A DNA stretch of 64,000 nt from Phascolarctobacterium faecium DSM 14760 (GTDB lineage Bacteria > Bacillota > Negativicutes > Acidaminococcales > Acidaminococcaceae): assembly GCF_003269275.1 (NCBI RefSeq), contig NZ_QLTS01000002.1, positions 1 through 64,000 of the forward strand, read 5' to 3'. Positions 1 through 64,000 of the stretch are shown here, piece after piece; within the stretch, counting starts at the first letter, position 1; every line of letters starts with the position of its first letter. The translations under genes and the position numbers were made by a program. A model generated the notes under the pieces. It ran no database searches. It was not told the origin of the DNA and worked only from the letters and a program-made list of their open reading frames with translations.

Positions 1-116
1 TTATTTTTTGACTTGGCAAACGCTCCTTTTTCAAGAAACGCTCGCCCGCACATTCGTTTTTGGTTATTGTTCAGTTTTCAAGGTTCTGCCTGCCGCCGCA
101 TTTCGGCGACTTGTAT
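1..116 (-). other. probable 5' leader of an rRNA operon
   Basis: Transcript region downstream of the strong minus-strand promoter at 117-145. It contains a GC-rich hairpin (around 87-110) and, at about 66-86, the minus-strand motif CCTTGAAAACTGAACAA, which is typical of leaders and spacers of Firmicute rRNA operons (boxA/processing region). No protein gene is credible here. The mature 16S gene would lie just left of the window. This is inference, since no rRNA sequence is visible. Confidence 0.55.
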
Positions 117-145
117 ATAATAGCATTCCCCGTTACTTCTGTCAA
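117..145 (-). promoter_or_regulatory. strong sigma-70 promoter, rRNA type
   Basis: On the minus strand, TTGACA (140-145) and TATTAT (117-122) are separated by exactly 17 bases. It fires away from lysS toward the left edge of the window. The near-perfect boxes together with the rRNA-like leader that follows suggest the promoter of a stable-RNA operon. Confidence 0.75.
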
Positions 146-183
146 CACCTTTTTTACAACTTTTTTATGTTTTTTTCAAGAAA

Positions 184-214
184 AAATCCGCACCGAAAAA
201 TACGGTGCGGATTT
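184..214 (-). terminator. Rho-independent terminator of greA-lysS
   Basis: Perfect 12-bp stem (184-195 with 203-214) and a 7-base loop, followed on the minus strand by a T-rich run. It sits just after the lysS stop codon and before the next promoter. Confidence 0.9.
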
Positions 215-229
215 ATACTCTTTTTACTT

Positions 230-1750
230 TTATTGTACTTTATGACGCATATGCGGGAAGAATATAACGTCGCGGATACTGCTGCTGTCTGTCAGGAACA
301 TAACCAGGCGGTCGATACCGATGCCCAGCCCTCCTGTAGGCGGCAGACCATATTCCAGCGCGGTTACGAAGTCATCATCCATCATATGAGCTTCATCATC
401 GCCGGCAGCGCGGTCTTCCACCTGTTTCTGGAAGCGTTCACGCTGGTCGATAGGATCGTTGAGCTCGGAGAAGCCATTGCAGATCTCTCGCGCATAAATG
501 AAGCCTTCAAAACGGTCTGTAATTTCAGGATCTGCTTCACTGCTTTTGGCCAGCGGTGAAATTTCTTTCGGATGTCCTGTGATAAACGTAGGTTGGATCA
601 GTTTCTCTTCTACGTGTTCTTCAAAGCAGGCATTGATGATTTTACCGATGCCGAAAGTTTTTTCGTAAGGCACGTTGATAGCATCTGCCATTTTACGCGC
701 TTCGTCGAGGTCTTTGATACCGGAAAAATCCTGTCCGGTATATTTAGCTACGGCCTCGATCATAGTCATTCTATTCCAGGGAGGAGTCAGATCGATCTCC
801 TGGCCTTCGTAACTGATCTTCATCGTGCCGAGCACTTTCTGTGCAGTCTGTGAAACAATGGTTTCAGTCAAATGCATCAGATCATTATAGTCAGCATAGG
901 CCTGGTAGATCTCGACCATGGTAAACTCAGGATTATGTTTGATATCAATACCTTCATTGCGGAATACGCGCCCTAATTCATAAACACGTTCCATCCCGCC
1001 GACGATCAGACGCTTCAGATACAGTTCCGGCGCGATACGCATATAAAGCTGCATATCCAGCGCGTTATGATAGGTGATAAACGGACGTGCGGCTGCGCCG
1101 CCGGCAATAGAATGCATGATCGGCGTTTCGACTTCCAGGAAGTCTCTGCCATCCAAAATCTCGCGAACGCTTTTAATGATCTGGCTGCGCAGAACAAAAG
1201 TGCGGCGGACTTCAGGATTAACGATCAGGTCAACATAACGCTGACGATAACGCATTTCGACATCTTTCAAGCCATGCCATTTTTCCGGCAGAGGCCGCAG
1301 AGATTTGGAAAGCAGTTCCAAAGCAACCGCTTTAACAGACAATTCGCCCATGTGCGTACGGAAAACTGTTCCGGCTACACCGATAATATCGCCGATATCC
1401 ATCAGTTTGATCAAGGTATAGTTTTCTTCGCCCAAGGCATCCTTACGTACATAAAGCTGAATACGGCCTGTTTTATCCATCAGATCGATAAAGCAGGTTT
1501 TGCCATGACCGCGGATAGCCATAACGCGGCCGGACAGACGGACAACAGTTTCATTAGCCGTTAATTCTTCAAATTGGTCGGCAATATCCTGAGCATGGTG
1601 GGTCCATTCAAATTTATGGCCGAAAGGTTTCCAGCCTTTTTCTTCGATTTGGTGCATTTTATTGATGCGCACCTGCATTTGTTCATTGATTTCTGTTTCT
1701 GTTAAAGCTTCCGGTTCGGCAGCTTGTTGATTTTTAATTTCTTCCGACAT
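230..1750 (-). CDS. lysS: lysyl-tRNA synthetase, class II
   Basis: Cytoplasmic enzyme that charges tRNA-Lys with lysine using ATP. The 506 residues match the usual length of bacterial LysRS. An N-terminal OB-fold anticodon-binding domain (about residues 55-170) precedes a class II catalytic core. Motif 2 is visible as FRNEGIDIKHNPEFTMVE and motif 3 as GLGIGIDRLVM near the C-terminus. It follows greA by 25 bases, so the two form one transcription unit read from the promoter at 2365-2393 and ended by the hairpin at 184-214. The greA-lysS pairing and the closeness to dusB are usual in Clostridia and Negativicutes. Confidence 0.98.
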   Translation of the reverse strand: MSEEIKNQQAAEPEALTETEINEQMQVRINKMHQIEEKGWKPFGHKFEWTHHAQDIADQFEELTANETVVRLSGRVMAIRGHGKTCFIDLMDKTGRIQLYVRKDALGEENYTLIKLMDIGDIIGVAGTVFRTHMGELSVKAVALELLSKSLRPLPEKWHGLKDVEMRYRQRYVDLIVNPEVRRTFVLRSQIIKSVREILDGRDFLEVETPIMHSIAGGAAARPFITYHNALDMQLYMRIAPELYLKRLIVGGMERVYELGRVFRNEGIDIKHNPEFTMVEIYQAYADYNDLMHLTETIVSQTAQKVLGTMKISYEGQEIDLTPPWNRMTMIEAVAKYTGQDFSGIKDLDEARKMADAINVPYEKTFGIGKIINACFEEHVEEKLIQPTFITGHPKEISPLAKSSEADPEITDRFEGFIYAREICNGFSELNDPIDQRERFQKQVEDRAAGDDEAHMMDDDFVTALEYGLPPTGGLGIGIDRLVMFLTDSSSIRDVIFFPHMRHKVQ

Positions 1751-1775
1751 ATTTCTCGCTCCTAAAAAATCAGAT

Positions 1776-2252
1776 CTATTTAATTTTTACTATTTTATAT
1801 GAAAGCTCGCCTACAGGAGTATGCACCTGTACGACAGTGTTTACTTTCTGTCCCAAAATCGCAGCGCCGACCGGTGATTCATTGGAGATGCGGTTCTGCG
1901 AAGGATCAGCTTCAGTAGTGCCGACAACGGTATAGGTTTCTTCGTCTCCAAATTCCATATCTTTAACGATAACGGTAGAACCGAGAATAACTGTGCCTTT
2001 TTTCTTTTTCGCAGTTTCGTCAATGAGCGTAGCCGTGCTGATCATCTGCTCCAGCTCGATAATACGCCCTTCGATAAAGGCCTGCTCATTTTTGGCATCG
2101 TCATATTCGGAATTCTCGCTTATATCGCCATAAGAAATGGCTACTTTAATACGCTCGGCAACTTCCTGACGTTTTACAGAACGAAGATTTTCTAATTCGT
2201 CCTCCAGTTTTCTTAAACCTTCGGCCGTTAAAATAGTTTCTTTAGCACCCAT
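1776..2252 (-). CDS. greA: transcription elongation factor GreA
   Basis: Rescues backtracked RNA polymerase by stimulating its transcript-cleavage activity through the secondary channel. The 158 residues are the standard length. The N-terminal coiled coil (about residues 1-75) carries the acidic tip GDISENSEYDDAK, whose Asp and Glu act at the polymerase active site. A C-terminal FKBP-like globular domain follows. First gene of the greA-lysS unit, with a clear GGAG ribosome site and a perfect promoter upstream. Confidence 0.97.
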   Translation of the reverse strand: MGAKETILTAEGLRKLEDELENLRSVKRQEVAERIKVAISYGDISENSEYDDAKNEQAFIEGRIIELEQMISTATLIDETAKKKKGTVILGSTVIVKDMEFGDEETYTVVGTTEADPSQNRISNESPVGAAILGQKVNTVVQVHTPVGELSYKIVKIK

Positions 2253-2364
2253 GGTATTACTCCTTTAAAATCATATTTTTCCGCCGCCTCACAATACAAA
2301 CAGTGCCAAGCAGCAATGCCTGACACTGGGATCAACGGATAAATAATATAATGTACTAGGTTAA

Positions 2365-2393
2365 ATTATAATTTTTTGTTGGTTTATTGTCAA
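2365..2393 (-). promoter_or_regulatory. promoter of greA-lysS
   Basis: Minus-strand TTGACA (2388-2393) and TATAAT (2365-2370) with a 17-base spacer, both consensus. The -35 box abuts the stop codon of the upstream gene. The leader of about 105 bases carries an imperfect hairpin near 2302-2330 (CAGTG/CACTG arms), which could act as the terminator of the upstream unit or as an attenuator. Confidence 0.85.
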
Positions 2394-2395
2394 CC

Positions 2396-3480
2396 TCAGA
2401 TATTACGCATTGCCAGTTCCTGTTCGACAAAACCCTGGATATGCGCGATTTCTTCATCTGTAACGGCCCGTTCAAAATTGCGGAAGCCAGCCAGACTGAA
2501 ATCGTGTTTACGGGCTAATTGCGATATCGTATCGATCTGTTCAATAGTCAGTTTCCGTCCCAGAGTAAAATTTTCATAACGCTTTTCCAGTGCCAAAATC
2601 ATTGTTTCTGCCATACAGGCAAAAGAAGTCTGCGGCGGGAAGCCAAAATCGAAATGGAAATCGACATTACCCGGTACCTTGATCACACCGCCTTCTATGA
2701 CCAGCACATCTTTGCGTTTGGAAGCTACCTCACGCGAAACGTTACGCGGTCTTGCCACATCGCAGACGATGGCCCCGGCCTTGAGATCCTCAGGTTCGAT
2801 CAGAAAATCTACGGCGCTGGTAACGGCGATCACAACATCGGCATCCTTCAGGCTGTGTTTGATGTCGTTGGAAACCGTCAATTTGCCGGCAACACTGCCC
2901 GAAAGTTCTTGCGCCAGTTCTTCCAACGGCTGCAGATGCCTTGCGACCATTGTAATATCCTTTGCTTCGCGTGCCAGAATCCTTGTACAGGCCGCACCGA
3001 TCGAACCGCTGGCACCGACAATAGTCACATGCGCAGTTGCCAGATCTTTTCCCATCAGCCTTACTGCTTCACGGGTTCCCTCCAGTGCTGTTGCAACTGT
3101 GTAGCTGTTGCCCGATGTCACAGCTATATCTAAATTTTTCGCCACTGTGATGCCTGCATCGCCAACGATAGAGGTGAATGCGCCCAGGCCTACCACTTTA
3201 GCGCCCAGTTCCTGAGCGATCTTCCCTGATTCTATGATCCTGTCCATAACAAATTCTTCCGGCAGTTCAACCATTTGCTTCGATGTCAGGGGACAGCCGA
3301 TAAACCAGCCTTCCGCTTCTGCGTAAGGGCTCTTGATACCTGTGATATGTGAAACCTGAAAAGGTTTTTCAGCTTCAGAGCACTTTCCAGCCAGCTGTCA
3401 GGAATAAATTTCAAAACAGGCGATACGTGAGCCATATCATGAATCGACAGCGGATGTATGATAAATGCAAACTTTTCCAT
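2396..3480 (-). pseudogene. long-chain acyl-ACP reductase (AAR)-like dehydrogenase, broken by a -1 frameshift
   Basis: The start codon at 3480 opens a frame that runs about 38 residues (MEKFAFIIHPLSIHDM...) and then goes out of frame. The remaining ~320 residues continue in another frame (FQVSHITGIKSPYAEAEGWF onward). One extra base in the T5 run at 3365-3369 would restore a single protein of about 361 residues. The body resembles cyanobacterial acyl-ACP reductase: GLGAFTS, TGNSYTVATA, the Rossmann motif VGASGSIGAACTR, and FACMAETM, where the cysteine aligns with the AAR catalytic cysteine. AAR enzymes reduce acyl-ACP to fatty aldehyde; that role is inferred here. The start overlaps the stop of the upstream gene (TAATG). 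The break may be a sequencing error, a phase-variable homopolymer or a true lesion. Confidence 0.85.
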
Positions 3481-4427
3481 TAAATGTGCTCCTCCTCTCC
3501 GTTCAGATATTCTAACCCGGATTCTATCTTATATTCTTCCAGTAATTTTTCGTAGACAGCCGCATCAAGCTGTTTATCAGCACCGCTGGCGGCCACCAGC
3601 AGGCCTTCCATCACATTGGTACCATAGCTGCGTCCGTCCAAAGACGGCGTCGTTGTGATCAGACAGTATACTCCGGCATTGCGCAGCAGCTTGCGGTCAC
3701 CGGCTGTAACAGTATTGGTAATAATAGTCTTGCCTGCCAGCTTATCCGGCATAAACCGCCTGATAAAATGAAAATCACCGGCAATAATATCGTTCTCTAA
3801 AAAATAGCCCTGGTGCTGCGGTTTTCTCTGGCTTTGTTTGGCGCCCATCGGATAGAACCACCTTACGGGCAGCTTTGTCAGAAGCGGCGCCAGCAATTTT
3901 GCAAAACTATCCAGAGTCTGCAGCGATTTGATCGGATGATCCCAGTTCAGCCCAAAAATCAAATCACCAAAAGTAACGTCAGCGCCATTGGCTACCAACG
4001 CTTCGGCCATACCAAAACGATCTACACCGCAGACCATAAGCACTTTTTTCCCTTGAAAGTCTATGATTTTATCAGCAGCAAGGCGATTGATCAGAATACG
4101 TTCCAAAGAATTTTTCAACCCGCTGCCATCCAGCACAGGGGTGTTTTTGACATTTTCGATCAGCTTGGCCGATTCACGAAAAGTATACCGCCGACCGCCG
4201 GCATATACATAAAGATCGGTCCCTCCCAATCCCAGCGCGTCTACCCGGCCATCCAGTTCTTCCAGAAACTGCCGGGCTTTCTGCAGATTTCCGTCAGTGC
4301 CCAGCCGTTCTATTATAAAGGTCTGCCCCTTAAGCTGCAAAGTACTTTTAGCATTGCGCTCAGAAGATCCCAAACTTACACTTACGATATGTTTACAGCT
4401 GCATTCAGTTGTCTGAGAGGCAATCAT
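3480..4427 (-). CDS. 'quinate 5-dehydrogenase'-like protein of unproven function
   Basis: A 315-residue protein of a family that databases label quinate 5-dehydrogenase; I recall it from several Firmicutes, next to an AAR-like gene. Visible conserved stretches include VSVSLGSS near residue 16, DALGLGGTDLYVYAGGRRY, DGSGLKN, KVLMVCGVDRFGMAEAL, AGDFHFIRRFMP, ITNTVT and a C-terminal LITTTPSLDGRSYGTNVMEG. No clear Rossmann GxGxxG is seen, so the name may be wrong. The promoter at 4472-4500 drives it, and it is translationally coupled to the following AAR-like gene by a TAATG overlap, which implies a joint function, perhaps in fatty aldehyde or ether-lipid metabolism (inference). Confidence 0.75.
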   Translation of the reverse strand: MIASQTTECSCKHIVSVSLGSSERNAKSTLQLKGQTFIIERLGTDGNLQKARQFLEELDGRVDALGLGGTDLYVYAGGRRYTFRESAKLIENVKNTPVLDGSGLKNSLERILINRLAADKIIDFQGKKVLMVCGVDRFGMAEALVANGADVTFGDLIFGLNWDHPIKSLQTLDSFAKLLAPLLTKLPVRWFYPMGAKQSQRKPQHQGYFLENDIIAGDFHFIRRFMPDKLAGKTIITNTVTAGDRKLLRNAGVYCLITTTPSLDGRSYGTNVMEGLLVAASGADKQLDAAVYEKLLEEYKIESGLEYLNGEEEHI

Positions 4428-4471
4428 TGTTCTACTTCTTTCTCTAAAAAACTTGTCCCTGATGACATATC

Positions 4472-4500
4472 ATTTTAGCATATTTAAAGTGTTCCTACAA
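4472..4500 (-). promoter_or_regulatory. promoter of the quinate-DH-like/AAR-like unit
   Basis: Minus-strand TTGTAG (4495-4500) and TAAAAT (4472-4477), 17-base spacer, with an extended TGC just before the -10 box. It lies 45 bases upstream of the start codon. Confidence 0.65.
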
Positions 4501-4545
4501 TATTTGCTATTAGATTTAGTATTATCTTATTTATTTTAACCGTTT

Positions 4546-5523
4546 TCAGGCGCCGAATTTTTCTGCGGCCTCAATATATTCTGCCAGCAGTTTTTTAAAA
4601 TCGGCGTAGGTTTCTGTCTGATGGAACCTGCCGCGATATTCGGCAGCTTTAGGCATACCCTTGAGATAGGCGCCGATATTCCGCCGCATCTCTTTAACAG
4701 CAACAGATTCATTTTTATATTCTATCAGCATCTCCAGATGCCGCAATGCCAGAGCAAGTTTTTCTTTTAAGGTCGGTTCCTGCGGCACAGGCAGTCCCGA
4801 CAAGGCGGCCTGCAATCTGCTGAACAGCCAGGGATTACCGTCGGCACCGCGCCCCAGCATCAATCCGTCGCAGCCTGTTTCTGCAAGCATCCTCTGTCCG
4901 TCAGCTACTGTCAAGATATCACCGTTACCGATGACCGGTATTTTTACAGCCGCTTTGACTCTGGCGATAACCTGCCAGTCTGCCCTGCCATTATAAAACT
5001 GTTCCCTTGTCCTGCCGTGTACTGCTACGGCTGCTACGCCCGCCTTTTCTGCCAGTACAGCTATTTCTTCCGCATTGATATGTTCAGAATCCCAGCCGGC
5101 ACGGAATTTCACAGTAACCGGAACAGATACAGCGTCTGTCATCCGCGCCAGAATTTCGTAGGCCAGCTGCGGATTTTTCATCAAAGCCGAGCCTTCGCCA
5201 TTATTGACGACCTTAGGCACCGGGCAGCCCATATTAAAGTCGATCACATCTGCACCGTTCCCGGCGACTATCCTTGCGGCTTCAGCCAGTTCTGCCGGAA
5301 CAGAACCAAAAAGCTGGATCGCCGTAGGTCTTTCACCCGGATCGATGCGCAGCATATCAAAAGTTTTGACATTTTTATAAAGCAGCCCCTTGGCGCTGAC
5401 CATTTCCGAAACAGTCATACCGCAGCCAAGTTCTCTGCAAATGACCCGAAAGGGCAGATCTGTGATTCCGGCCATAGGCGCCAGCAACAAAGGTACATCT
5501 AATTTTAAAGTGCCGATCTGCAT
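4546..5523 (-). CDS. dusB: tRNA-dihydrouridine synthase, DusB type
   Basis: Flavoenzyme that reduces uridines in the tRNA D-loop with NADPH. 325 residues, FMN-binding TIM barrel followed by a helical C-terminal domain from about residue 250. Visible motifs: LAPMAGITDLPFR near the start, QLFGSVPAEL, DFNMGCPVPKVVNNGEG with the catalytic cysteine in GCP, KFRAGWD, and HGRTREQFYNGRADW. It lies downstream of coaX behind a weak hairpin and may be read partly from the birA promoter. dusB close to lysS is conserved in Firmicutes. Confidence 0.95.
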   Translation of the reverse strand: MQIGTLKLDVPLLLAPMAGITDLPFRVICRELGCGMTVSEMVSAKGLLYKNVKTFDMLRIDPGERPTAIQLFGSVPAELAEAARIVAGNGADVIDFNMGCPVPKVVNNGEGSALMKNPQLAYEILARMTDAVSVPVTVKFRAGWDSEHINAEEIAVLAEKAGVAAVAVHGRTREQFYNGRADWQVIARVKAAVKIPVIGNGDILTVADGQRMLAETGCDGLMLGRGADGNPWLFSRLQAALSGLPVPQEPTLKEKLALALRHLEMLIEYKNESVAVKEMRRNIGAYLKGMPKAAEYRGRFHQTETYADFKKLLAEYIEAAEKFGA

Positions 5524-5556
5524 AATCCACTCCCAATTTTGAAATACTATAGAAAT

Positions 5557-5580
5557 AAGACCCGCCAGACAGCGGGTCTT
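5557..5580 (-). terminator. probable terminator after coaX
   Basis: Perfect 9-bp GC-rich stem (AAGACCCGC with GCGGGTCTT) and 6-base loop between coaX and dusB. The minus-strand tail is ATTTCTATAG, a weak T-run, so readthrough into dusB is likely. Confidence 0.6.
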
Positions 5581-5583
5581 TGC

Positions 5584-6360
5584 TTATTTAGAATTTTTCT
5601 CGTGCAGAATCCGTAATCCGTCTAAAGTTAAAAACGGCTCTACTACGTCAATAGAATCGGACTCGGCCGCCATCGTATTGGCAAACCCGCCAGTAGCGAC
5701 AACAAAAGCATTACCGCCTAATTCTTCCTTCATATGTCTGACAATGCCGTCCATCTGACCGACAAAACCGTAAATAACGCCCGCCTGCATTGCATTTACA
5801 GTATTGCGCGAGATAACGTTTTTAGGTTTGATAAGCTCGATACGCGGCAGTTTTGCCGTTCTCTGGAACAAAGCCTCCGTAGAAATACCGATACCAGGGG
5901 CGATAGCACCGCCTAAATATTCGCCTGTCGGCAGCAGGGCGCAAAATGTAGTCGCGGTGCCGAAATCAACGATGATCATCGGCATACCTTTTTTGCTGTA
6001 TTTGTCAAACGCGGCAACCGCATTAACTATACGGTCTGCACCGACTTCTCTGGGGTTGTCGTAGCGCAGTGAGATACCGCTTTTAATACCGGGGCCTACG
6101 ACCATAGGCGTCAGCTCAAAATAACGCTCGCACATATGGCAGAGCGGTACGATCAGCGGCGGTACAACGCTGGAAATAATGATTGCCTTAATCTGATCCA
6201 TAGGCATCCGCGTATAATTGAACATACTGCGTAATAAAATACCATATTCGTCGGCAGTTTTACTGCGATCTGTGGAAAAGCGCCAATGGCAGACCAGTTC
6301 TTTATCGTCAAAAACACCTGCTACAATGTTGGTATTACCTACATCAATTACTAATAACAT
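5584..6360 (-). CDS. coaX: type III pantothenate kinase
   Basis: First step of coenzyme A synthesis: phosphorylation of pantothenate. The 258 residues match CoaX of the ASKHA fold. The N-terminal phosphate loop [16 protein letters not shown], the central [11 protein letters not shown] and the [12 protein letters not shown] stretch are all present. Type III kinases need a monovalent cation and are not feedback-inhibited by CoA (family knowledge). It lies 21 bases after bioY with its own GGAGG site, so birA-bioY-coaX form one vitamin-cofactor unit. Confidence 0.96.
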
Positions 6361-6381
6361 TCATGTTCCTCCTCAAGGAGC

Positions 6382-6945
6382 TTATTTAGTCCGCTCAAGC
6401 AGACCTGCCAGGAGTAAAGCCTTGCGCACTTTAGCGCCAATAAGCGCAGCCGCTGCAGCCTTTATTATATCAAATGGAAGAAATGGCGCAACTGCTAAAA
6501 GTATGGCATTGTCCCAACTCATGGGCTTTTGCAGAAAGTACTGGAAGCTGAGCTTGAAGCCGATGAGGCCTATCGCATAGCATACCAGCATTCCCACGCA
6601 CATATACATAAGATTTTTTAAATAACTTGCTTCCAGGTCACGTTCTGTAAGATAACCAACAAGCCAGGCCGTAATAATAAATGCAATGATAAAGCCTCCG
6701 GTAGGTCCGACCAGCATCACAGCTCCGCCCTGTCCCTGATTGAATACAGGCAGTCCCACACAGCCGAGCATCACCCACACGCATATGCTGACAGCGCTTA
6801 AGCGGCTTCCCAGAAGCATACCGGCCAAAAGCACGACCAAAGGCTGCATCGTAATGGGAACAGGCCCAATAGGAACTATGATATATGCACTGATGATCAT
6901 CATCGTGACAAAGGTTCCGGCCAGAAGCATCTCTCTGATCTTCAT
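6382..6945 (-). CDS. bioY: biotin transporter BioY (ECF substrate-binding subunit)
   Basis: Membrane S-component of an energy-coupling-factor transporter that takes up biotin. 187 residues with about six hydrophobic segments. The family signature region near GSRLSAVSICVWVMLGCVG and the glycine-rich VGPTGGFI stretch are visible. No EcfA/EcfT genes are in this window, so it must use a shared module elsewhere or work alone. Its ATG overlaps the birA stop (TAATG), tying transporter level to the biotin repressor gene. Confidence 0.93.
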   Translation of the reverse strand: MKIREMLLAGTFVTMMIISAYIIVPIGPVPITMQPLVVLLAGMLLGSRLSAVSICVWVMLGCVGLPVFNQGQGGAVMLVGPTGGFIIAFIITAWLVGYLTERDLEASYLKNLMYMCVGMLVCYAIGLIGFKLSFQYFLQKPMSWDNAILLAVAPFLPFDIIKAAAAALIGAKVRKALLLAGLLERTK

Positions 6946-7943
6946 TACGCGTATTCCCCCTGCTTGGCCTGGGCAGGCCGGATCGAAACATCACCGGCAA
7001 TGACTTTTTCGATTCTGCCGTCTTCGCGTTTTACCATTAAAAGACCATCTTCGTCTATATCGACAGCTTCACCGAAATAAGTCTGGTCAGGTGCAATAAC
7101 TTTGACCTGCTGACCTAAAGTCGAAGAATATTTTTTCCATTCCTCAAGCACCGGTTTAAAACCTTCATGCAAAACTTTTTCATACAGTTCTTCCATATAG
7201 CCCAACACATCAGCCAGCAGTTCGACTCTGCTGATAGGCTCACGGGCAACATCAGCGAGCGATACAGCTGTTGCTCGCAGTTCTTCCGGCACCATCTCTT
7301 TGGGTACGTTGACGTTGATACCGGTACCGATAACGATATAATTTATCCGTCCAAATTCAGCGCTCATTTCTGTCAAAATGCCCACCAGTTTTTTACCGTC
7401 CAGTAAAACGTCGTTAGGCCATTTGATCGATGCCTGTACGCCTTTATACTTATTTACGGCTTTCACGACGGCAATCGCTGCCAGCAGCGTACACTTCGAC
7501 GCTTCCTGCGGCATGAACGGCGGCTTTAAGACAACCGAAAACCATACTCCACGGGCAAACGGAGAAAACCAGCCGCGTGACAAACGCCCCTTGCCGGAGT
7601 TCTGCTCTTCCGCGATCACCACCAGGCCATCTTCGCAGCCTTCACCGGCAAGACGTTTAGCCATTTCGTTTGTAGACGTCGTCAGCTCACAGTAGTGTAT
7701 ATGATGTCCGAGCCATTTCGTTTTCAGATTAGCAACAACTTCTGCAGGCTTCAATCTGTCAGGTACTTCTTTCAGGATGTAGCCTTTTTTAGGTACGGAT
7801 TCTATAGTATAGCCTTCATTTTTTAAAGCCTGGATATGCTTCCAAATCGCCGTACGCGATACTGCCAGTTCCTGAGAAAGCACTTCCCCTGAAACAGGAG
7901 CAGGCATTTTACTGCGCAATATTTCTAAAATGCGTTCCCGCAT
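6945..7943 (-). CDS. birA: biotin-protein ligase and biotin operon repressor BirA
   Basis: Bifunctional protein that attaches biotin to carboxylases through biotinyl-AMP and, in that state, represses biotin genes. An N-terminal winged helix (about residues 1-60; SRTAIWKHIQALKNEGYTIE) marks the regulatory type. The catalytic domain shows EEQNSGKGRLSRGW, a variant of the usual GRGRxGR loop, and the biotin site KWPNDV. A longer reading frame starts at a GTG at 7961, but the ATG at 7943 with GGGAG nine bases upstream is the better start (332 residues). A BirA-like operator overlaps its promoter, indicating autoregulation. Confidence 0.95.
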   Translation of the reverse strand: MRERILEILRSKMPAPVSGEVLSQELAVSRTAIWKHIQALKNEGYTIESVPKKGYILKEVPDRLKPAEVVANLKTKWLGHHIHYCELTTSTNEMAKRLAGEGCEDGLVVIAEEQNSGKGRLSRGWFSPFARGVWFSVVLKPPFMPQEASKCTLLAAIAVVKAVNKYKGVQASIKWPNDVLLDGKKLVGILTEMSAEFGRINYIVIGTGINVNVPKEMVPEELRATAVSLADVAREPISRVELLADVLGYMEELYEKVLHEGFKPVLEEWKKYSSTLGQQVKVIAPDQTYFGEAVDIDEDGLLMVKREDGRIEKVIAGDVSIRPAQAKQGEYA

Positions 7944-7962
7944 ATCATCACACTCCCACACA

Positions 7963-7994
7963 ATGTTATCCTTAGATTAGCACTGGGTTAACCA
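7963..7994 (-). promoter_or_regulatory. candidate BirA operator
   Basis: Inverted half-sites TGGTTAACC (7986-7994, minus strand) and GGATAACAT (7963-7971) separated by 14 bases. The known BirA site is TTGTwAACC-N14/15-GGTTwACAA; eight of nine and seven of nine positions agree. It overlaps the -10 region of the birA promoter, as expected for repression of birA-bioY-coaX. Confidence 0.65.
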
Positions 7995-8002
7995 AAAGTC
8001 AA
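7974..8002 (-). promoter_or_regulatory. promoter of birA-bioY-coaX
   Basis: Minus-strand TTGACT (7997-8002) and TAATCT (7974-7979) with a 17-base spacer that holds one BirA half-site. Confidence 0.65.
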
Positions 8003-8008
8003 GTCACA

Positions 8009-8041
8009 GAAAAACCGTCCCCGAAATTCAAGGGACGGTCT
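8009..8041 (-). terminator. terminator of ftsH
   Basis: ACCGTCCC (8014-8021) pairs with GGGACGGT (8032-8039); the minus-strand 3' side runs into TTTTTCTG. It sits directly after the ftsH stop. Confidence 0.85.
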
Positions 8042-8052
8042 TAGATTACAGA

Positions 8053-9936
8053 CTATTGCTCGCTGGGAGCTGCAGAAGATTCTGCGGGCTGCACCTCTGC
8101 CGGCTCCGGAGTTCCGATCTCAGAAGTATTCTCTTCTTTAGATAAAATTTTACCGTATTTCATCAACTGATCGATTTCTTCGCCTTCCAAAGTTTCTCTT
8201 TCAATAAGTGCATCCGCAATCAAATGCAGTTTATCCATATTTTCATTCAGCAGACTTTCCGTTTTCTGGTAAGCCTCATCAATAAATTTACGGATTTCTT
8301 TATCGATCTTGGCAGCGACTTCTTCACTGTAGTCTTTATCTCTGCCAATATCACGTCCCAGGAAAACCTGGTCCTGACGATGACCAAACGTCATCGGACC
8401 CAATTCAGGGCTCATACCGTATTCACAGATCATCTGACGGGCCAGAGATGTAGCACGCTGCAGGTCATTGCTGGCACCGCTGGAAATTTCTTTCAGTACC
8501 AGAGCTTCAGCAACACGGCCGCCTAAAAGCACCTTCAATTCGTCCAGCATTTCACTGCGAGTCGCATAGTAACGGTCCTCTTTCGGCAGGCTCAATGTAT
8601 AACCGCCGGCACGCCCACGCGGAATAATAGTTACTTTATGAACCGGATCAGTATTATCGAGCAGCATACCTACCAGAGTATGGCCGCCTTCATGATAGGC
8701 AGTCAGACGTTTTTCTTTATCACTGATCACGCGGCTGCGGCGCTCGGGACCCATAATAACACGCTCCGCCGCTTCTTCCATTTCCGGCATATCGATTTTA
8801 TTCTTATTTTTACGGGCAGCCATCAACGCAGCTTCATTGACCAGATTGCTCAGATCCGCGCCGGTAAAACCAGGAGTTCTGCGGGCAATAACGCCAAGCT
8901 CGACTTCAGGACTGATAGGCTTACCTTTAACATGGACTTTTAAAATTTCCTGACGGCCTTTGATATCAGGACGATCAACGACGATCTGTCTGTCAAAACG
9001 TCCCGGGCGCAGAAGTGCCGGATCAAGGATATCGGGACGGTTGGTTGCAGCAATCATAATGATGCCTTCATTAGCTCCGAAACCATCCATTTCGACCAGC
9101 AGCTGGTTCAAGGTCTGTTCTCGCTCATCATGACCGCCGCCTAAGCCTGCACCACGCTGACGGCCGACAGCGTCGATCTCATCAATGAAAACGATACAGG
9201 GAGCGCTCTTTTTAGCCTGTTCAAACAAATCTCGGACACGGGAAGCGCCTACGCCGACAAACATTTCTACGAAATCTGAACCGGAAATACTGAAAAACGG
9301 TACGCCAGCTTCACCAGCGACAGCCTTGGCCAGAAGTGTCTTGCCTGTACCAGGCGGCCCGTAGAGTAAAACACCTTTCGGTATTTTGGCACCGAGATCA
9401 TTATATTTCTTCGGATGCTTCAGGAACTCGACAACTTCTTCCAGTTCCTGCTTCGCTTCATCAGCACCGGCGACATCTTTAAAAGTAATCTTAATATTGT
9501 CTTCGTCATAACGACGGGCACGGCTTTTGCCGAAATTCATAACCCGGCCTCCGCCCCCCTGGCTTTGCTGCATAAGCATAAACCAAATACCGACGATCAA
9601 AAGCATCGGCAAAAGCGAGCTTAAGATAGTCGTCCACCAAGGCGGCTGCGGCGGCAGCTCGGCTTTAATTTCAATATCACGGGCACGTAAAGTCGGGATC
9701 AGGCTGTCATCATTGGGAGCCACAGTTGAGAAATCTTTACCATCTTTCAGCTTACCGCTGATGACATTATCAACTATCGTTACCTGTTTGACCTCATCTT
9801 GCTGCACGTGCTTCATAAACGCACTATAAGTGATGTCTGTTTTGCTGACCGTGCTGGCCGAATAATAATCGATCATCCAGATTGCCACGATGATAATCAG
9901 CAAATAGAACGTCACGTTCTTAAAAAATCTATTCAA
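8053..9936 (-). CDS. ftsH: ATP-dependent zinc metalloprotease FtsH
   Basis: Membrane-anchored AAA+ protease that degrades misfolded membrane proteins and regulators. Two transmembrane helices near the N-terminus flank an extracytoplasmic domain. Then come Walker [14 protein letters not shown], Walker [13 protein letters not shown], the SRH arginine region [16 protein letters not shown], and the zinc site HEGGH (the family usually has HEAGH). The open frame extends to 9972, but an AAGGAGGAG ribosome site inside it places the start at the TTG at 9936 (627 residues). The C-terminus is acidic and rich in Pro, Ala and Glu. It follows hpt as in Bacillus. Confidence 0.97.
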
Positions 9937-10039
9937 GGAATTGCTCCTCCTTCCACTGCGATCGTCTACCAAATTACAGTAACGTCATTTTTTTATTATA
10001 ATATAGATGCGGAAATTCTACAACCATTAGTCGATAAAA

Positions 10040-10588
10040 TCATGTACGCGCATAAACACAAGGCTTTAAAACACCGATATAAGGTAAGTTACGATAGTTA
10101 CCGGCGTAATCCAATCCATAGCCTACAGCAAACTCGTCAGGAATACAGAAGCCTACATAATCCGCACTTTTACCATTGACGCGCCTGTCGGCCTTATCGC
10201 ACATTACCGCTGTTTTGATAGAAGCCGGCTTGTGCTGCTGCAGCATACAGCAAACAGCTTCAAGGGTCAGCCCTGTGTCAATGATGTCATCGACCAGAAT
10301 CACATGCCGTCCCGCCAGTTCCTCAGCCACATCAAGCTTAACGCTGACATTACCGCAGCTATTAGTGCTGTTACCATAAGAAGACGCGACCATAAAATCG
10401 ATCTTGACAGGCATATCCATTGCCAAAGTCAGATCAGTAGCAAAATAAGCGGCGCCTTTTAAAAGTGCTATTACTACTACTTCTTTGCCTGCATAATCTT
10501 GTTTCAGCTGGGCTCCCAATTCCCGGACCCGCGCTTTTATTTCTTCCTCTGTCAGTAAGATTTTACCAATATCTTCATGCATATCCAC
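10040..10588 (-). CDS. hpt: hypoxanthine phosphoribosyltransferase
   Basis: Purine salvage enzyme that converts hypoxanthine or guanine plus PRPP to IMP or GMP. 182 residues, usual length. The PRPP loop VILVDDIIDTGLTL and the FMVASSYGNST loop are clear. The start is either the GTG at 10588, with GGGAG about ten bases upstream and overlapping the tilS stop, or the ATG at 10582. The tilS-hpt-ftsH order is the classic Firmicute arrangement; in Bacillus the TilS and HprT proteins also interact. Confidence 0.96.
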   Translation of the reverse strand: MDMHEDIGKILLTEEEIKARVRELGAQLKQDYAGKEVVVIALLKGAAYFATDLTLAMDMPVKIDFMVASSYGNSTNSCGNVSVKLDVAEELAGRHVILVDDIIDTGLTLEAVCCMLQQHKPASIKTAVMCDKADRRVNGKSADYVGFCIPDEFAVGYGLDYAGNYRNLPYIGVLKPCVYART

Positions 10589-12003
10589 TACTTGTCATCT
10601 CCCAGACTGAAATATTTAATATCCAATGTCAGCCATGCTTCGCAGCCCTGCTCCTGTTCATGCCAGCCTGCAGCTTTCCATCCCACCAGCCATAGGACCT
10701 GTTTACCGCAGGTTACTAAAAGCTGACTTTTTCTCTGTTCCGGAGGTACTTTAATGTCGTTAAAATACTTTTTTAATTTTTTGCTTCCCAAAGACCCGGC
10801 CGGAAAAAATATGTCGCCGTCCTGCCTCTGCCTCACTTCCAGCTGCCTGTCCTGCAGCAAATGCCAGGGATATATTGCTGCATGCCCCAAGGGACTTGCT
10901 GATCCCTTAAAGTAACCCAAACTTAAAATACCGTTTGGGAGCTCAACTTGCAGCCTGCCAGCTTTCTGCAGCTCAGCCAAATCAAAAACATAATTCTGCG
11001 CTGCTATCGCTGACGGTGTTTCAGCTGCAGCAACTGTAAGCTTGCCATAGCTGTATACAGCACAGGTCCCGCCAGGCAGCATAAGCCTTTTATTGCTGCT
11101 GCCTTTATGCACCAAGCCGATCACCTGCTGCGTCTGCTGAAAGGTAAGCAGACCTGCAGCTCCAAGCTTTTTCCACATCATCCTGATGATACGCGAACAC
11201 AGCGCGGCAGGCAGCGAAAGCAGCCAGGCTGTATCACAGCTGCAGGAATGATCGTCCTGCAGCACATACTGCAAAAACTTCTCTTCTGCCAGCTCATTCA
11301 AACAATCAGCATCCTCAGCAATCAACGTCGCAGTCTGTGCTAAAGCCTGTTTGATATTAGGATTGAATTCCCGTTCCAGCAAAGGCAGCAATATATGCCG
11401 CACTTTATTCCGCGTATAGTACAAATCCATATTACTGCTGTCAGTACGATAATCCAAGCTACGCATTGCGCAATATGCTTCCAGCATCCGACGGCTCACC
11501 TGCAAAAAGGGCCGTACGATACTGTTATTGTGACAGCGCATTCCCCCAAGCCCTTCCGCACCGCTGCCTCGCAGCAAATGCAGCAGCAGGGTTTCTGCCT
11601 GATCGTCACGGTGGTGTGCTGTCACAATATACTCAGACTTGTGTTTACTGAGAATCTCAAATAAAACAGTATAGCGTAATTTACGAGCCGCGTCCTCTAC
11701 AGAAAGTTTACTCTCCGCAGCAAATTTTTTAGCGTCAACACGCAGAACTTCACAGGCAACCTGACGCATCCGGCAGAATTCCACAACAAAATCAGCATCA
11801 GCCAAAGCTTCGCTGCCACGCAAACCATGCTCTACATGACAAACTACCAGCTGATACTTCCGTTTTTCCTGCAGCAGCAGCAGTGCATCAGCCAAAGCAA
11901 TTGAATCGGCCCCACCGCTGCAGGCAACAATTATTTTACTGCCGACAGGCAGATGTTCCTCTACCTGATCGAGAATTTCAGTAATTTGCCTGTGTTCTTT
12001 CAT
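10588..12003 (-). CDS. tilS: tRNA(Ile)-lysidine synthase
   Basis: Essential enzyme that attaches lysine to C34 of tRNA-Ile(CAU) so that it reads AUA. 471 residues. The N-terminal PP-loop ATPase domain carries IIVACSGGADSIALADAL; TAHHRDDQAETLLLHLLRGSG is the second family motif. The C-terminal tRNA-binding domains (about residues 240-470) include KLKKYFNDIKVPPEQR. It overlaps hpt by its last base and begins downstream of the terminator at 12034-12065. Confidence 0.96.
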   Translation of the reverse strand: MKEHRQITEILDQVEEHLPVGSKIIVACSGGADSIALADALLLLQEKRKYQLVVCHVEHGLRGSEALADADFVVEFCRMRQVACEVLRVDAKKFAAESKLSVEDAARKLRYTVLFEILSKHKSEYIVTAHHRDDQAETLLLHLLRGSGAEGLGGMRCHNNSIVRPFLQVSRRMLEAYCAMRSLDYRTDSSNMDLYYTRNKVRHILLPLLEREFNPNIKQALAQTATLIAEDADCLNELAEEKFLQYVLQDDHSCSCDTAWLLSLPAALCSRIIRMMWKKLGAAGLLTFQQTQQVIGLVHKGSSNKRLMLPGGTCAVYSYGKLTVAAAETPSAIAAQNYVFDLAELQKAGRLQVELPNGILSLGYFKGSASPLGHAAIYPWHLLQDRQLEVRQRQDGDIFFPAGSLGSKKLKKYFNDIKVPPEQRKSQLLVTCGKQVLWLVGWKAAGWHEQEQGCEAWLTLDIKYFSLGDDK

Positions 12004-12033
12004 CGTTTCACCTTATTATCCTACAACCCAAAT

Positions 12034-12065
12034 AAAAAAGGCACCTCTGCTGGAAGTGCCTTTTT
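12034..12065 (-). terminator. terminator after the S1-domain gene
   Basis: AAAAAGGCAC pairs with GTGCCTTTTT around an 11-base loop. The minus-strand side ends in TTTTTTATTT, so it terminates the S1-domain gene ending at 12071. Confidence 0.88.
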
Positions 12066-12070
12066 AGACA

Positions 12071-12493
12071 TTATCTGTCGCGGCTGGCGCCACGGCCGCC
12101 GCGCTTAGACTCCGTATTGCGTTTCAGATCTAATAATCTGTCATCGCTGTCTTTTAAAAAGCGCGATAATTTATCTTCAAAGGAAACAGGAGGTGCCACT
12201 TTAGGTGCACGACGTTCCTGACTTACCGGACGCTGCGGTTTCGGAGGTGCCGGAGGCGGCGGTGTCAGCTGCTTAATGGACAGACCTATCTTACCGCGTT
12301 CGTCAATAGACAACACTTTGACCTTGACCTTATCTTTTTCCTTTAAAAAATCATGTACATCTTTTACATATACATTGGAGACTTCGGAAATATGTATAAG
12401 ACCAACTTTTCCTTCAGGCAATTGCACAAACGCTCCAAAATTTGTGATACCAGTAACTTCACCTTCAACGATTGCACCAACTTCGAGTGACAT
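12071..12493 (-). CDS. yabR: S1 RNA-binding domain protein (YabR / general stress protein 13 type)
   Basis: 140 residues. Residues 1-72 form one S1/OB fold (GITNFGAFVQLPEGKVGLIH, then KVLSIDERGKIGLSIKQ). After that comes a proline-rich linker (PPPPAPPKPQRP) and a basic tail rich in Arg and Gly, suited to RNA contact. The family binds RNA or the 30S ribosome; its exact role is unsettled. It sits after divIC as in Bacillus yabR, but here separated from it by a terminator, so it has its own promoter. Confidence 0.9.
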   Translation of the reverse strand: MSLEVGAIVEGEVTGITNFGAFVQLPEGKVGLIHISEVSNVYVKDVHDFLKEKDKVKVKVLSIDERGKIGLSIKQLTPPPPAPPKPQRPVSQERRAPKVAPPVSFEDKLSRFLKDSDDRLLDLKRNTESKRGGRGASRDR

Positions 12494-12600
12494 AAAGCGG
12501 ATAATCCCCCTTAAAAAATCTTTATACAGTAAGTATTATACCCTTCTTTTAAAATCAGTGTCAACTGCATTGTACAAATATATGAAAAAAGATAAAAAAT

Positions 12601-12638
12601 AACAGCTGTACGCCAGTAAAATCGACTGTACAGCTGTT
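12601..12638 (-). terminator. terminator of divIC
   Basis: Perfect 11-bp stem AACAGCTGTAC/GTACAGCTGTT followed on the minus strand by ATTTTTTATC. The stem begins inside the divIC stop region. Confidence 0.9.
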
Positions 12639-12978
12639 ATTTTTTCTTTTCCTCAGCTTCTGTTTCCTGTTTTTGCTGCTTTTCCTGTTCATCAACTATA
12701 AACAGCGGTACTTCGTTCTTGCCAACCATATTATGGTCTTCACGCGCCAGTTTTTCAATATATTTCAAATCGTCCAAACGTTTGCGTTCAGCTTCAAGCT
12801 CAGCCTGAACTTTTTTTAATTCGTCGACACGCTGCTGAGTGGCTGACATTTCCTTATTGATCTGGTAGATCTTGTACTCCTGCCTGCCCAATACGCCCAA
12901 GCAGATGATCAGCAAAATAATCAGGACCCATAAAAAGTCATTAGAGCTGCGGCGTTTTTTTCTGCGCATCTCAGCCAT
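12637..12978 (-). CDS. divIC: septum formation initiator DivIC/FtsB family
   Basis: Small bitopic division protein that joins FtsL and DivIB/FtsQ in the septal complex. 113 residues: a basic cytoplasmic N-terminus (RRKKRRSS), one transmembrane helix at about residues 14-32, then an extracytoplasmic coiled coil (about 34-75) ending in the family-typical IEKLAREDHNMVGKNEVPLF. The C-terminus is a charged Glu/Lys/Gln tail. Located between hup and the S1-domain gene, where Bacillus has yabP, yabQ, divIC, yabR; yabP and yabQ are missing. Confidence 0.92.
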   Translation of the reverse strand: MAEMRRKKRRSSNDFLWVLIILLIICLGVLGRQEYKIYQINKEMSATQQRVDELKKVQAELEAERKRLDDLKYIEKLAREDHNMVGKNEVPLFIVDEQEKQQKQETEAEEKKK

Positions 12979-13014
12979 TTTGAGCTCCTTCCTGTTAATT
13001 AATCAGACAAAAAT

Positions 13015-13033
13015 ACCGGGCTGTTTGGCCCGG
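13015..13033 (-). terminator. terminator of the HU gene
   Basis: CCGGGC/GCCCGG stem (13016-13021 with 13027-13032) and a 6-base loop. The minus-strand flank is TATTTTTGTC. Confidence 0.85.
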
Positions 13034-13051
13034 CATTCTTGAAACCCAAGA

Positions 13052-13351
13052 TTATTTTTTGTGTTTTTTTGCAGGAGCAGCGTTAACAGCGTCTTTGAAA
13101 GCTTTACCAGCTTTGAAAGCGGGAACGGTTGCTGCCGGAATTTTGATGGGTTCGTTGGTACGAGGATTTTTACCGGTACGAGCGTTACGAGTACGAGCTT
13201 CAAAAGTACCGAAACCAATCAGTTGTACTTTGCCCTTTTTAGCAACTTCACCTTTTACGGTTTCGAGTAAAGCAGCTACTGCTTTCTCTACATCTTTTTT
13301 GGTGAGGCCAGCTTTTTCTGCTACTGCAGCAATAAGTTCAGTTTTGTTCAC
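13052..13351 (-). CDS. hup: HU family DNA-binding protein
   Basis: Nucleoid protein that binds and bends DNA as a dimer. 99 residues, slightly longer than the usual 90 because of a lysine-rich tail (APAKKHKK). The signature GFGTFEARTRNARTGKNPRT and the DNA-binding arm ending PAFKAGKAFKDAV are intact. The start is the GTG at 13351, nine bases after GGGGG. It has its own leader and terminator, in line with high separate expression. Confidence 0.97.
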   Translation of the reverse strand: MNKTELIAAVAEKAGLTKKDVEKAVAALLETVKGEVAKKGKVQLIGFGTFEARTRNARTGKNPRTNEPIKIPAATVPAFKAGKAFKDAVNAAPAKKHKK

Positions 13352-13520
13352 AATAAATCCCCCTTAAATTTTGTATGCGCCAGTTTAGGCGAAAACCGCT
13401 TAAACACAACGACTAAGGTTATTCACTAAAACTCTAATTCGCTATCAAAAGCAATATTCCTGCTAACATTTCATCTTTTTTTTATTTTTTTCTTAATTTT
13501 TGTGTAAAAAACGCCTTTTT
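13352..13520 (-). promoter_or_regulatory. HU leader and promoter region with hairpin
   Basis: AT-rich gap between yabN and hup. A hairpin with 9-base arms (13383-13391 and 13397-13405, one mismatch) lies in the leader. Possible minus-strand boxes are TTGTGT-N16-TAAACT, overlapping the hairpin, or TTGATA-N17-TGAATA further up; I cannot choose between them. A long A/T tract at 13470-13515 may be curved DNA. Confidence 0.45.
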
Positions 13521-15068
13521 TTAATTATTTTTCTCAAAATCCTTTGCCAACTCCCAAAAAGCGTCTAATTCAGACAATGAAAAGTCCTGCCATGTTTTCT
13601 TTGAAACCTGTACTTTTTTCTCTACATAACCGAATCTTTTTATGAAACGGTTATTCGCAGCATTCAAAGCTGTTTCCGGTTCCAATCCGATATGTCTGGC
13701 ATAACCGGACAAAATAAACAGCAAATCTCCCAGCTCATGCTCCATTTCCTTCAGGCTGCCTCCGGCTACTGCCTCTTCAAGTTCGTGCAGTTCTTCCAGA
13801 ACCTTCTCCCAGACGCCTGCGGTATCCGGCCAGTCAAAACCTACTTTGGAAGCCTTGCTGTGCAGCTTGTAAGCACGCATCAGCGCCGGCAGTCCCGGAG
13901 AAATTCCATCAAGAACATGCGTCCGTTCCTTTTTTTCTTCCAATTTAATGGCTTCCCAGTTTTTTATTACTTCATCACTGCCTGAAACTTTACGTGAACC
14001 AAATACATGTGGGTGCCTGCGGGTAAGCTTCTCAGTCACTCCATCAATAACATCCTGCAAAGAGAACAGGTTTGCGTCAGCTGCCATATGCGCATGGAAA
14101 ACAACCTGCATCAGAATATCGCCAAGTTCTTCTTCCATACCTTTAAAATCGTGATTATCAACAGCTTCTAAAAATTCATAGACTTCTTCGATCATATTAC
14201 GGCGAATACTGCTGTGCGTTTGTTCGCGATCCCAGGGACAGCCGCCTGGCTCACGCAGCTTACGCATAACTTCTGTCAGCGGAAGCAGTTCAGCATCATA
14301 GCGGAAATCCTCGATATCACAGTAAAAATCATCATCGTCATCAAAACACAGCGTTTTTTCTTCCTGCAAAGCATTGACATGCTGCACAACAGTCTGCTCC
14401 TGTGCCGGAATAAAGACACTGGTAAGATGATCGATATGCGGCTGCCGGTCCAGCTCATAGAGCTTCAGCGGCAGACATTCTTCATCAGGCAGGCCTAAAT
14501 TACGTAAAAAGTACAGCTGCGCTTCATCAGCGAGTACTTCCATCAAATTGATTTTCACATCCGACGCCACCAGCTGACTATAGACCTGCGTGATCATCAG
14601 CGGATATTTACCCGCATCTGCCAGCGCATCAAAATCATGGGCATCAACAATACGCAACCCGGCAATAGGATCAATGCCTAAATCGACATATGCAAGATCC
14701 AAAAAGCTCATCGCCGGTAAAATTTTCAGAGGCACTCCGGCCGCTGCAGCCTGTTCCCTCAGCAGCACCACAGTTCGTTCAGCAACCAAAGGACTGCCTG
14801 GAACAGCATAAACTACCTCCTGCTCTTTCGCATCCTGTAAAATGGAAGCAACAATTTTTTGATAGACGTCTTCAAAAGACGCTTCCTGTTCATAAACAGC
14901 GTCGCAGGACGTAAATTTTATACCAGACCGCTCAAGTTCCTTTACAGTTGGGTGTACAGCCGTACGCAGAATAACCTTGCCGCCGCTTTTCAGCACTGCC
15001 ATTGTTTCCAGCGACAAATGCCCGGCGCTGCCAGGCCCCAATCCTACAACAGTAATTCCTTTTTCCAT
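13521..15068 (-). CDS. mazG: fused tetrapyrrole methylase-like / MazG nucleotide pyrophosphohydrolase (YabN type)
   Basis: 515 residues, two domains. Residues 1-230 resemble SAM-dependent tetrapyrrole methylases (ITVVGLGPGSAGHLSLETM, VYAVPGSPLVAERTV). Residues 260-500 form a tandem MazG NTP pyrophosphohydrolase (GGCPWDREQTHSSIRRNMIE, EELGDILMQVVFHA, and a second HELGDLLFILSGYARH), with the paired glutamates that bind magnesium. The MazG part probably cleans non-canonical NTPs; the methylase part has no established substrate. A charged EEKTLCFDDDDDFYCDIEDF linker joins them. It lies between the flippase gene and hup as in other Firmicutes. Confidence 0.93.
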   Translation of the reverse strand: MEKGITVVGLGPGSAGHLSLETMAVLKSGGKVILRTAVHPTVKELERSGIKFTSCDAVYEQEASFEDVYQKIVASILQDAKEQEVVYAVPGSPLVAERTVVLLREQAAAAGVPLKILPAMSFLDLAYVDLGIDPIAGLRIVDAHDFDALADAGKYPLMITQVYSQLVASDVKINLMEVLADEAQLYFLRNLGLPDEECLPLKLYELDRQPHIDHLTSVFIPAQEQTVVQHVNALQEEKTLCFDDDDDFYCDIEDFRYDAELLPLTEVMRKLREPGGCPWDREQTHSSIRRNMIEEVYEFLEAVDNHDFKGMEEELGDILMQVVFHAHMAADANLFSLQDVIDGVTEKLTRRHPHVFGSRKVSGSDEVIKNWEAIKLEEKKERTHVLDGISPGLPALMRAYKLHSKASKVGFDWPDTAGVWEKVLEELHELEEAVAGGSLKEMEHELGDLLFILSGYARHIGLEPETALNAANNRFIKRFGYVEKKVQVSKKTWQDFSLSELDAFWELAKDFEKNN

Positions 15069-15080
15069 CTTACCATCCCT

Positions 15081-16640
15081 TTACTTGAATCTGGAACCTA
15101 TCACAGGCAGTTTCTGCAATTCTTTCCTGCCGATCGTTCCGCTTGCTATCAAAGTCAATAGATAAACGATGCCAGCTGCAAAAATCGTTACCGCCGTCGC
15201 AAAAGTATTGCCCCAATAAACTATTAAATAATTGTATAAAAGCATACTGACTGCTGCCATCAAAACTGCCGCCAGTAATATTTTCCCCAAAGCGTACACT
15301 TTAAAAGTGATGCCGCTGCGAATCAAAAAGAAGATGTTTAGAGCGGCTGCCAAGCCAAAATTAATGTTAGAGGCCCAGGCGGCACCGACAATATTGCATG
15401 GCAGCGCCGTAAGATACCAAACAGCAGCAGCTTTGACCAACGCGCTGAGCAGCATATTCCACATAGGAATAATAGTCTGTCCCATTCCCTGCAGCATACC
15501 TGTGGTTATCTGGTGGATACCAAGCAGGCAAATAGAGGGAGCAAGGTTTCTGATTGCCTCGCCCGCAAGAGGCGTGCCATACAGTAATTTTGAAATAGGC
15601 TGAGCCAAAGCCCACATTCCTGCAGCGGCAGGAAAAGTCAGTAAACAGCATAATTTCATGGCCATATTTGTTTTCTGGTCGATACTGTTCCTATCGCCCA
15701 GAGTAAATGCTTCTGAAACAGCAGGCACCAGGCTTGCTGTAAGGGAAAGCGTCGGAATAGTAGCCATCATGACCAAAGGCATACCCATCCCTGTAAGGTA
15801 ACCGAACAGGGTCGTAGCCTCTTCGACCGAAAAACCTGATTCCACTAAGCGATTAGGCACCAGCAGCATGTCAATACTGCTCGTCACAGGCACCATAATA
15901 TTAGCGCAGGAAACAGGCAGTGCCAGCAATAACAGCCGTTTGGCTATCTTCCTGATACTTTCGGGTTCTTCAGTGATCTGCCTGCTGATTTCCTGCTGCC
16001 AGCGCAATTTGTTCTTCAGATAAAAAAAGCTCAGTACGATAAGTCCGGTAATAGAACCCGGCACAGCACCGAAAGCAGCCCCGGCCGCCGCATATTCCAA
16101 TCCGTACGGAAGCAGATAATAGGCCAGTACGACCATCGTCACAACACGTACAAACTGCTCCAGAATCTGTGAGACCGCAGGCGGAGTCATCATTTGATAC
16201 CCCTGAAAATAACCACGGAAGCTGGCCAGGATCGTAGCAAAAAACACCGCCGGAGTTAAGGCTACCAATCCATAATAAGCCCGCGGATCGCGTACCAGTC
16301 CGCTATCGACCAGCCAGCCGGCCGCACAATATAGCCCGGCAGCAAACACGAGCCCCGTTGCGGCCATCAGCCCCAGCGAGACCCTGAATACCCTGCCGGC
16401 GCTGGCAAAATCTCCTTTTGCCACTTTTTCGGCTACAATGATCGAAATCGCAATCGGGATACCGGCCGAAGATACGGACAGCATCAAAAGATAAACGGGA
16501 TATGCCATTTGATAAAGCCCGATACCTTCGCCGCCAAGCAGTCTGGATAACAGTATTCTGTTGACCGAGCCAATGATCTTGACCATCAGCCCAGCCAGCG
16601 TCAATATCATGGCGCCACGTAAAAACTTATCCTTGGTCAT
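15081..16640 (-). CDS. polysaccharide/lipid flippase of the SpoVB-MurJ (MOP) superfamily
   Basis: 519 residues with about 14 predicted membrane helices. Members of the MOP superfamily export lipid-linked sugars. The N-terminus (RGAMILTLAGLMVKIIGSVNRILLSRLLGGEGIGLYQMAYP, read in parts) is typical of the SpoVB branch. Its place between mfd and yabN is exactly that of spoVB in Bacillus, yet no sporulation gene is near, so it more likely flips a cell wall or envelope precursor such as lipid II. It is 12 bases upstream of yabN and probably co-transcribed with mfd, which ends... upstream genes are mfd (67 bases away) and yabN follows. Confidence 0.9.
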   Translation of the reverse strand: MTKDKFLRGAMILTLAGLMVKIIGSVNRILLSRLLGGEGIGLYQMAYPVYLLMLSVSSAGIPIAISIIVAEKVAKGDFASAGRVFRVSLGLMAATGLVFAAGLYCAAGWLVDSGLVRDPRAYYGLVALTPAVFFATILASFRGYFQGYQMMTPPAVSQILEQFVRVVTMVVLAYYLLPYGLEYAAAGAAFGAVPGSITGLIVLSFFYLKNKLRWQQEISRQITEEPESIRKIAKRLLLLALPVSCANIMVPVTSSIDMLLVPNRLVESGFSVEEATTLFGYLTGMGMPLVMMATIPTLSLTASLVPAVSEAFTLGDRNSIDQKTNMAMKLCCLLTFPAAAGMWALAQPISKLLYGTPLAGEAIRNLAPSICLLGIHQITTGMLQGMGQTIIPMWNMLLSALVKAAAVWYLTALPCNIVGAAWASNINFGLAAALNIFFLIRSGITFKVYALGKILLAAVLMAAVSMLLYNYLIVYWGNTFATAVTIFAAGIVYLLTLIASGTIGRKELQKLPVIGSRFK

Positions 16641-16706
16641 ACCCTCGTCCTTCCCTTGATTTCTTCATTTAATTAATTATAATCAACTTTATTGTCTCTG
16701 TATAGC

Positions 16707-19700
16707 TTAATCAAAAGCCAGCCGCGGCAGATTTTTTTCCAGCCAGGTCAAACTGTCAGTTTTTAATTTGACTGTGCGGAAAATAAGCTGGGCCTGCACG
16801 CCGCTTTTGAAATTCATATATTGCTGCTGCTCACTGATAAGCTTCATCAGGGCAGTCGGATCGATAGCAGCATTTTCAGCAAAGGTAATACGCAGCTCGC
16901 CCGGTTTGACACTGATACCGCGAATATGCAGCAGTCGGCACAAAGCCCGCAGACAGGCCACACGCCATAAAACTTCCACCTCTTCCGGAGGTTCTCCAAA
17001 CCGGTCGATAATTTCGTCAAGCAGATCGTCTTTTTCTCCATAGTCCAAGCCGGCAAAGCGTCTGTACAGCTCAAGTTTGTAACGAGGGTCAGCTATATAG
17101 TCATCGGGAATATATCCGTCAACGCTGATCTCAAGAACCGGATCCGGTTCAGGGATACCGTCTTCAACGCCATCCTTCAGCTTACGGATCGTACGCTCCA
17201 GCATATCGCAATAGGCAGCAAAACCCACACCTGCAATATGTCCATGCTGCTGCGCCCCCAGCAGATTACCGGCACCACGGATCTCCAGATCACGCATCGC
17301 GATCTTAAACCCGGCGCCCAGCTCTGTAAAATCACGAATCGCCTGCAAACGTTTTTCTGCGACCTCGCTCAAAGCACGATTACGTTTATAAACGAAATAG
17401 GCATAAGCCAGACGAGAGGAGCGCCCTACCCGGCCGCGCATCTGATACAGCTGCGATAAACCAAAATTTTCGGCTCCGTCGATAATAATAGTATTGGCCA
17501 AGGGCACATCCAAACCATTTTCGATGATCGAAGTCGACAGCAGCACATCACAGCTGCCTTCATAAAAAGCAATCATTGCATCTTCCAGCATATCCTCTGA
17601 CATTTGACCGTGAGCGATCCTGATATTGATCCCCGGCACCAGACTGCGCAGATCGGCAGCAATATTTTCGAGACCAAGAACCCTGTTATGCACATAATAA
17701 ATCCTGCCGCCGCGGCGCATTTCACGTTCCAGCGCTTCTTTGATCATTCCAGGATTATATTCGGCCACATAAGTTTCTACCGGCAGCCGTTCCTCCGGCG
17801 GTGATTCGATCACACTCATATCGCGTCCGTTGACAAGCGCCAAATGTAAAGTACGCGGAATCGGCGTCGCCGACAAGGTCAACACATCAACGCCTGTTTT
17901 CCAACGTTTGATTTTTTCTTTCTGAGCCACACCAAAACGCTGTTCTTCGTCGATGACAAGTAATCCCAGATCGGGGAACAGCACATCCTGCTGTAATAAA
18001 CGGTGTGTCCCAATCAGAACGTCCACCTGACCATTTTCCAGATCATTCAGGATTCGTTTTTGTTCCCTGGGAGTGCAGAAGCGGCTTACCATCTCTACTT
18101 TGACCCCAAAAGGCTGCATTCGTTCTTTGAAGGTCATAAAATGCTGCTGCGCCAAAACAGTCGTCGGCACCATTACTGCTACCTGTTTACCATCCATAAC
18201 TGCCTTAAAAGCAGCGCGGATAGCAACTTCTGTTTTACCATAACCGACATCACCGCACAACAATCTGTCCATCGGCTCAGGTTTTTCCATATCAGCCTTG
18301 ATCTCTGCGATCGCTTTAAGCTGATCCGGAGTTTCTTCATAAGGGAAGCGCTCTTCAAAGTCACGCTGCCATTCGGTATCCTCAGCGAAAGCATGACCAG
18401 GGACGATCTTCCGCTGCGCGTATAATCGCAGCAGTTCTTCAGCCAGCTCGGTAATCGCGGCACGGGCTTTACTCTGCACACGTTTCCAGTCGGCTCCGCC
18501 CATTTTAGAAAGCCTTGGAGCCTGCCCTTCGTTACCGACATATTTATGCAGCATGCCAACCTGTTCCACGGGGACATACAGTTTGTCGTCACCGGCATAC
18601 GCCAGCAGCAGATAATCACGATGCACGCCGTCAACAAGGACATTCTCCACGCCGATATAACGTCCAATACCGTGAACTGAATGGACTACATAATCTCCAG
18701 CCTTGATTTCCGAGAAATACTGCAGCTGAGCACCGCTGTTTTTGGTATGCAGCCGTCTTTTTTTCTGCATACCAAAAATATCATTTTCTGTCAGCAGCAG
18801 CCAGTTTTCATTCCAGAACCGAAACCCTGCCGTCAGCTCGCCGCTGATGACAGTGATGCGTCCCGGTCTAAGCAGTGCGCCCTCTTTTACAAAAGCAGCG
18901 TTTAAATTACGGCTTTGCAGACTGTCAGCAAGCCCGCGCGCTTTAATATCGCTGCTCATCATCACCACAGGCACCTGCCCGTCAGCCAGCCAGCCCTGCA
19001 GATCGCCTGTCAGCAATTCCAGATTTCTATTATACGGCGCTACAGACCGCACAGGCACATTGATATCCTTAAACAGCTGCAAACGGCTGTGTCCCAGCGC
19101 TGCTACGACCCAGGCTCTTTTCTGAGCGCAAAAACCTTCCAGCTCGGCAGGCGACCATAATTCATCGGCATAACCAGAACTTTCAATGTACAGTTTCTGT
19201 AAAATTTCAAATAAACGTGATGGCTCATCTACTACCAAGCGCGTCGAAGCAGCTAAATAATCAAGTACCGAAGCTGAAAAATCTTCGCCGGACTCAATTT
19301 GCAGCGGCACGATTTTAACAGCACTCAAAGATTCAATACTGCGCTGATTATCCAGGTCAAAACTGCGCATCGCATCAATAGTATCATCAAACCATTCGAT
19401 CCTGGCAGGATACTGACTATTGATCGGGAAAATATCAAGAATATCACCGCGCAGACAAAACTGACCGATGGCATCTACCTGAGTAGTACGCTCGTATCCC
19501 AGTTCGATCAGACGTTCCAGCAGCTCCTGTTGCTCAAGCTGCTGCCCCAATGTTACGACAACGCCGCTTCCCAAAACCTTCTGCGGTATCGGCAGCTTCT
19601 GCAGCAATGCTTCCGCAGTCACAAAAACGATACCCCGTTCTTCCCCCTGCAAGATACGCATCGCCGCCACGCGCCCAGCCTGAATCTCACGATTCCGCGA

Positions 19701-19985
19701 ATCAGCCTGCACCAGCGGCAAATCGACAGGATACAATTCCTGCATCAGCAAATCCGAATAAAAACAATTCAAAGTCCTGCGGTATTCACGAATATCGTCC
19801 CTGCCGCTAAGCAGAAACACTAAAGAGCCCTGTTCCGGCAAAAGCCGGTCCAGAGCTGCCAAAAATACTGTTTTTGCGGCTCCGCTGAGACCAGTCAGCG
19901 AACACCCCTGACCCTGCTGCCACAACCCGGCAGCGGTACGGGCTTCCGTTATTTCACCAATAGCGTCCAATAATTGCAATTTCAT
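16707..19985 (-). CDS. mfd: transcription-repair coupling factor Mfd
   Basis: Translocase that removes RNA polymerase stalled at DNA lesions and recruits UvrA. 1092 residues, slightly short of the usual 1150. Order: a UvrB-like N-terminal module (1-300), the polymerase-interaction domain (about 420-490; [17 protein letters not shown]), helicase motifs ([51 protein letters not shown]), and the C-terminal TRCF regulatory domain (about 940-1060). It is the first of the housekeeping cluster genes on this side, separated from glpX by a terminator. In Bacillus spoVT follows mfd; here it is missing. Confidence 0.97.
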
Positions 19986-20005
19986 CAGTTTACCCTTGAA
20001 AACAA

Positions 20006-20033
20006 AAGGGTTCTAGCCTGAGCTAAAACCCTT
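20006..20033 (-). terminator. terminator of glpX
   Basis: AAGGGTT/AACCCTT with an inner TAGC/GCTA pairing and a CTGA loop. The minus-strand flank is TTTTGTTTTC. It lies between glpX and mfd. Confidence 0.85.
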
Positions 20034-20047
20034 GAAGATTGTAAAAC

Positions 20048-21010
20048 TTACAGTTTAACGGCAAAATCTTTGCGGTCAAAGCTGTGTACTGCGTCAACAA
20101 AACGTACTGTACCGGTTTTATAACGCATGGAAACAGTATGTGTACGTACACCGCCGCCGAAATAACGCAGACCGCTGAGCAAATTGCTTTCGGTGATAGC
20201 CGTCGCAGTGAACATGCAGTCGTCGCCTTTGACCATATCGTCCAAGCTCAAAACCTGCTGGCAATCGCAGATGCCCATTTCCAGGCAGCGTTTGACCTGT
20301 TCATCATCTTCAGGGCACAACCGTGCCTGCATATCACCGCCGAGACATTTGATAGCGGCAGCAGCCAGTACGCCTTCAGGAGCACCGCCCTTACCGATAT
20401 ACATATGCACGCCGGTACCTTCAATGCCGGCATTGACGATAGGGTTAACGTCGCCGTCAGTAATCAACTGAATACGTGCTCCGGCACGGCGAATCTCATC
20501 CATAATACCATAGTGACGTTCACGGTCCAGCAATACGACGGTCAGGTCAGAAACCTTACGTTCTAAGGCTTTAGCCACGCGTTCCAGGTTTTCACTGACC
20601 GGCGCATCAATATCGATGCAGCCTTTAGCTCGAGGACCGACAGCGATCTTATCCATATACATGTCAGGAGCATGCAGCAGGCAGCCTTTCGGTGCGATGG
20701 CAATAACCGCGATTGCGCCAGGCTGACCTTTAGCTACCAGATTCGTACCTTCAACAGGGTCAACGGCAATATCGACTTCGGCACCGCCGCCGCCGACTTT
20801 CTCACCGATATACAGCATCGGCGCTTCATCCATCTCACCTTCACCGATAACTACTGTACCGCTGATATTTACCGTATCGAATGCCTTGCGCATAGCGTCG
20901 ACCGCCAGCTGATCGGCACCGTTTTTATCACCACGTCCTACACTGCGGCCGCAGGCAATTGCTGCAGCTTCGGTAACACGTACGAACTCCATGGATAATT
21001 CTCTGTTCAT
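20048..21010 (-). CDS. glpX: class II fructose-1,6-bisphosphatase
   Basis: Gluconeogenic enzyme that hydrolyses fructose 1,6-bisphosphate to fructose 6-phosphate. 320 residues, the normal GlpX length. Metal and substrate motifs are visible: GEGEMDEAPMLYIGE, DIAVDPVEGTNLVAKGQPGAIAV, LDRERHYGIMDEIRRAGARI and GTGVHMYIGKGGAPEGVLAAA. It stands alone with its own promoter and terminator. A GlpX-type phosphatase fits an anaerobe that makes hexose from organic or amino acids. Confidence 0.96.
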   Translation of the reverse strand: MNRELSMEFVRVTEAAAIACGRSVGRGDKNGADQLAVDAMRKAFDTVNISGTVVIGEGEMDEAPMLYIGEKVGGGGAEVDIAVDPVEGTNLVAKGQPGAIAVIAIAPKGCLLHAPDMYMDKIAVGPRAKGCIDIDAPVSENLERVAKALERKVSDLTVVLLDRERHYGIMDEIRRAGARIQLITDGDVNPIVNAGIEGTGVHMYIGKGGAPEGVLAAAAIKCLGGDMQARLCPEDDEQVKRCLEMGICDCQQVLSLDDMVKGDDCMFTATAITESNLLSGLRYFGGGVRTHTVSMRYKTGTVRFVDAVHSFDRKDFAVKL

Positions 21011-21056
21011 TCCTCAACCATCTCCTTTATTGATACGATCATATAAAATCATATTA

Positions 21057-21085
21057 ATTATATCACTTTCTGCCGTAACTTGCAG
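21057..21085 (-). promoter_or_regulatory. probable promoter of glpX
   Basis: Minus-strand consensus TATAAT (21057-21062) with a weak CTGCAA -35 box (21080-21085) at 17 bases. Leader about 40 bases. Confidence 0.5.
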
Positions 21086-21122
21086 AGTAAAATAAAAATT
21101 ACTTTATTTTAAGTTAAATTTA

Positions 21123-21689
21123 TCAACTTATCTTAAGCATCAGCAATTCAAACACGATCTGCAGCGGCAGCACAAAAGCGATATACAGCAGCAACAAGCT
21201 GAATGCTACAGTTGCCAGCGACCGTTTAAAATCTATCAGGTAAACCACCTGTAAGGCTCTGATCAGCAGGTACAGCATCCACAGCTTCGCTGTAATACAG
21301 GCCCCCACTACTACCAGCATCCCCGGCAGGCCCAGTTTTGTCCCCAGCAAAGCTACCGGAGTCATGACCAGAAACGGTAAAGTCGTATAACCCAGCAGAC
21401 AGATCAATCCCACAGCATCACCGGCCATGGCTCCTAAAGTTTCCAAAATCCCGTGCAGCAAAAAACCATACATCGACAAAACTACGCCGGCAATGGAAAC
21501 AGCGGCCGCAATAACAGCAAACCTTACCGACAGCGTCTGATCTAAAAACAACTGATTTGTTACAACGCCGCTGAACAGACCCACGCTTAAGGCAAAATAC
21601 CACAAGCTGCGCCACATGCAGCGCTCCTGTACCAACAAACGCATGCCATCTCTGGTTTCAAACAAAACGTCAAAGGTTTTACGCCTCAT
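21123..21689 (-). CDS. YIP1-family integral membrane protein
   Basis: 188 residues with about five hydrophobic helices and the YIP1-like pattern (RDGMRLLVQERCMWRSLWYF at the start, then glycine-containing membrane segments). Function in bacteria is not known. It starts six bases after the sppA stop, so both are in one unit, suggesting a joint membrane role. I rely on overall pattern rather than a catalytic motif. Confidence 0.75.
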   Translation of the reverse strand: MRRKTFDVLFETRDGMRLLVQERCMWRSLWYFALSVGLFSGVVTNQLFLDQTLSVRFAVIAAAVSIAGVVLSMYGFLLHGILETLGAMAGDAVGLICLLGYTTLPFLVMTPVALLGTKLGLPGMLVVVGACITAKLWMLYLLIRALQVVYLIDFKRSLATVAFSLLLLYIAFVLPLQIVFELLMLKIS

Positions 21690-21695
21690 AAGGCA

Positions 21696-22631
21696 TCACC
21701 TCGCCGCCTGCGGTGAAGACATTCCAGCCGCGTCTTTTTGCAGCAGCATTTCCAACTGCCCCAGCATCATTTTAGATAACTGGGCACTGAAAAATACTTC
21801 CCAGGGTTTTTGACGCTTGTTTTCTTTAATTTCCGGTATTCCATCTACTCCGATGGCTTTACCTGCTGCCTCCAAAGCGTCATAATAATTGCCAAGTTCA
21901 TCGACAAGCCCGACTGCCTGAGCCTGCTGACCGGTATAAACACGTCCGTCCGCCAAAGCTTTTACTTTAGTGATATCCATTTTACGCCCTTCAGCGATCA
22001 CGGCGACAAAATTCTCAAACATCTGATTGACCATATTTTGTAATATCTGCTGTTCTTCCGGAGTCATCGGTCTGTCAGCGGACATAATATCCTTGTACTG
22101 ACCGCTTTTGATTTTAGTAGTATAGATACCGATTTTTTTGAAAAGTTCCTGCGTATTCATATAGGGCATATAGACCCCGATACTGCCTGTCAAAGTAGAC
22201 GGATTGGCATAAATAGTATCGCTGTAAGCAGCCAGCCAATAAGCTGCCGAAGCAGCACTGTCGCCCATCGAAGTAATGATCGGTTTATCAGTAGTTTCTT
22301 TAAAACGTTTCAGTTCACGGCCAACTTCTTCTGCTGCGGTAACACTGCCGCCTGGGGAATTGATACGCAGCACCAGTGCTTTTACACTGCTGTCGGCAGC
22401 CGCCTCACGGATCTCACGCATCAGACGGCCTGAAGAAGCGCCCGTAGTTTCACCCCAGATATTCTCGCCCGGTTCACCGCTGACGATAGTCCCTTCGATA
22501 TTGATGACTGCTACCCTGTCTGCCGGGGCAGCAATAACCTTTTCATCATTATTTTTACCTGAAAGCAGCGACACTACAAAAGACAGGACAGCGATCAATA
22601 AAATCGCACTGATAAAAATTTTTTTCAGCAT
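21696..22631 (-). CDS. sppA: signal peptide peptidase SppA, short form
   Basis: Membrane-anchored serine protease that clears cleaved signal peptides. 311 residues, the 36K single-domain type found in Gram-positives and archaea. Residues 1-28 form a signal anchor. The Ser-Lys dyad is seen as SMGDSAASAAYWLAAY (nucleophile Ser) and the lysine of ELFKKIGIYTTKIKSGQYKD. VLRINSPGGSVTAAEE is the ClpP-fold substrate strand. It is followed closely by the YIP1 gene and preceded by the pyrG terminator. Confidence 0.95.
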   Translation of the reverse strand: MLKKIFISAILLIAVLSFVVSLLSGKNNDEKVIAAPADRVAVINIEGTIVSGEPGENIWGETTGASSGRLMREIREAAADSSVKALVLRINSPGGSVTAAEEVGRELKRFKETTDKPIITSMGDSAASAAYWLAAYSDTIYANPSTLTGSIGVYMPYMNTQELFKKIGIYTTKIKSGQYKDIMSADRPMTPEEQQILQNMVNQMFENFVAVIAEGRKMDITKVKALADGRVYTGQQAQAVGLVDELGNYYDALEAAGKAIGVDGIPEIKENKRQKPWEVFFSAQLSKMMLGQLEMLLQKDAAGMSSPQAAR

Positions 22632-22652
22632 ACTTTCTACTCCTTTTACAAA

Positions 22653-22681
22653 AAAAGCAGACTGACTCGCAGTCTGCTTTT
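22653..22681 (-). terminator. terminator of pyrG
   Basis: Perfect 12-bp stem AAAAGCAGACTG/CAGTCTGCTTTT with a 5-base loop; the minus-strand flank is TTTTTGTAAAAG. Confidence 0.92.
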
Positions 22682-22699
22682 GGGTTTTTCTTCAGAGTC

Positions 22700-24361
<1,662 letters not shown>

Positions 24362-26020
24362 TTACATTCTTTCCGGTGCCGATACGCCCAAAATATTCAA
24401 AGCATGTTTAATAGTATGGCGGGTCGCCTGTACCAGCTTGATCCGTGCCTGCTGCACTTCCGGGTCCACACCCAGGATACGGCACTGATTATAGAAGGAA
24501 TGGAACAGTCCGGCCAGATCGTGCACATAATGCGCCACACGGTGTACCGCGCGTTCTTTAGCCGCAAGCTCCAGCATTTCCTGATATTCGCCCAGTTTTT
24601 TGATCAGTTCCAGCTCTGTCGCATCTGTCAGCAGATTATAATCGGCAGCAGCCGCTTCAACAACATTCTCCTCAGCCAACTGACGCATGATACTGCAAAT
24701 GCGGGCATGTGCATATTGAATATAATACACAGGATTTTCATTAGATTTTTCAGTAGCCAGAGTCAGATCAAAATCCAGCTGGCTGTCGATCGAACGCATA
24801 GCAAAAAAGAATCTGGCAGCATCAGTACCGACTTCTTCGATCAGCTCGTTCAAAGTGACGCTCTGACCCGTACGCTTCGACATCTTGACCAGCTCACCGT
24901 TGCGGTACAGACTGACCATCTGCAGGATCAAAACTTCCAGCTGCTCAGGATCATACCCTAAAGCGCCTACAGCTGCCTTCATTCTGGCGATATACCCATG
25001 GTGATCAGCGCCCCACAGGTTGATGACACGGTCAAAACCGCGGCTGAATTTATTCCAGTGATAAGCAATATCAGCAGCCAAATAAGTAGGCACACCGTTA
25101 TCACGGATCACGACGCGGTCCTTATCATCACCGTAAGCAGTAGCTTTCAGCCACAATGCTCCGTCTTTTTCATACATATAGCCGCGTTCCGTCAAAAGTT
25201 CGCAGGCTTCTTTGATCTTATCTGCATCATGCAGTGTCTGCTCGCTGAACCAGACATCAAATGTGACGTTAAAGGCTTCCAAATCTTCCTTTAGAGCAGC
25301 AAGCTTTTCTTTTAAGGCAATCGTACGGAATTCGTGCAAACGTTCCTGCTCATCCATATGCAGGAATTTATCGCCGTAGATCTTGACGATGCGTTTGGCA
25401 GTTTCCACAATGTCGTAACCATGATAACCGTTTTCCGGGAACTCCACATCCACACCAAGCTCTTCCAGATAACGGGCATTGACCGAAGCAGCCAGATTAT
25501 TGATTTGATTGCCGGCATCATTGATATAGTATTCACGGGTAACATCATAGCCTGCCGCTTTCAGAAGATTGGCAAGTGAACTGCCTACCGCAGCACCACG
25601 GCCATGGCCGACATGCAGCGGTCCGGTAGGATTGGCGCTCACATATTCCAATTGGATCTTTTCGCCGCCTCTGGCAGGCAGATTGCCGTAATCAGCACCT
25701 GCCGCTACGATACTTGCCAAAAGTTCGGCTGTCCAATTTTGTTTCAGATAAAAATTAATAAACCCCGGTCCCGCGATCTCAGCCTTTGCAACATAAGGGC
25801 AGTCCAGATTGTCGATCACAGCCTGAGCCACTAAACGCGGATTACATTTTAAGCCGCGGGCTGACTGCATGGCAAAATTGGTGGCAAAATCACCAAATTC
25901 CTTTTGCGGCGGCACCTCTAATAATACCTCCGGCAAGTCTCCCTCTTTGATAGTACCGGCGGCAATCGCTTTAACCGCGGCAGCTTTAATGGCAGCAGCC
26001 AGTGCTTCCTTCATATTCAC
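24362..26020 (-). CDS. argS: arginyl-tRNA synthetase
   Basis: Class I enzyme that charges tRNA-Arg. About 552 residues. Add1 domain at residues 1-90, the HIGH-like motif ANPTGPLHVGHGRG, the KMSKS loop VKMSKRTGQSVTL, and a C-terminal DALR anticodon-binding domain. An ATG at 26029 lies directly against the GAGGAGG site, too close; the GTG at 26020 has nine bases of spacing and is the better start. The gene overlaps the end of the DUF1934 gene, so both are translationally coupled. Confidence 0.96.
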   Translation of the reverse strand: MNMKEALAAAIKAAAVKAIAAGTIKEGDLPEVLLEVPPQKEFGDFATNFAMQSARGLKCNPRLVAQAVIDNLDCPYVAKAEIAGPGFINFYLKQNWTAELLASIVAAGADYGNLPARGGEKIQLEYVSANPTGPLHVGHGRGAAVGSSLANLLKAAGYDVTREYYINDAGNQINNLAASVNARYLEELGVDVEFPENGYHGYDIVETAKRIVKIYGDKFLHMDEQERLHEFRTIALKEKLAALKEDLEAFNVTFDVWFSEQTLHDADKIKEACELLTERGYMYEKDGALWLKATAYGDDKDRVVIRDNGVPTYLAADIAYHWNKFSRGFDRVINLWGADHHGYIARMKAAVGALGYDPEQLEVLILQMVSLYRNGELVKMSKRTGQSVTLNELIEEVGTDAARFFFAMRSIDSQLDFDLTLATEKSNENPVYYIQYAHARICSIMRQLAEENVVEAAAADYNLLTDATELELIKKLGEYQEMLELAAKERAVHRVAHYVHDLAGLFHSFYNQCRILGVDPEVQQARIKLVQATRHTIKHALNILGVSAPERM

Positions 26021-26441
26021 GCTTGACATCCTCCTCGATTTCCATCTTCAGCTTAAATCTGCTGCGTGTCTGTCCTTCCAGTTCTAAAACATATTCCAAA
26101 TCGATATGCCAGACTTTGTCTCGGCAATAAACATATAAATACTCTGTCGTCAGCCGCATCGGCAAAGCCAGATATGGAGTCCGGTACATACTTTCACTGA
26201 CCAGACCTCCGGCAAATTCCTGCCTGCAATCCACCGTGCCGCTGCGTAGAATAATGACTCTCTCATAATCCCACTTGATAGTAGTTTTTGTGCCTGCCAG
26301 ACCTGCTGCTTCAGATTCATCATAAAAAACATAATATTTATTATTTTTTTCTGCCAGTCTCCCGTAAGCTGTGGTCTCGATATTTTCCGTCCCTGCGCTG
26401 CTGTGTGACTGGCTGTAAATATGTATTTTCACAGGCTGCAT
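25986..26441 (-). CDS. DUF1934 (YwiB-like) beta-barrel protein
   Basis: 151 residues from the ATG at 26441 (GGAGTG upstream). The open frame extends to 26579, but the promoter at 26582-26610 starts RNA near 26575, so the extra 46 codons are leader. The sequence alternates beta-strand patterns (TENIETTAYGRLAEKNNKYY, VFYDE, TTIKWDYERVIILRSG, RTPYLALPM), as in the lipocalin-like DUF1934 family. Its function is unknown; genes of this family commonly precede argS in Firmicutes, as here. Confidence 0.85.
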   Translation of the reverse strand: MQPVKIHIYSQSHSSAGTENIETTAYGRLAEKNNKYYVFYDESEAAGLAGTKTTIKWDYERVIILRSGTVDCRQEFAGGLVSESMYRTPYLALPMRLTTEYLYVYCRDKVWHIDLEYVLELEGQTRSRFKLKMEIEEDVKREYEGSTGCCH

Positions 26442-26471
26442 AACACTTTTCACTCCATAAAAACGACTAGA

Positions 26472-26518
26472 GCTTACTCCCTTTCGCCGCGTTAACCTAT
26501 GTTCGAAACGGAGCAAGC
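26472..26518 (-). promoter_or_regulatory. long hairpin in the leader of DUF1934-argS-pyrG
   Basis: Two 15-base arms (26504-26518 and 26472-26486) pair on the minus-strand RNA with 13 Watson-Crick pairs, one G-U and one G-G mismatch around a 17-base loop. It lies about 30 bases before the DUF1934 start, and is not followed by a T-run, so it is not a simple terminator. I do not recognise it as a T-box or a known riboswitch. Confidence 0.6.
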
Positions 26519-26581
26519 CCCTCAATGCCTGCACCTTCCTTTCAATAAATAAAAGGAACGGTCTACAAAACTTCTTCAAAT

Positions 26582-26610
26582 ATTATATATCAGTGGCCGT
26601 ATTCAGTCAA
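26582..26610 (-). promoter_or_regulatory. promoter of DUF1934-argS-pyrG
   Basis: Minus-strand TTGACT (26605-26610) and TATAAT (26582-26587), 17-base spacer. Predicted leader about 134 bases. Confidence 0.8.
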
Positions 26611-26624
26611 GGAAAGGCTGACTC

Positions 26625-26654
26625 TTGCACCTGCGGTTAAAAAAAGTGTATAAT
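26625..26654 (+). promoter_or_regulatory. promoter of putP
   Basis: TTGCAC (26625-26630) and TATAAT (26649-26654), 18-base spacer, 40 bases upstream of the putP ATG. It is back to back with the argS-unit promoter. Confidence 0.65.
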
Positions 26655-26694
26655 ATTTATACTGTTTTTGTTGAATTAAAGAGGAGGGGTCGCG

Positions 26695-28182
26695 ATGCAG
26701 CAAGATTGGGGCATCATTTTTGCATTTGGATTGTATTTTTTAGCACTGTTCGGCATAGGGATTTTCCATATGAAAAAAGAACAGGATCTGGCCGGCTATG
26801 TTTTAGGCGGACGTAAGGTAGGGCCATGGGTCTCGGCAATGAGTGCCGAAGCCTCAGATATGAGCGGCTGGATGCTGATGGGATTGCCGGGCTATGCGTA
26901 TGTAGCAGGTGTCAGCGCATTCTGGATCGCTATCGGCTTGGCAATCGGAACCTGGCTGAACTGGCTGTTTGTGGCTAAGCGGCTGCGTGTTTATACCAAA
27001 ATAGCCAACGATTCGATCACTTTACCGGATTTTTTTGAAAACCGGTTCCGCGATAAAACAAAAATCCTGCGTGTCGTTTCGGCAATTTTTATTTTTATTT
27101 TCTTTCTTATCTATACAGCTTCTGGTTTCGTTGCCGGCGGACGCTTATTCAATACTGTTTTTGGACTGCCTTATTTTGAATCACTGCTCATCACGGCAGG
27201 CATTGTAGTTTTTTACACCTTTACCGGCGGTTATGTAGCGGTCTGCCGCACCGACTTCTTCCAGGGCTGCCTGATGTTCTTTGCGATCATCATCGTTCCT
27301 GTAACCGGTATTTTTAAAGCCGGTGGTCCGGTAACAGCCTTTGAAAAACTTTATAATATGAACGCCAACTATTTCAGCTTTTTTACCGATGCTACCGGCG
27401 TCACACTAAGCGCTACGGCAATTATTTCTCTGCTGGCCTGGGGTCTGGGTTACTTCGGCCAGCCGCATATCCTGGTACGCTTTATGGGCATCAGCTCTGC
27501 CAAAGAGATCCCTCAGGCAACCCGTATCGCTATGGTCTGGGTAATCTTTTCACTGTTCTTCGCAGTTACGGTCGGACTTGTAGGACGCGTGTTGTTGGGC
27601 GATACGCTGACAGGCGTCAATGCCGAAACTGTTTTTATGGTTCTTAACAATGAATTCTTCGTTTCCTTCCTGGCCGGCATCATCATTTCCGCTATTTTGG
27701 GCGCGATCATGAGTACTTCTTCCAGCCAGCTGCTGGTAACAGCTTCAGCAATCTCCACCGACTTTTACCAAGCGCTGCTGCGTAAAAATGCCGGTGAAAA
27801 AGAACTGGTTTTTGTCAGCCGTTTATCTGTAATTTTAGTGGCCTGCTGCTCATTAGCGCTGGCTTCCAACCCCAACAACTATATCCTGGAGCTGGTAGCA
27901 TATGCCTGGGCAGGCTTCGGCGCCTCTTTTGGCCCGCTTGTACTGTTCAGCCTTTTCTGGCGCCGCACTACTATCAAAGGCGCTATTGCAGGCGTTTTCT
28001 TCGGTGGCAGCACAGTGCTTATCTGGAAAGAATTTTTTGCTTACACCGATATTTACGAAATCGTTCCCGGTTTCATCATTTCAGCTCTGGCTATTTATGT
28101 TGTCAGCCTGCTGGATAAAAAACCCGATGCTGCTATAGTCAAAGACTTTGACGTAGCTGAAGCCCATATTCAGGATATGTAA
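26695..28182 (+). CDS. putP: sodium/proline symporter PutP
   Basis: Na+-coupled proline uptake across the cytoplasmic membrane. 495 residues with about 13 helices of the SSS family. The sodium and proline site region SAEASDMSGWMLMGLPGYAY is almost identical to the well-studied PutP motif, including the essential Asp. GAIMSTSSSQLLVTASAISTD carries the second sodium-site serines. AGAGGAGGGG lies eight bases before the ATG. Single-gene unit with its own promoter and terminator; proline could serve as osmolyte or fuel. Confidence 0.95.
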   Translation: MQQDWGIIFAFGLYFLALFGIGIFHMKKEQDLAGYVLGGRKVGPWVSAMSAEASDMSGWMLMGLPGYAYVAGVSAFWIAIGLAIGTWLNWLFVAKRLRVYTKIANDSITLPDFFENRFRDKTKILRVVSAIFIFIFFLIYTASGFVAGGRLFNTVFGLPYFESLLITAGIVVFYTFTGGYVAVCRTDFFQGCLMFFAIIIVPVTGIFKAGGPVTAFEKLYNMNANYFSFFTDATGVTLSATAIISLLAWGLGYFGQPHILVRFMGISSAKEIPQATRIAMVWVIFSLFFAVTVGLVGRVLLGDTLTGVNAETVFMVLNNEFFVSFLAGIIISAILGAIMSTSSSQLLVTASAISTDFYQALLRKNAGEKELVFVSRLSVILVACCSLALASNPNNYILELVAYAWAGFGASFGPLVLFSLFWRRTTIKGAIAGVFFGGSTVLIWKEFFAYTDIYEIVPGFIISALAIYVVSLLDKKPDAAIVKDFDVAEAHIQDM

Positions 28183-28191
28183 AAACTGCTT

Positions 28192-28227
28192 AAAAGCACC
28201 CGCAGATTTATCTGCGGGTGCTTTTTT
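28192..28227 (+). terminator. terminator of putP
   Basis: 15-bp perfect stem (28192-28206 with 28211-28225) and a 4-base loop, ending in TTTTTT. Confidence 0.95.
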
Positions 28228-28254
28228 ATATCCTATAAGGCATAAATATCATAA

Positions 28255-28288
28255 AAAATAACGCCTGCATTTTCGCAGACGTTATTTT
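28255..28288 (-). terminator. terminator of the AraC-EamA unit
   Basis: AAAATAACGCCTGC pairs with GCAGACGTTATTTT with one mismatch. It faces the putP terminator in the convergent gap. Confidence 0.85.
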
Positions 28289-28311
28289 AAATTTTCTTTT
28301 TACAAAATATT

Positions 28312-29226
28312 TTACTTTCCCCTACCGCGCATATTTGCTTTGACCAAAGCTACAACATCACCTGAAAGCAGCAGTCCTGTCATCGTCAACAGCATACCGA
28401 AGGCGATAACCGCTGTGATTTTCTCATCCAGAACAATAACAGAGGTAATCACAGTAACTACAGGTGCCAGATAAATATAGGCACTGGTCTTAATAGCTCC
28501 CAGCAGCTTGACTGCCATATTCCAGGTCACGAAGCACATCGCCGACGCTCCGACACCTAAAAATAACAAATTAAACAGATTGACAGGATCAGCCAGCCGC
28601 TCAAAACCCCAGCGAAAATCCATAAACAGCAGTGCCGGCAGCATAAATACCAAACCATACATGAAAGTATGCCGTGTGCTTTGGATGGCATTGTAACCAA
28701 ATGAACTGATTTTTTTAGACAATACAGCATAAACTGCCCATGTAGCAGCTGCCGCTAAAGCCAGAAAATCTCCTAAAGGATTAATCTGCAGTTGTGTAGC
28801 ACTGTTGAAACTGATCATGGCGATACCGGCAATCGCCAGTACAAACCCCACTATAAATTTTTTCTGCAGAGCTTCGCCTGCCAAAAAACGACAGGCCAGT
28901 AATGCTGTAAAAAATGGTGCTGTGGCCGTAATAACTCCCACGTTAGACGCAGGAGCATACACAAGCGCAATATTTTCAAACAGATAATACAAAGTAATAC
29001 CGCTTAATCCGGCACCGGCAAAGATCCATTCCTGTTTTTTATCAGTCACCTTCAACCGATACGGATAGATCAGAAACAAAACTATCAGCCCCATAATAAA
29101 GCGGAAAAACAAAATCTCTATCGGAGTAAAGCTGCGCAGCAATACTTTAGTTGAAATGAATGTCGTACCCCAGAGCAAGATCGTTACAAGAGCAAAAAGA
29201 TGCCCCATCAAAATTTTATTCTGCAT
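28312..29226 (-). CDS. EamA/DMT-family transporter
   Basis: 304 residues, ten hydrophobic helices in two EamA repeats (about 10-140 and 150-290), as in drug/metabolite exporters such as RhaT/YdcZ/YicL relatives. LLWGTTFISTKVLLR and the second-repeat start AAAATWAVYAVLSKK are typical. The cargo cannot be told from the sequence. It starts eight bases after the AraC-type gene, so the regulator likely responds to the exported or a related compound. Confidence 0.88.
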   Translation of the reverse strand: MQNKILMGHLFALVTILLWGTTFISTKVLLRSFTPIEILFFRFIMGLIVLFLIYPYRLKVTDKKQEWIFAGAGLSGITLYYLFENIALVYAPASNVGVITATAPFFTALLACRFLAGEALQKKFIVGFVLAIAGIAMISFNSATQLQINPLGDFLALAAAATWAVYAVLSKKISSFGYNAIQSTRHTFMYGLVFMLPALLFMDFRWGFERLADPVNLFNLLFLGVGASAMCFVTWNMAVKLLGAIKTSAYIYLAPVVTVITSVIVLDEKITAVIAFGMLLTMTGLLLSGDVVALVKANMRGRGK

Positions 29227-29234
29227 AGCTTCTC

Positions 29235-30053
29235 CTATTGTTTTACTTTAAAAATATTACGGTATTGCCCTGGTGTCAGACCAATGACCTCTTTAAAAAA
29301 TTTACTGAAATGGCTTTGATCGCTAAAGCCGGTCATCAATGCAACCTCAGCAGGCTCCAGGTCCTGAGCAAGCAGTTCCTTAGCTTTGCCGATCCTTATT
29401 GTTTCCAGGTAACGATAAGGCGTGATACCTTCCGTTTTTGTAAACAGCCGCAGCAGGGAATATTTGTTCATACAAGCCACAGCTGCCAGTTCTTCCAGCG
29501 TCACTTTTTCTGTATAATGCCCCAGCAGATATTCTGTTACTCTGCGTACAGGCGGGGCTTTCGCCTCGATAGAGGTTTTACTGATACCGGCAGCAACAAG
29601 CTGTTCCAGCAAAAAATAAAAAGTTTCTTCCTTCACCAGGTCTTCCCGTTCCTGCATAATCATTTGATGCAGTTCACGCAGGAGTGATCCAGACAATTCG
29701 TCACCGCGTAAAACAGGGCTGGCAAACAGCGGCACTTCCTCACTGCCTGTCAATTCCTGCATAAACTGACTCATAATCTCCGGTTTAATATTCAGGCAGC
29801 GCAGATCAAGCAGATCATTATCCATTGGTTCGCAGTTATGCGGCACGCAGGGATTGAACAGCAGCACATCACCGGTAGTTATATAATAATCCACATTATC
29901 GTAGCACATATGACGCAGGCCACTCTTCTCAACAAACCCGAGCACATAATATTCGTGAAAATGCTGCGGGAATTTCTGCAGGATTCCCTGAAACCAATAG
30001 GCTTCTATCTGCAGTTCTTTATCATATTTTACAAAACGTTTTTCATTTTTCAC
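29235..30053 (-). CDS. AraC-family transcriptional regulator
   Basis: 272 residues. An N-terminal cupin-like ligand-binding domain (about 1-160; FPQHFHEYYVLGFVEKSG, then a PHNCEPMDNDLLDL strand) precedes the AraC DNA-binding domain with two helix-turn-helices (VTLEELAAVACMNKYSLLRL and EVALMTGFSDQSHFSKFFKE). The LTPGQYR end is standard. It heads a two-gene unit with the EamA transporter and is probably its regulator. Confidence 0.92.
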   Translation of the reverse strand: MKNEKRFVKYDKELQIEAYWFQGILQKFPQHFHEYYVLGFVEKSGLRHMCYDNVDYYITTGDVLLFNPCVPHNCEPMDNDLLDLRCLNIKPEIMSQFMQELTGSEEVPLFASPVLRGDELSGSLLRELHQMIMQEREDLVKEETFYFLLEQLVAAGISKTSIEAKAPPVRRVTEYLLGHYTEKVTLEELAAVACMNKYSLLRLFTKTEGITPYRYLETIRIGKAKELLAQDLEPAEVALMTGFSDQSHFSKFFKEVIGLTPGQYRNIFKVKQ

Positions 30054-30125
30054 CGCAGGCTCCTTTTTCTTATCCTACCAAAAATCTACCGTGCCATCTT
30101 GTATAATATTGACTGCAATTATAAA

Positions 30126-30150
30126 AGAACCTGCGTAAAACGCAGGTTCT
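30126..30150 (-). terminator. terminator of the 147-residue orphan gene
   Basis: Perfect 10-bp stem AGAACCTGCG/CGCAGGTTCT, 5-base loop, minus-strand flank TTTTATAATT. Confidence 0.88.
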
Positions 30151-30155
30151 GGCAA

Positions 30156-30599
30156 TCAACGCATATTTTCGATAAAATCTTCAAAATTATTGATGAGAAT
30201 CGGATGACCTACGACCTTTAAATCACGCAGGTGCGTACCATAAGATTCATAAATATTTTCAGCAAGCTCCATTTTCAGACCTTCTTTGACATATTCTTCC
30301 ATCATTTTAACGATAAAGCGGTTGATCTCTCCTGTTTCCGGTTTAACATTGAGCGGAATGATACGTTCTTCGGGTTCGTAGCTTTCGACAGTCACATCCC
30401 AGCCTCCGGGAATAGGCGGCAGCCGTTTTGCCAAAATCATATACTCAGGCGAAAACCCTACATACGCATCTAATTTATTTTGTAATTTTGCTTTCGTAAC
30501 AGGATAACCGTTAGCATTGCCCCATTTAACTATTTCATCACAAACTTCGTTGTTGTGAATAACACTGGAAAATGTAGTTTTTGCTAAAACTTCAGCCAT
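30156..30599 (-). CDS. conserved-looking hypothetical protein, 147 residues
   Basis: I do not recognise the family. The start at 30599 is set by GGGAGG seven bases upstream; an alternative frame start at 30614 has none. The protein is soluble and mixed alpha/beta, with no signal peptide or membrane helix. It has a proline-rich turn RLPPIPGGWDVTVESYEPEE and ends GHPILINNFEDFIENMR. It is a monocistronic unit with a good promoter and a perfect terminator, so it is surely expressed as its own gene. Confidence 0.75.
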   Translation of the reverse strand: MAEVLAKTTFSSVIHNNEVCDEIVKWGNANGYPVTKAKLQNKLDAYVGFSPEYMILAKRLPPIPGGWDVTVESYEPEERIIPLNVKPETGEINRFIVKMMEEYVKEGLKMELAENIYESYGTHLRDLKVVGHPILINNFEDFIENMR

Positions 30600-30634
30600 A
30601 ATCATACCTCCCATATGGTAAAATTCTAACTTCT

Positions 30635-30663
30635 ATTGTACTTTATCTTGCCGATAAATTCAA
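30635..30663 (-). promoter_or_regulatory. promoter of the 147-residue orphan gene
   Basis: Minus-strand TTGAAT (30658-30663) and TACAAT (30635-30640), 17-base spacer. Confidence 0.7.
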
Positions 30664-30711
30664 CTCATTCGCTTTTACCTCTGTAAATTTAGTAACGTGG
30701 TCAAAGAAAAA

Positions 30712-30732
30712 GCACTGGCCAAAGGCCAGTGC
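30712..30732 (-). terminator. terminator of the M20/DUF3100 unit
   Basis: GCACTGGCC/GGCCAGTGC with a 3-base loop; the minus-strand flank is TTTTTCTTTG. Confidence 0.92.
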
Positions 30733-30748
30733 CTGAAAATACTGCTGA

Positions 30749-31195
30749 TTAAATCTGTCCCAGTGCCTTCAAGATAGTCTGCGCAATAATCGCGCTGCCG
30801 ATATAAGTGCCTGTAAAAACTACACAGGCAACTACAACGATCCGCCAGCCGCTCTTGGCAAAAGCATCAAGGTCTTTGCCGATAGCGATACCGGCATAAG
30901 CGAGAATCGGAGTACAAAGCTGTAAAAAGCCTACTTTTTTAACAGCTTCATTGATCACGTCACTGCCGGGCATAGTCGGATAAGTCAGGATACAGCCCAA
31001 AGTTACGATATAAGCAACAGCAGGGATACGTCCCGGCAAATATTTTGCCAGAACAACACCGGCAATTGCCAAAAATATTAAAAATAGCAGACCGGGAATT
31101 GCTTCCACGATAGTATATTTGGTGCCAATAGCGTTGGCGACAAGAGACATGGCGCCGACAATAAATAATACGATCAGTGTATCTTTGATTTTCAT
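30749..31195 (-). CDS. small membrane protein, partner of the DUF3100 protein
   Basis: 148 residues with four to five hydrophobic helices. GIAIGKDLDAFAKSGWRIV lies before the last helix and recalls the second half of anion or amino-acid carriers of the DUF340/LysO kind; this is a weak likeness. Its ATG overlaps the stop of the DUF3100 gene (ATGA), so the two membrane proteins are made together and are likely subunits of one carrier. Substrate unknown; the M20 hydrolase upstream suggests an acylated amino acid or small peptide-like compound. Confidence 0.7.
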   Translation of the reverse strand: MKIKDTLIVLFIVGAMSLVANAIGTKYTIVEAIPGLLFLIFLAIAGVVLAKYLPGRIPAVAYIVTLGCILTYPTMPGSDVINEAVKKVGFLQLCTPILAYAGIAIGKDLDAFAKSGWRIVVVACVVFTGTYIGSAIIAQTILKALGQI

Positions 31196-32001
31196 TTTGC
31201 AGCATCCTTTCCTGTCGGTTCAACACCGTATTTGAAGCGGTAGATTTTCTTATACAGCCACTCTGTCAGCGGCAAAGCCATCCAGATGCACATATACAGG
31301 CCGTCAAGACCGGAGAGCATATTGCTGGCTGCACCAAAGGCAGCGATCTGATCCGCCATCTGCGGATACATAACGCTTAAAGAACCTACAGCAGCAGTCA
31401 TCATACTGGCAGAGCCGACGCCGGCTGCCATTGCCAGCGCATAAGGATGGAAGGGCAGGTACGCAGCTGCAAAACTGGCCATAACACCAAAGAAAATAGT
31501 CCCAAAAACCGTACCGGCAATATACACTCCCATAACTCCGCGCCCTTCAGCAGAGTCAAGACCATAACGCTCGCCGATCAAAGCTACGTTAGGTTCACGG
31601 GCAATGGAGTGAGCCGCACCGATAGTTTCACGTTTGAGGCCCAAATAAATAGCCACAGGCACACCGATGAAAACAGTGCCCAGATTACCAAACTCCTGCA
31701 GTATCAAAGCCGGAGAAGCCGCCAGAATTTTAGGCAGCGTCGGCCCAACCAAAGTACCGTAACGTGCCATCAGCAGCATCAGTGTAATGCCGATCAGCGA
31801 GCTTGCATCCAGCATATCCTTTTGATTAACTACCTTTAAGAATTTAGGTGCCATAAAAATACCCATAATCAGGGCATACAGCATCGGCAGCAGTACAATA
31901 GTACCTACGCCGATCTTGAAAGAAACGTTACCAATCATTTCCGCAATGATGATCAATGCTAAAACGATGGCATGAACTTTAATGTTTTTCACAAAATCCA
32001 C
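31192..32001 (-). CDS. DUF3100-type membrane protein, putative carrier subunit
   Basis: 269 residues with about eight hydrophobic helices. The middle contains a polar loop REPNVALIGERYGLDSAEGR and a helix AAGVGSASMMTAAVGSLSVM rich in small residues, as in substrate pathways of secondary carriers. I place it in DUF3100 from memory of such sequences; the family has no proven function. It lies between the M20 amidohydrolase gene and its small partner, in one unit ended by the hairpin at 30712-30732. Confidence 0.7.
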   Translation of the reverse strand: MDFVKNIKVHAIVLALIIIAEMIGNVSFKIGVGTIVLLPMLYALIMGIFMAPKFLKVVNQKDMLDASSLIGITLMLLMARYGTLVGPTLPKILAASPALILQEFGNLGTVFIGVPVAIYLGLKRETIGAAHSIAREPNVALIGERYGLDSAEGRGVMGVYIAGTVFGTIFFGVMASFAAAYLPFHPYALAMAAGVGSASMMTAAVGSLSVMYPQMADQIAAFGAASNMLSGLDGLYMCIWMALPLTEWLYKKIYRFKYGVEPTGKDAAK

Positions 32002-32038
32002 CTTCCCTTTTCCATCATTTTCCTGTTACAGCTTATAA

Positions 32039-33355
32039 TTACTGAAAATATTTATCAAGCTTGGCGATGTATTCTTCTTTTGTCAGCAGCGGGTGGTGCT
32101 CCGCTTTGATCTGACGCGCCAATTCGGCATCGTCGGCCAGCAAATCAATGATCATCATCGCAAAAGCCTTAGCAGGCAACAATACAGCATGCTTAAAATC
32201 GACTACATGAAAATCTGCCGTATGCAAAAAGCCGTCGACCCCGCCAATAAAGGGATGAATAACCGGCAGTAAATGCGATACGTCACCCATATCAGTTGAA
32301 GCACTGAAATGTCCGGCGTCTTTAACTGCTACATTGGGTTCGGCAATTTTAGCATTGGTTACGAACAACTCGTTCAGCCTGTTATTGCAGGCCAAAGGCA
32401 ACTGCCCCGGCATCGTGGCAATAACCGTCTGTGCTCCTACGGCATCGCCGCCGGCTTTCAATGCAGTATCCACCTTTTTATGAGTCGCTTCGATCGCTTC
32501 CATGGTTTTAGCGCGTACATAGGTCTCGATCCTGACATCGGCAGGAACAGAGTTTACTAAGTCGCCGCCTTTAGTAATGATCGGATGAACACGAACAACG
32601 TCTGCTTCACGAAAAGTTTCACGCAAAGCGTTGATTCCCATCAGTCCCAGCATAGCCGCATTGAGAGCATTAATACCTTGATCAGGCGCATCGGCTGCAT
32701 GAGCTGTTTTACCTACATACTGAATTGTTTTACCAATAAAGCCGTTGCTGCTTTCACCAATGGATACAGTTGCTGCCGGCATATTTTTATCAGCATGCAT
32801 CTGCATCGCCATATCGATATCGTCAAAAGCGCCTTCATAAATAAGTTGCCCCTTGCCGGTAAGAAAATGTAGTTTGCCTTCTTTGATCAATTTGTTGCGG
32901 TAAGCAAGTTCTACATACTCCTCAGCAGGAACGCCAAAAAATACGGCATCGCCTGATAATTCACTCAAAACACCAGACTGCGTAATCCCGCAGGCTACAG
33001 CAGCCATTGTTGCAACCTGTAAATTATGGCCGCAGGCATGCGCCGCACCGGTCAGAGGATCTGCTTTACAACTGTCCGGACACCCTATCGCATCCAGTTC
33101 GCCCAACACTGCCACAGTAGGTCCGGGACGTCCGCTTACAACGCGGGCTTTGACACCCGTCAGGGCCAAACCAGTCTGAGGTGCCAAACCTAATTGCTGT
33201 AAAAAAGCAGTGACTTTAGCTGCTGTTTTAGTTTCTTTAAAGCCAAGTTCCGGTTCCCTTTCGATATCCTGCGCTAAAGCTTCGACTTTAGCGGCCCAGG
33301 CATCAATAGCGGCGCATACTTTTGCTTTCATCACATCTTTGTCCGTAATAAACAC
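32039..33355 (-). CDS. M20-family amidohydrolase (AbgB/HipO-like)
   Basis: 438-residue zinc hydrolase of the M20D kind that splits N-acyl or aminobenzoyl amino acids. Metal ligands and base are visible in VLGELDAIGC, AAHACGHNLQ (His) and FFGVPAEEYVE (Glu-Glu); the lid/dimer domain is at about 180-300, and GHFSASTDMGDVSH provides the last ligand region. It is the first gene of a unit with the two membrane proteins, suggesting uptake or export of its substrate or product. The exact substrate cannot be told. No secretion signal, so cytoplasmic. Confidence 0.88.
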   Translation of the reverse strand: MFITDKDVMKAKVCAAIDAWAAKVEALAQDIEREPELGFKETKTAAKVTAFLQQLGLAPQTGLALTGVKARVVSGRPGPTVAVLGELDAIGCPDSCKADPLTGAAHACGHNLQVATMAAVACGITQSGVLSELSGDAVFFGVPAEEYVELAYRNKLIKEGKLHFLTGKGQLIYEGAFDDIDMAMQMHADKNMPAATVSIGESSNGFIGKTIQYVGKTAHAADAPDQGINALNAAMLGLMGINALRETFREADVVRVHPIITKGGDLVNSVPADVRIETYVRAKTMEAIEATHKKVDTALKAGGDAVGAQTVIATMPGQLPLACNNRLNELFVTNAKIAEPNVAVKDAGHFSASTDMGDVSHLLPVIHPFIGGVDGFLHTADFHVVDFKHAVLLPAKAFAMMIIDLLADDAELARQIKAEHHPLLTKEEYIAKLDKYFQ

Positions 33356-33479
33356 CTCGCTTTGAAATAGTATACACTTTATTCTTGTAAATCGCTTTTA
33401 ATTATAGCATAAATACTATCAGTGGTACAGGTTTAATTCTCAGCATTTTGTTTGATTATGAACTTTTATTTCTTTAAAC

Positions 33480-33505
33480 TTTACCACAACTTACAAAATT
33501 TTACA
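33480..33505. repeat. three TTTACA-like direct repeats, 10-base phase
   Basis: TTTACC (33480), CTTACA (33490) and TTTACA (33500) follow at exact 10-base steps in the gap between the M20 gene and cysE. The setting is AT-rich, so chance is possible; it could be a response-regulator site. The rest of this 297-base gap shows only AT-rich sequence and the cysE promoter. Confidence 0.35.
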
Positions 33506-33575
33506 ATTCCATTATATTTTGTATATTTTATTCATATTTTTAACTTTCTGCGATAATGTCTGTCATTGCAATAAT

Positions 33576-33604
33576 TTGCATTGGAAAATACCCTGTGCTA
33601 AAAT
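33576..33604 (+). promoter_or_regulatory. promoter of cysE
   Basis: TTGCAT (33576-33581) and TAAAAT (33599-33604), 17-base spacer with TGC before the -10 box, about 48 bases upstream of the ATG. Confidence 0.6.
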
Positions 33605-33652
33605 ATATAAGTTAAGAAGTCACTTTAAAACTGTTTACGAAAGGAGTCTGTC

Positions 33653-34366
33653 ATGTTAGACCAAATTAAAACCGACATTGATGCAGTTATGCACCGCGAT
33701 CCTGCAGCCAAAACCAGGCTGGAGGCAGCACTTTGTTATCCCGGTCTGCATGCTATCTGGCTCCACCGTTTAGCGCATAAATTATACTTAAAAGGCTGGG
33801 TACTGATTCCCCGACTGCTTAATACATTTTCCAGATTTCTGACCGGTATCGATATCCACCCCGGAGCAACTCTTGGACCCGGACTTTTTATCGACCATGG
33901 TATGGGCCTTGTTATTGGCGAAACCGCAGAACTTGGTTCTAATGTCACGCTCTATCAGGGAGTAACCCTCGGTGGTACCGGCAAGGAAAAAGGCAAACGT
34001 CATCCTACGATCGGCGATAACGTAGTCGTTTCCAGCGGTGCTAAAGTACTGGGATCCTTTACAGTCGGCTCCAATTCCAAGATCGGCGCCGGTTCGGTAG
34101 TATTAAAGGAAGTACCGCCAAACTCGGTAGTAGTAGGTGTTCCCGGCCGTATCGTTACCAAAGATGGAGTCCGCATTGCCGCCAGCGATATGAGCAGCCC
34201 TGACAGCATGATAGATCTGAACCATAACCAGCTTCCCGATCCAGTTGCCGATTACGAAGACCGTCTAGCAGATTATATGGTACGTATGGACAGCAGACTG
34301 GAAGAACTGGAAGAAATCATCAAAAAACATCGCGAGCAAAATGAAAAGCGAGGTAACAACGAATGA
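33653..34366 (+). CDS. cysE: serine O-acetyltransferase
   Basis: Makes O-acetylserine, the precursor of cysteine. 237 residues. N-terminal helical part (1-65), then a left-handed beta helix of hexapeptide repeats ([20 protein letters not shown] with the catalytic His and Asp, [20 protein letters not shown]). An unusual charged, coiled C-terminal tail of about 60 residues ends in [13 protein letters not shown]. The last four bases ATGA are shared with the next gene. AAAGGAG lies eight bases upstream of the ATG. Confidence 0.95.
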
Positions 34367-35739
34367 GCAGAACAATGACCATGTCGGAAGCTATCAATGA
34401 AGCGCGCCGCTGTTTGAATTGTGCACGTCCCACCTGCCGCACCGGCTGCCCGATAGCCAACAATATCCCGCAGTTTATCCGCGCACTCAGTGAAGGCAAT
34501 ATCGGTCTGGCCTACGAAACAATTGCCGAACGCAGCAACCTGCCCGCTATCTGCGGACGTGTATGCCCGCATGAACGTCAATGCGAAGCTCACTGCGTTT
34601 TAACTAAAAATAAACACGGAATCGAAATCGGCAGTTTGGAAATGTTTATCGCTGATTTCGCTCACGAAAATAATCTGAAGCCACTTCCTCCTTCTACCGG
34701 CAAACGCGGAAAAGTTGCCGTTATCGGCAGCGGACCTGCAGGTCTGACGGTGGCAGGCGATCTGGCTAAAATGAATTTCGCCGTCACTATTCTTGAGGGA
34801 CAATCAGAACCTGGTGGCATTCTGCTGTTCGGCATACCGGAATTTCGTCTGCAAAAAGACGTTGTCCGCCGCGAGATCACTGAACTGCTGCATTTAGGCG
34901 TAGAAATCAAGACCAACATGCTGGTCGGGCCGGACTTTACAGTTGATGATTTATTCGAACAGGGCTATGATGCTGTTTTTATGGGTACAGGCACTTCTCT
35001 GCCACGTACTTTAGATATCCCAGGTAAAGAACTGTCCGGCATTCTGACTGCCACATATTTTCTGCGTATGGTAGTACTTTCAGATTCCGGAAAATTAGAC
35101 GAAAGTGAAACACTGCTGCATGACGGCGATAACGTAGTAGTTATCGGTGCCGGCAACGTGGCTATGGACGCCGCTCGTACGGCAATACGCCGCGGTGCAG
35201 AAAACGTGACTATCGTCTATCATAAAACCGAAGCCGAAATTTCCAGCTTCCCATCTGAATACGAAGCGGCAGTTAAAGAAGGCGTACAATTCAATTTTCT
35301 GAAGCAGCCCATCGCTTATCTGAACAAAAAGCAGATGCGTGCTTTAAACAATATCCGCCGCAAACCGGCAGAATCTGACGAAACAGATCTGGCTGGACTT
35401 TTAGTACAAAACATCACCAAAACTGATGACGGTCAGTTCGTAACCGAAGGCGGTCAGGAAGTCATTCCCTGTGATTGTGTTATCCTGGCTATCGGACAGC
35501 GACCTGCCGCCCGTATCGTTTCTACTACCAAAGGTATCCAGGTCGACGACCGTGGTTTTGTTATTACCCGTGAACGCCCTTACGGTATGACTACCAGAGC
35601 CGGGGTTTTCAGCAGCGGTGATGTAGTACACGGCCCTGCAACCGTAGTTTTGGCAATGAAGGAATCTAAAAAAGTAGCGGCAGGTATTGCTCAATATATC
35701 GATGCAAAAAAACTGCTGGAAGACTGCTGTGAAGATTAA
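34363..35739 (+). CDS. GltD-like NAD(P)H oxidoreductase (glutamate synthase small-subunit homologue)
   Basis: 458-residue flavoprotein. N-terminal cysteine clusters for two 4Fe-4S centres ([14 protein letters not shown] and [15 protein letters not shown]), FAD site [20 protein letters not shown](P)H site [17 protein letters not shown], and a second flavin motif near [13 protein letters not shown]. No glutamate synthase large subunit is in the window, so it may feed electrons to another partner, as NfnB/SudA-like homologues do. Translationally coupled to cysE (ATGA overlap), which hints at a role in sulfur or cysteine metabolism (inference). Confidence 0.9.
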
Positions 35740-35744
35740 CAAAA

Positions 35745-35773
35745 AACTCCTGCCGCAATATGCGGCAGGAGTT
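35745..35773. terminator. bidirectional terminator between gltD-like and TrpB2 genes
   Basis: Perfect 13-bp stem AACTCCTGCCGCA/TGCGGCAGGAGTT, 3-base loop, with A-rich flank on the left and T-rich flank on the right, serving both convergent genes. Confidence 0.9.
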
Positions 35774-35778
35774 TAATT

Positions 35779-37149
35779 TTAATATTCTACTTTTGGCAGC
35801 GTAGCAAAGCCTTTTTTCAAATCTTCATCAGTAGGAACATAATCTACCATAGTTCCCTGATTATAAGCCTGATAAGCGGCTAAATCAAAATAGCCAGTAC
35901 CGGTCAAACCAAAAATAATAACTTTTTTCTCGCCGGTCTCACGACATTTAATTGCTTCGTCCATCGCTACACGAATAGCATGTGAACTTTCAGGAGCAGG
36001 CAATGTACCTTCACAGCGGCAGAACATCGTAGCTGCTTCAAACACTTTTGTCTGTTCCACGCTGCGCGCTTCCATCATCCCATCATGATAAAGTTTAGAG
36101 ACGATCGGCGACATACCATGATAACGGAGTCCACCGGAATGGTTAGGTGAAGGCATAAATCCACTGCCTAAAGTATACATCCGCATCAGCGGTGTAGTTT
36201 GTCCGGTATCACCGAAATCAAAAGCATATCTGCCGCGGGTCAAGGAAGGGCAGGAAGCCGGTTCAACGGCAATAAAATGAATATTATTTTTTCCTTCAAG
36301 CTTATCTGCCATAAACGGCGTAATCAACCCGCCAAGGTTCGAACCGCCACCGGCACAGCCGATGACTATATCCGGCTGAACACCGTATTTATCAAGTCCG
36401 AGCTTAGTTTCCAGGCCGATAATACTTTGGTGCAGCACTACATGATTAAGTACACTGCCTAATACATAGCGGCAGTTATCTGTTTTCATCGATACTTCCA
36501 TTGCTTCTGAGATAGCACAGCCCAAGGACCCGCCTGTACCGGGGTTTTCTGCCAAAATCCTGCGTCCTACTTCAGTAGTATCCGAAGGTGAAGGAATAAC
36601 TCTGGCACCATAAGTTTCCATAACGGCCTTACGATAAGGTTTTTGCTCGGCTGAAACCTTAACCATATATACGGAAAGATCAATGCCAAAATAACCGCAG
36701 GCCATCGAAAGAGCAGTCCCCCATTGTCCGGCACCTGTTTCCGTAGTCAGGTGAGTCAGCCCTTGCTGCTTCGCATAATAAACCTGAGCAACAGCAGAAT
36801 TGAGTTTATGCGAACCGGAAGTATTAGTGCCTTCGAATTTGTAGTAAATTTCTGCCGGCGTACCCAACGCTTTTTCCAAATTATAGGCTCTGGTCAATGG
36901 TGATGGACGATACATTTTATAAAAATCACGGATTTCTTCCGGAATTTCAATAAATTTATTGGTATTATCCAGCTCCTGCTCAATCAGCTCGTCACAGAAA
37001 ACAGGGCGCAGATCATCAGCAGTACAAGGCTTAAAGGTCACCGGATTGATAAACGGGTCCGGAGCCTCCTGCATATAAGGGCGAATATTCTGCCAATATT
37101 TCGGCAGCTCATCTTCGGATAAATTGATTTTATATGGTATTTTTGTCAT
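35779..37149 (-). CDS. TrpB2-type tryptophan synthase beta-like PLP enzyme
   Basis: 456 residues, longer than classical TrpB (about 400), with the extended N-terminus of the TrpB2 subgroup. The PLP lysine is in TSGSHKLNSAVAQ; the cofactor phosphate loop is GCAGGGSNLGG. No trpA or other trp gene is nearby, consistent with TrpB2 acting alone on serine and indole, or in indole salvage or serine deamination (family knowledge). It follows cstA by 15 bases at the end of a long unit. Confidence 0.9.
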   Translation of the reverse strand: MTKIPYKINLSEDELPKYWQNIRPYMQEAPDPFINPVTFKPCTADDLRPVFCDELIEQELDNTNKFIEIPEEIRDFYKMYRPSPLTRAYNLEKALGTPAEIYYKFEGTNTSGSHKLNSAVAQVYYAKQQGLTHLTTETGAGQWGTALSMACGYFGIDLSVYMVKVSAEQKPYRKAVMETYGARVIPSPSDTTEVGRRILAENPGTGGSLGCAISEAMEVSMKTDNCRYVLGSVLNHVVLHQSIIGLETKLGLDKYGVQPDIVIGCAGGGSNLGGLITPFMADKLEGKNNIHFIAVEPASCPSLTRGRYAFDFGDTGQTTPLMRMYTLGSGFMPSPNHSGGLRYHGMSPIVSKLYHDGMMEARSVEQTKVFEAATMFCRCEGTLPAPESSHAIRVAMDEAIKCRETGEKKVIIFGLTGTGYFDLAAYQAYNQGTMVDYVPTDEDLKKGFATLPKVEY

Positions 37150-37164
37150 AAGTCACCGTCCTTT

Positions 37165-38763
37165 CTATTCTGCTTTAGCGGCCTTCAGCGCCGCATATGC
37201 TTCTTTGAGCAGTAAAACAGTCAGTATCAGCAAAACAGTAGAAATTCCTGATACGATATAGTTATTCAAATTAGCGGCAATCATCTGTACCAAAGCCACA
37301 ATAGTAGTTACCAGCATAAAAGCCATCGGGTACATAATGAATCCGGCGCTTTTTTTCAGAGAACGAATTACCCAAACACCCATTGCCAAAAGCGCAATCG
37401 CAGCAACCAGCTGGTTAGTAGCGCCGAAAACAGGCCAGATCATCTGCCATGCAGCAACTTTACCGGTCTTAACAAAAATAAGAGCTAAGGCCACACCAAC
37501 ACTGATAGCTGTAGCAAGATATTTGTTCAAGCTCATGCCTGTAAATTCCTGCAGCTGATAACGCGCCAAACGGGTAGCCGTATCAAGCGAGGTAAGAATA
37601 AAGGAGTTGAGAGCCAGTAAGCCAAGTGCAGTACCAACGCGCGGAGAAATACCCAGCAGCGAAGCAAACTGGCCTAAGCCGTTGCCATACACAACAGTCG
37701 GACCGCCTTGCAGCATTTCGCCGCTCATCATAATCGTACCCAACGCAATAACGCCAACAACACCTTCCAGCAGCATAGCACCATAACCAACAGGAACAGC
37801 ATCAGTTTCGCGCTTCAGCTGTTTGGACGTAGTGCCGGAAGCAACCAGAGAATGGAAGCCTGAAATAGCACCGCAGGCTACTGTAATAAAAAGCAGAGGC
37901 CAGAGCCAGTCTCCGGAAGCAGTAACAAACCCCTTAAATGCAGGTAATTTTACTTCATAGCTGGCACCGCCAAAAATCATGCCCACACCGCCGATAAACA
38001 CGGAAAAATATAACATATACGAGGCCAGATAATCGCGAGGCTGCAGAAGCAGCCAAACAGGCAATACTGAAGCGGCAAAGATATACACGATCAAAGCCAT
38101 ACGCCAGGTATCAAGGCTCAGAGCAAAGGTTGACTGCACCCAGGAGCTTTCTATACCAAATATCAGCGAACCGAATAAAATCGGCAGCATAATAATCGTA
38201 CTGACTTTTAAAGATATACCATAGTGATAAATAGCGACACCAAAAACCATCGCCAGAAAAATATACAGGGTCGCTGTGAAAGCGACAGCGGGGTCAGCAG
38301 CAAAGGTCTGTGCTGCTAATTCCAAAAATACAGCAATTACCAGTGTTAAACTGAGCCAGGTAAAAGCAAGAAATAACTTGTGGCCGCGGGCACCGATCCA
38401 TTGACGGACAACTTCGCCGATCGACATACCTTTATGACGAATAGACGCAACCAAAGCACCCATGTCGTGTACACCACCAAAAAAAATACAACCGATAATA
38501 ATCCAAAGTAATGTTGGCAGCCAGCCAAGTGCTGCCGCTGCCGCAATGGGACCTACAACAGGTCCGGCACCAGCAATCGAGGCAAAATGATGCCCCATCA
38601 AAACCGCCGGATGAGCAGGGCAATAATCAATATCGTCCTGTAATTCAGTAGCCGGAGTTTTACGATTTGGGTCTAAATCGTAAAAACGGCTTTGAAAGCC
38701 GCCATAAAATTTGTAAGCGACAGCAAAACAAAGAATCGTAATTACAAAAATGGTCAGTAACAT
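37165..38763 (-). CDS. cstA: carbon starvation protein CstA family transporter
   Basis: 532 residues with about 15 membrane helices; shorter than E. coli CstA (about 700), matching the compact form of anaerobes. Conserved blocks: HHFASIAGAGPVVGPIAAA, GGVHDMGALVASIRHKG, and GFHSLVASGTTSKQL. CstA relatives import peptides or pyruvate. It is the sixth of seven genes in a minus-strand unit and is directly followed by TrpB2, so an amino-acid-related substrate is plausible. Confidence 0.92.
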   Translation of the reverse strand: MLLTIFVITILCFAVAYKFYGGFQSRFYDLDPNRKTPATELQDDIDYCPAHPAVLMGHHFASIAGAGPVVGPIAAAAALGWLPTLLWIIIGCIFFGGVHDMGALVASIRHKGMSIGEVVRQWIGARGHKLFLAFTWLSLTLVIAVFLELAAQTFAADPAVAFTATLYIFLAMVFGVAIYHYGISLKVSTIIMLPILFGSLIFGIESSWVQSTFALSLDTWRMALIVYIFAASVLPVWLLLQPRDYLASYMLYFSVFIGGVGMIFGGASYEVKLPAFKGFVTASGDWLWPLLFITVACGAISGFHSLVASGTTSKQLKRETDAVPVGYGAMLLEGVVGVIALGTIMMSGEMLQGGPTVVYGNGLGQFASLLGISPRVGTALGLLALNSFILTSLDTATRLARYQLQEFTGMSLNKYLATAISVGVALALIFVKTGKVAAWQMIWPVFGATNQLVAAIALLAMGVWVIRSLKKSAGFIMYPMAFMLVTTIVALVQMIAANLNNYIVSGISTVLLILTVLLLKEAYAALKAAKAE

Positions 38764-38783
38764 AAAATATCCCCTTCACGAAC

Positions 38784-39179
38784 TTATTGCAGAATTATTC
38801 TGCCGCAGCGCCGTTGCTGCGCTAAATAGATCAAATCATCAAAACGCTTTTCCGCATCCCCCTCCTTATACTGCAATATTTCCAACCAGCCGCGTATACC
38901 AAGCCAAAAAACTTTTTTTGTCAATCTGGTCTCATGGCAGTCCAACAGCAGAAACCTGTGCGTCATAACGTCTTCCCTGCTCTGCCAATGTTCCCGCAGC
39001 CAATTTACTGATCTATCGCCTTCATGACGGATCACTATATAATCATCCGCATAATAGCGGGCAATTTCACCTGCCAGACAATCCTTGACAAATGCAGTCT
39101 GACGATACCATCCCTGCATCCCGCCAGCTGACCAGGGCACAAAGCCATAACCTTTTAAAAAATCTTCCCACTCTTTCAT
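38784..39179 (-). CDS. hypothetical protein, 131 residues
   Basis: Family not recognised. Soluble, aromatic-rich (11 Trp or Tyr in the first 75 residues, e.g. GGMQGWYRQTAF), no signal peptide. Two halves, RYYADDYIVIRHEG and HRFLLLDCHETRLTKKVFW, look like beta strands. It lies 14 bases after the CHAD gene and 20 before cstA, so it is co-transcribed with both. Confidence 0.65.
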   Translation of the reverse strand: MKEWEDFLKGYGFVPWSAGGMQGWYRQTAFVKDCLAGEIARYYADDYIVIRHEGDRSVNWLREHWQSREDVMTHRFLLLDCHETRLTKKVFWLGIRGWLEILQYKEGDAEKRFDDLIYLAQQRRCGRIILQ

Positions 39180-39192
39180 ACAGCGCTCCTGT

Positions 39193-40485
39193 CTACAAGT
39201 TTGCTTTACGCCAGGCGTTCAACGCGCCGCAGAAATCTTCCCACAACTGGGGCAGCATTTCTACCGCCGCCTCTGCTTTAGCGCGTTCCCATCCGGCAAA
39301 CAGCCCTGCCTCATAGCGCAGCTGCACATTACCAGCATCCTCGAGAAAACACTGCACTAACTTAGCGTTGATAAAATCATCATGTAAAAAGCCCAGCATA
39401 TCCTGCAGTCTTTTCAACCGCCGCAGCAGATTACTGTCGCGCGGTACTTCCGGCAAAGTCTGCAGCGCATAACGAAAACGTTTGATCTTAATCCTGATCT
39501 GGTGCAGTTCCAGCATATTATGAAAATCCGGATATTTTCTATCAATAGTTTCCAGTTTTTCACTCCACTCATTCAAACGTCTGCTGATAAATTTCCTGAT
39601 TTTTTTATCAGCCAGATTTGAAGCCAGTGGCCTCTCATGCAACCAAATACTAAACTGCGCCAGCGTTTTGGTCATGATGCTAAGGTCCGCCTTCTGCAGA
39701 CATGCTGCAGTTTCCTCCACACGCAGCTTCTGCAGGAGCTCTTCCACCTGAGTTGGTACTGTCAGCTTACCGCCTGAAGCGGCTGCCTGCAACTTTATTT
39801 TTTCACAGGTCATTAAAGCCACATCCAGCTCACGCAGCCGTGACAGTATTTCACCCTGCTGCCGCAGGGTATTTTGCCAGGCAACTGTACTGTTTTTTTG
39901 CAGCACCGGTTTAAAAAAACTCAAAGTCGAACGCAGCCGGCGCAATTTTACCCGCAGCTGTCTGACAAAAACCTTTTCTTCCGGCTGCTGCAGAAATTGC
40001 TGCCAGGCTTTACTGACCACATAAATCTGCCAAGGAAGATGGCAAACGGCCATCGCCTGCAGACTGCCATTTTTATAGGCAGGCAGCTTCCTAAAATCAT
40101 AGGTTCCGTTCTCCTGGGCCAAACGCTGCTTCAGATCCGGTTCGGCTATAATCAGCGACATCCGGCAGCAAAGTTTTTCGACAACCGTACTCAGCTTCGT
40201 TAGCTCCTTACTGGTATAAACAACAGTCATCTCGCGAAGAGGAAGCAGCTTCGCCGCCATGATTACGATGCCTTCTTTCGCAATAAGCCTTAATTCACTG
40301 TTTTTTACCGGCGGCTGCAACTCCGTTTCGCGGCATCTCAATACTGCCTCTTCCCCGTCGATCTCAAACCGCCGTTCACATTCTTCAGTTCTGCAGGCTT
40401 TCCAGCCGGTAATGATACGCAGGCGTTCAGCCAAATCGACTTCGCTCACACCTGATACATCTTGCAGGCATAACATTTTCTTCAC
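39193..40485 (-). CDS. CHAD-domain protein
   Basis: 430 residues. Residues about 165-420 form a CHAD helical domain, with basic repeats VRQLRVKLRRLRSTL and LHQIRIKIKRFRYAL; the first copy lacks the usual histidine. CHAD domains bind polyphosphate and often follow a CYTH triphosphatase; here residues 1-150 could be a degenerate CYTH-like part (FEIDGEEAVLRCRETE), but I cannot confirm it. The ppk/ppx locus lies 10 kb away, fitting a polyphosphate link (inference). Confidence 0.8.
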   Translation of the reverse strand: MKKMLCLQDVSGVSEVDLAERLRIITGWKACRTEECERRFEIDGEEAVLRCRETELQPPVKNSELRLIAKEGIVIMAAKLLPLREMTVVYTSKELTKLSTVVEKLCCRMSLIIAEPDLKQRLAQENGTYDFRKLPAYKNGSLQAMAVCHLPWQIYVVSKAWQQFLQQPEEKVFVRQLRVKLRRLRSTLSFFKPVLQKNSTVAWQNTLRQQGEILSRLRELDVALMTCEKIKLQAAASGGKLTVPTQVEELLQKLRVEETAACLQKADLSIMTKTLAQFSIWLHERPLASNLADKKIRKFISRRLNEWSEKLETIDRKYPDFHNMLELHQIRIKIKRFRYALQTLPEVPRDSNLLRRLKRLQDMLGFLHDDFINAKLVQCFLEDAGNVQLRYEAGLFAGWERAKAEAAVEMLPQLWEDFCGALNAWRKANL

Positions 40486-40520
40486 TGCTCCCCCTCCTTT
40501 CTTCTGGTCTGTTTTACTTG

Positions 40521-41504
40521 TCAGTCTTTTATTTGCACCTGCGCCGGTAAGGGATACCCCGCCAAACCTGCCAAAATATTCGCAGCTGCCAGCTTCGCCA
40601 TGGCATCACGTGTTTCCACCGTTGATGCGGCAATGTGCGGGGTTACCGTAATATTGGAGAGTGTCAGCAGCGGATGATCACCGGGCAATGGTTCCGGTTC
40701 AACCACATCAATCGCCGCATAAGCGATCTGCCCGCTTCGCAGAGCTTCATAAAGTGCCTGCGTCTCGACGACTCTGCCGCGGGAAATATTGATAAAACGC
40801 GCCGTTGGTTTCATTTTAGCAAAAGCTTCTTCATTGAACATTCCAGCCGTTGCCGGTGTTAAATTAACTGTTACCAAAACAAAATCCGCCGTTTGCAGCA
40901 AATCGTCAAATCCAGCATAACTGATGCCCAGCGCTGCTTCATCAGCACGCCGGTGCCTGTTATGATAAATAACCTTCATTTTACTGGCCTGGGCCCTGGG
41001 CACTACGGCACTGCCAATGTCACCCAACCCGACAATTCCCAGAGTTTTTCCAGCCAGATCAACGCCGAAGCCAAGGCCCTTCCGTTCGCCCCATTTGCCG
41101 CTTTCAACGTGCCGCCAGCCACGGGCAATACTTCTGGCACTATCTAAAATCAGCCCGTACGCAAGATCGGCAACAGCATCCACCAGTACGCCCGGCGTAT
41201 TACCTACTGCAATTCCGTGTGCGCTGCAGGCAGCGATATCAATATTATCATATCCAACCGATGCCTGAGCAATTACCTTCAGCTTCGGTGCTTTGGCCAG
41301 GAAAGCTTCATCAACCTTAATATTGCCAATAGAATAAAGTCCTTCAGCTTCTGCAAGCCAGCTGTCAAATTGTTCCTGCGGCACTTTGCCGCCCTGCTGC
41401 CATGACAGCAGTCTAGTCTGTTCATTCAATATATCATAGGCCACCTGCCGCAGTTTACCGCTGGCAGCCACAGTCATTTTTTTCAGATCGGTCATTACTG
41501 TCAC
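40521..41504 (-). CDS. D-isomer-specific 2-hydroxyacid dehydrogenase (glyoxylate/hydroxypyruvate reductase-like)
   Basis: 327-residue NAD(P)-dependent enzyme. Rossmann motif KTLGIVGLGDIGSAVV, the catalytic Arg in NISRGRVVET, Glu in VVEPEP and His in VTPHIAAST are all in place. Sequence type suggests D-glycerate dehydrogenase or glyoxylate reductase, but related 2-oxoacids are possible. Co-transcribed with the VOC protein gene, 14 bases upstream. Confidence 0.9.
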   Translation of the reverse strand: MTVMTDLKKMTVAASGKLRQVAYDILNEQTRLLSWQQGGKVPQEQFDSWLAEAEGLYSIGNIKVDEAFLAKAPKLKVIAQASVGYDNIDIAACSAHGIAVGNTPGVLVDAVADLAYGLILDSARSIARGWRHVESGKWGERKGLGFGVDLAGKTLGIVGLGDIGSAVVPRAQASKMKVIYHNRHRRADEAALGISYAGFDDLLQTADFVLVTVNLTPATAGMFNEEAFAKMKPTARFINISRGRVVETQALYEALRSGQIAYAAIDVVEPEPLPGDHPLLTLSNITVTPHIAASTVETRDAMAKLAAANILAGLAGYPLPAQVQIKD

Positions 41505-41517
41505 CTCTCTTTAAAAA

Positions 41518-41886
41518 TTAATGTTTGGGAATAATTTCCAGCCAATAATTATCAGGATCAGCAATAAAATAAATACCCATCGCTGGATTTTCATACACGA
41601 TACAGCCCATTTCCTGATGTTTTTTATGGGCAGCAGAATAGTCTTCAGCTTCAAATGCAAGATGGAACTCATTCTCGCCCAAATTATACGGTTCCTTACG
41701 GTCACGCAGCCAGGTCAATTCCAACTGATGCGGAGTCTGTCCGTCGCCTAAATAAACCAAAATAAAACTGCCGTCACCTGCTACTTTACGGCGGACCTCT
41801 TTTAGTCCCAAAGCGCCCTCATAAAATTTCAGGCTTTTTTCCAAGTCAAGCACATTAAAATTGTTGTGTAAAAATTTAAATGCCAT
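41518..41886 (-). CDS. VOC-family protein (glyoxalase I-like)
   Basis: 122 residues, two beta-alpha-beta-beta-beta repeats. Candidate metal ligands: His in MAFKFLHNNFNV, Glu in HQLELTW, His in NEFHLAFEA and Glu in NYWLEII, the complete set for glyoxalase I. AAAGGAGGG lies just upstream. If it is a lactoylglutathione lyase it would detoxify methylglyoxal, but the family is broad. Confidence 0.85.
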   Translation of the reverse strand: MAFKFLHNNFNVLDLEKSLKFYEGALGLKEVRRKVAGDGSFILVYLGDGQTPHQLELTWLRDRKEPYNLGENEFHLAFEAEDYSAAHKKHQEMGCIVYENPAMGIYFIADPDNYWLEIIPKH

Positions 41887-41915
41887 TTTTTACCCTCCTT
41901 TAATATTGTACTGTT

Positions 41916-42428
41916 TCAATTATTCAAAAAAATCTGCTTAAAAAGCAGCAGCGCCATCGCAAACGATGCGACAATTTTGCCAAGCATGGCAACAAACTGT
42001 GTCTGTGCTGCCTTCCAGGCCAGCGCGAACGCATTCTCCTTATTCCTGGTACGCATAAACTCGTAACCGAAGGCAACGATATACGAACCAACTGCGCCGC
42101 CCAAAACAGAGCCCAGCACCGGGAAAAAGCCTGTACCGATGACAGCGCCTATAAAAGTACCGACAGCAATCAGAAATACCGCACCCCACGATACTTTATG
42201 CCGCCGAATTCCAAAAAACGATACGATAAATTCCCAAATCTCACCAAAAGCATAAACCAGCACCAGCGCCGATAAAAGACGTCCATCAAAGTATCTGGCT
42301 TCATCAAAAAAAGCATAACCTATGCCTGCAGCTAACATAATTGTATTGCCCGGCAGGTCGAGCAGCGTCAGCAACGGACCTACAACCACGATCAAGGCTC
42401 CGAATGCCCACTCTACTAAAAATTCCAC
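41916..42428 (-). CDS. DUF456 membrane protein
   Basis: 170 residues, about five hydrophobic helices rich in glycine (GTFIGAVIGTGFFPVLGSVLGG resembles glycine-zipper segments of DUF456). Starts with GTG after AAGGAGG. Role unknown. It is the first gene of the seven-gene minus-strand unit and diverges from mscS; the -10 box TGTTATAAT (about 42456-42464) is of the extended type. Confidence 0.8.
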   Translation of the reverse strand: MEFLVEWAFGALIVVVGPLLTLLDLPGNTIMLAAGIGYAFFDEARYFDGRLLSALVLVYAFGEIWEFIVSFFGIRRHKVSWGAVFLIAVGTFIGAVIGTGFFPVLGSVLGGAVGSYIVAFGYEFMRTRNKENAFALAWKAAQTQFVAMLGKIVASFAMALLLFKQIFLNN

Positions 42429-42515
42429 ACAAAGTCCTCCTTAACGAAGATTAAAATATATTATAACATATTTATGATAAATAGTTAGATAATTGTATGA
42501 CTCTTATGTGAATTA

Positions 42516-42544
42516 TTGTTTTTTGTTTACGCAAATGTTACAAT
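42516..42544 (+). promoter_or_regulatory. promoter of mscS
   Basis: TTGTTT (42516-42521) and TACAAT (42539-42544) with a 17-base spacer. RNA would start near 42551, which rules out the upstream in-frame ATG at 42493. Confidence 0.65.
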
Positions 42545-42576
42545 ATCTACAAATATCTTTTAGAGGAGTAACTACA

Positions 42577-43686
42577 ATGGATCTGGACGCTCTTTTTATT
42601 CTTCTGCAGCCCTGGCTCAGACCTTTTCTGGCGTTTGTTTTTTTTACATTTTTACGTTATTTTTACAGAGCCGTATTACTGCGTGTACTGCATCGTTTTA
42701 ACAGCAAAACATCCTTTGAATACGGAGAAGACCTGCTGAACGCTTTTGAAAAGCCAGTGCATTTTTTCCTATTTATTTTTGCTATTTATGCAGCGCTTAA
42801 TTGCTCGCCTTTGACCTTTATAGCTGACCATCCTTCTATCGATCAGCTTCTGCGCAGCTTTTTCATCATCTGTTTCATCTGGGGCCTTTACAACCTCAGC
42901 GACACTACGCATGGTATCGCCATGAAGGTACTCCTTAAAGCAGGCGTTGAATTTGATCTGGCGCTATCCAATGTGGTTTCCACAACCTTACGCATCCTGC
43001 TTATCATTTTGGGTTTTGTCATGATCGCCAAAGAATGGAATTACGATATTACCGGGTTTATCGCCAGTTTGAGTATTGGCTCACTGGCTGTCGCCCTAGC
43101 CGCTAAAGATTCTCTGGCCAACGTATTCGGCAGTCTGGTCATCATCATTGACAAACCTTTTGTGATCGGCGACTGGATCTCGGCTAACGGCATCGAAGGC
43201 ACTGTAGAAAAAATCACTTTCCGCAGCACTTGTCTGCGTACTTTTCCACAGGAACTTGTCTATATCCCCAACTCCCTGCTCTCCAACACGGCCATCACCA
43301 ATTTCAGTAAACGTGAAAAAAGACGGCTTGATTTTGTGTTGGGATTGACCTACGACACGACCTATCAGCAAATGGAAAAATTTGTCGGCCGCCTGCGCGA
43401 ATATCTCATGCATCATGATGGTGTTTATGACGACGGCATCACCGTCAATTTTCAGGATTTCGGTGGCAGCAGCCTGGACATCAGAATAATCTGCTATACT
43501 AAGGCCAGCGCTTACGCCAGTTTTATGGATGTCCGCCAGCAAATCAACATCGATATTATGAAAATGTTAGAAGAAGAAAATCTTGGCTGTGCATTCCCAA
43601 GTACCAGCGTTTATTTTGAAACACCGCTGGTCCAAAAGCAAGCAGCTCCACCAACAGATGCCCCTAAAACTGAAGTACAAGCCTGA
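42577..43686 (+). CDS. mscS: mechanosensitive channel of the MscS family
   Basis: 369 residues from the ATG at 42577 (GAGGAG eight bases upstream). About four membrane helices; the last is the pore helix with the small-residue pattern SIGSLAVALAAKDSLANVFG, then the beta domain (DWISANGIEGTVEKITFRST) and the cytoplasmic alpha/beta vestibule. It protects cells from hypo-osmotic bursting. Single-gene unit. Confidence 0.93.
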   Translation: MDLDALFILLQPWLRPFLAFVFFTFLRYFYRAVLLRVLHRFNSKTSFEYGEDLLNAFEKPVHFFLFIFAIYAALNCSPLTFIADHPSIDQLLRSFFIICFIWGLYNLSDTTHGIAMKVLLKAGVEFDLALSNVVSTTLRILLIILGFVMIAKEWNYDITGFIASLSIGSLAVALAAKDSLANVFGSLVIIIDKPFVIGDWISANGIEGTVEKITFRSTCLRTFPQELVYIPNSLLSNTAITNFSKREKRRLDFVLGLTYDTTYQQMEKFVGRLREYLMHHDGVYDDGITVNFQDFGGSSLDIRIICYTKASAYASFMDVRQQINIDIMKMLEEENLGCAFPSTSVYFETPLVQKQAAPPTDAPKTEVQA

Positions 43687-43691
43687 AACAT

Positions 43692-43723
43692 AAAAAACGC
43701 TCCTTTTTTAAGGAGCGTTTTTT
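43692..43723. terminator. bidirectional terminator between mscS and ade
   Basis: AAAACGCTCCTT/AAGGAGCGTTTT stem with a T-rich loop and A/T flanks on both sides. Confidence 0.92.
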
Positions 43724-43730
43724 TTATATT

Positions 43731-45452
43731 TTATTCCCATAGATCAACAATTGCGAATTTACCAACATCGACCAAGCCTTTATCGCTGAGCCTCAAACTG
43801 GGAATAACCGGTAACGCCAGAAATGAAAGGCAATTAAAAGCATTCACATTTTCCGGCACTCCCAGTTCAGCAGTCCAAAAGTTCAGCTGCTGCAGCTTAT
43901 GCTGCACATATTCAGTATTCTGATCACTCATCAGACCGGCAAGAGGCAGAGGCAGCATAGCTTTTACTTCTCCATCTGCCACCACTGCCAGACCACCACC
44001 TGCTTCCTGCAAAGCAACTGCAGCCGTCAGCATATCCTGATCGTCAACCCCGACCACAATCAGATTATGCGAATCATGCGCTACAGTCGAAGCCAAAGCA
44101 CCGCGCTGCAAACCAAAGCCCCGTACCAGGCCTACACCTGTATTCCCATTACTACCATGTCTTTCCCAAACTGCCAGTTTTAGAATATCACGCTCAGTAT
44201 CACTCACAACGAAACCAGCTTCTGCTTTAGGCTGCACATATTCTGTTTCAGTCAAAATCTGCTCTGGAACAATGCGGATAACACGGGCCTTTCTGCCATT
44301 CATTACCGGCAAGCGCAGCTGCTGTTCACGCACATCTTCCAAGTGCATGGTATTCTCAGGAGCTTTTAGCAGCGGCGGTGACTGCCAGAGCAGTTTTTGT
44401 TTATTTACAATAACGACACCGTTTTTTAGGACCAGCTGTGGCTGAAAATTTACCAGATTATTAAAAACACAGATATCCGCCTTATAACCGGGTGCTAATG
44501 CACCTCTGTCATACAGTCGAAACCTTTCTGCTGTATTCAAGGTCGCCATCTGTAATAACTGTTCAACAGGATAACCATGCGCTGTACCAATCTCAATCAA
44601 ATAATTGATGCTGCCTTCACTCACAAGCTCATCTAAATGCCTGTCATCTGTTGCCAGACAGCAGCGGCGGCAATTAAGCGGCGTTACTGCCGGCAGTAAG
44701 GCTAACAAATTATGGGCCCCAGAAGCCTCTCTCAGCATCAGATAAGCACCTCGGCGCAGTTTCTCCATTGCTTCATCCGCCGTTGTTGCTTCGTGGTCAG
44801 AACTGATCCCTGCGGCCAGATAAGCATTGAGAGCTTTACCGCTTACACCTGGAGCATGCCCGTCATACAGGCTGCAGCCAGCCAACGCAAGTTTATCAAG
44901 CACTGCTGCCGCAGCATTGATCGTCCCCGGATAATTCATCATCTCACCCAATCCCAGCACTCTTGGATGACTGACCAGCGGCTTCAGCTTTGCAGCCGTA
45001 AGCACGGTCCCGCTGGTCTCCATTTCAGTAGCAGGCACACAAGAAGGCAACATAAAGAAAACGTCTAAAGGTATTGCCTCTGTTTCTGTAAGCATCAATT
45101 CAATCCCTGCTGTTCCAAGGACATTAGCAATTTCATGAGGATCGGCAAAAATCGTCGTTACTCCATTCAAAAGTAAAATTTTTGCCAGCTCACGCGGAGC
45201 AACCATTGTACTTTCAATATGAAGATGAGAGTCCATCAAACCGGGAGTCACATATTTACCGGTAACATCAATTTCTTTTTTGCCGCTGTAGCTGCCGATA
45301 CCGGCAATAGTTTCTCCAACTATAGCTACATCGCCAATTTCCCATTCACCTGTAAAACTATTGAAAATACAACCGCCTTTTAACACTATGTCAGCTGGGA
45401 CTTCGCCTCTAGCAGCAGCCAAGACCTCTGTCAAATCTATATTCTTCATCAC
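43731..45452 (-). CDS. ade: adenine deaminase
   Basis: Metal-dependent amidohydrolase that turns adenine into hypoxanthine, which Hpt (10 kb region of this window) can salvage. 573 residues, normal length. Metal ligands in GLMDSHLHIESTMV, ADPHEIANV, and the C-terminal block VAHDSHNLIVVGVDDQDM. Separate unit downstream of the adiA terminator; only a weak promoter (TTGCGT-N17-GACAAT) is seen in its 135-base leader side. Confidence 0.94.
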   Translation of the reverse strand: MMKNIDLTEVLAAARGEVPADIVLKGGCIFNSFTGEWEIGDVAIVGETIAGIGSYSGKKEIDVTGKYVTPGLMDSHLHIESTMVAPRELAKILLLNGVTTIFADPHEIANVLGTAGIELMLTETEAIPLDVFFMLPSCVPATEMETSGTVLTAAKLKPLVSHPRVLGLGEMMNYPGTINAAAAVLDKLALAGCSLYDGHAPGVSGKALNAYLAAGISSDHEATTADEAMEKLRRGAYLMLREASGAHNLLALLPAVTPLNCRRCCLATDDRHLDELVSEGSINYLIEIGTAHGYPVEQLLQMATLNTAERFRLYDRGALAPGYKADICVFNNLVNFQPQLVLKNGVVIVNKQKLLWQSPPLLKAPENTMHLEDVREQQLRLPVMNGRKARVIRIVPEQILTETEYVQPKAEAGFVVSDTERDILKLAVWERHGSNGNTGVGLVRGFGLQRGALASTVAHDSHNLIVVGVDDQDMLTAAVALQEAGGGLAVVADGEVKAMLPLPLAGLMSDQNTEYVQHKLQQLNFWTAELGVPENVNAFNCLSFLALPVIPSLRLSDKGLVDVGKFAIVDLWE

Positions 45453-45587
45453 AATTCACAACCTTTACCAAAAGTTCTCTGCTTTTATTGTCAGCCATAC
45501 ACAGTAAAAACGCAAGCTTTATTTATTTCTTCACTCTCAGACCTGGTTTTGTATTTTACATTACCACCTTTAAAAAGGTATAAAAAT

Positions 45588-45619
45588 AACAGGCGCCACC
45601 GAAACTGATGACGCCTGTT
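45588..45619 (-). terminator. terminator of adiC-adiA
   Basis: AACAGGCG/CGCCTGTT with a 16-base loop and a minus-strand ATTTTTATAC tail. Confidence 0.8.
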
Positions 45620-45659
45620 ATCAAGGGGAAAGGGTATCTATATGAACGGTAGCTGACCG

Positions 45660-47954
45660 TTATTTTTTCAAAACGGTAACGTAATATTTACCATTTTCTA
45701 CTTCTACGCCATGGGAATCATGTTCAAAAGCAGGGAATTGTCTGTCAAAGCCTTCTAAGGCTTTCAGATAACCAAGTGCAGGGCCATCGGCAGGACCGGC
45801 ATTTTCACCAGGCATGATCAGCGGAATTCCAGGCGGATAAGGAACAATACCTGTAGCTAAGGTACGCTCAGCAACACCGTCAAGATCTACTTTTTCAACA
45901 TTATCAAGCACCAGTTGTTCATAAGCTGCCGCCGGGCTCATATCAGGATGCGGCAATACAGCGAAACCTTCGGACATAAATTCTGTCGTTTTGAGCTCTT
46001 TCATTGCTGCAAACATTTCCTCGCACAAGTCGCGCAGGCCCATACCTGCATAACGCTGCGGAGCTGCTTTAACAACATCAGGCAATACTTCTTCCAAAGC
46101 AGTGTTGTTGTCATAGTCTTCTTTAAATTTGATCAAGGTATCGATCAAAGTGCCCCATTTACCTTTAGTAATACCGATAGAAAACAGCATCAGAACAGTA
46201 AAGTCAGTTGTCTTCTCAGGAATGATGCCATTGGCAGTAAGATAAGCGGACAAAATGGAAGCAGGTACGCCCATTTTACCCAACCCGTCAGGGCCGATGC
46301 CCGGAGTGGTGATAGATACTTTGATCGGGTCTAACATGCAGTATCCGTCTTCGATATCACCGAAGCCGTGCCATGCGTCATTAGGATGCAGGACCCAGCA
46401 TTCCGGTTCGGTAGCCAGGTATTCGGGATTGGCCAAACGAAAAGCAATTTTCTTGCCTTCAGCGTCTTTAACAAAATCAGGCTGCCAGCAGTTAAAGAAC
46501 CATTCGCCCTGATTGGCAAAGTCTGCATTCAGTTTTGCCATCAATTGACGGAAGGCTACTGCTTCATGGATCGATTCGTCAGTCAGAGCTTTACCGCCTT
46601 TACCATCCATCATTGCTGCTGTGATATCGTTAGAAGCAATAATCGGATAGTTCGGGGAGGTAGATGCCTGCATCATAAAGGATTCATTAAAACGGCTGTG
46701 ATCGACATTCTTTTTACCTTCACGGATATGAATGAAGGAAGCCTGAGAAAGAGCAGCCAGTAATTTATGGGTGGATTGAGTTGCAAAAACCGTCATATCA
46801 GTTGGTTTGTGGTCGGCAGGATTGCCGTACATGGCAAAGCGGTCTTTATAAATAGGATTGAAGCGGGCATAGCCATACCATGCTTCGTCAAAATGCATGC
46901 GGTCAACGCTTTGTCCAAGTAATTCTTCAACACGACGGGCATTGTAACACAAACCATCATAGGTGGAGTTGGTAACGATTGCATGTACAGGAGTAGAATC
47001 TATATCTTTAGTAATCAAGGAGTTTTCAGAAATAGTTTTCTTGATTGCTTCAGCCTGCAAAGCTTGCGGCGGAATAGGGCCGATAATACCGTAGAAGTTA
47101 CGCAGCGGCATCATATAGTTAGGGATAGCGCCGCTCATGGTCATCGCCTGTTCTATGGATTTATGGCAGTTACGGTCACACAATGCAACCTGATTATGAG
47201 TTACGCAAGCCATAAAGATTACTCTGTTAGAGGTAGAAGAACCGTTGGTAACATGATAGGTACGATGAGCGCCGAATACTTTAGCGGCATATTTTTCACT
47301 GGCACCGATCGGTCCGGAATGATCAAGCAAAGAACCAAGCTCGCCGACAGAGATCGATAAATCGCTGCGGAACAGATTTTCGCCAAAGAAATCAAAATAA
47401 GCACGTCCTGCAGGTGCTTTCATAAAAGCAGTACCACCGGTATGACCCGGAGTATGCCAGGAATATTCATGCACCTGAGAGAATTTAGCCAAAGCCTTAA
47501 ACATCGGCGGCAGCAGATTTTTCAAATAAGTATCAATCGCTGCTTCGATACGGCCGGCAATAAAGTTAGCAGTATCTTCATACAACCAGATGAAGTCACT
47601 GGTTTCTTTCAATACTTCCAGAGGAATATCAGCAACGTCGGCACGATCTGCAAATAAAAATACAGGTACGTTTTCGGCACGGCTGCGTAGTTTGTTTAAA
47701 ACATCTTTAGCAGCCTGATGTGTATTGTCTTCTGCCAGATCCCAGTCCAGAAGTATTGCTTGGATCATCGGGTCAGCGACAATCATCATTTCGGCATCGA
47801 ATGCTGTTGTAGCGGTGAGCACTTCAATTTCATGTTCTCCTAAAACATTACTCAGTTTATCGAGAGCACTTTCATCCAGGGTATTATGATCGCAAAGGTC
47901 ATGTACCAACAAAATTCTTTTGCCTTTTGTTTTGGAAATAATCATTTTTTTCAC
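45660..47954 (-). CDS. adiA: acid-inducible arginine decarboxylase, AdiA type
   Basis: PLP enzyme that converts arginine to agmatine and uses up a cytoplasmic proton. 764 residues, as for E. coli AdiA (756). An N-terminal receiver-like wing domain (1-140) precedes the large aspartate-aminotransferase-fold domain; the PLP lysine is in ATQSTHKLLAALSQAS. Alignment by eye with AdiA is continuous (EYSWHTPGHTGG, LHFDEAWYGYARFNPIY-like, GITKGKWGTLIDTL, VIPYPPGIP-like). Lysine or ornithine specificity cannot be fully excluded, but the AdiC-like partner 15 bases upstream favours arginine. Confidence 0.88.
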   Translation of the reverse strand: MKKMIISKTKGKRILLVHDLCDHNTLDESALDKLSNVLGEHEIEVLTATTAFDAEMMIVADPMIQAILLDWDLAEDNTHQAAKDVLNKLRSRAENVPVFLFADRADVADIPLEVLKETSDFIWLYEDTANFIAGRIEAAIDTYLKNLLPPMFKALAKFSQVHEYSWHTPGHTGGTAFMKAPAGRAYFDFFGENLFRSDLSISVGELGSLLDHSGPIGASEKYAAKVFGAHRTYHVTNGSSTSNRVIFMACVTHNQVALCDRNCHKSIEQAMTMSGAIPNYMMPLRNFYGIIGPIPPQALQAEAIKKTISENSLITKDIDSTPVHAIVTNSTYDGLCYNARRVEELLGQSVDRMHFDEAWYGYARFNPIYKDRFAMYGNPADHKPTDMTVFATQSTHKLLAALSQASFIHIREGKKNVDHSRFNESFMMQASTSPNYPIIASNDITAAMMDGKGGKALTDESIHEAVAFRQLMAKLNADFANQGEWFFNCWQPDFVKDAEGKKIAFRLANPEYLATEPECWVLHPNDAWHGFGDIEDGYCMLDPIKVSITTPGIGPDGLGKMGVPASILSAYLTANGIIPEKTTDFTVLMLFSIGITKGKWGTLIDTLIKFKEDYDNNTALEEVLPDVVKAAPQRYAGMGLRDLCEEMFAAMKELKTTEFMSEGFAVLPHPDMSPAAAYEQLVLDNVEKVDLDGVAERTLATGIVPYPPGIPLIMPGENAGPADGPALGYLKALEGFDRQFPAFEHDSHGVEVENGKYYVTVLKK

Positions 47955-47969
47955 TCCTTAATTAATTTT

Positions 47970-49490
47970 TTAGTTATCTATGCTAACAGATTGAGTAGTA
48001 GTAGAACCTACCTTATCCGGAGCTTGTGTAGTAGTCGTTATGTTAGTACGATGTTTGAGTTCCATATTTTTATCGATACCGACAGAGTACCAGAACGTAC
48101 CGACCAAGGTAAGGATCGTAATAGCCAGGGAAGTGTAACGAACCCATCTCGGCGAGAATCCGCCAGGAGTTTCGTGCAGCTCTTCCAGCTCATGTTTTCT
48201 GGTAACAGCGCCGGAGAAGAATACGATCGTAGCGATAACGAAGATCAGTGACCACCGTGTCTGGTTACCATTGGATGTTACAAGTGCAGCCATACTGTAG
48301 ACAGCTGCTATCAAACCGATGATACATGATTTATTGTAATCTTTCGGTGATAACTTTCCATAACCTAAAACCTTGATAGAAATACTGGAATAAATATAAG
48401 GCAGTAAAGTCAGGATAACGGCTATTGATGCGATCTTACCAAATTGCTGACTGGCAGAAGGCGACATGGTTGCCAAAACCTGTATTGTCATGATACCAGC
48501 AACAATAGCCAAGCCTGCAGAAGGCACGCCTTTAGAGTTGGTACGGGCAAAAACATTACCGAACAAACCGTCATCAGCAGCAGCTTTAGCACTTTGTCCA
48601 ACCAGCAGCGTCCAGCCTGCCAGCGAACCCAGGCAGCCTAAAGCCGCACAGATAGCTACGCCGTTACCAGCGATTTCACCGAAGGCCAGTCTTGCGGCAT
48701 CAGCAAAAGGTGCCGATGAATTTGCAAGTGCATGGTTCGGAATCATGCCCATAATAACAGAAGAACTTAAAACATAGCAGACAGCGGCTAAAATTACACC
48801 ACCAATAGTTGCAATTGGAACATTCTTTTTAGGATTTTTAACAACGCCGGCAGATACAGAAGCACTCTCGACGCCAATAAAAGCCCACAAAGTAAAGTTC
48901 AATGTCATACCAATAGCACTGACAGTGCTTTTACCCGTTACGTTCCATGCATCCATGTAGGTTTTGCCGTCAAACCAGAACCAGCCTAAGATTGCGGTAC
49001 CGATAATAGGAATCAATGCCAGAGTAGTGGTTACTGATTGAATACGCCCGACCAGTTTAGGGCCGATCATATTAGCGTAAGCAAACAGCCAGATAACGCA
49101 GATCTGCGCCAGAGCAAAAGCAAATGGATTTTTTAAAGCCGGGAAAAAACTGATCAGATAACCGATACCTACAACTGCCAGACCAACGTTACCGATAACA
49201 TTTGCCAGCCAGTAAATGAGGTTTGTCTGATACCCCATATAATCGCCGAAGGCTTGACGCGTATAAGCGTAAGGACCGCCGGCAGCAGGATCAATAGAAG
49301 ATAACTTTGCAAATGTAAGTGCCAGAGCAATAGCACCTATACAGGTAACTATCCAGCCAAATACTGCAACGCCTCCTATTGCCGCCAAATTCGCAGGCAA
49401 CATAAATACGCCGGAACCCATCATATTACCGGCAACCATCAATGTTGCAGCAACGACACCTATTTTATTACTGTTGTCGTCTTGATTCAT
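47970..49490 (-). CDS. adiC: arginine/agmatine antiporter, AdiC type
   Basis: APC-fold antiporter exchanging external arginine for internal agmatine. 506 residues, 12 helices. The AdiC substrate-site pieces are present: GNMMGSGVFMLPANLA, TLWAFIGVESASV (Trp and Glu), and GSLAGWTLLVGQ with the gating Trp. Unlike E. coli AdiC (445 residues) it has a C-terminal tail of about 60 residues that ends Thr-rich (TTTTQAPDKVGSTTTQS). GAAAGGAGAGG precedes the ATG. With adiA it forms a complete arginine-dependent acid-resistance pair. Confidence 0.88.
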   Translation of the reverse strand: MNQDDNSNKIGVVAATLMVAGNMMGSGVFMLPANLAAIGGVAVFGWIVTCIGAIALALTFAKLSSIDPAAGGPYAYTRQAFGDYMGYQTNLIYWLANVIGNVGLAVVGIGYLISFFPALKNPFAFALAQICVIWLFAYANMIGPKLVGRIQSVTTTLALIPIIGTAILGWFWFDGKTYMDAWNVTGKSTVSAIGMTLNFTLWAFIGVESASVSAGVVKNPKKNVPIATIGGVILAAVCYVLSSSVIMGMIPNHALANSSAPFADAARLAFGEIAGNGVAICAALGCLGSLAGWTLLVGQSAKAAADDGLFGNVFARTNSKGVPSAGLAIVAGIMTIQVLATMSPSASQQFGKIASIAVILTLLPYIYSSISIKVLGYGKLSPKDYNKSCIIGLIAAVYSMAALVTSNGNQTRWSLIFVIATIVFFSGAVTRKHELEELHETPGGFSPRWVRYTSLAITILTLVGTFWYSVGIDKNMELKHRTNITTTTQAPDKVGSTTTQSVSIDN

Positions 49491-49954
49491 AATAAAACCT
49501 CTCCTTTCGATTATTTGCCGTCAGCAGCGGATGGGAATCTTGGCTTTCGGCAAATCATACATAAAGCCAGCTTTGCAGCATTTTTCTTTATGCGGTTTCT
49601 TGCTTCGGATAAATCTTACACCCGTTACAAACAAAATATCCAAGCAAGAAATTTTCATTTACTTTTTAATATGTTTTTTTAAAAAAGTTAGAGTAAAACG
49701 CCAGAACTTCTATCGTAACAATCCCGCCTGCATGGGCTTGCCGCCAACATATAATTTTCTACGGAGAAATAATCTCCAAATCATTTTTACGTCTTACTGA
49801 TCTGAGTTATTTTTTTACTTTGCTTAATTTACTAAAGTATTTTCCACACAAAAATAAACTGTGCGCTAATACAGCAGTAGCTTAAGCCTCAAGCAAACCT
49901 TGGCAGCTTTTTATATTGTAAATAAACCAATTGTTAAATATCCTCACAGCTAAA
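49491..49954 (-). promoter_or_regulatory. long leader/control region of adiC-adiA with two dyads
   Basis: No gene seen. Two inverted repeats lie upstream of adiC: ATTTGCCG/CGGCAAAT (49513-49520 with 49548-49555), close to the ribosome site, and TTCTTGCTT/AAGCAAGAA (49597-49605 with 49642-49650). A third imperfect dyad GCTTAAGCCTCAAGC lies near 49880-49895. A TATAAA-like box is at 49910-49915, but I find no convincing complete promoter. The length suggests regulated expression, for example by pH or arginine. Confidence 0.5.
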
Positions 49955-49995
49955 AACAAAAAAGTCCCGCCTTTATAAGGCAGGGCTTTTTTGTT
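49955..49995. terminator. hairpin terminator of unclear owner
   Basis: 19-base arms AACAAAAAAGTCCCGCCTT and AAGGCAGGGCTTTTTTGTT pair with one G-U and one mismatch. It works in both directions in form, yet no annotated gene ends here. The 150 bases to its right hold only AT-rich sequence and an 11-codon frame (minus strand, about 50050-50085), so a small RNA is possible. Confidence 0.65.
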
Positions 49996-50145
49996 TTGAT
50001 TATTATTCAGTTATTTTTTCTCTACTGCTTTGAAAGTCAATTATTCCATATTAATCTGAACTAAAATAAAATTTCATGAGTTTCATATCCTTAGTACTAA
50101 AACGCATATCCACATTTTTCCAATAATAGTTTGGCCAACAAAAAA

Positions 50146-50174
50146 ACGCGTCTGCCAAAATCGGCAAACGCGTG
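50146..50174 (-). terminator. terminator of tRNA-Arg
   Basis: ACGCG(T)-TGCC arms pair with GGCA-CGCGT around AAAATC; the minus-strand flank is TTTTTTTGTT. Confidence 0.85.
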
Positions 50175-50181
50175 TGTTTAC

Positions 50182-50258
<77 letters not shown>

Positions 50259-50289
50259 GTAAATGTTCTATTGTTTTCAGAACCCTTTT

Positions 50290-50318
50290 ACTATAACACA
50301 AATAGAGAAAGCGTTCAA
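50290..50318 (-). promoter_or_regulatory. promoter of tRNA-Arg(CCU)
   Basis: Minus-strand TTGAAC (50313-50318) and TATAGT (50290-50295), 17-base spacer; directly abuts the stop codon of the 101-residue gene. Confidence 0.75.
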
Positions 50319-50624
50319 TCACAAATTTTCTGTCATTCCCGGAGGCATACTCCATTCCACCAATACGTCCGTATTGAACCAAAGTCTTGTCAGGCAAATT
50401 TTAAAATTATCAAGGTTTTCCAACGGATCCAGTGTTTTAGTAACAAATTGCCGGACCGTATCGCCTTCCTGCACATCCAAAGTCAGCTTTTCATTTAAAA
50501 ATTTTTCTACTTTGGCTTTTGCTTCAGCAACGCCTAAAACAATTTCTGCTTTTTTATTTTCGCTATCATATTCAACATAGCCATAATTGCCATGATAGTT
50601 CAAGGTTACAGCAAATTTGCTCAT
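50319..50624 (-). CDS. hypothetical protein, 101 residues
   Basis: Family not recognised. Small soluble protein with an N-terminal beta hairpin (KFAVTLNYHGNYGYVEYDSE), a lysine/glutamate-rich helix (GVAEAKAKVEKFLNEKLTL) and a C-terminal strand region. No signal peptide. GAGGAGG precedes the ATG and a clear promoter lies upstream, so it is a real gene. It neighbours ppk and tRNA-Arg but shares no transcript end with them. Confidence 0.75.
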   Translation of the reverse strand: MSKFAVTLNYHGNYGYVEYDSENKKAEIVLGVAEAKAKVEKFLNEKLTLDVQEGDTVRQFVTKTLDPLENLDNFKICLTRLWFNTDVLVEWSMPPGMTENL

Positions 50625-50653
50625 TCTTTTTCCTCCTCAAAACTTCTGCATAC

Positions 50654-50682
50654 ATTATAGCAACTCGCAGCAAATTCTACAA
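50654..50682 (-). promoter_or_regulatory. promoter of the 101-residue gene
   Basis: Minus-strand TTGTAG (50677-50682) and TATAAT (50654-50659), 17-base spacer with extended TGC. Confidence 0.7.
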
Positions 50683-50708
50683 TAAGCAGTATTACTTACG
50701 CGATTAAA

Positions 50709-52820
50709 TTACTCTTTACTGTCTTTGCTGTACATGGGCCGCAGTCTTACTTCCATCGGAATTTTATCAGCAGCGGCCGCCAAAAGCGCTTCCTCATATA
50801 AGGAGCTCTGAGCGCTTACAGGCGTTGCTTTATTGGTGACACGTCTGTAGGTCCCGTTAGACTGCATCATATGCGCACCGACATTATCCCGCAGATACAA
50901 GTCAAGAATCTCTTTGATACGCTTAATATGCTCTTCGCTCTCGACCGGGAAAAACAGTTCCACACGATCATTGAGATTTCTGGGCATCCAATCGGCACTG
51001 GACAGATACAGCTGCTGTTCTCCGCCGTTAGCAAACCAGAAGATGCGGCTATGCTCCAGTTGCCTGCCTACAATACTGCGAACAGTGATGTTTTCGCTGA
51101 TACCTTCCACTCCTGCCCGCAATCCGCAAATACCGCGTACAATCAATTCTACCTGTACGCCTCCGATCGAAGCTTCATATAATTTTTGAATGACCTGCTG
51201 ATCGATCAAAGAATTCATTTTTACAATGATGTGTCCCTTGTTGCCAGCTTTGACCTGCGCTATTTCATTATCAATAAGCTCATAAATTTTATCGCGCAGC
51301 CCTAAAGGCGCCATTACCAGTTTATTCCATAATGGCGGCTGCGAATAACCTGACAGCAGATTAAAAAACGCCGAGGCGTCGCTGCCGAACTGATCGTTAG
51401 CGGTTAAAAGTCCCATATCTGTATACAGCTTGGCTGTATTGTCGTTATAATTGCCAGTGCCAAGATGAACATAACGTTTAATGCCATCGGCTTCCTTACG
51501 TACGATAAGAATGATCTTAGCATGAGTTTTCAGTCCTACAAGTCCGTAAATAACATGGCATCCGGCTTGTTCCAGACGTCTGGCCCAGATAATATTATTT
51601 TCTTCATCAAACCGTGCCTTAAGCTCTACTAATACCGTGACCTGCTTTCCATTCTCAGCAGCACGCGCCAGTGCGGCTACGATAGGTGAATTACCGCTGA
51701 CACGGTATAAAGTCTGCTTAATCGCCAGAACCTTGGGGTCTGAGGCGGCATCACTAACCAGCTTTACAACAGGATCAAAGCTTTCATAGGGATGGTGCAG
51801 TAAAATATCTTTTTTCCTGATAGCGCTAAATAAATCGCTGTCATCCGGCAATTCTAAAGGACGCTGCGGCACAAAAGGCTCATAGAGCCACGGCCACATA
51901 CCAGACAGACTGGCAAATTTAAAGAAACAGGTCGCATCAAGCGGTCCGTTAATTTCAAAAATTTCCTGTTCTGATAAATCAAGATTGTTACTGAGGAATT
52001 TTTTGATACGCAGATTAGCTGTTTTATTTAATTCCAAACGCACTGCTGCGCCGCGTTTTCGTTTACGCAGAGATTTCTCTACTTCCTTCAGCAAATTATC
52101 TATATCGTCTTCATCAACGTCAAGATCAGAGTCACGCGTAAGTCTAAACGGCACTACATCCAAAATTTGGCAGCCGTTAAAAAGATCATGGCAATTTTCA
52201 ATGATAATATCTTCCAAAAATACAAAGGTCCGCTTGCCTTCACCCTCTACCTCGACGAGCCGCGGCAATACTGAAGGGACCTGTACCAAACCCATGCTTT
52301 GCTCTTCGTCCTGATTAATGATCTCTACCGCCAAATTCAGTGTCTTATTCGCCAAAAACGGAAACGGTCTGGAAGCATCAACAGCCATAGGCGTCAAAAC
52401 CGGATAAACAACCTCACGGTAATATTCATCCAGCCAGCCGCGTCCTTTTTCACTGATCTTACTTACACGGCAGATCCTGATACCATTACTTTCCAGCTCT
52501 TTAAGAATCGACAGCATATATTTATACTGGAGCTTGACCTGTTCATGCGCAGAAGCGCTGATTTCATCCAATTGTTCCTTGACTGTAAGTCCGGAAGCAT
52601 CGCGCTGATTGATTCCATCTTCCCACTTATCCCATAGTCCGGCCACACGCACCATAAAAAATTCATCCAGATTAGACGCGGTAATCGCAACAAACTTCAA
52701 GCGTTCCAGCAGCGGCGTCGTTTTGACTGCAGCTTCCTTCAGTACGCGCAGATTAAATTTCAGCCAACTCAATTCACGGTTAAAAAAATATTCAGGTTTG
52801 TTCAAATCTATGCTTTTCAT
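50709..52820 (-). CDS. ppk: polyphosphate kinase 1
   Basis: Reversibly builds polyphosphate from ATP. 703 residues, standard PPK1 with N, head, C1 and C2 domains. It opens FFNRELSWLKFNLRVLKEA; the autophosphorylated His is in GLKTHAKIILIVR; the second active-site region is HSRIFWFANGGEQQLYLSS. Its ATG directly follows the TAG of the upstream Ppx/GppA-like gene, so both are translated as a coupled pair. Confidence 0.97.
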   Translation of the reverse strand: MKSIDLNKPEYFFNRELSWLKFNLRVLKEAAVKTTPLLERLKFVAITASNLDEFFMVRVAGLWDKWEDGINQRDASGLTVKEQLDEISASAHEQVKLQYKYMLSILKELESNGIRICRVSKISEKGRGWLDEYYREVVYPVLTPMAVDASRPFPFLANKTLNLAVEIINQDEEQSMGLVQVPSVLPRLVEVEGEGKRTFVFLEDIIIENCHDLFNGCQILDVVPFRLTRDSDLDVDEDDIDNLLKEVEKSLRKRKRGAAVRLELNKTANLRIKKFLSNNLDLSEQEIFEINGPLDATCFFKFASLSGMWPWLYEPFVPQRPLELPDDSDLFSAIRKKDILLHHPYESFDPVVKLVSDAASDPKVLAIKQTLYRVSGNSPIVAALARAAENGKQVTVLVELKARFDEENNIIWARRLEQAGCHVIYGLVGLKTHAKIILIVRKEADGIKRYVHLGTGNYNDNTAKLYTDMGLLTANDQFGSDASAFFNLLSGYSQPPLWNKLVMAPLGLRDKIYELIDNEIAQVKAGNKGHIIVKMNSLIDQQVIQKLYEASIGGVQVELIVRGICGLRAGVEGISENITVRSIVGRQLEHSRIFWFANGGEQQLYLSSADWMPRNLNDRVELFFPVESEEHIKRIKEILDLYLRDNVGAHMMQSNGTYRRVTNKATPVSAQSSLYEEALLAAAADKIPMEVRLRPMYSKDSKE

Positions 52821-54368
52821 CTATTCACTCACCCGTTCTAAAATTGCTTTCAAGCCGTAAACTTCTTCAAAAAATGTCGCTTTACCAGCGAAAGTCCATT
52901 CTTCCAAAGTCAAATCGACCTTGCTTTTAGCTTCAATTAACATCGTCCCATCTTTAATGCTGACTTTGCAAAATTTGATTTTCTGCTGATAACTGCGGTC
53001 CATCGCATCAGCTAGACGCACTAAGGCAGCTATTTTCGCTACTAACGGCGTCAGTTCTTTTTCCATTTCCGGGCTGCCGGCCTTGTTTTCAAAGAGCTGA
53101 TTGGCATGGTAATAGCTTGCCAGCGCCACGATTTTTTTATCATTATCACTGAACCCTAAAATGTCCGTTGACATAATAAGCTTATAGGTATAAAGCGAAT
53201 GACTGCGCATCGAAATATATTTACCGATATCATGCAGCAGCGCCGTAGCCTGCACTAAAGTGCGGCAGTGCTCATCCATACCATGGCTTTTACTTAATTT
53301 ATCAAACATTGCCAGCGCCAGCCGTTCTACCTGTTTGGCGTGCTTAACGTCATAATTATAATGTTCGCCGATATTATGGATCAGGCTTAATTGCTCTTTT
53401 TCAAGCTCGGCAGCATACTCTTTATCTGTCTTCGGTCCTATATGCAGCAGCTGAATACCATCGATAAAACGATCGGCGGTAATAATTATCTCTTTTGTCG
53501 GCACTAAAGCCAGCAGCTGTTCATATAAAAGAATCGTCGGCAGTACTAATTCTGCCACACTTTCCTTTATCTTGAATACCTTTATGATCTGCGGCAGATT
53601 TAGTTTGTGGACCTTATTAAAAAGTTCCATAAACTCCTCGGCTTTAATCCTTGTTACCTTAGCCTGAGTATCCAGTCCCAACATCTGTAAAAGCAGTTCG
53701 GTTTCCGTACCGGAAAGGATCAAATAGCGGATATTGGCATCCTTCAGAGCTTCACGCACAGGCCCCATCGTACTAGCCAGAAACTCTGTCAGCGCCAGAT
53801 TGAACTGCATACCATTACGCTGATTACGGTTAAAACTTTCTTTAATCCTGATGATGCCTACATGAAAATTCTGCTGATATTTAATTTTTTCATCATCAAC
53901 AAAAGTGATGCCCAACCCACCCGAAGAAATATCCATCAGCAGCATACCATAATCTTTGCCGTTAATGCCTTCACTGCGCAAAGTCTGCCTAATCGCCGTA
54001 TACTTCGTATAAATTTCCTGTGGCATATCAACAACTTTTACTTTCAAACCAGTTTTGATATAAATCTGATCCAGCAAAAACACCTGGTTCAACGCTTCAC
54101 GCACAGCGGTCGTTGCCTGCACACTGCATTCTTCCACACCATATTCGGACATCAGGCGTTTGTAGCCCTGCAGCAGTTCACAGATTTCGCTGACCATACT
54201 GAAAGGGATAATTTTATTTTTAAAAGTTTCTTCGCCCAATTTGACTCTGTGGTTACATTGTTCGATTACTTTTACCTTATTCATATTGCGGTATTCAACT
54301 ATTTGCATGCTGATCATCTCTGATCCGAGATGTATCGCGGCAAAGGTTGTATAGCTTTTCTTTTTCAC
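52821..54368 (-). CDS. divergent Ppx/GppA-family protein with HD-like domain
   Basis: About 515 residues. The Ppx/GppA ASKHA fold (1-300) is recognisable, but its two phosphate loops are altered: the usual DxGSNSxR is HLGSEMIS and DxGGGSxE is DISSGGLGI, losing the conserved Glu. The catalytic-type Glu in MPQEIYTKY is kept. The C-terminal HD-like domain (about 310-510) retains ALLHDIGKYISMRSH. It may be a weak phosphatase or a sensor/regulator of Ppk. The start is the GTG at 54368, seven bases after AGGAGG; the TTG at 54374 is too close. Confidence 0.85.
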   Translation of the reverse strand: MKKKSYTTFAAIHLGSEMISMQIVEYRNMNKVKVIEQCNHRVKLGEETFKNKIIPFSMVSEICELLQGYKRLMSEYGVEECSVQATTAVREALNQVFLLDQIYIKTGLKVKVVDMPQEIYTKYTAIRQTLRSEGINGKDYGMLLMDISSGGLGITFVDDEKIKYQQNFHVGIIRIKESFNRNQRNGMQFNLALTEFLASTMGPVREALKDANIRYLILSGTETELLLQMLGLDTQAKVTRIKAEEFMELFNKVHKLNLPQIIKVFKIKESVAELVLPTILLYEQLLALVPTKEIIITADRFIDGIQLLHIGPKTDKEYAAELEKEQLSLIHNIGEHYNYDVKHAKQVERLALAMFDKLSKSHGMDEHCRTLVQATALLHDIGKYISMRSHSLYTYKLIMSTDILGFSDNDKKIVALASYYHANQLFENKAGSPEMEKELTPLVAKIAALVRLADAMDRSYQQKIKFCKVSIKDGTMLIEAKSKVDLTLEEWTFAGKATFFEEVYGLKAILERVSE

Positions 54369-54436
54369 AAACAAACCTCCTCTATTTTATATTAAATTCG
54401 ACATCAGACCTCTAAATCCTTGCACAAACGTTACTT

Positions 54437-54464
54437 TTTACAATTTTTTACGTAAAATTTTACA
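54437..54464 (+). promoter_or_regulatory. TTTACA-type direct repeats between the two ppx genes, PhoP-box-like
   Basis: TTTACA (54437), TTTACG (54447) and TTTACA (54459) recur at 10 and 12 bases, average one helical turn; a further ATTACG is at 54476. Firmicute PhoP boxes are TTAACA/TTTACA-like repeats every 11 bases. It lies upstream of a TATAAAAT-like -10 region (about 54510) for the plus-strand ppx. AT-rich context; treat as a candidate. Confidence 0.4.
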
Positions 54465-54564
54465 AAATCACTTAAATTACGCAGGATTTTTTTAATCTGT
54501 GAGTAATATATAAAATATATCTTTTTAATCGAGGAACGTTTTCTATTTACTGGGAGTGAAAAAT

Positions 54565-56082
54565 ATGCAGCGTATCGCAATCATCGATATCGGTTCTAAC
54601 TCAGCCCGTCTTGTAATCAGCCATATTTATAAAAATGGCGCTTACAACATGGTTTATAATCAAAAAGAAGCATTGCGGCTCAGTCAGAAGCTTGATAAAA
54701 CCGGTCGTTTAACAGAAGAAGCTTTCGCTTCAACCCTGGAAACGATGAAAAGCTTCGCTTATATGTGCCGGCTTTATAATGCCGACAAAACCATTGCCGT
54801 GGCTACAGCCGCTATCCGCTCAGCTCCAAACGGCCCTGAACTGACGCGTCTTGTAGAAGCAGAAACAGGTATTACCCTGCATATCATTACAGGTAATACC
54901 GAGGCCTACATCAGTTATCTGGGCGTTATCAATACGCTGCCGGTTAAAGATGGTATTATCTTTGACCTGGGCGGCGGCAGTACCGAATTGATCCTCTTTA
55001 AAAACAGGCAGATCGTTGAGTCTGTTTCTCTGCCCTTCGGCGCAGTAAACACTACCGATATGTTCAATACACGCGGTACTATGTCACCTAATGTTTACAG
55101 CGATATGAGCTTTTTCCTGCTCAGCCGTCTTTCACAGCATCCCTGGCTCAAACAAAACAGACTGCCGCTTATAGGCGTCGGCGGTACGGCGCGTACCCTT
55201 GGCAAAATGCAGCAGAAGCGCAGTAAATACCCGTCTTCAAAAATCCATAACTACAAATTTTCAGCACAGGCTTTCCATGATATTTTCAGCCAGCTGCGCA
55301 GCACAACTTTAGAACAGCGCCGTAAAATAGCCGGCCTCAGCAGCGAACGTGCCGATATTATTTTAGCCGGTGCCGGTATCATTAATTGTTTACTGGAAAC
55401 AACCGGTTGTAAACAAATGATCATTTCCGGCTGCGGTTTACGTGAAGGATTATTTTTCGATTACTATTCCAAATCCGAAAATATGCCCCTGATCGCGCCC
55501 GATATCCTGGATCGCAGTACGCAGAATATTTTAACTCTCTATACCCCTGACACTACGCACAGCAAACATATCACCGAGCTTGCACTGACTATGTTTGACG
55601 CCTGGAAAGATTTACATAAGCTGGACAAGGATTATCGAAAGCTGCTGAAAACAGCGGCTCTGCTGCATGATATCGGTATCACCATCAACTTCTACAGCCA
55701 CGCCCGGCACAGTGCGTATATGATCCAAAACGCTCAGATTTTTGGGCTTTCACATCGTGAACAGCTGATAACTTCCGCTATCGCCGGCTGGCATAACGGC
55801 ATCTCCAAAAATTATTTTCGGGATCGAAACTACAAAGAATTGTTAAACGAAAATCACTGGCAGGCTATCAATAAATTATCTTTATTGCTGGCGCTTGCGG
55901 AAAGCCTTGATTATTCACAAACCAATCAGATACGCGGCATTCAGCCACGTATCGAAAAAAAACATGCTGTACTGACATTACATGCCGAAGGTATACCCAG
56001 CATCGAGATGCATCAGATCAAACAGCATATCCGTTGGTTTGCCAAAGTTTTCGGTGTCGAGCTCAGCGTGCAGCTGGGATAA
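54565..56082 (+). CDS. ppx: exopolyphosphatase / GppA-type phosphatase
   Basis: 505 residues from the ATG at 54565 (GGGAG eight bases upstream; a GTG at 54556 overlaps the ribosome site). Canonical motifs: AIIDIGSNSARLVI, the catalytic Glu in TGNTEAYISYLG, DLGGGSTELILF and GVGGTART. The C-terminal HD-like domain has AALLHDIGITINFYSH. It should remove terminal phosphate from polyphosphate or hydrolyse pppGpp. Divergent from the degenerate paralogue coupled to ppk. Confidence 0.93.
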   Translation: MQRIAIIDIGSNSARLVISHIYKNGAYNMVYNQKEALRLSQKLDKTGRLTEEAFASTLETMKSFAYMCRLYNADKTIAVATAAIRSAPNGPELTRLVEAETGITLHIITGNTEAYISYLGVINTLPVKDGIIFDLGGGSTELILFKNRQIVESVSLPFGAVNTTDMFNTRGTMSPNVYSDMSFFLLSRLSQHPWLKQNRLPLIGVGGTARTLGKMQQKRSKYPSSKIHNYKFSAQAFHDIFSQLRSTTLEQRRKIAGLSSERADIILAGAGIINCLLETTGCKQMIISGCGLREGLFFDYYSKSENMPLIAPDILDRSTQNILTLYTPDTTHSKHITELALTMFDAWKDLHKLDKDYRKLLKTAALLHDIGITINFYSHARHSAYMIQNAQIFGLSHREQLITSAIAGWHNGISKNYFRDRNYKELLNENHWQAINKLSLLLALAESLDYSQTNQIRGIQPRIEKKHAVLTLHAEGIPSIEMHQIKQHIRWFAKVFGVELSVQLG

Positions 56083-56133
56083 AAAAATACCTGTTATTTA
56101 AACATAATCAACGTTTAGATAACAGGTATTTTT
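56083..56133. terminator. bidirectional terminator between ppx and the M20 peptidase gene
   Basis: AAAAATACCTGTTAT pairs with ATAACAGGTATTTTT, and the stem continues inward as TAAAC/GTTTA after one mismatch. T-runs on both sides. Confidence 0.9.
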
Positions 56134-56138
56134 ATTTT

Positions 56139-57266
56139 TTATTTTGCCGCAGCCTGCAGAATTCCGTAAACCATCAGCACACTGTTATAAAGATCTTCTT
56201 CCAGTATAAATTCATCGACCGTATGCACTTCACTCATACCAGTGCCTAAAATGACACAGGGCACACCATAAGCATTAATAAAGTTTGCATCACTGCCGCC
56301 GCCAGTCACCGTAACATCCGGTGTAAAACCGTTTGCCTTGCAGGACTCCAGTGCCAGCGTCACAACGTCAGAATCATGACTAAGGTCAAAAGGCTGATAC
56401 TTATGAATGATCTCCACATCCACCTTACCGCCATTAGCAACAACACCTGCATTGACAGTATTAACCAGATAATCACGCTGAGCAGCCAGTTTATCCAGAT
56501 TACGGCTGCGAACGTCGCTTTGGATCTCTACTAGATCAGGAACAATATTAGTAGCTAACCCGCCATGGATAACGCCGATATTACAAGTCGTTTCTTCATC
56601 AATCCTGGCATATTTTTCAACACCGGCTAAAGCTTTAGCTGCAACCAGAATCGCATTGATGCCTTTTTCAGGAGCAAGTCCGCCGTGGGCAGTTTTACCG
56701 TGCACTTTAAAATGTACCCTGTCCTGTCCAGGAGCAGCCGTAACGATTTCTCCCGGATGGCCCTCACTATCCAGAGCATAGCCAACATCGGCATGCAGCA
56801 GGCTCTTGTCCATACAGCGCGATCCGTTAACACCGCCTTCTTCAGCAATCGTGAACAAAACCTGGATATCACCGTGTTCAGCCTTTGTTTCCTGCAGCAT
56901 CCGCACTGCTTCCAGAATAGCCACTACACCGGATTTATCATCACTGCCTAAAATAGTAGTCCCATCTGACAGGATCTTACCATCTTTTTTAACGACCTTG
57001 ATGCCTTCGCATGGTTCCACGCAATCCATATGCGCGGTCAGCAGCACACGTTTCGCTCCGACTTTGTTCCCCGGCAACCATCCCCATAAATTGCCGCATT
57101 CGCCGCCTAATTCTTTACCTGCATCATCTTCCTGTGTCACAAAACCCAGATCTTTCAGCTTCTGCTGCAGAAGTTCAAAAACCTGCCTTTCTTTCAGAGT
57201 ATGACAGGGAACAGAAACCAATTCCACAAATTCATCAAAAATTCTTTCTTTGTTTGCTTCTGCCAT
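56139..57266 (-). CDS. M20-family peptidase, PepT-like
   Basis: 375-residue zinc aminopeptidase-type enzyme. Metal ligands are seen in LTAHMDCVEP, ILGSDDKSGVVAI (bridging Asp) and FTIAEEGGVNGS (catalytic Glu pair); LDSEGHPGEIVTAAPG and GKTAHGGLAPEKGINAI mark the dimer/substrate domain. Tripeptidase-like members of this subgroup have loosely defined substrates. The ATG at 57266 is preferred over the GTG at 57275, which lies on its ribosome site. It is the last gene of a six-gene unit. Confidence 0.88.
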   Translation of the reverse strand: MAEANKERIFDEFVELVSVPCHTLKERQVFELLQQKLKDLGFVTQEDDAGKELGGECGNLWGWLPGNKVGAKRVLLTAHMDCVEPCEGIKVVKKDGKILSDGTTILGSDDKSGVVAILEAVRMLQETKAEHGDIQVLFTIAEEGGVNGSRCMDKSLLHADVGYALDSEGHPGEIVTAAPGQDRVHFKVHGKTAHGGLAPEKGINAILVAAKALAGVEKYARIDEETTCNIGVIHGGLATNIVPDLVEIQSDVRSRNLDKLAAQRDYLVNTVNAGVVANGGKVDVEIIHKYQPFDLSHDSDVVTLALESCKANGFTPDVTVTGGGSDANFINAYGVPCVILGTGMSEVHTVDEFILEEDLYNSVLMVYGILQAAAK

Positions 57267-57294
57267 TGTCAACACTACCTTTCAAAATTATAAA

Positions 57295-57858
57295 TTACAG
57301 CCAGCCGGTATGTTCCAAAAGAATCTTCGTCCCAATAATGATAAGGACACAGCCGCCCACTAACGTAGCTCTGCTGCCGATCCTCTCTCCTAACCTGAAG
57401 CCAGCCAAACCACCTACCATAGAAAAGATAAAAGTTACCAGACCGATCAGCCCGGCCGCAGTCCAGATATCCACATCTAAAAAAGCAAAACTCACACCAA
57501 CCGCTAAAGCATCGATGCTGGTAGCTACAGCCAATGTCAGCATTTCCCTGATATTATAATGCTGCTTTAAATTACAGCTGTCAGCAGCATCGGCCTCACG
57601 CAGCATGTTGATTCCCAAATAGATCAAAAGAATGAAAGCTATCCAATGATCATAGGTTTCAATATAAGATCTGAACCTTATTGCGCAGAAAAAACCAACA
57701 ACAGGCATCAGTGCCTGAAAAAATCCAAACCAGATGCCAAAACGCAAGGCTCCACTAAAACGCGAAGCCGGAGCTAAAGCCAAGCTACCGCAGATAGAAA
57801 CTGCAAAAGCATCCATCGCCAGACCTACGGCTAAAAGCAATAACTCTAGTAAACCCAA
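57295..57858 (-). CDS. mntP: manganese efflux pump MntP
   Basis: 187 residues, six helices. The two repeat motifs with conserved Asp are LAMDAFAVSICGSL and ATSIDALAVGVSFAF, which define MntP. It removes excess Mn2+. In many bacteria a yybP-ykoY riboswitch precedes it; here only 21 bases separate it from the DUF1232 gene, so that control is absent. Confidence 0.92.
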   Translation of the reverse strand: MGLLELLLLAVGLAMDAFAVSICGSLALAPASRFSGALRFGIWFGFFQALMPVVGFFCAIRFRSYIETYDHWIAFILLIYLGINMLREADAADSCNLKQHYNIREMLTLAVATSIDALAVGVSFAFLDVDIWTAAGLIGLVTFIFSMVGGLAGFRLGERIGSRATLVGGCVLIIIGTKILLEHTGWL

Positions 57859-57879
57859 ATCTAACCCTCCACAACAAGT

Positions 57880-58296
57880 TTAGTCTAATTCACTGGCAGC
57901 ATCAGTCCCAAAAATATCTTCAATAAAATGCTTAGATTTTTCTTTAACTTCTGCATCCACATATCCCTGAACCTGCAATAAAGCATAAGTAATAGCCACA
58001 AAATCATCACTATAACCTAAAACAGGCGTCAAATCGGGAATAAAATCCAAGGGCGCAATCAAATAGCCGATAGCTCCCGTAATAAGTGCTTTCTGTTTCA
58101 ACGGCACATCAGGTTTCTGTAAAACATACCACAGCTGCAGCACTTTATAAACTGCCCCTACACCAATTATTTTGGCATATTTCCGCAGTTTTTCCTTAAA
58201 GCTGTGCTCGCTGTAATCCTGTTTATATTTCTGCAGTTCCTGTGTATTGATTTTAGAACTGTCAAAGCTTTTCTCATCCTGCTTTTTATCTGTCAT
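57880..58296 (-). CDS. DUF1232 (YkvA-like) membrane-associated protein
   Basis: 138 residues. The family core KALITGAIGYLIAPLDFIPDLTPVLGYSDD is present in pieces (hydrophobic hairpin with the PLDFIPD motif). The N-terminal 40 residues are charged. Function unknown. It lies in the six-gene unit between thrE and mntP. Confidence 0.85.
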   Translation of the reverse strand: MTDKKQDEKSFDSSKINTQELQKYKQDYSEHSFKEKLRKYAKIIGVGAVYKVLQLWYVLQKPDVPLKQKALITGAIGYLIAPLDFIPDLTPVLGYSDDFVAITYALLQVQGYVDAEVKEKSKHFIEDIFGTDAASELD

Positions 58297-58307
58297 CTTC
58301 TATCGCC

Positions 58308-58796
58308 TCAGCAAACGTCCTTACCATGATACTTGATTAAAAATCTTCTGTCTTTCCTGATCTTCAGAACACGAAATAAACTGGAAACCAGCATCACACC
58401 AACGGCTATAGCGCACGAATCGGTTATTGCCGTCAGCAGAATCGACATACCGCCATTATAATCATTATTGATTACGGCAAACATCCCTTTATAGATACCT
58501 AACCCAGGAACCAACGGAATAATACCGGGAATGACAAAAACAGTTGCCGGCTGTTTAAAAATCCGTGCTGAAAGCTCACTCAAGAGCGCCAAAGCAAGCG
58601 TCCCGAAAAAGTTGGCATAAAACGAACTGTAACCCATCTGATCACGCAGACTTATAAAAACCACCCAGCCAACAGCTCCAATCAAACCATCTGTCAGCAA
58701 GATTTTTTTAGGTGACTGAAATAATACCGCAAAAGCCATTGTTGCAATAAATGCAAAAATAAAGGAAGTGATTATTTCCATAAATCCCACCCCCAC
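58308..58796 (-). CDS. ThrE-type exporter, small subunit (DUF3815)
   Basis: 162 residues, about five helices (GLIGAVGWVVFISLRDQMG, FVIPGIIPLVPGLGIYKGM). It corresponds to the C-terminal half of ThrE threonine/serine exporters, which in some bacteria is a separate protein as here. Overlaps the large-subunit gene by 25 bases in another frame. Confidence 0.88.
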   Translation of the reverse strand: MGVGFMEIITSFIFAFIATMAFAVLFQSPKKILLTDGLIGAVGWVVFISLRDQMGYSSFYANFFGTLALALLSELSARIFKQPATVFVIPGIIPLVPGLGIYKGMFAVINNDYNGGMSILLTAITDSCAIAVGVMLVSSLFRVLKIRKDRRFLIKYHGKDVC

Positions 58797-59569
58797 AATA
58801 CCCAGGCACGCAGCGCGAAAGCGATACCAATAGCAATAGATGCAGCAAAGAGCAGAGCCTCTGCTATCCTCGCATTGCCGGAAAGCAAATCTCCTGCCAT
58901 ATAATCACGCAGACCATTAGTAAAAGCCACACCAGGTACAAAAGGCATCAAAGCACCAACAATGATTTTTTCCATTGTGCATTGCACGCTTACAGCACAG
59001 CAAATGAGCGCTACGACACCAATTGCCACACCAGCCAGCGCATTCTCCCAAAACGCACTTGGGCGATAGCCTGCAATCTGTTTCAAAACCAGCATGGCAA
59101 TACCGCCAGTTATAAAAGCAGCAATAAAATCATGGCTGTTGCCGCCCAGCATCGCCGAAAAAGAAGCTGATGCTATAGCAGAAGCCAGACAAACCTTCCA
59201 TTTGCCATAAGGCACCTGTGCTTTCAGTTTTTCTTCCAGCCAGGCCATCGTTCCACGATAGCTCATTGGCCAGCGCTCAAATTTATAAGACATATCATTC
59301 ATTTCACTGATCATGCCTAAATTGGTGGTACGATAACGAATTCGGCTGACACAGTTAAAACTGTCAACCTGTTCGTTACCCAAAATTATTACCGTCGGGG
59401 TTACAAAAATATCAACTTCATAGCCATTAGCAATACAAAAGCGGTTAATAGTATCCTCTACACGATACGTTTCCGCACCGCTTTTGAGTAAAATTTTACC
59501 TACCATCAATGCTACTTTTAAGGTTTCGTCACGCGTCATTTTATTTTCATGCGCTTGTTCCATAATCAT
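58772..59569 (-). CDS. ThrE-type exporter, large subunit (DUF1212)
   Basis: 265 residues. The soluble N-terminal part (about 15-130; GKILLKSGAETYRVEDTINR, the DUF1212 signature) precedes five membrane helices (ALMPFVPGVAFTNGLRDYMAGDLLSG). With the following small subunit it makes one threonine/serine exporter. The start overlaps the end of the uracil-DNA glycosylase gene (AATGA). Confidence 0.9.
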   Translation of the reverse strand: MIMEQAHENKMTRDETLKVALMVGKILLKSGAETYRVEDTINRFCIANGYEVDIFVTPTVIILGNEQVDSFNCVSRIRYRTTNLGMISEMNDMSYKFERWPMSYRGTMAWLEEKLKAQVPYGKWKVCLASAIASASFSAMLGGNSHDFIAAFITGGIAMLVLKQIAGYRPSAFWENALAGVAIGVVALICCAVSVQCTMEKIIVGALMPFVPGVAFTNGLRDYMAGDLLSGNARIAEALLFAASIAIGIAFALRAWVLWGWDLWK

Positions 59570-60261
59570 TCCCCGTTAGTAAACAGCTGTGCAACTGCAG
59601 CCTTAAAACGATTGGCGCCTCCCATGGATGGATGCGGAACGCAAGCTACGCATTCAACTCCATAACGCTGCAGTGTCCCTGCTGATTTTTGACCAATAGC
59701 AACTATTTTTAAAGTTGGCACTAAAGCCAACAGCATTTTTGCATATTCTATACCCGCATCCAGCTCCTCATTCGTAGGAGTTCGATTAGTAAGCAGATCA
59801 TCTTTTTTATGCGGATGAAAGGGAAAAATATTCCATAAAATGGTATCAAAAGCTGACAATTCATGTCTTGCCAAAGTATTCCACATTACTGTAGCCGTAG
59901 GCTCATTAAAACCGCTTTGTTTTTGTGTACTTTTAAGCAGTTCACTTTCAGGGTTACTGGTTCTGCGGTAATCCCATTCACCTAAAACTGCCTCAGGCTT
60001 TATATCAGGATGCAGGCCCAGTAAAATCCGTTCGGAAGTCATCGCCATTCCCGAGAAATGTCCGCCCTGATAACCAAGACCTTCCGCAATAAATAAATAA
60101 TGCGCCTTTTGACGCAGCTGTAAATATCTGGTCAAATTAGCCGCACGGATAACAGGAGCATCACTGCTTATATCACATTTGGGGTCGTAATCACGCCAAG
60201 GATTGAAAACCAAAGGGCTTTGATATTCTTTTAATGCCTGTATGAAATTCTCAATTTTCAC
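59566..60261 (-). CDS. uracil-DNA glycosylase superfamily protein
   Basis: 231 residues. Fold signals: FIAEGLGYQGGHFSGMAMTSERI matches the first active-site loop of the UDG superfamily in pieces, AIGQKSAGTLQRYG is the central strand, and CVPHPSMGGANRF holds the His-Pro-Ser loop. The usual family 1 water-activating motif is not seen, so it belongs to a divergent UDG branch; true uracil excision is inferred. GTG start after GGAGGG; first gene of the six-gene unit behind an extended -10 TGATATAAT. Confidence 0.82.
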   Translation of the reverse strand: MKIENFIQALKEYQSPLVFNPWRDYDPKCDISSDAPVIRAANLTRYLQLRQKAHYLFIAEGLGYQGGHFSGMAMTSERILLGLHPDIKPEAVLGEWDYRRTSNPESELLKSTQKQSGFNEPTATVMWNTLARHELSAFDTILWNIFPFHPHKKDDLLTNRTPTNEELDAGIEYAKMLLALVPTLKIVAIGQKSAGTLQRYGVECVACVPHPSMGGANRFKAAVAQLFTNGE

Positions 60262-60364
60262 ATTATCCCTCCGACGTTTATTATATCACAAAAAAATGTT
60301 AAGCATAGTGCTGCAGAACGCAGATTTTTTGCAAAATACAGTATTGTAAATAAATAAATAGAAA

Positions 60365-60389
60365 AACGCCCGCAACAAAAGCGGGCGTT
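60365..60389 (-). terminator. terminator of dcuC
   Basis: Perfect 9-bp stem AACGCCCGC/GCGGGCGTT, 7-base loop, minus-strand flank TTTTCTATTT. Confidence 0.9.
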
Positions 60390-60400
60390 CCTTGCTAAAA

Positions 60401-61660
60401 TCAGAACAGCAGAATGACCATGCCTGCCAGCAAGGCCAGAGTAATACCCAAAGCATTACGTTTGCAAACTTCCATCGGATCGACACCGGCAATACCGGCG
60501 CAGATAATGGTCGCACCTGCAATCGGAGACATTGTCCGTCCCAAGGTTCCACCCAAGGCAGCCATGGAACCCATATCAATAGCCTGCAATCCAAACTGTG
60601 CCGCATGCGGAGTAACAGCTTCGTTAAAAGCTACAGTTGCAGCATCGCCGGAACCGGAGATCATTGCCAGAATAAACGGGCCAAAGGTTGCAGCGATCTT
60701 AACGATGCCGGTAGATTCAAGCATCCAGTTGATCAGGGCTTTGACCAGCCCCAGAGACTGCATTCCGGAAACGAAAACGCCAACAGAAATGATGATACCA
60801 ATAATATTGGCATAAGCATCCCCCATGCCATCAAAGAAAGATTTCGTCAGCTTAGTAGGGTTACTGCGAGTCACAGCCAAGCTCAGCAAAGCGCCGATCA
60901 ACATAGCCTGAGGCACACCCATTTTCAGAATCGGTGCCATACCTGTAGAACCAACCAGTAAAATAATTACCGGCAGCAGCGGCATCAGAGCATACAGCGG
61001 ATTAATCTTTAAATCCTCAGCCACCGCATCGTTACCGCCTTCCGGCAGATAACCTTTATTTTCTTTCAGGAAAATAGCAAGGATAGTCAATGTGGTTGCA
61101 GCGATAATAACACCAACGATATCAGCCATCATATGGTGAGTAATAACTTCGGTGATTTCAACATTAGACAATTTGGCAATAACGCCGTTATGTACCAGGC
61201 CGGGATTCAGCATACTCCCATAAGTACCTGATTTTACGGCAGCTGCTGCCATCGCCGGGTGGATACCGGCAGACATCAGAATAGGAATAAAAATAACACC
61301 GACAGCAGCACTGCAGCCTGCCGCGCTTGGAATTGCTATATTAATGATAAAAGTCGCAATAGTAGCACCAGGTATGAGCATAAAGCCCATTTTTTTCAGC
61401 ACTTTACCAATAGCGACAACCAAATGTTTATCACAGCCGGTATATTTCATAACCATAGCAAAACCCATGCAGGAACATACGGAAGTAATAAGTCCGGCAT
61501 TTGTCATACTTTTAGCAAATGCATCCAATGCTGCCATAGGTTTACCAGCAATAACAGCCATTAAAATACCTGCAGCAATCAGCACCATTCTTGATTCATG
61601 TCTTTTCAACAGCAGATAAATGACGCCGATAACAATAATTGCACCAATAATTACCATCAT
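60401..61660 (-). CDS. dcuC: DcuC-type anaerobic C4-dicarboxylate carrier
   Basis: 419 residues, about 12 helices. Typical DcuC blocks: ALDAFAKSMTNAGLI, AAVKSGTYGSMLNPG, AMISGSGDAATVAFNEAV and GGTLGRTMSPIAGATIICAG. DcuC proteins exchange or export succinate and fumarate in anaerobes, which fits a succinate-using or succinate-forming Negativicute. Single-gene unit with GGGAGGGG ribosome site, extended -10 promoter and a dyad operator candidate. Confidence 0.88.
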   Translation of the reverse strand: MMVIIGAIIVIGVIYLLLKRHESRMVLIAAGILMAVIAGKPMAALDAFAKSMTNAGLITSVCSCMGFAMVMKYTGCDKHLVVAIGKVLKKMGFMLIPGATIATFIINIAIPSAAGCSAAVGVIFIPILMSAGIHPAMAAAAVKSGTYGSMLNPGLVHNGVIAKLSNVEITEVITHHMMADIVGVIIAATTLTILAIFLKENKGYLPEGGNDAVAEDLKINPLYALMPLLPVIILLVGSTGMAPILKMGVPQAMLIGALLSLAVTRSNPTKLTKSFFDGMGDAYANIIGIIISVGVFVSGMQSLGLVKALINWMLESTGIVKIAATFGPFILAMISGSGDAATVAFNEAVTPHAAQFGLQAIDMGSMAALGGTLGRTMSPIAGATIICAGIAGVDPMEVCKRNALGITLALLAGMVILLF

Positions 61661-61692
61661 AAATAACCCCTCCCAAAAAATTAATACAAGGT

Positions 61693-61712
61693 ATTATAGC
61701 ATTGCTGCAATG
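61693..61712 (-). promoter_or_regulatory. dcuC promoter -10 box and operator-like dyad
   Basis: Minus-strand TATAAT (61693-61698) with extended TGC. Directly upstream, in the spacer, is the 13-base perfect dyad CATTGCTGCAATG (61700-61712). No good -35 box is seen, so an activator or repressor bound to the dyad may set expression. Confidence 0.55.
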
Positions 61713-61771
61713 TAAAATTCCAGTATTTACGTATATGTATACAAAATACATTCACTATGTGCTGAATATTT

Positions 61772-63796
61772 TTATTGATTTTTAAGCTGACGTTCGGAAT
61801 ATTCATGAATTATATAATTTGTCAGCGCATCTTCATATTCTGTAGCCGGCGAAGGATTATCCATCTGATCTTCAAAAGACAGGTCAGCAGAATAATAGAA
61901 TGCCTTTCCGCCAAAATATCCTAAAGCAAACGGCGTTTCGACACTTTCCAGCAAATTACGTCCCATAAAATCTTCCGGAGCCTTAAGACCAGCCAGATAT
62001 AGTAAGGTCGGAGCCAAATCGATCTGAGAAGCATAATCTTTCGTCATTAAATTATTCAACGGCTGTAAATTTTTAGATACGAAAAGCAACGGGATAGGGG
62101 CAATACTTTTCCTGTCATTCTCATTAGTTACGATTTTTGTATATTCTCCACCTGAATGAGGATTATGATCAGCTGTAATTATAAAGAGAGTCCTGTCATC
62201 CATCAAACCTTTAGCTTCAGCTTCCTCAAAAAAGTTTTTCAGTGTCTGATCGACCCAATACATGCCTCGAATCGTCACCAGCTCGTGATCGCGTACTGCC
62301 GGTGGCATATTCTCCCAGCTGATACCATAGTAAGGATATGGCTGATGCATATCCAGCGTTTTGGTTACCAGCAGCATTTTATCTTTACGCCCGGCTTCTA
62401 AAAGCCGCAGCGTTTCCTTATACAACACATCATTATGATAACCCCAGCCGCTGGCACCGCTGTATCCCAGATCCTGCAGGTATTCTTTGGCATAATACTC
62501 CTGCATGCCAAACTGCTGCGGATATTCGCGCACTTCATTACTATAATACTGACTGGACGCATTCATAAAAATACCGCGCCAGCCTGCTTCCTGTACAGAT
62601 CTGAACAGGGACCCCTGCTTTGCACCGTTTATCTCTTCATCAAAAATCAGATGTGAACGAAAAGTCGCATTCAAGCCTTGCGTTGTCGGGATCGCTGAAG
62701 AATAGTAATTATCCAGGCGAGGATATTTTGCCAGCAAGCTGTCTAAAAACGGTGTCGTTTCCTGCGGAATATTTTTATTATAAAAACCTATATAATCACG
62801 ATGTACTGATTCCAAAACCAGCAATACAATTTTATCATATTGTGCTTCCAACGGCTGCAGCACCTGCTGCGTCCTTAAAATCCCCAGTTCTTTCAGCACG
62901 CGTTCGTCTTTTGCTGTCAGAGGGCGCTGCTCAATATGTTTACGTCTGGCGATCTTATCCGTATCAAACAACATTTTGCTGGCAAAATTAATATTGACAG
63001 GCGTCGTCAATAAATTACGATAATCACTGCGGATCATTTCACTGGTTTCGTCGCCCCAAACACAAACATATTCCGTCAAAATATATTTATTGACCTGCAC
63101 CATTGACCAATATGAAAGATTCAAGCCCAGAAAAAATACGGATACGCACAACAGCGACCAGGCAAAATTCGGTTTACGTTTTTGAGGCTTCGTCACCCGG
63201 AATAACAATAAAACAGCAGCAACAGCAAAACCTATCCCTGCAAGCTGTATCGCCGTCATACCTGATAAAACACCCTGAACAGCATAAATATTTAAATTTT
63301 TGAACAAAACACTTTCGACATGCATCGAAGTCTGCCAAAAATAAAACGCATCAAAAATCATTGTCAGCGCAGTTATAAAATACACAGCAAAATAAACTGA
63401 CTTCATTAGCATAGAAGGCCATTTATGGTAACACATTGCCGCCAAAAGTACTAAAACAATATTATTGTTTAAACCTGTAAGGACAGCTAATACCGTTAAA
63501 AACCCTTTATCAAGGCTCAGCTGATTGACCATAAAGCCAGCAATCAGCAAATACAGCACACCGATAACAACCACCGGGAAATAACGTTTCGTACGATCAG
63601 CAAGACGATTTCTCCTGAAATACAATAAGCCCGCTACACCAGCTAAAAGCAGGTCCCGCAGGCAATTATTAACGACCGTCATCCACCATTCGTCTTCAGG
63701 AAACGGTACTATTTCAATATAAAATTGACGCGCAAAAAATGCTTCAGCCGCAAAAAGCAGCAAAAGAATTACCAAGATAATACTGCGCCTATACAT
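61772..63796 (-). CDS. membrane-anchored sulfatase-fold phosphotransferase/hydrolase (LtaS/EptA superfamily)
   Basis: 674 residues. Residues 1-235 hold five to six membrane helices; the C-terminal 340-residue domain, outside the membrane, is an alkaline-phosphatase/sulfatase fold. VLLVLESVHRDYIGFYN carries the first metal Glu, AIPTTQGLNATFRSH the likely nucleophile Thr, and FIITADHNPHSG the Asp-His ligands. Relatives transfer glycerol-phosphate or phosphoethanolamine from lipids. It follows a lipid kinase gene by 18 bases, a pairing that suggests recycling of the diacylglycerol such transferases release. Confidence 0.85.
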   Translation of the reverse strand: MYRRSIILVILLLLFAAEAFFARQFYIEIVPFPEDEWWMTVVNNCLRDLLLAGVAGLLYFRRNRLADRTKRYFPVVVIGVLYLLIAGFMVNQLSLDKGFLTVLAVLTGLNNNIVLVLLAAMCYHKWPSMLMKSVYFAVYFITALTMIFDAFYFWQTSMHVESVLFKNLNIYAVQGVLSGMTAIQLAGIGFAVAAVLLLFRVTKPQKRKPNFAWSLLCVSVFFLGLNLSYWSMVQVNKYILTEYVCVWGDETSEMIRSDYRNLLTTPVNINFASKMLFDTDKIARRKHIEQRPLTAKDERVLKELGILRTQQVLQPLEAQYDKIVLLVLESVHRDYIGFYNKNIPQETTPFLDSLLAKYPRLDNYYSSAIPTTQGLNATFRSHLIFDEEINGAKQGSLFRSVQEAGWRGIFMNASSQYYSNEVREYPQQFGMQEYYAKEYLQDLGYSGASGWGYHNDVLYKETLRLLEAGRKDKMLLVTKTLDMHQPYPYYGISWENMPPAVRDHELVTIRGMYWVDQTLKNFFEEAEAKGLMDDRTLFIITADHNPHSGGEYTKIVTNENDRKSIAPIPLLFVSKNLQPLNNLMTKDYASQIDLAPTLLYLAGLKAPEDFMGRNLLESVETPFALGYFGGKAFYYSADLSFEDQMDNPSPATEYEDALTNYIIHEYSERQLKNQ

Positions 63797-63814
63797 ATTT
63801 TCACATCCGCTTAC

Positions 63815-64000
63815 TTATGCTAAAAAGTTGATTGGAACAGGATGCAGCTCTATCTGCAGCGGTGCTGAAGTAATAGCATCCCCATCAAGCTCAGCAGCGA
63901 AATCTTCCACATTACAACGAATCTCTATTTTCTGCGCATGCCTGATGATGATACTTTTATCAAGCTGCAGCGCTTCCATCGCAATGACTGCTGCATAGCG
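63815..64000 (-). CDS. C-terminal end of a YegS/BmrU-type diacylglycerol/lipid kinase (partial)
   Basis: Only the last 61 codons lie in the window; the start is beyond the right edge. The frame ends ...AAELDGDAITSAPLQIELHP and VPINFLA, the typical last strand pair of YegS/DgkB-type kinases (DGE-type loop then a P-x-x-I-x-V-x-P-x strand). These phosphorylate diacylglycerol or related lipids. It is 18 bases upstream of the sulfatase-fold gene and probably in the same unit. Confidence 0.75.
   Translation of the reverse strand, partial: RYAAVIAMEALQLDKSIIIRHAQKIEIRCNVEDFAAELDGDAITSAPLQIELHPVPINFLA

Follow-up and report, generated by a model that had tools for sequence, protein, structure and literature searches.

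A catalytically altered Ppx/GppA-fold protein encoded directly upstream of polyphosphate kinase in Phascolarctobacterium faecium is a probable partner of Ppk1

Phascolarctobacterium faecium DSM 14760 carries, immediately upstream of ppk1, a gene here called ppx2, whose product is probably a non-catalytic, Ppx/GppA-fold partner of the polyphosphate kinase Ppk1 that is needed for polyphosphate (polyP) synthesis or stimulates it. From the comparative analysis we give this reading a probability of roughly 0.7; the most probable role of Ppx2 is to assist the polyP-making enzyme and not to destroy polyP. In the proposed mechanism, Ppx2 would be produced from the same operon as Ppk1, immediately ahead of it and in step with it. 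The catalytically dead protein would bind to Ppk1, with the C-terminal tail probably providing part of the contact, and would promote polyP synthesis, as homology with the Lacticaseibacillus Ppx1 suggests, with degradation assigned to the divergently encoded canonical Ppx. Coordinates refer to the window, that is, the whole analysed stretch of 64,000 nucleotides, in which the locus is organised as follows:

52821..54374, minus strand: Ppx2 open reading frame, Ppx/GppA family, Lactobacillaceae-Ppx1 type ("Cluster II"), catalytic residues altered; 517 aa from TTG
50709..52820, minus strand: ppk1, polyphosphate kinase; the catalytic residues checked are all intact, and its ATG directly follows the Ppx2 stop
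54556..56082, plus strand: ppx1, canonical exopolyphosphatase, divergent; the ATG at 54565 is probably the true start
54375..54555, strand not applicable: intergenic region that separates ppx1 from the oppositely oriented ppx2-ppk genes

The likely start of ppx2 is the GTG at 54368, which is better placed behind a GGAGG site than the TTG and gives a product of 515 aa; this matches the boundary of the initial annotation. Ppx2 is a full-length, four-domain protein of the Ppx/GppA fold, with Pfam scores above the curated cut-offs for PF02541 (74.1 bits, cut-off 27) and PF21447 (69.6 bits, cut-off 27.3). The canonical neighbour ppx1 scores 197 and 87 bits, respectively, and the genome contains no PF02541 gene other than these two. 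An AlphaFold model of Ppx2 built with 53 orthologues as input reached a pLDDT of 92.9 and a pTM of 0.90. Foldseek matched it to Ppx/GppA entries at E values of 1e-22 to 1e-24, with both the actin-like and the HD-like fold present. Its best structural matches, along the entire length, were solved Ppx and GppA structures, with VIA Z of 28-32 (3mdq: Z 31.9, rmsd 2.9, 300 aligned), in line with the earlier proposal that the paralogue keeps the Ppx fold.

The stop codon of ppx2 (TAG, 52823-52821) is followed at 52820 by the ATG of ppk1, a gap of 0 nt, so the stop-to-start arrangement described previously is exact. Every catalytic position of E. coli Ppk that was checked is kept in the window Ppk, including H435, H454, D470, and E623. 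The divergent ppx1 is fully canonical, as had also been described, with the intact loops DIGSNSAR and DLGGGSTE. A promoter scan of 54375..54555 found no promoter-like match above chance. Elsewhere in the window (45660-49490, minus strand), a gene resembling pyridoxal-type basic amino acid decarboxylases adjoins an amino acid antiporter-like gene; inspection of the translations suggests a likeness to an acid-resistance pair.

The active-site pocket of Ppx2 includes the following positions, and neither canonical loop, DxGSNS or DxGGGSxE, is intact:

54309..54332, minus strand: altered phosphate loop 1, HLGSEMIS, residues 15-22; the Mg-ligand Asp is replaced by His15
54015..54017, minus strand: Glu120, kept at the catalytic-base position, where it matches E121 of E. 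coli Ppx and E114 of the D. radiodurans enzyme
53910..53933, minus strand: altered phosphate loop 2, DISSGGLG, residues 148-155; Asp148 is kept and the catalytic Glu is replaced by Gly155

Aligned with D. radiodurans Ppx, loop 1 shows the changes D7 to H15, N11 to E19, S12 to M20, and H14 to S22, and loop 2 the changes G139 to S151, S141 to G153, and E143 to G155. E114, D136, and R86 of the same enzyme are retained as E120, D148, and R92, which correspond to E121, D143, and R93 of E. coli Ppx. The alignment register is correct, since the E. coli positions obtained (E121, D143, E150) are the published catalytic residues (quoted in PMC5417653). The initial annotation regarded both loops as lost; the sequences HLGSEMIS and DISSGGLGI are as it gave them, and are better described as swapped for another conserved motif, while the catalytic-type Glu that it considered kept is Glu120. 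Compared with the canonical long Ppx of E. coli, D. radiodurans, and the window ppx1, Ppx2 therefore has the same fold and domain order and retains the site Glu, Asp, and Arg, whereas the Mg-ligand Asp, the loop-2 catalytic Glu, and the polyP-binding basic residues are replaced. In D. radiodurans Ppx, kcat/Km falls from 2.28 in the wild type to 0.05 in D7A and 0.04 in E143A, a drop of about 50-fold for each single Ala substitution (PMC11234463). Judging from the alignment, polyphosphatase activity of Ppx2 by the known mechanism is unlikely, because the counterparts of both D7 and E143 are changed.

The closest functional precedent comes from the Lactobacillaceae, where the gene order is ppx1-ppk1-ppx2 and Ppx1 lacks the catalytic residues (PMC12248826, a 2025 review of lactic acid bacteria). 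In Lc. paracasei, an in-frame deletion of ppx1 abolished polyP accumulation, which was restored in trans, according to the summary of Corrales et al. 2024 in that review. A tree of Bacillota Ppx1 reported in the review places Lactobacillaceae, Clostridia, and Negativicutes proteins in a Cluster II of suggested Ppk1 activators. The mode of action of Lactobacillus Ppx1 on Ppk1 is stated there as unknown (PMC12248826). The idea of Ppk activation is thus not new: the literature already puts it forward for a cluster with Negativicutes proteins among its members (PMC12248826).

For comparison, the Ppx1 proteins of Lactobacillus intestinalis and L. amylolyticus were taken from annotated plasmid records, in both of which the gene adjoins ppk. 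L. intestinalis Ppx1 matched the window Ppx2 (E value 4e-52) more strongly than it matched the canonical ppx1 next to it (8e-21). In a tree of 52 rows, the window Ppx2, both Lactobacillus Ppx1 proteins, Acetoanaerobium, and other Bacillota formed one clade (21 rows, support 100/100) separate from all canonical Ppx. The stem of this clade is long (1.59) and its rows are fast-evolving, and part of the support could therefore come from long-branch attraction; nevertheless, the common synteny and the common tail argue that the clade is real. Our reading of Ppx2 as a Ppk1 activator derives from its membership in this clade together with Lactobacillus Ppx1, whose Lacticaseibacillus relative is reported to be dead and required for polyP accumulation. 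Like Ppx2, Ppx1 of the Lactobacillaceae (Lacticaseibacillus paracasei BL23 in Corrales et al. 2024) is a long four-domain Ppx encoded directly upstream of ppk1, with replaced catalytic residues, the C-terminal tail signature, and a place in the 100/100 clade. However, identity is only about 25%, and Lactobacillus Ppx1 lacks the counterparts of Glu120, Asp148, and Arg92, all three of which are retained in the window protein. The active Ppx also differs, being a short protein (the lactobacillar Ppx2) encoded downstream of ppk in lactobacilli and a long, divergently encoded one in the window.

The former active-site residues vary by lineage within the clade: the corresponding pocket reads Y, I, S, N in Lactobacillus and Y, E, Y, G in a genome of family f96, and the pairing with ppk is still kept. 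A third pocket variant (YIASSD, AYIGTGSLG) was observed in the Ppx2-type protein of genome G489 (L216:5268-6833, minus strand), in which HDIGK is intact and the clade tail is present. Two Negativicutes genomes of family f15, G113 and G133, encode a Lactobacillus-like Ppx1 upstream of ppk (L080:5017-6537 and L081:5051-6571) that groups with Lactobacillus Ppx1 at 100/100. L080 has an additional Ppx after ppk, in the style of lactobacilli; the grouping and this arrangement suggest horizontal transfer.

Throughout the Negativicutes, the replacement motif HxG[ST] plus D[IV][ST]SGGxG is fixed in Ppx2. Among 85 Negativicutes sequences, His15 was found in 80, Ser151 in 84, Gly155 in 81, and Glu120 and Asp148 in 83 each; of 72 sequences of the adjacent canonical ppx, all or almost all retain the classical residues. 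Such recurrence, in at least 80 of the 85 orthologues, indicates that the loop changes are not due to chance, and answers the motif comparison across the Negativicutes proposed in the initial annotation. The dN/dS of Ppx2 between close pairs is 0-0.11, not above the canonical ppx value. At the sequence level, Ppx2 is a case of motif replacement under purifying selection and not of decay, and a decaying gene or pseudogene is rejected in view of these dN/dS values and the conserved replacement motifs. The related notion of a decaying paralogue retained solely for the translation of ppk would fit the stop-to-start coupling and one genome in which a large internal ppx2 deletion leaves the start codon and the tail. 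It is nonetheless hardly credible, given the full-length frames across the class, the low dN/dS, and the confident fold. In genome G478, a stop codon divides the ppx2-type gene into two frames (L196:4745-6325, plus strand), which is either a sequencing error or a true break.

Another reading, close to the idea of the initial annotation and compatible with a Ppk1 partner, is that the rebuilt pocket (His15, Glu120, Lys124, Asp148, Ser151, Arg92) binds a nucleotide, a metal, or an alarmone and signals to Ppk. We consider this possible, though somewhat doubtful. Within the Negativicutes the pocket positions are conserved like an active site: in 53 sequences, E120, D148, and S151 are invariant, and H15, R92, K124, and G155 are conserved in at least 90%. 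In addition, signalling by yeast Rtg2 requires the equivalents of E121 and D143 (PMC5417653). Rtg2, likened here by description, is a Ppx/GppA family member that acts in signalling and, like Ppx2, has a changed loop-2 Glu (to Gln in Rtg2) (PMC5417653); however, it is eukaryotic, its partner is Mks1, and it has no link to a polyphosphate kinase. Against a sensor stand the wholly different pockets of the Lactobacillus and f96 members, which nonetheless keep the pairing with ppk, and the loss of basic residues. The residues that hold polyP in D. radiodurans Ppx (H14, K35, R271, R302) correspond in Ppx2 to S22, N41, V273, and I304, at positions that are variable among orthologues. This loss disfavours the earlier suggestion of a polyphosphate sensor, and binding of polyP in the canonical tunnel is likewise not favoured.

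The HD-like domain reported previously was found at these coordinates, with metal ligands that vary within the family:

52998..53342, minus strand: HD-like domain of Ppx2, residues 345-459

The window protein possesses the ligands H345, H381, and D382 and the motif HDIGK. Together with the kept Glu120, Asp148, and Arg92, which make residual or new catalysis possible, they would allow Ppx2 to be an active enzyme of altered chemistry, acting in the actin-like pocket (a His-Glu-Asp metal site) or in the HD domain. We regard this as unlikely: the loop residues essential to canonical Ppx are changed, the relatives in Lactobacillus have no catalytic residues left, and several orthologue lineages, namely those of Veillonella, Megasphaera, and the Acidaminococcus type, have lost the HD ligands. 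An HD-domain enzyme is for this last reason not favoured as the conserved function of Ppx2. Rv1026 of M. tuberculosis is a further family member in which exopolyphosphatase activity was undetectable in one study (PMC3411833); it differs from Ppx2 in keeping the conserved catalytic residues, in having ATPase activity, and in being a short form for which only the N-terminal portion of the E. coli enzyme can be aligned. Free-standing HD-like plus C-terminal parts of Ppx were observed downstream of canonical ppx at L206:4794-5645 and L193:2572-3156 (both minus strand), and the latter adjoins a complete ppx2-ppk pair.

The reading of Ppx2 as a partner of Ppk1 is consistent with the distribution of the two genes. 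A clear Ppx2 orthologue was present in 129 of 200 genomes of the class, and ppk in 127 of these 129, compared with 31 of the 71 genomes lacking ppx2 (Fisher p ~3e-20, phylogeny ignored). In the two ppx2-bearing genomes without ppk, either the assembly is not complete or the orthologue lies close to the end of its contig. In 67 of 74 loci, no more than 30 nt lie between the Ppx2 stop and the ppk start. Canonical ppx, ppx2, and ppk are grouped at nearly all loci examined, including those of Acidaminococcaceae, Sporomusa relatives, Veillonella, Megasphaera, and others; in Veillonella-type loci, canonical ppx is co-oriented with ppx2-ppk and not divergent. The earlier suggestion that the protein controls Ppk and is not a phosphatase is thus strengthened in part by the motif replacement, the coupling to ppk, the co-occurrence, and, through homology, the clade with Lactobacillus Ppx1.

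The adjacent, mostly divergent canonical ppx of the Negativicutes loci and the dimeric nature of Ppx proteins (PMC11234463) would also suit a Ppx2 that forms heterodimers with canonical Ppx, as its partner or dominant-negative subunit, and does not act on Ppk. We hold this to be quite improbable, as the link of ppx2 to ppk is tighter than that to ppx1, and in two genomes outside the Negativicutes (G416, G339) the ppx2-type gene is the sole PF02541 gene, and abuts or nearly abuts ppk. Ppk1 does not always depend on Ppx2, since ppx2 is missing from about 20 genomes of the class that carry a close ppk1; in the examined ones, ppk and the canonical ppx are divergently oriented. No other Ppx2 was found in the ppk1-bearing, ppx2-less genomes; scores were bimodal (clade at least 566 bits, others at most 249). 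Five loci (L085, L086, L087, L088, and L089) have ppk and a divergent canonical ppx with ppx2 naturally absent, and are useful controls.

The part of Ppx2 that may contact Ppk1 is the tail:

52824..53036, minus strand: C-terminal tail of Ppx2, residues 447-517, with the clade signature Lys465, Trp493, and Phe495

Each of the three signature residues occurs in 19 of the 21 rows of the clade and is absent from all 30 rows outside. Genome G278 has, ahead of ppk, a reading frame of only about 90 aa (L199:6699-6974, plus strand), in which the tail directly follows the first residues and which ends just before ppk. The rest of ppx2, about 420 residues, has been removed by an internal deletion that left the start codon and may have arisen between the short similar stretches MKIA and LKIA. 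Over 66 aa, the G278 tail shares 67% identity with the full-length Ppx2-type protein of its relative G489, compared with 71% for ppk and 77% for canonical ppx between the same genomes. This nearly tail-only frame points to the tail as the portion of Ppx2 that is important to Ppk; it is a lead only, since a single genome shows it and the deletion could be recent. No tail-only Ppx2 was found in the other f96 genomes, two of which carry the full-length gene, while the rest gave no match. More speculatively, and more likely wrong than right, the tail of about 75 residues could be the Ppk1-activating element across the clade, and the His15/Glu120/Asp148/SSGG pocket of the Negativicutes a ligand-sensing switch of polyP synthesis. 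New here are the tail signature confined to the clade and the mostly-tail version in one genome.

Genes of the Ppx2 clade are likely annotated as exopolyphosphatase, as both Lactobacillus records are, which is the opposite of their likely role. The misnaming would span the Negativicutes, including the gut genera Phascolarctobacterium, Acidaminococcus, Veillonella, and Megasphaera. Lineages with ppk1 in which the partner is absent, such as G120 and G172 (the genus code that includes Megasphaera), provide natural controls. The signature residues and the frame reduced to the tail offer a small piece that lends itself to direct testing.
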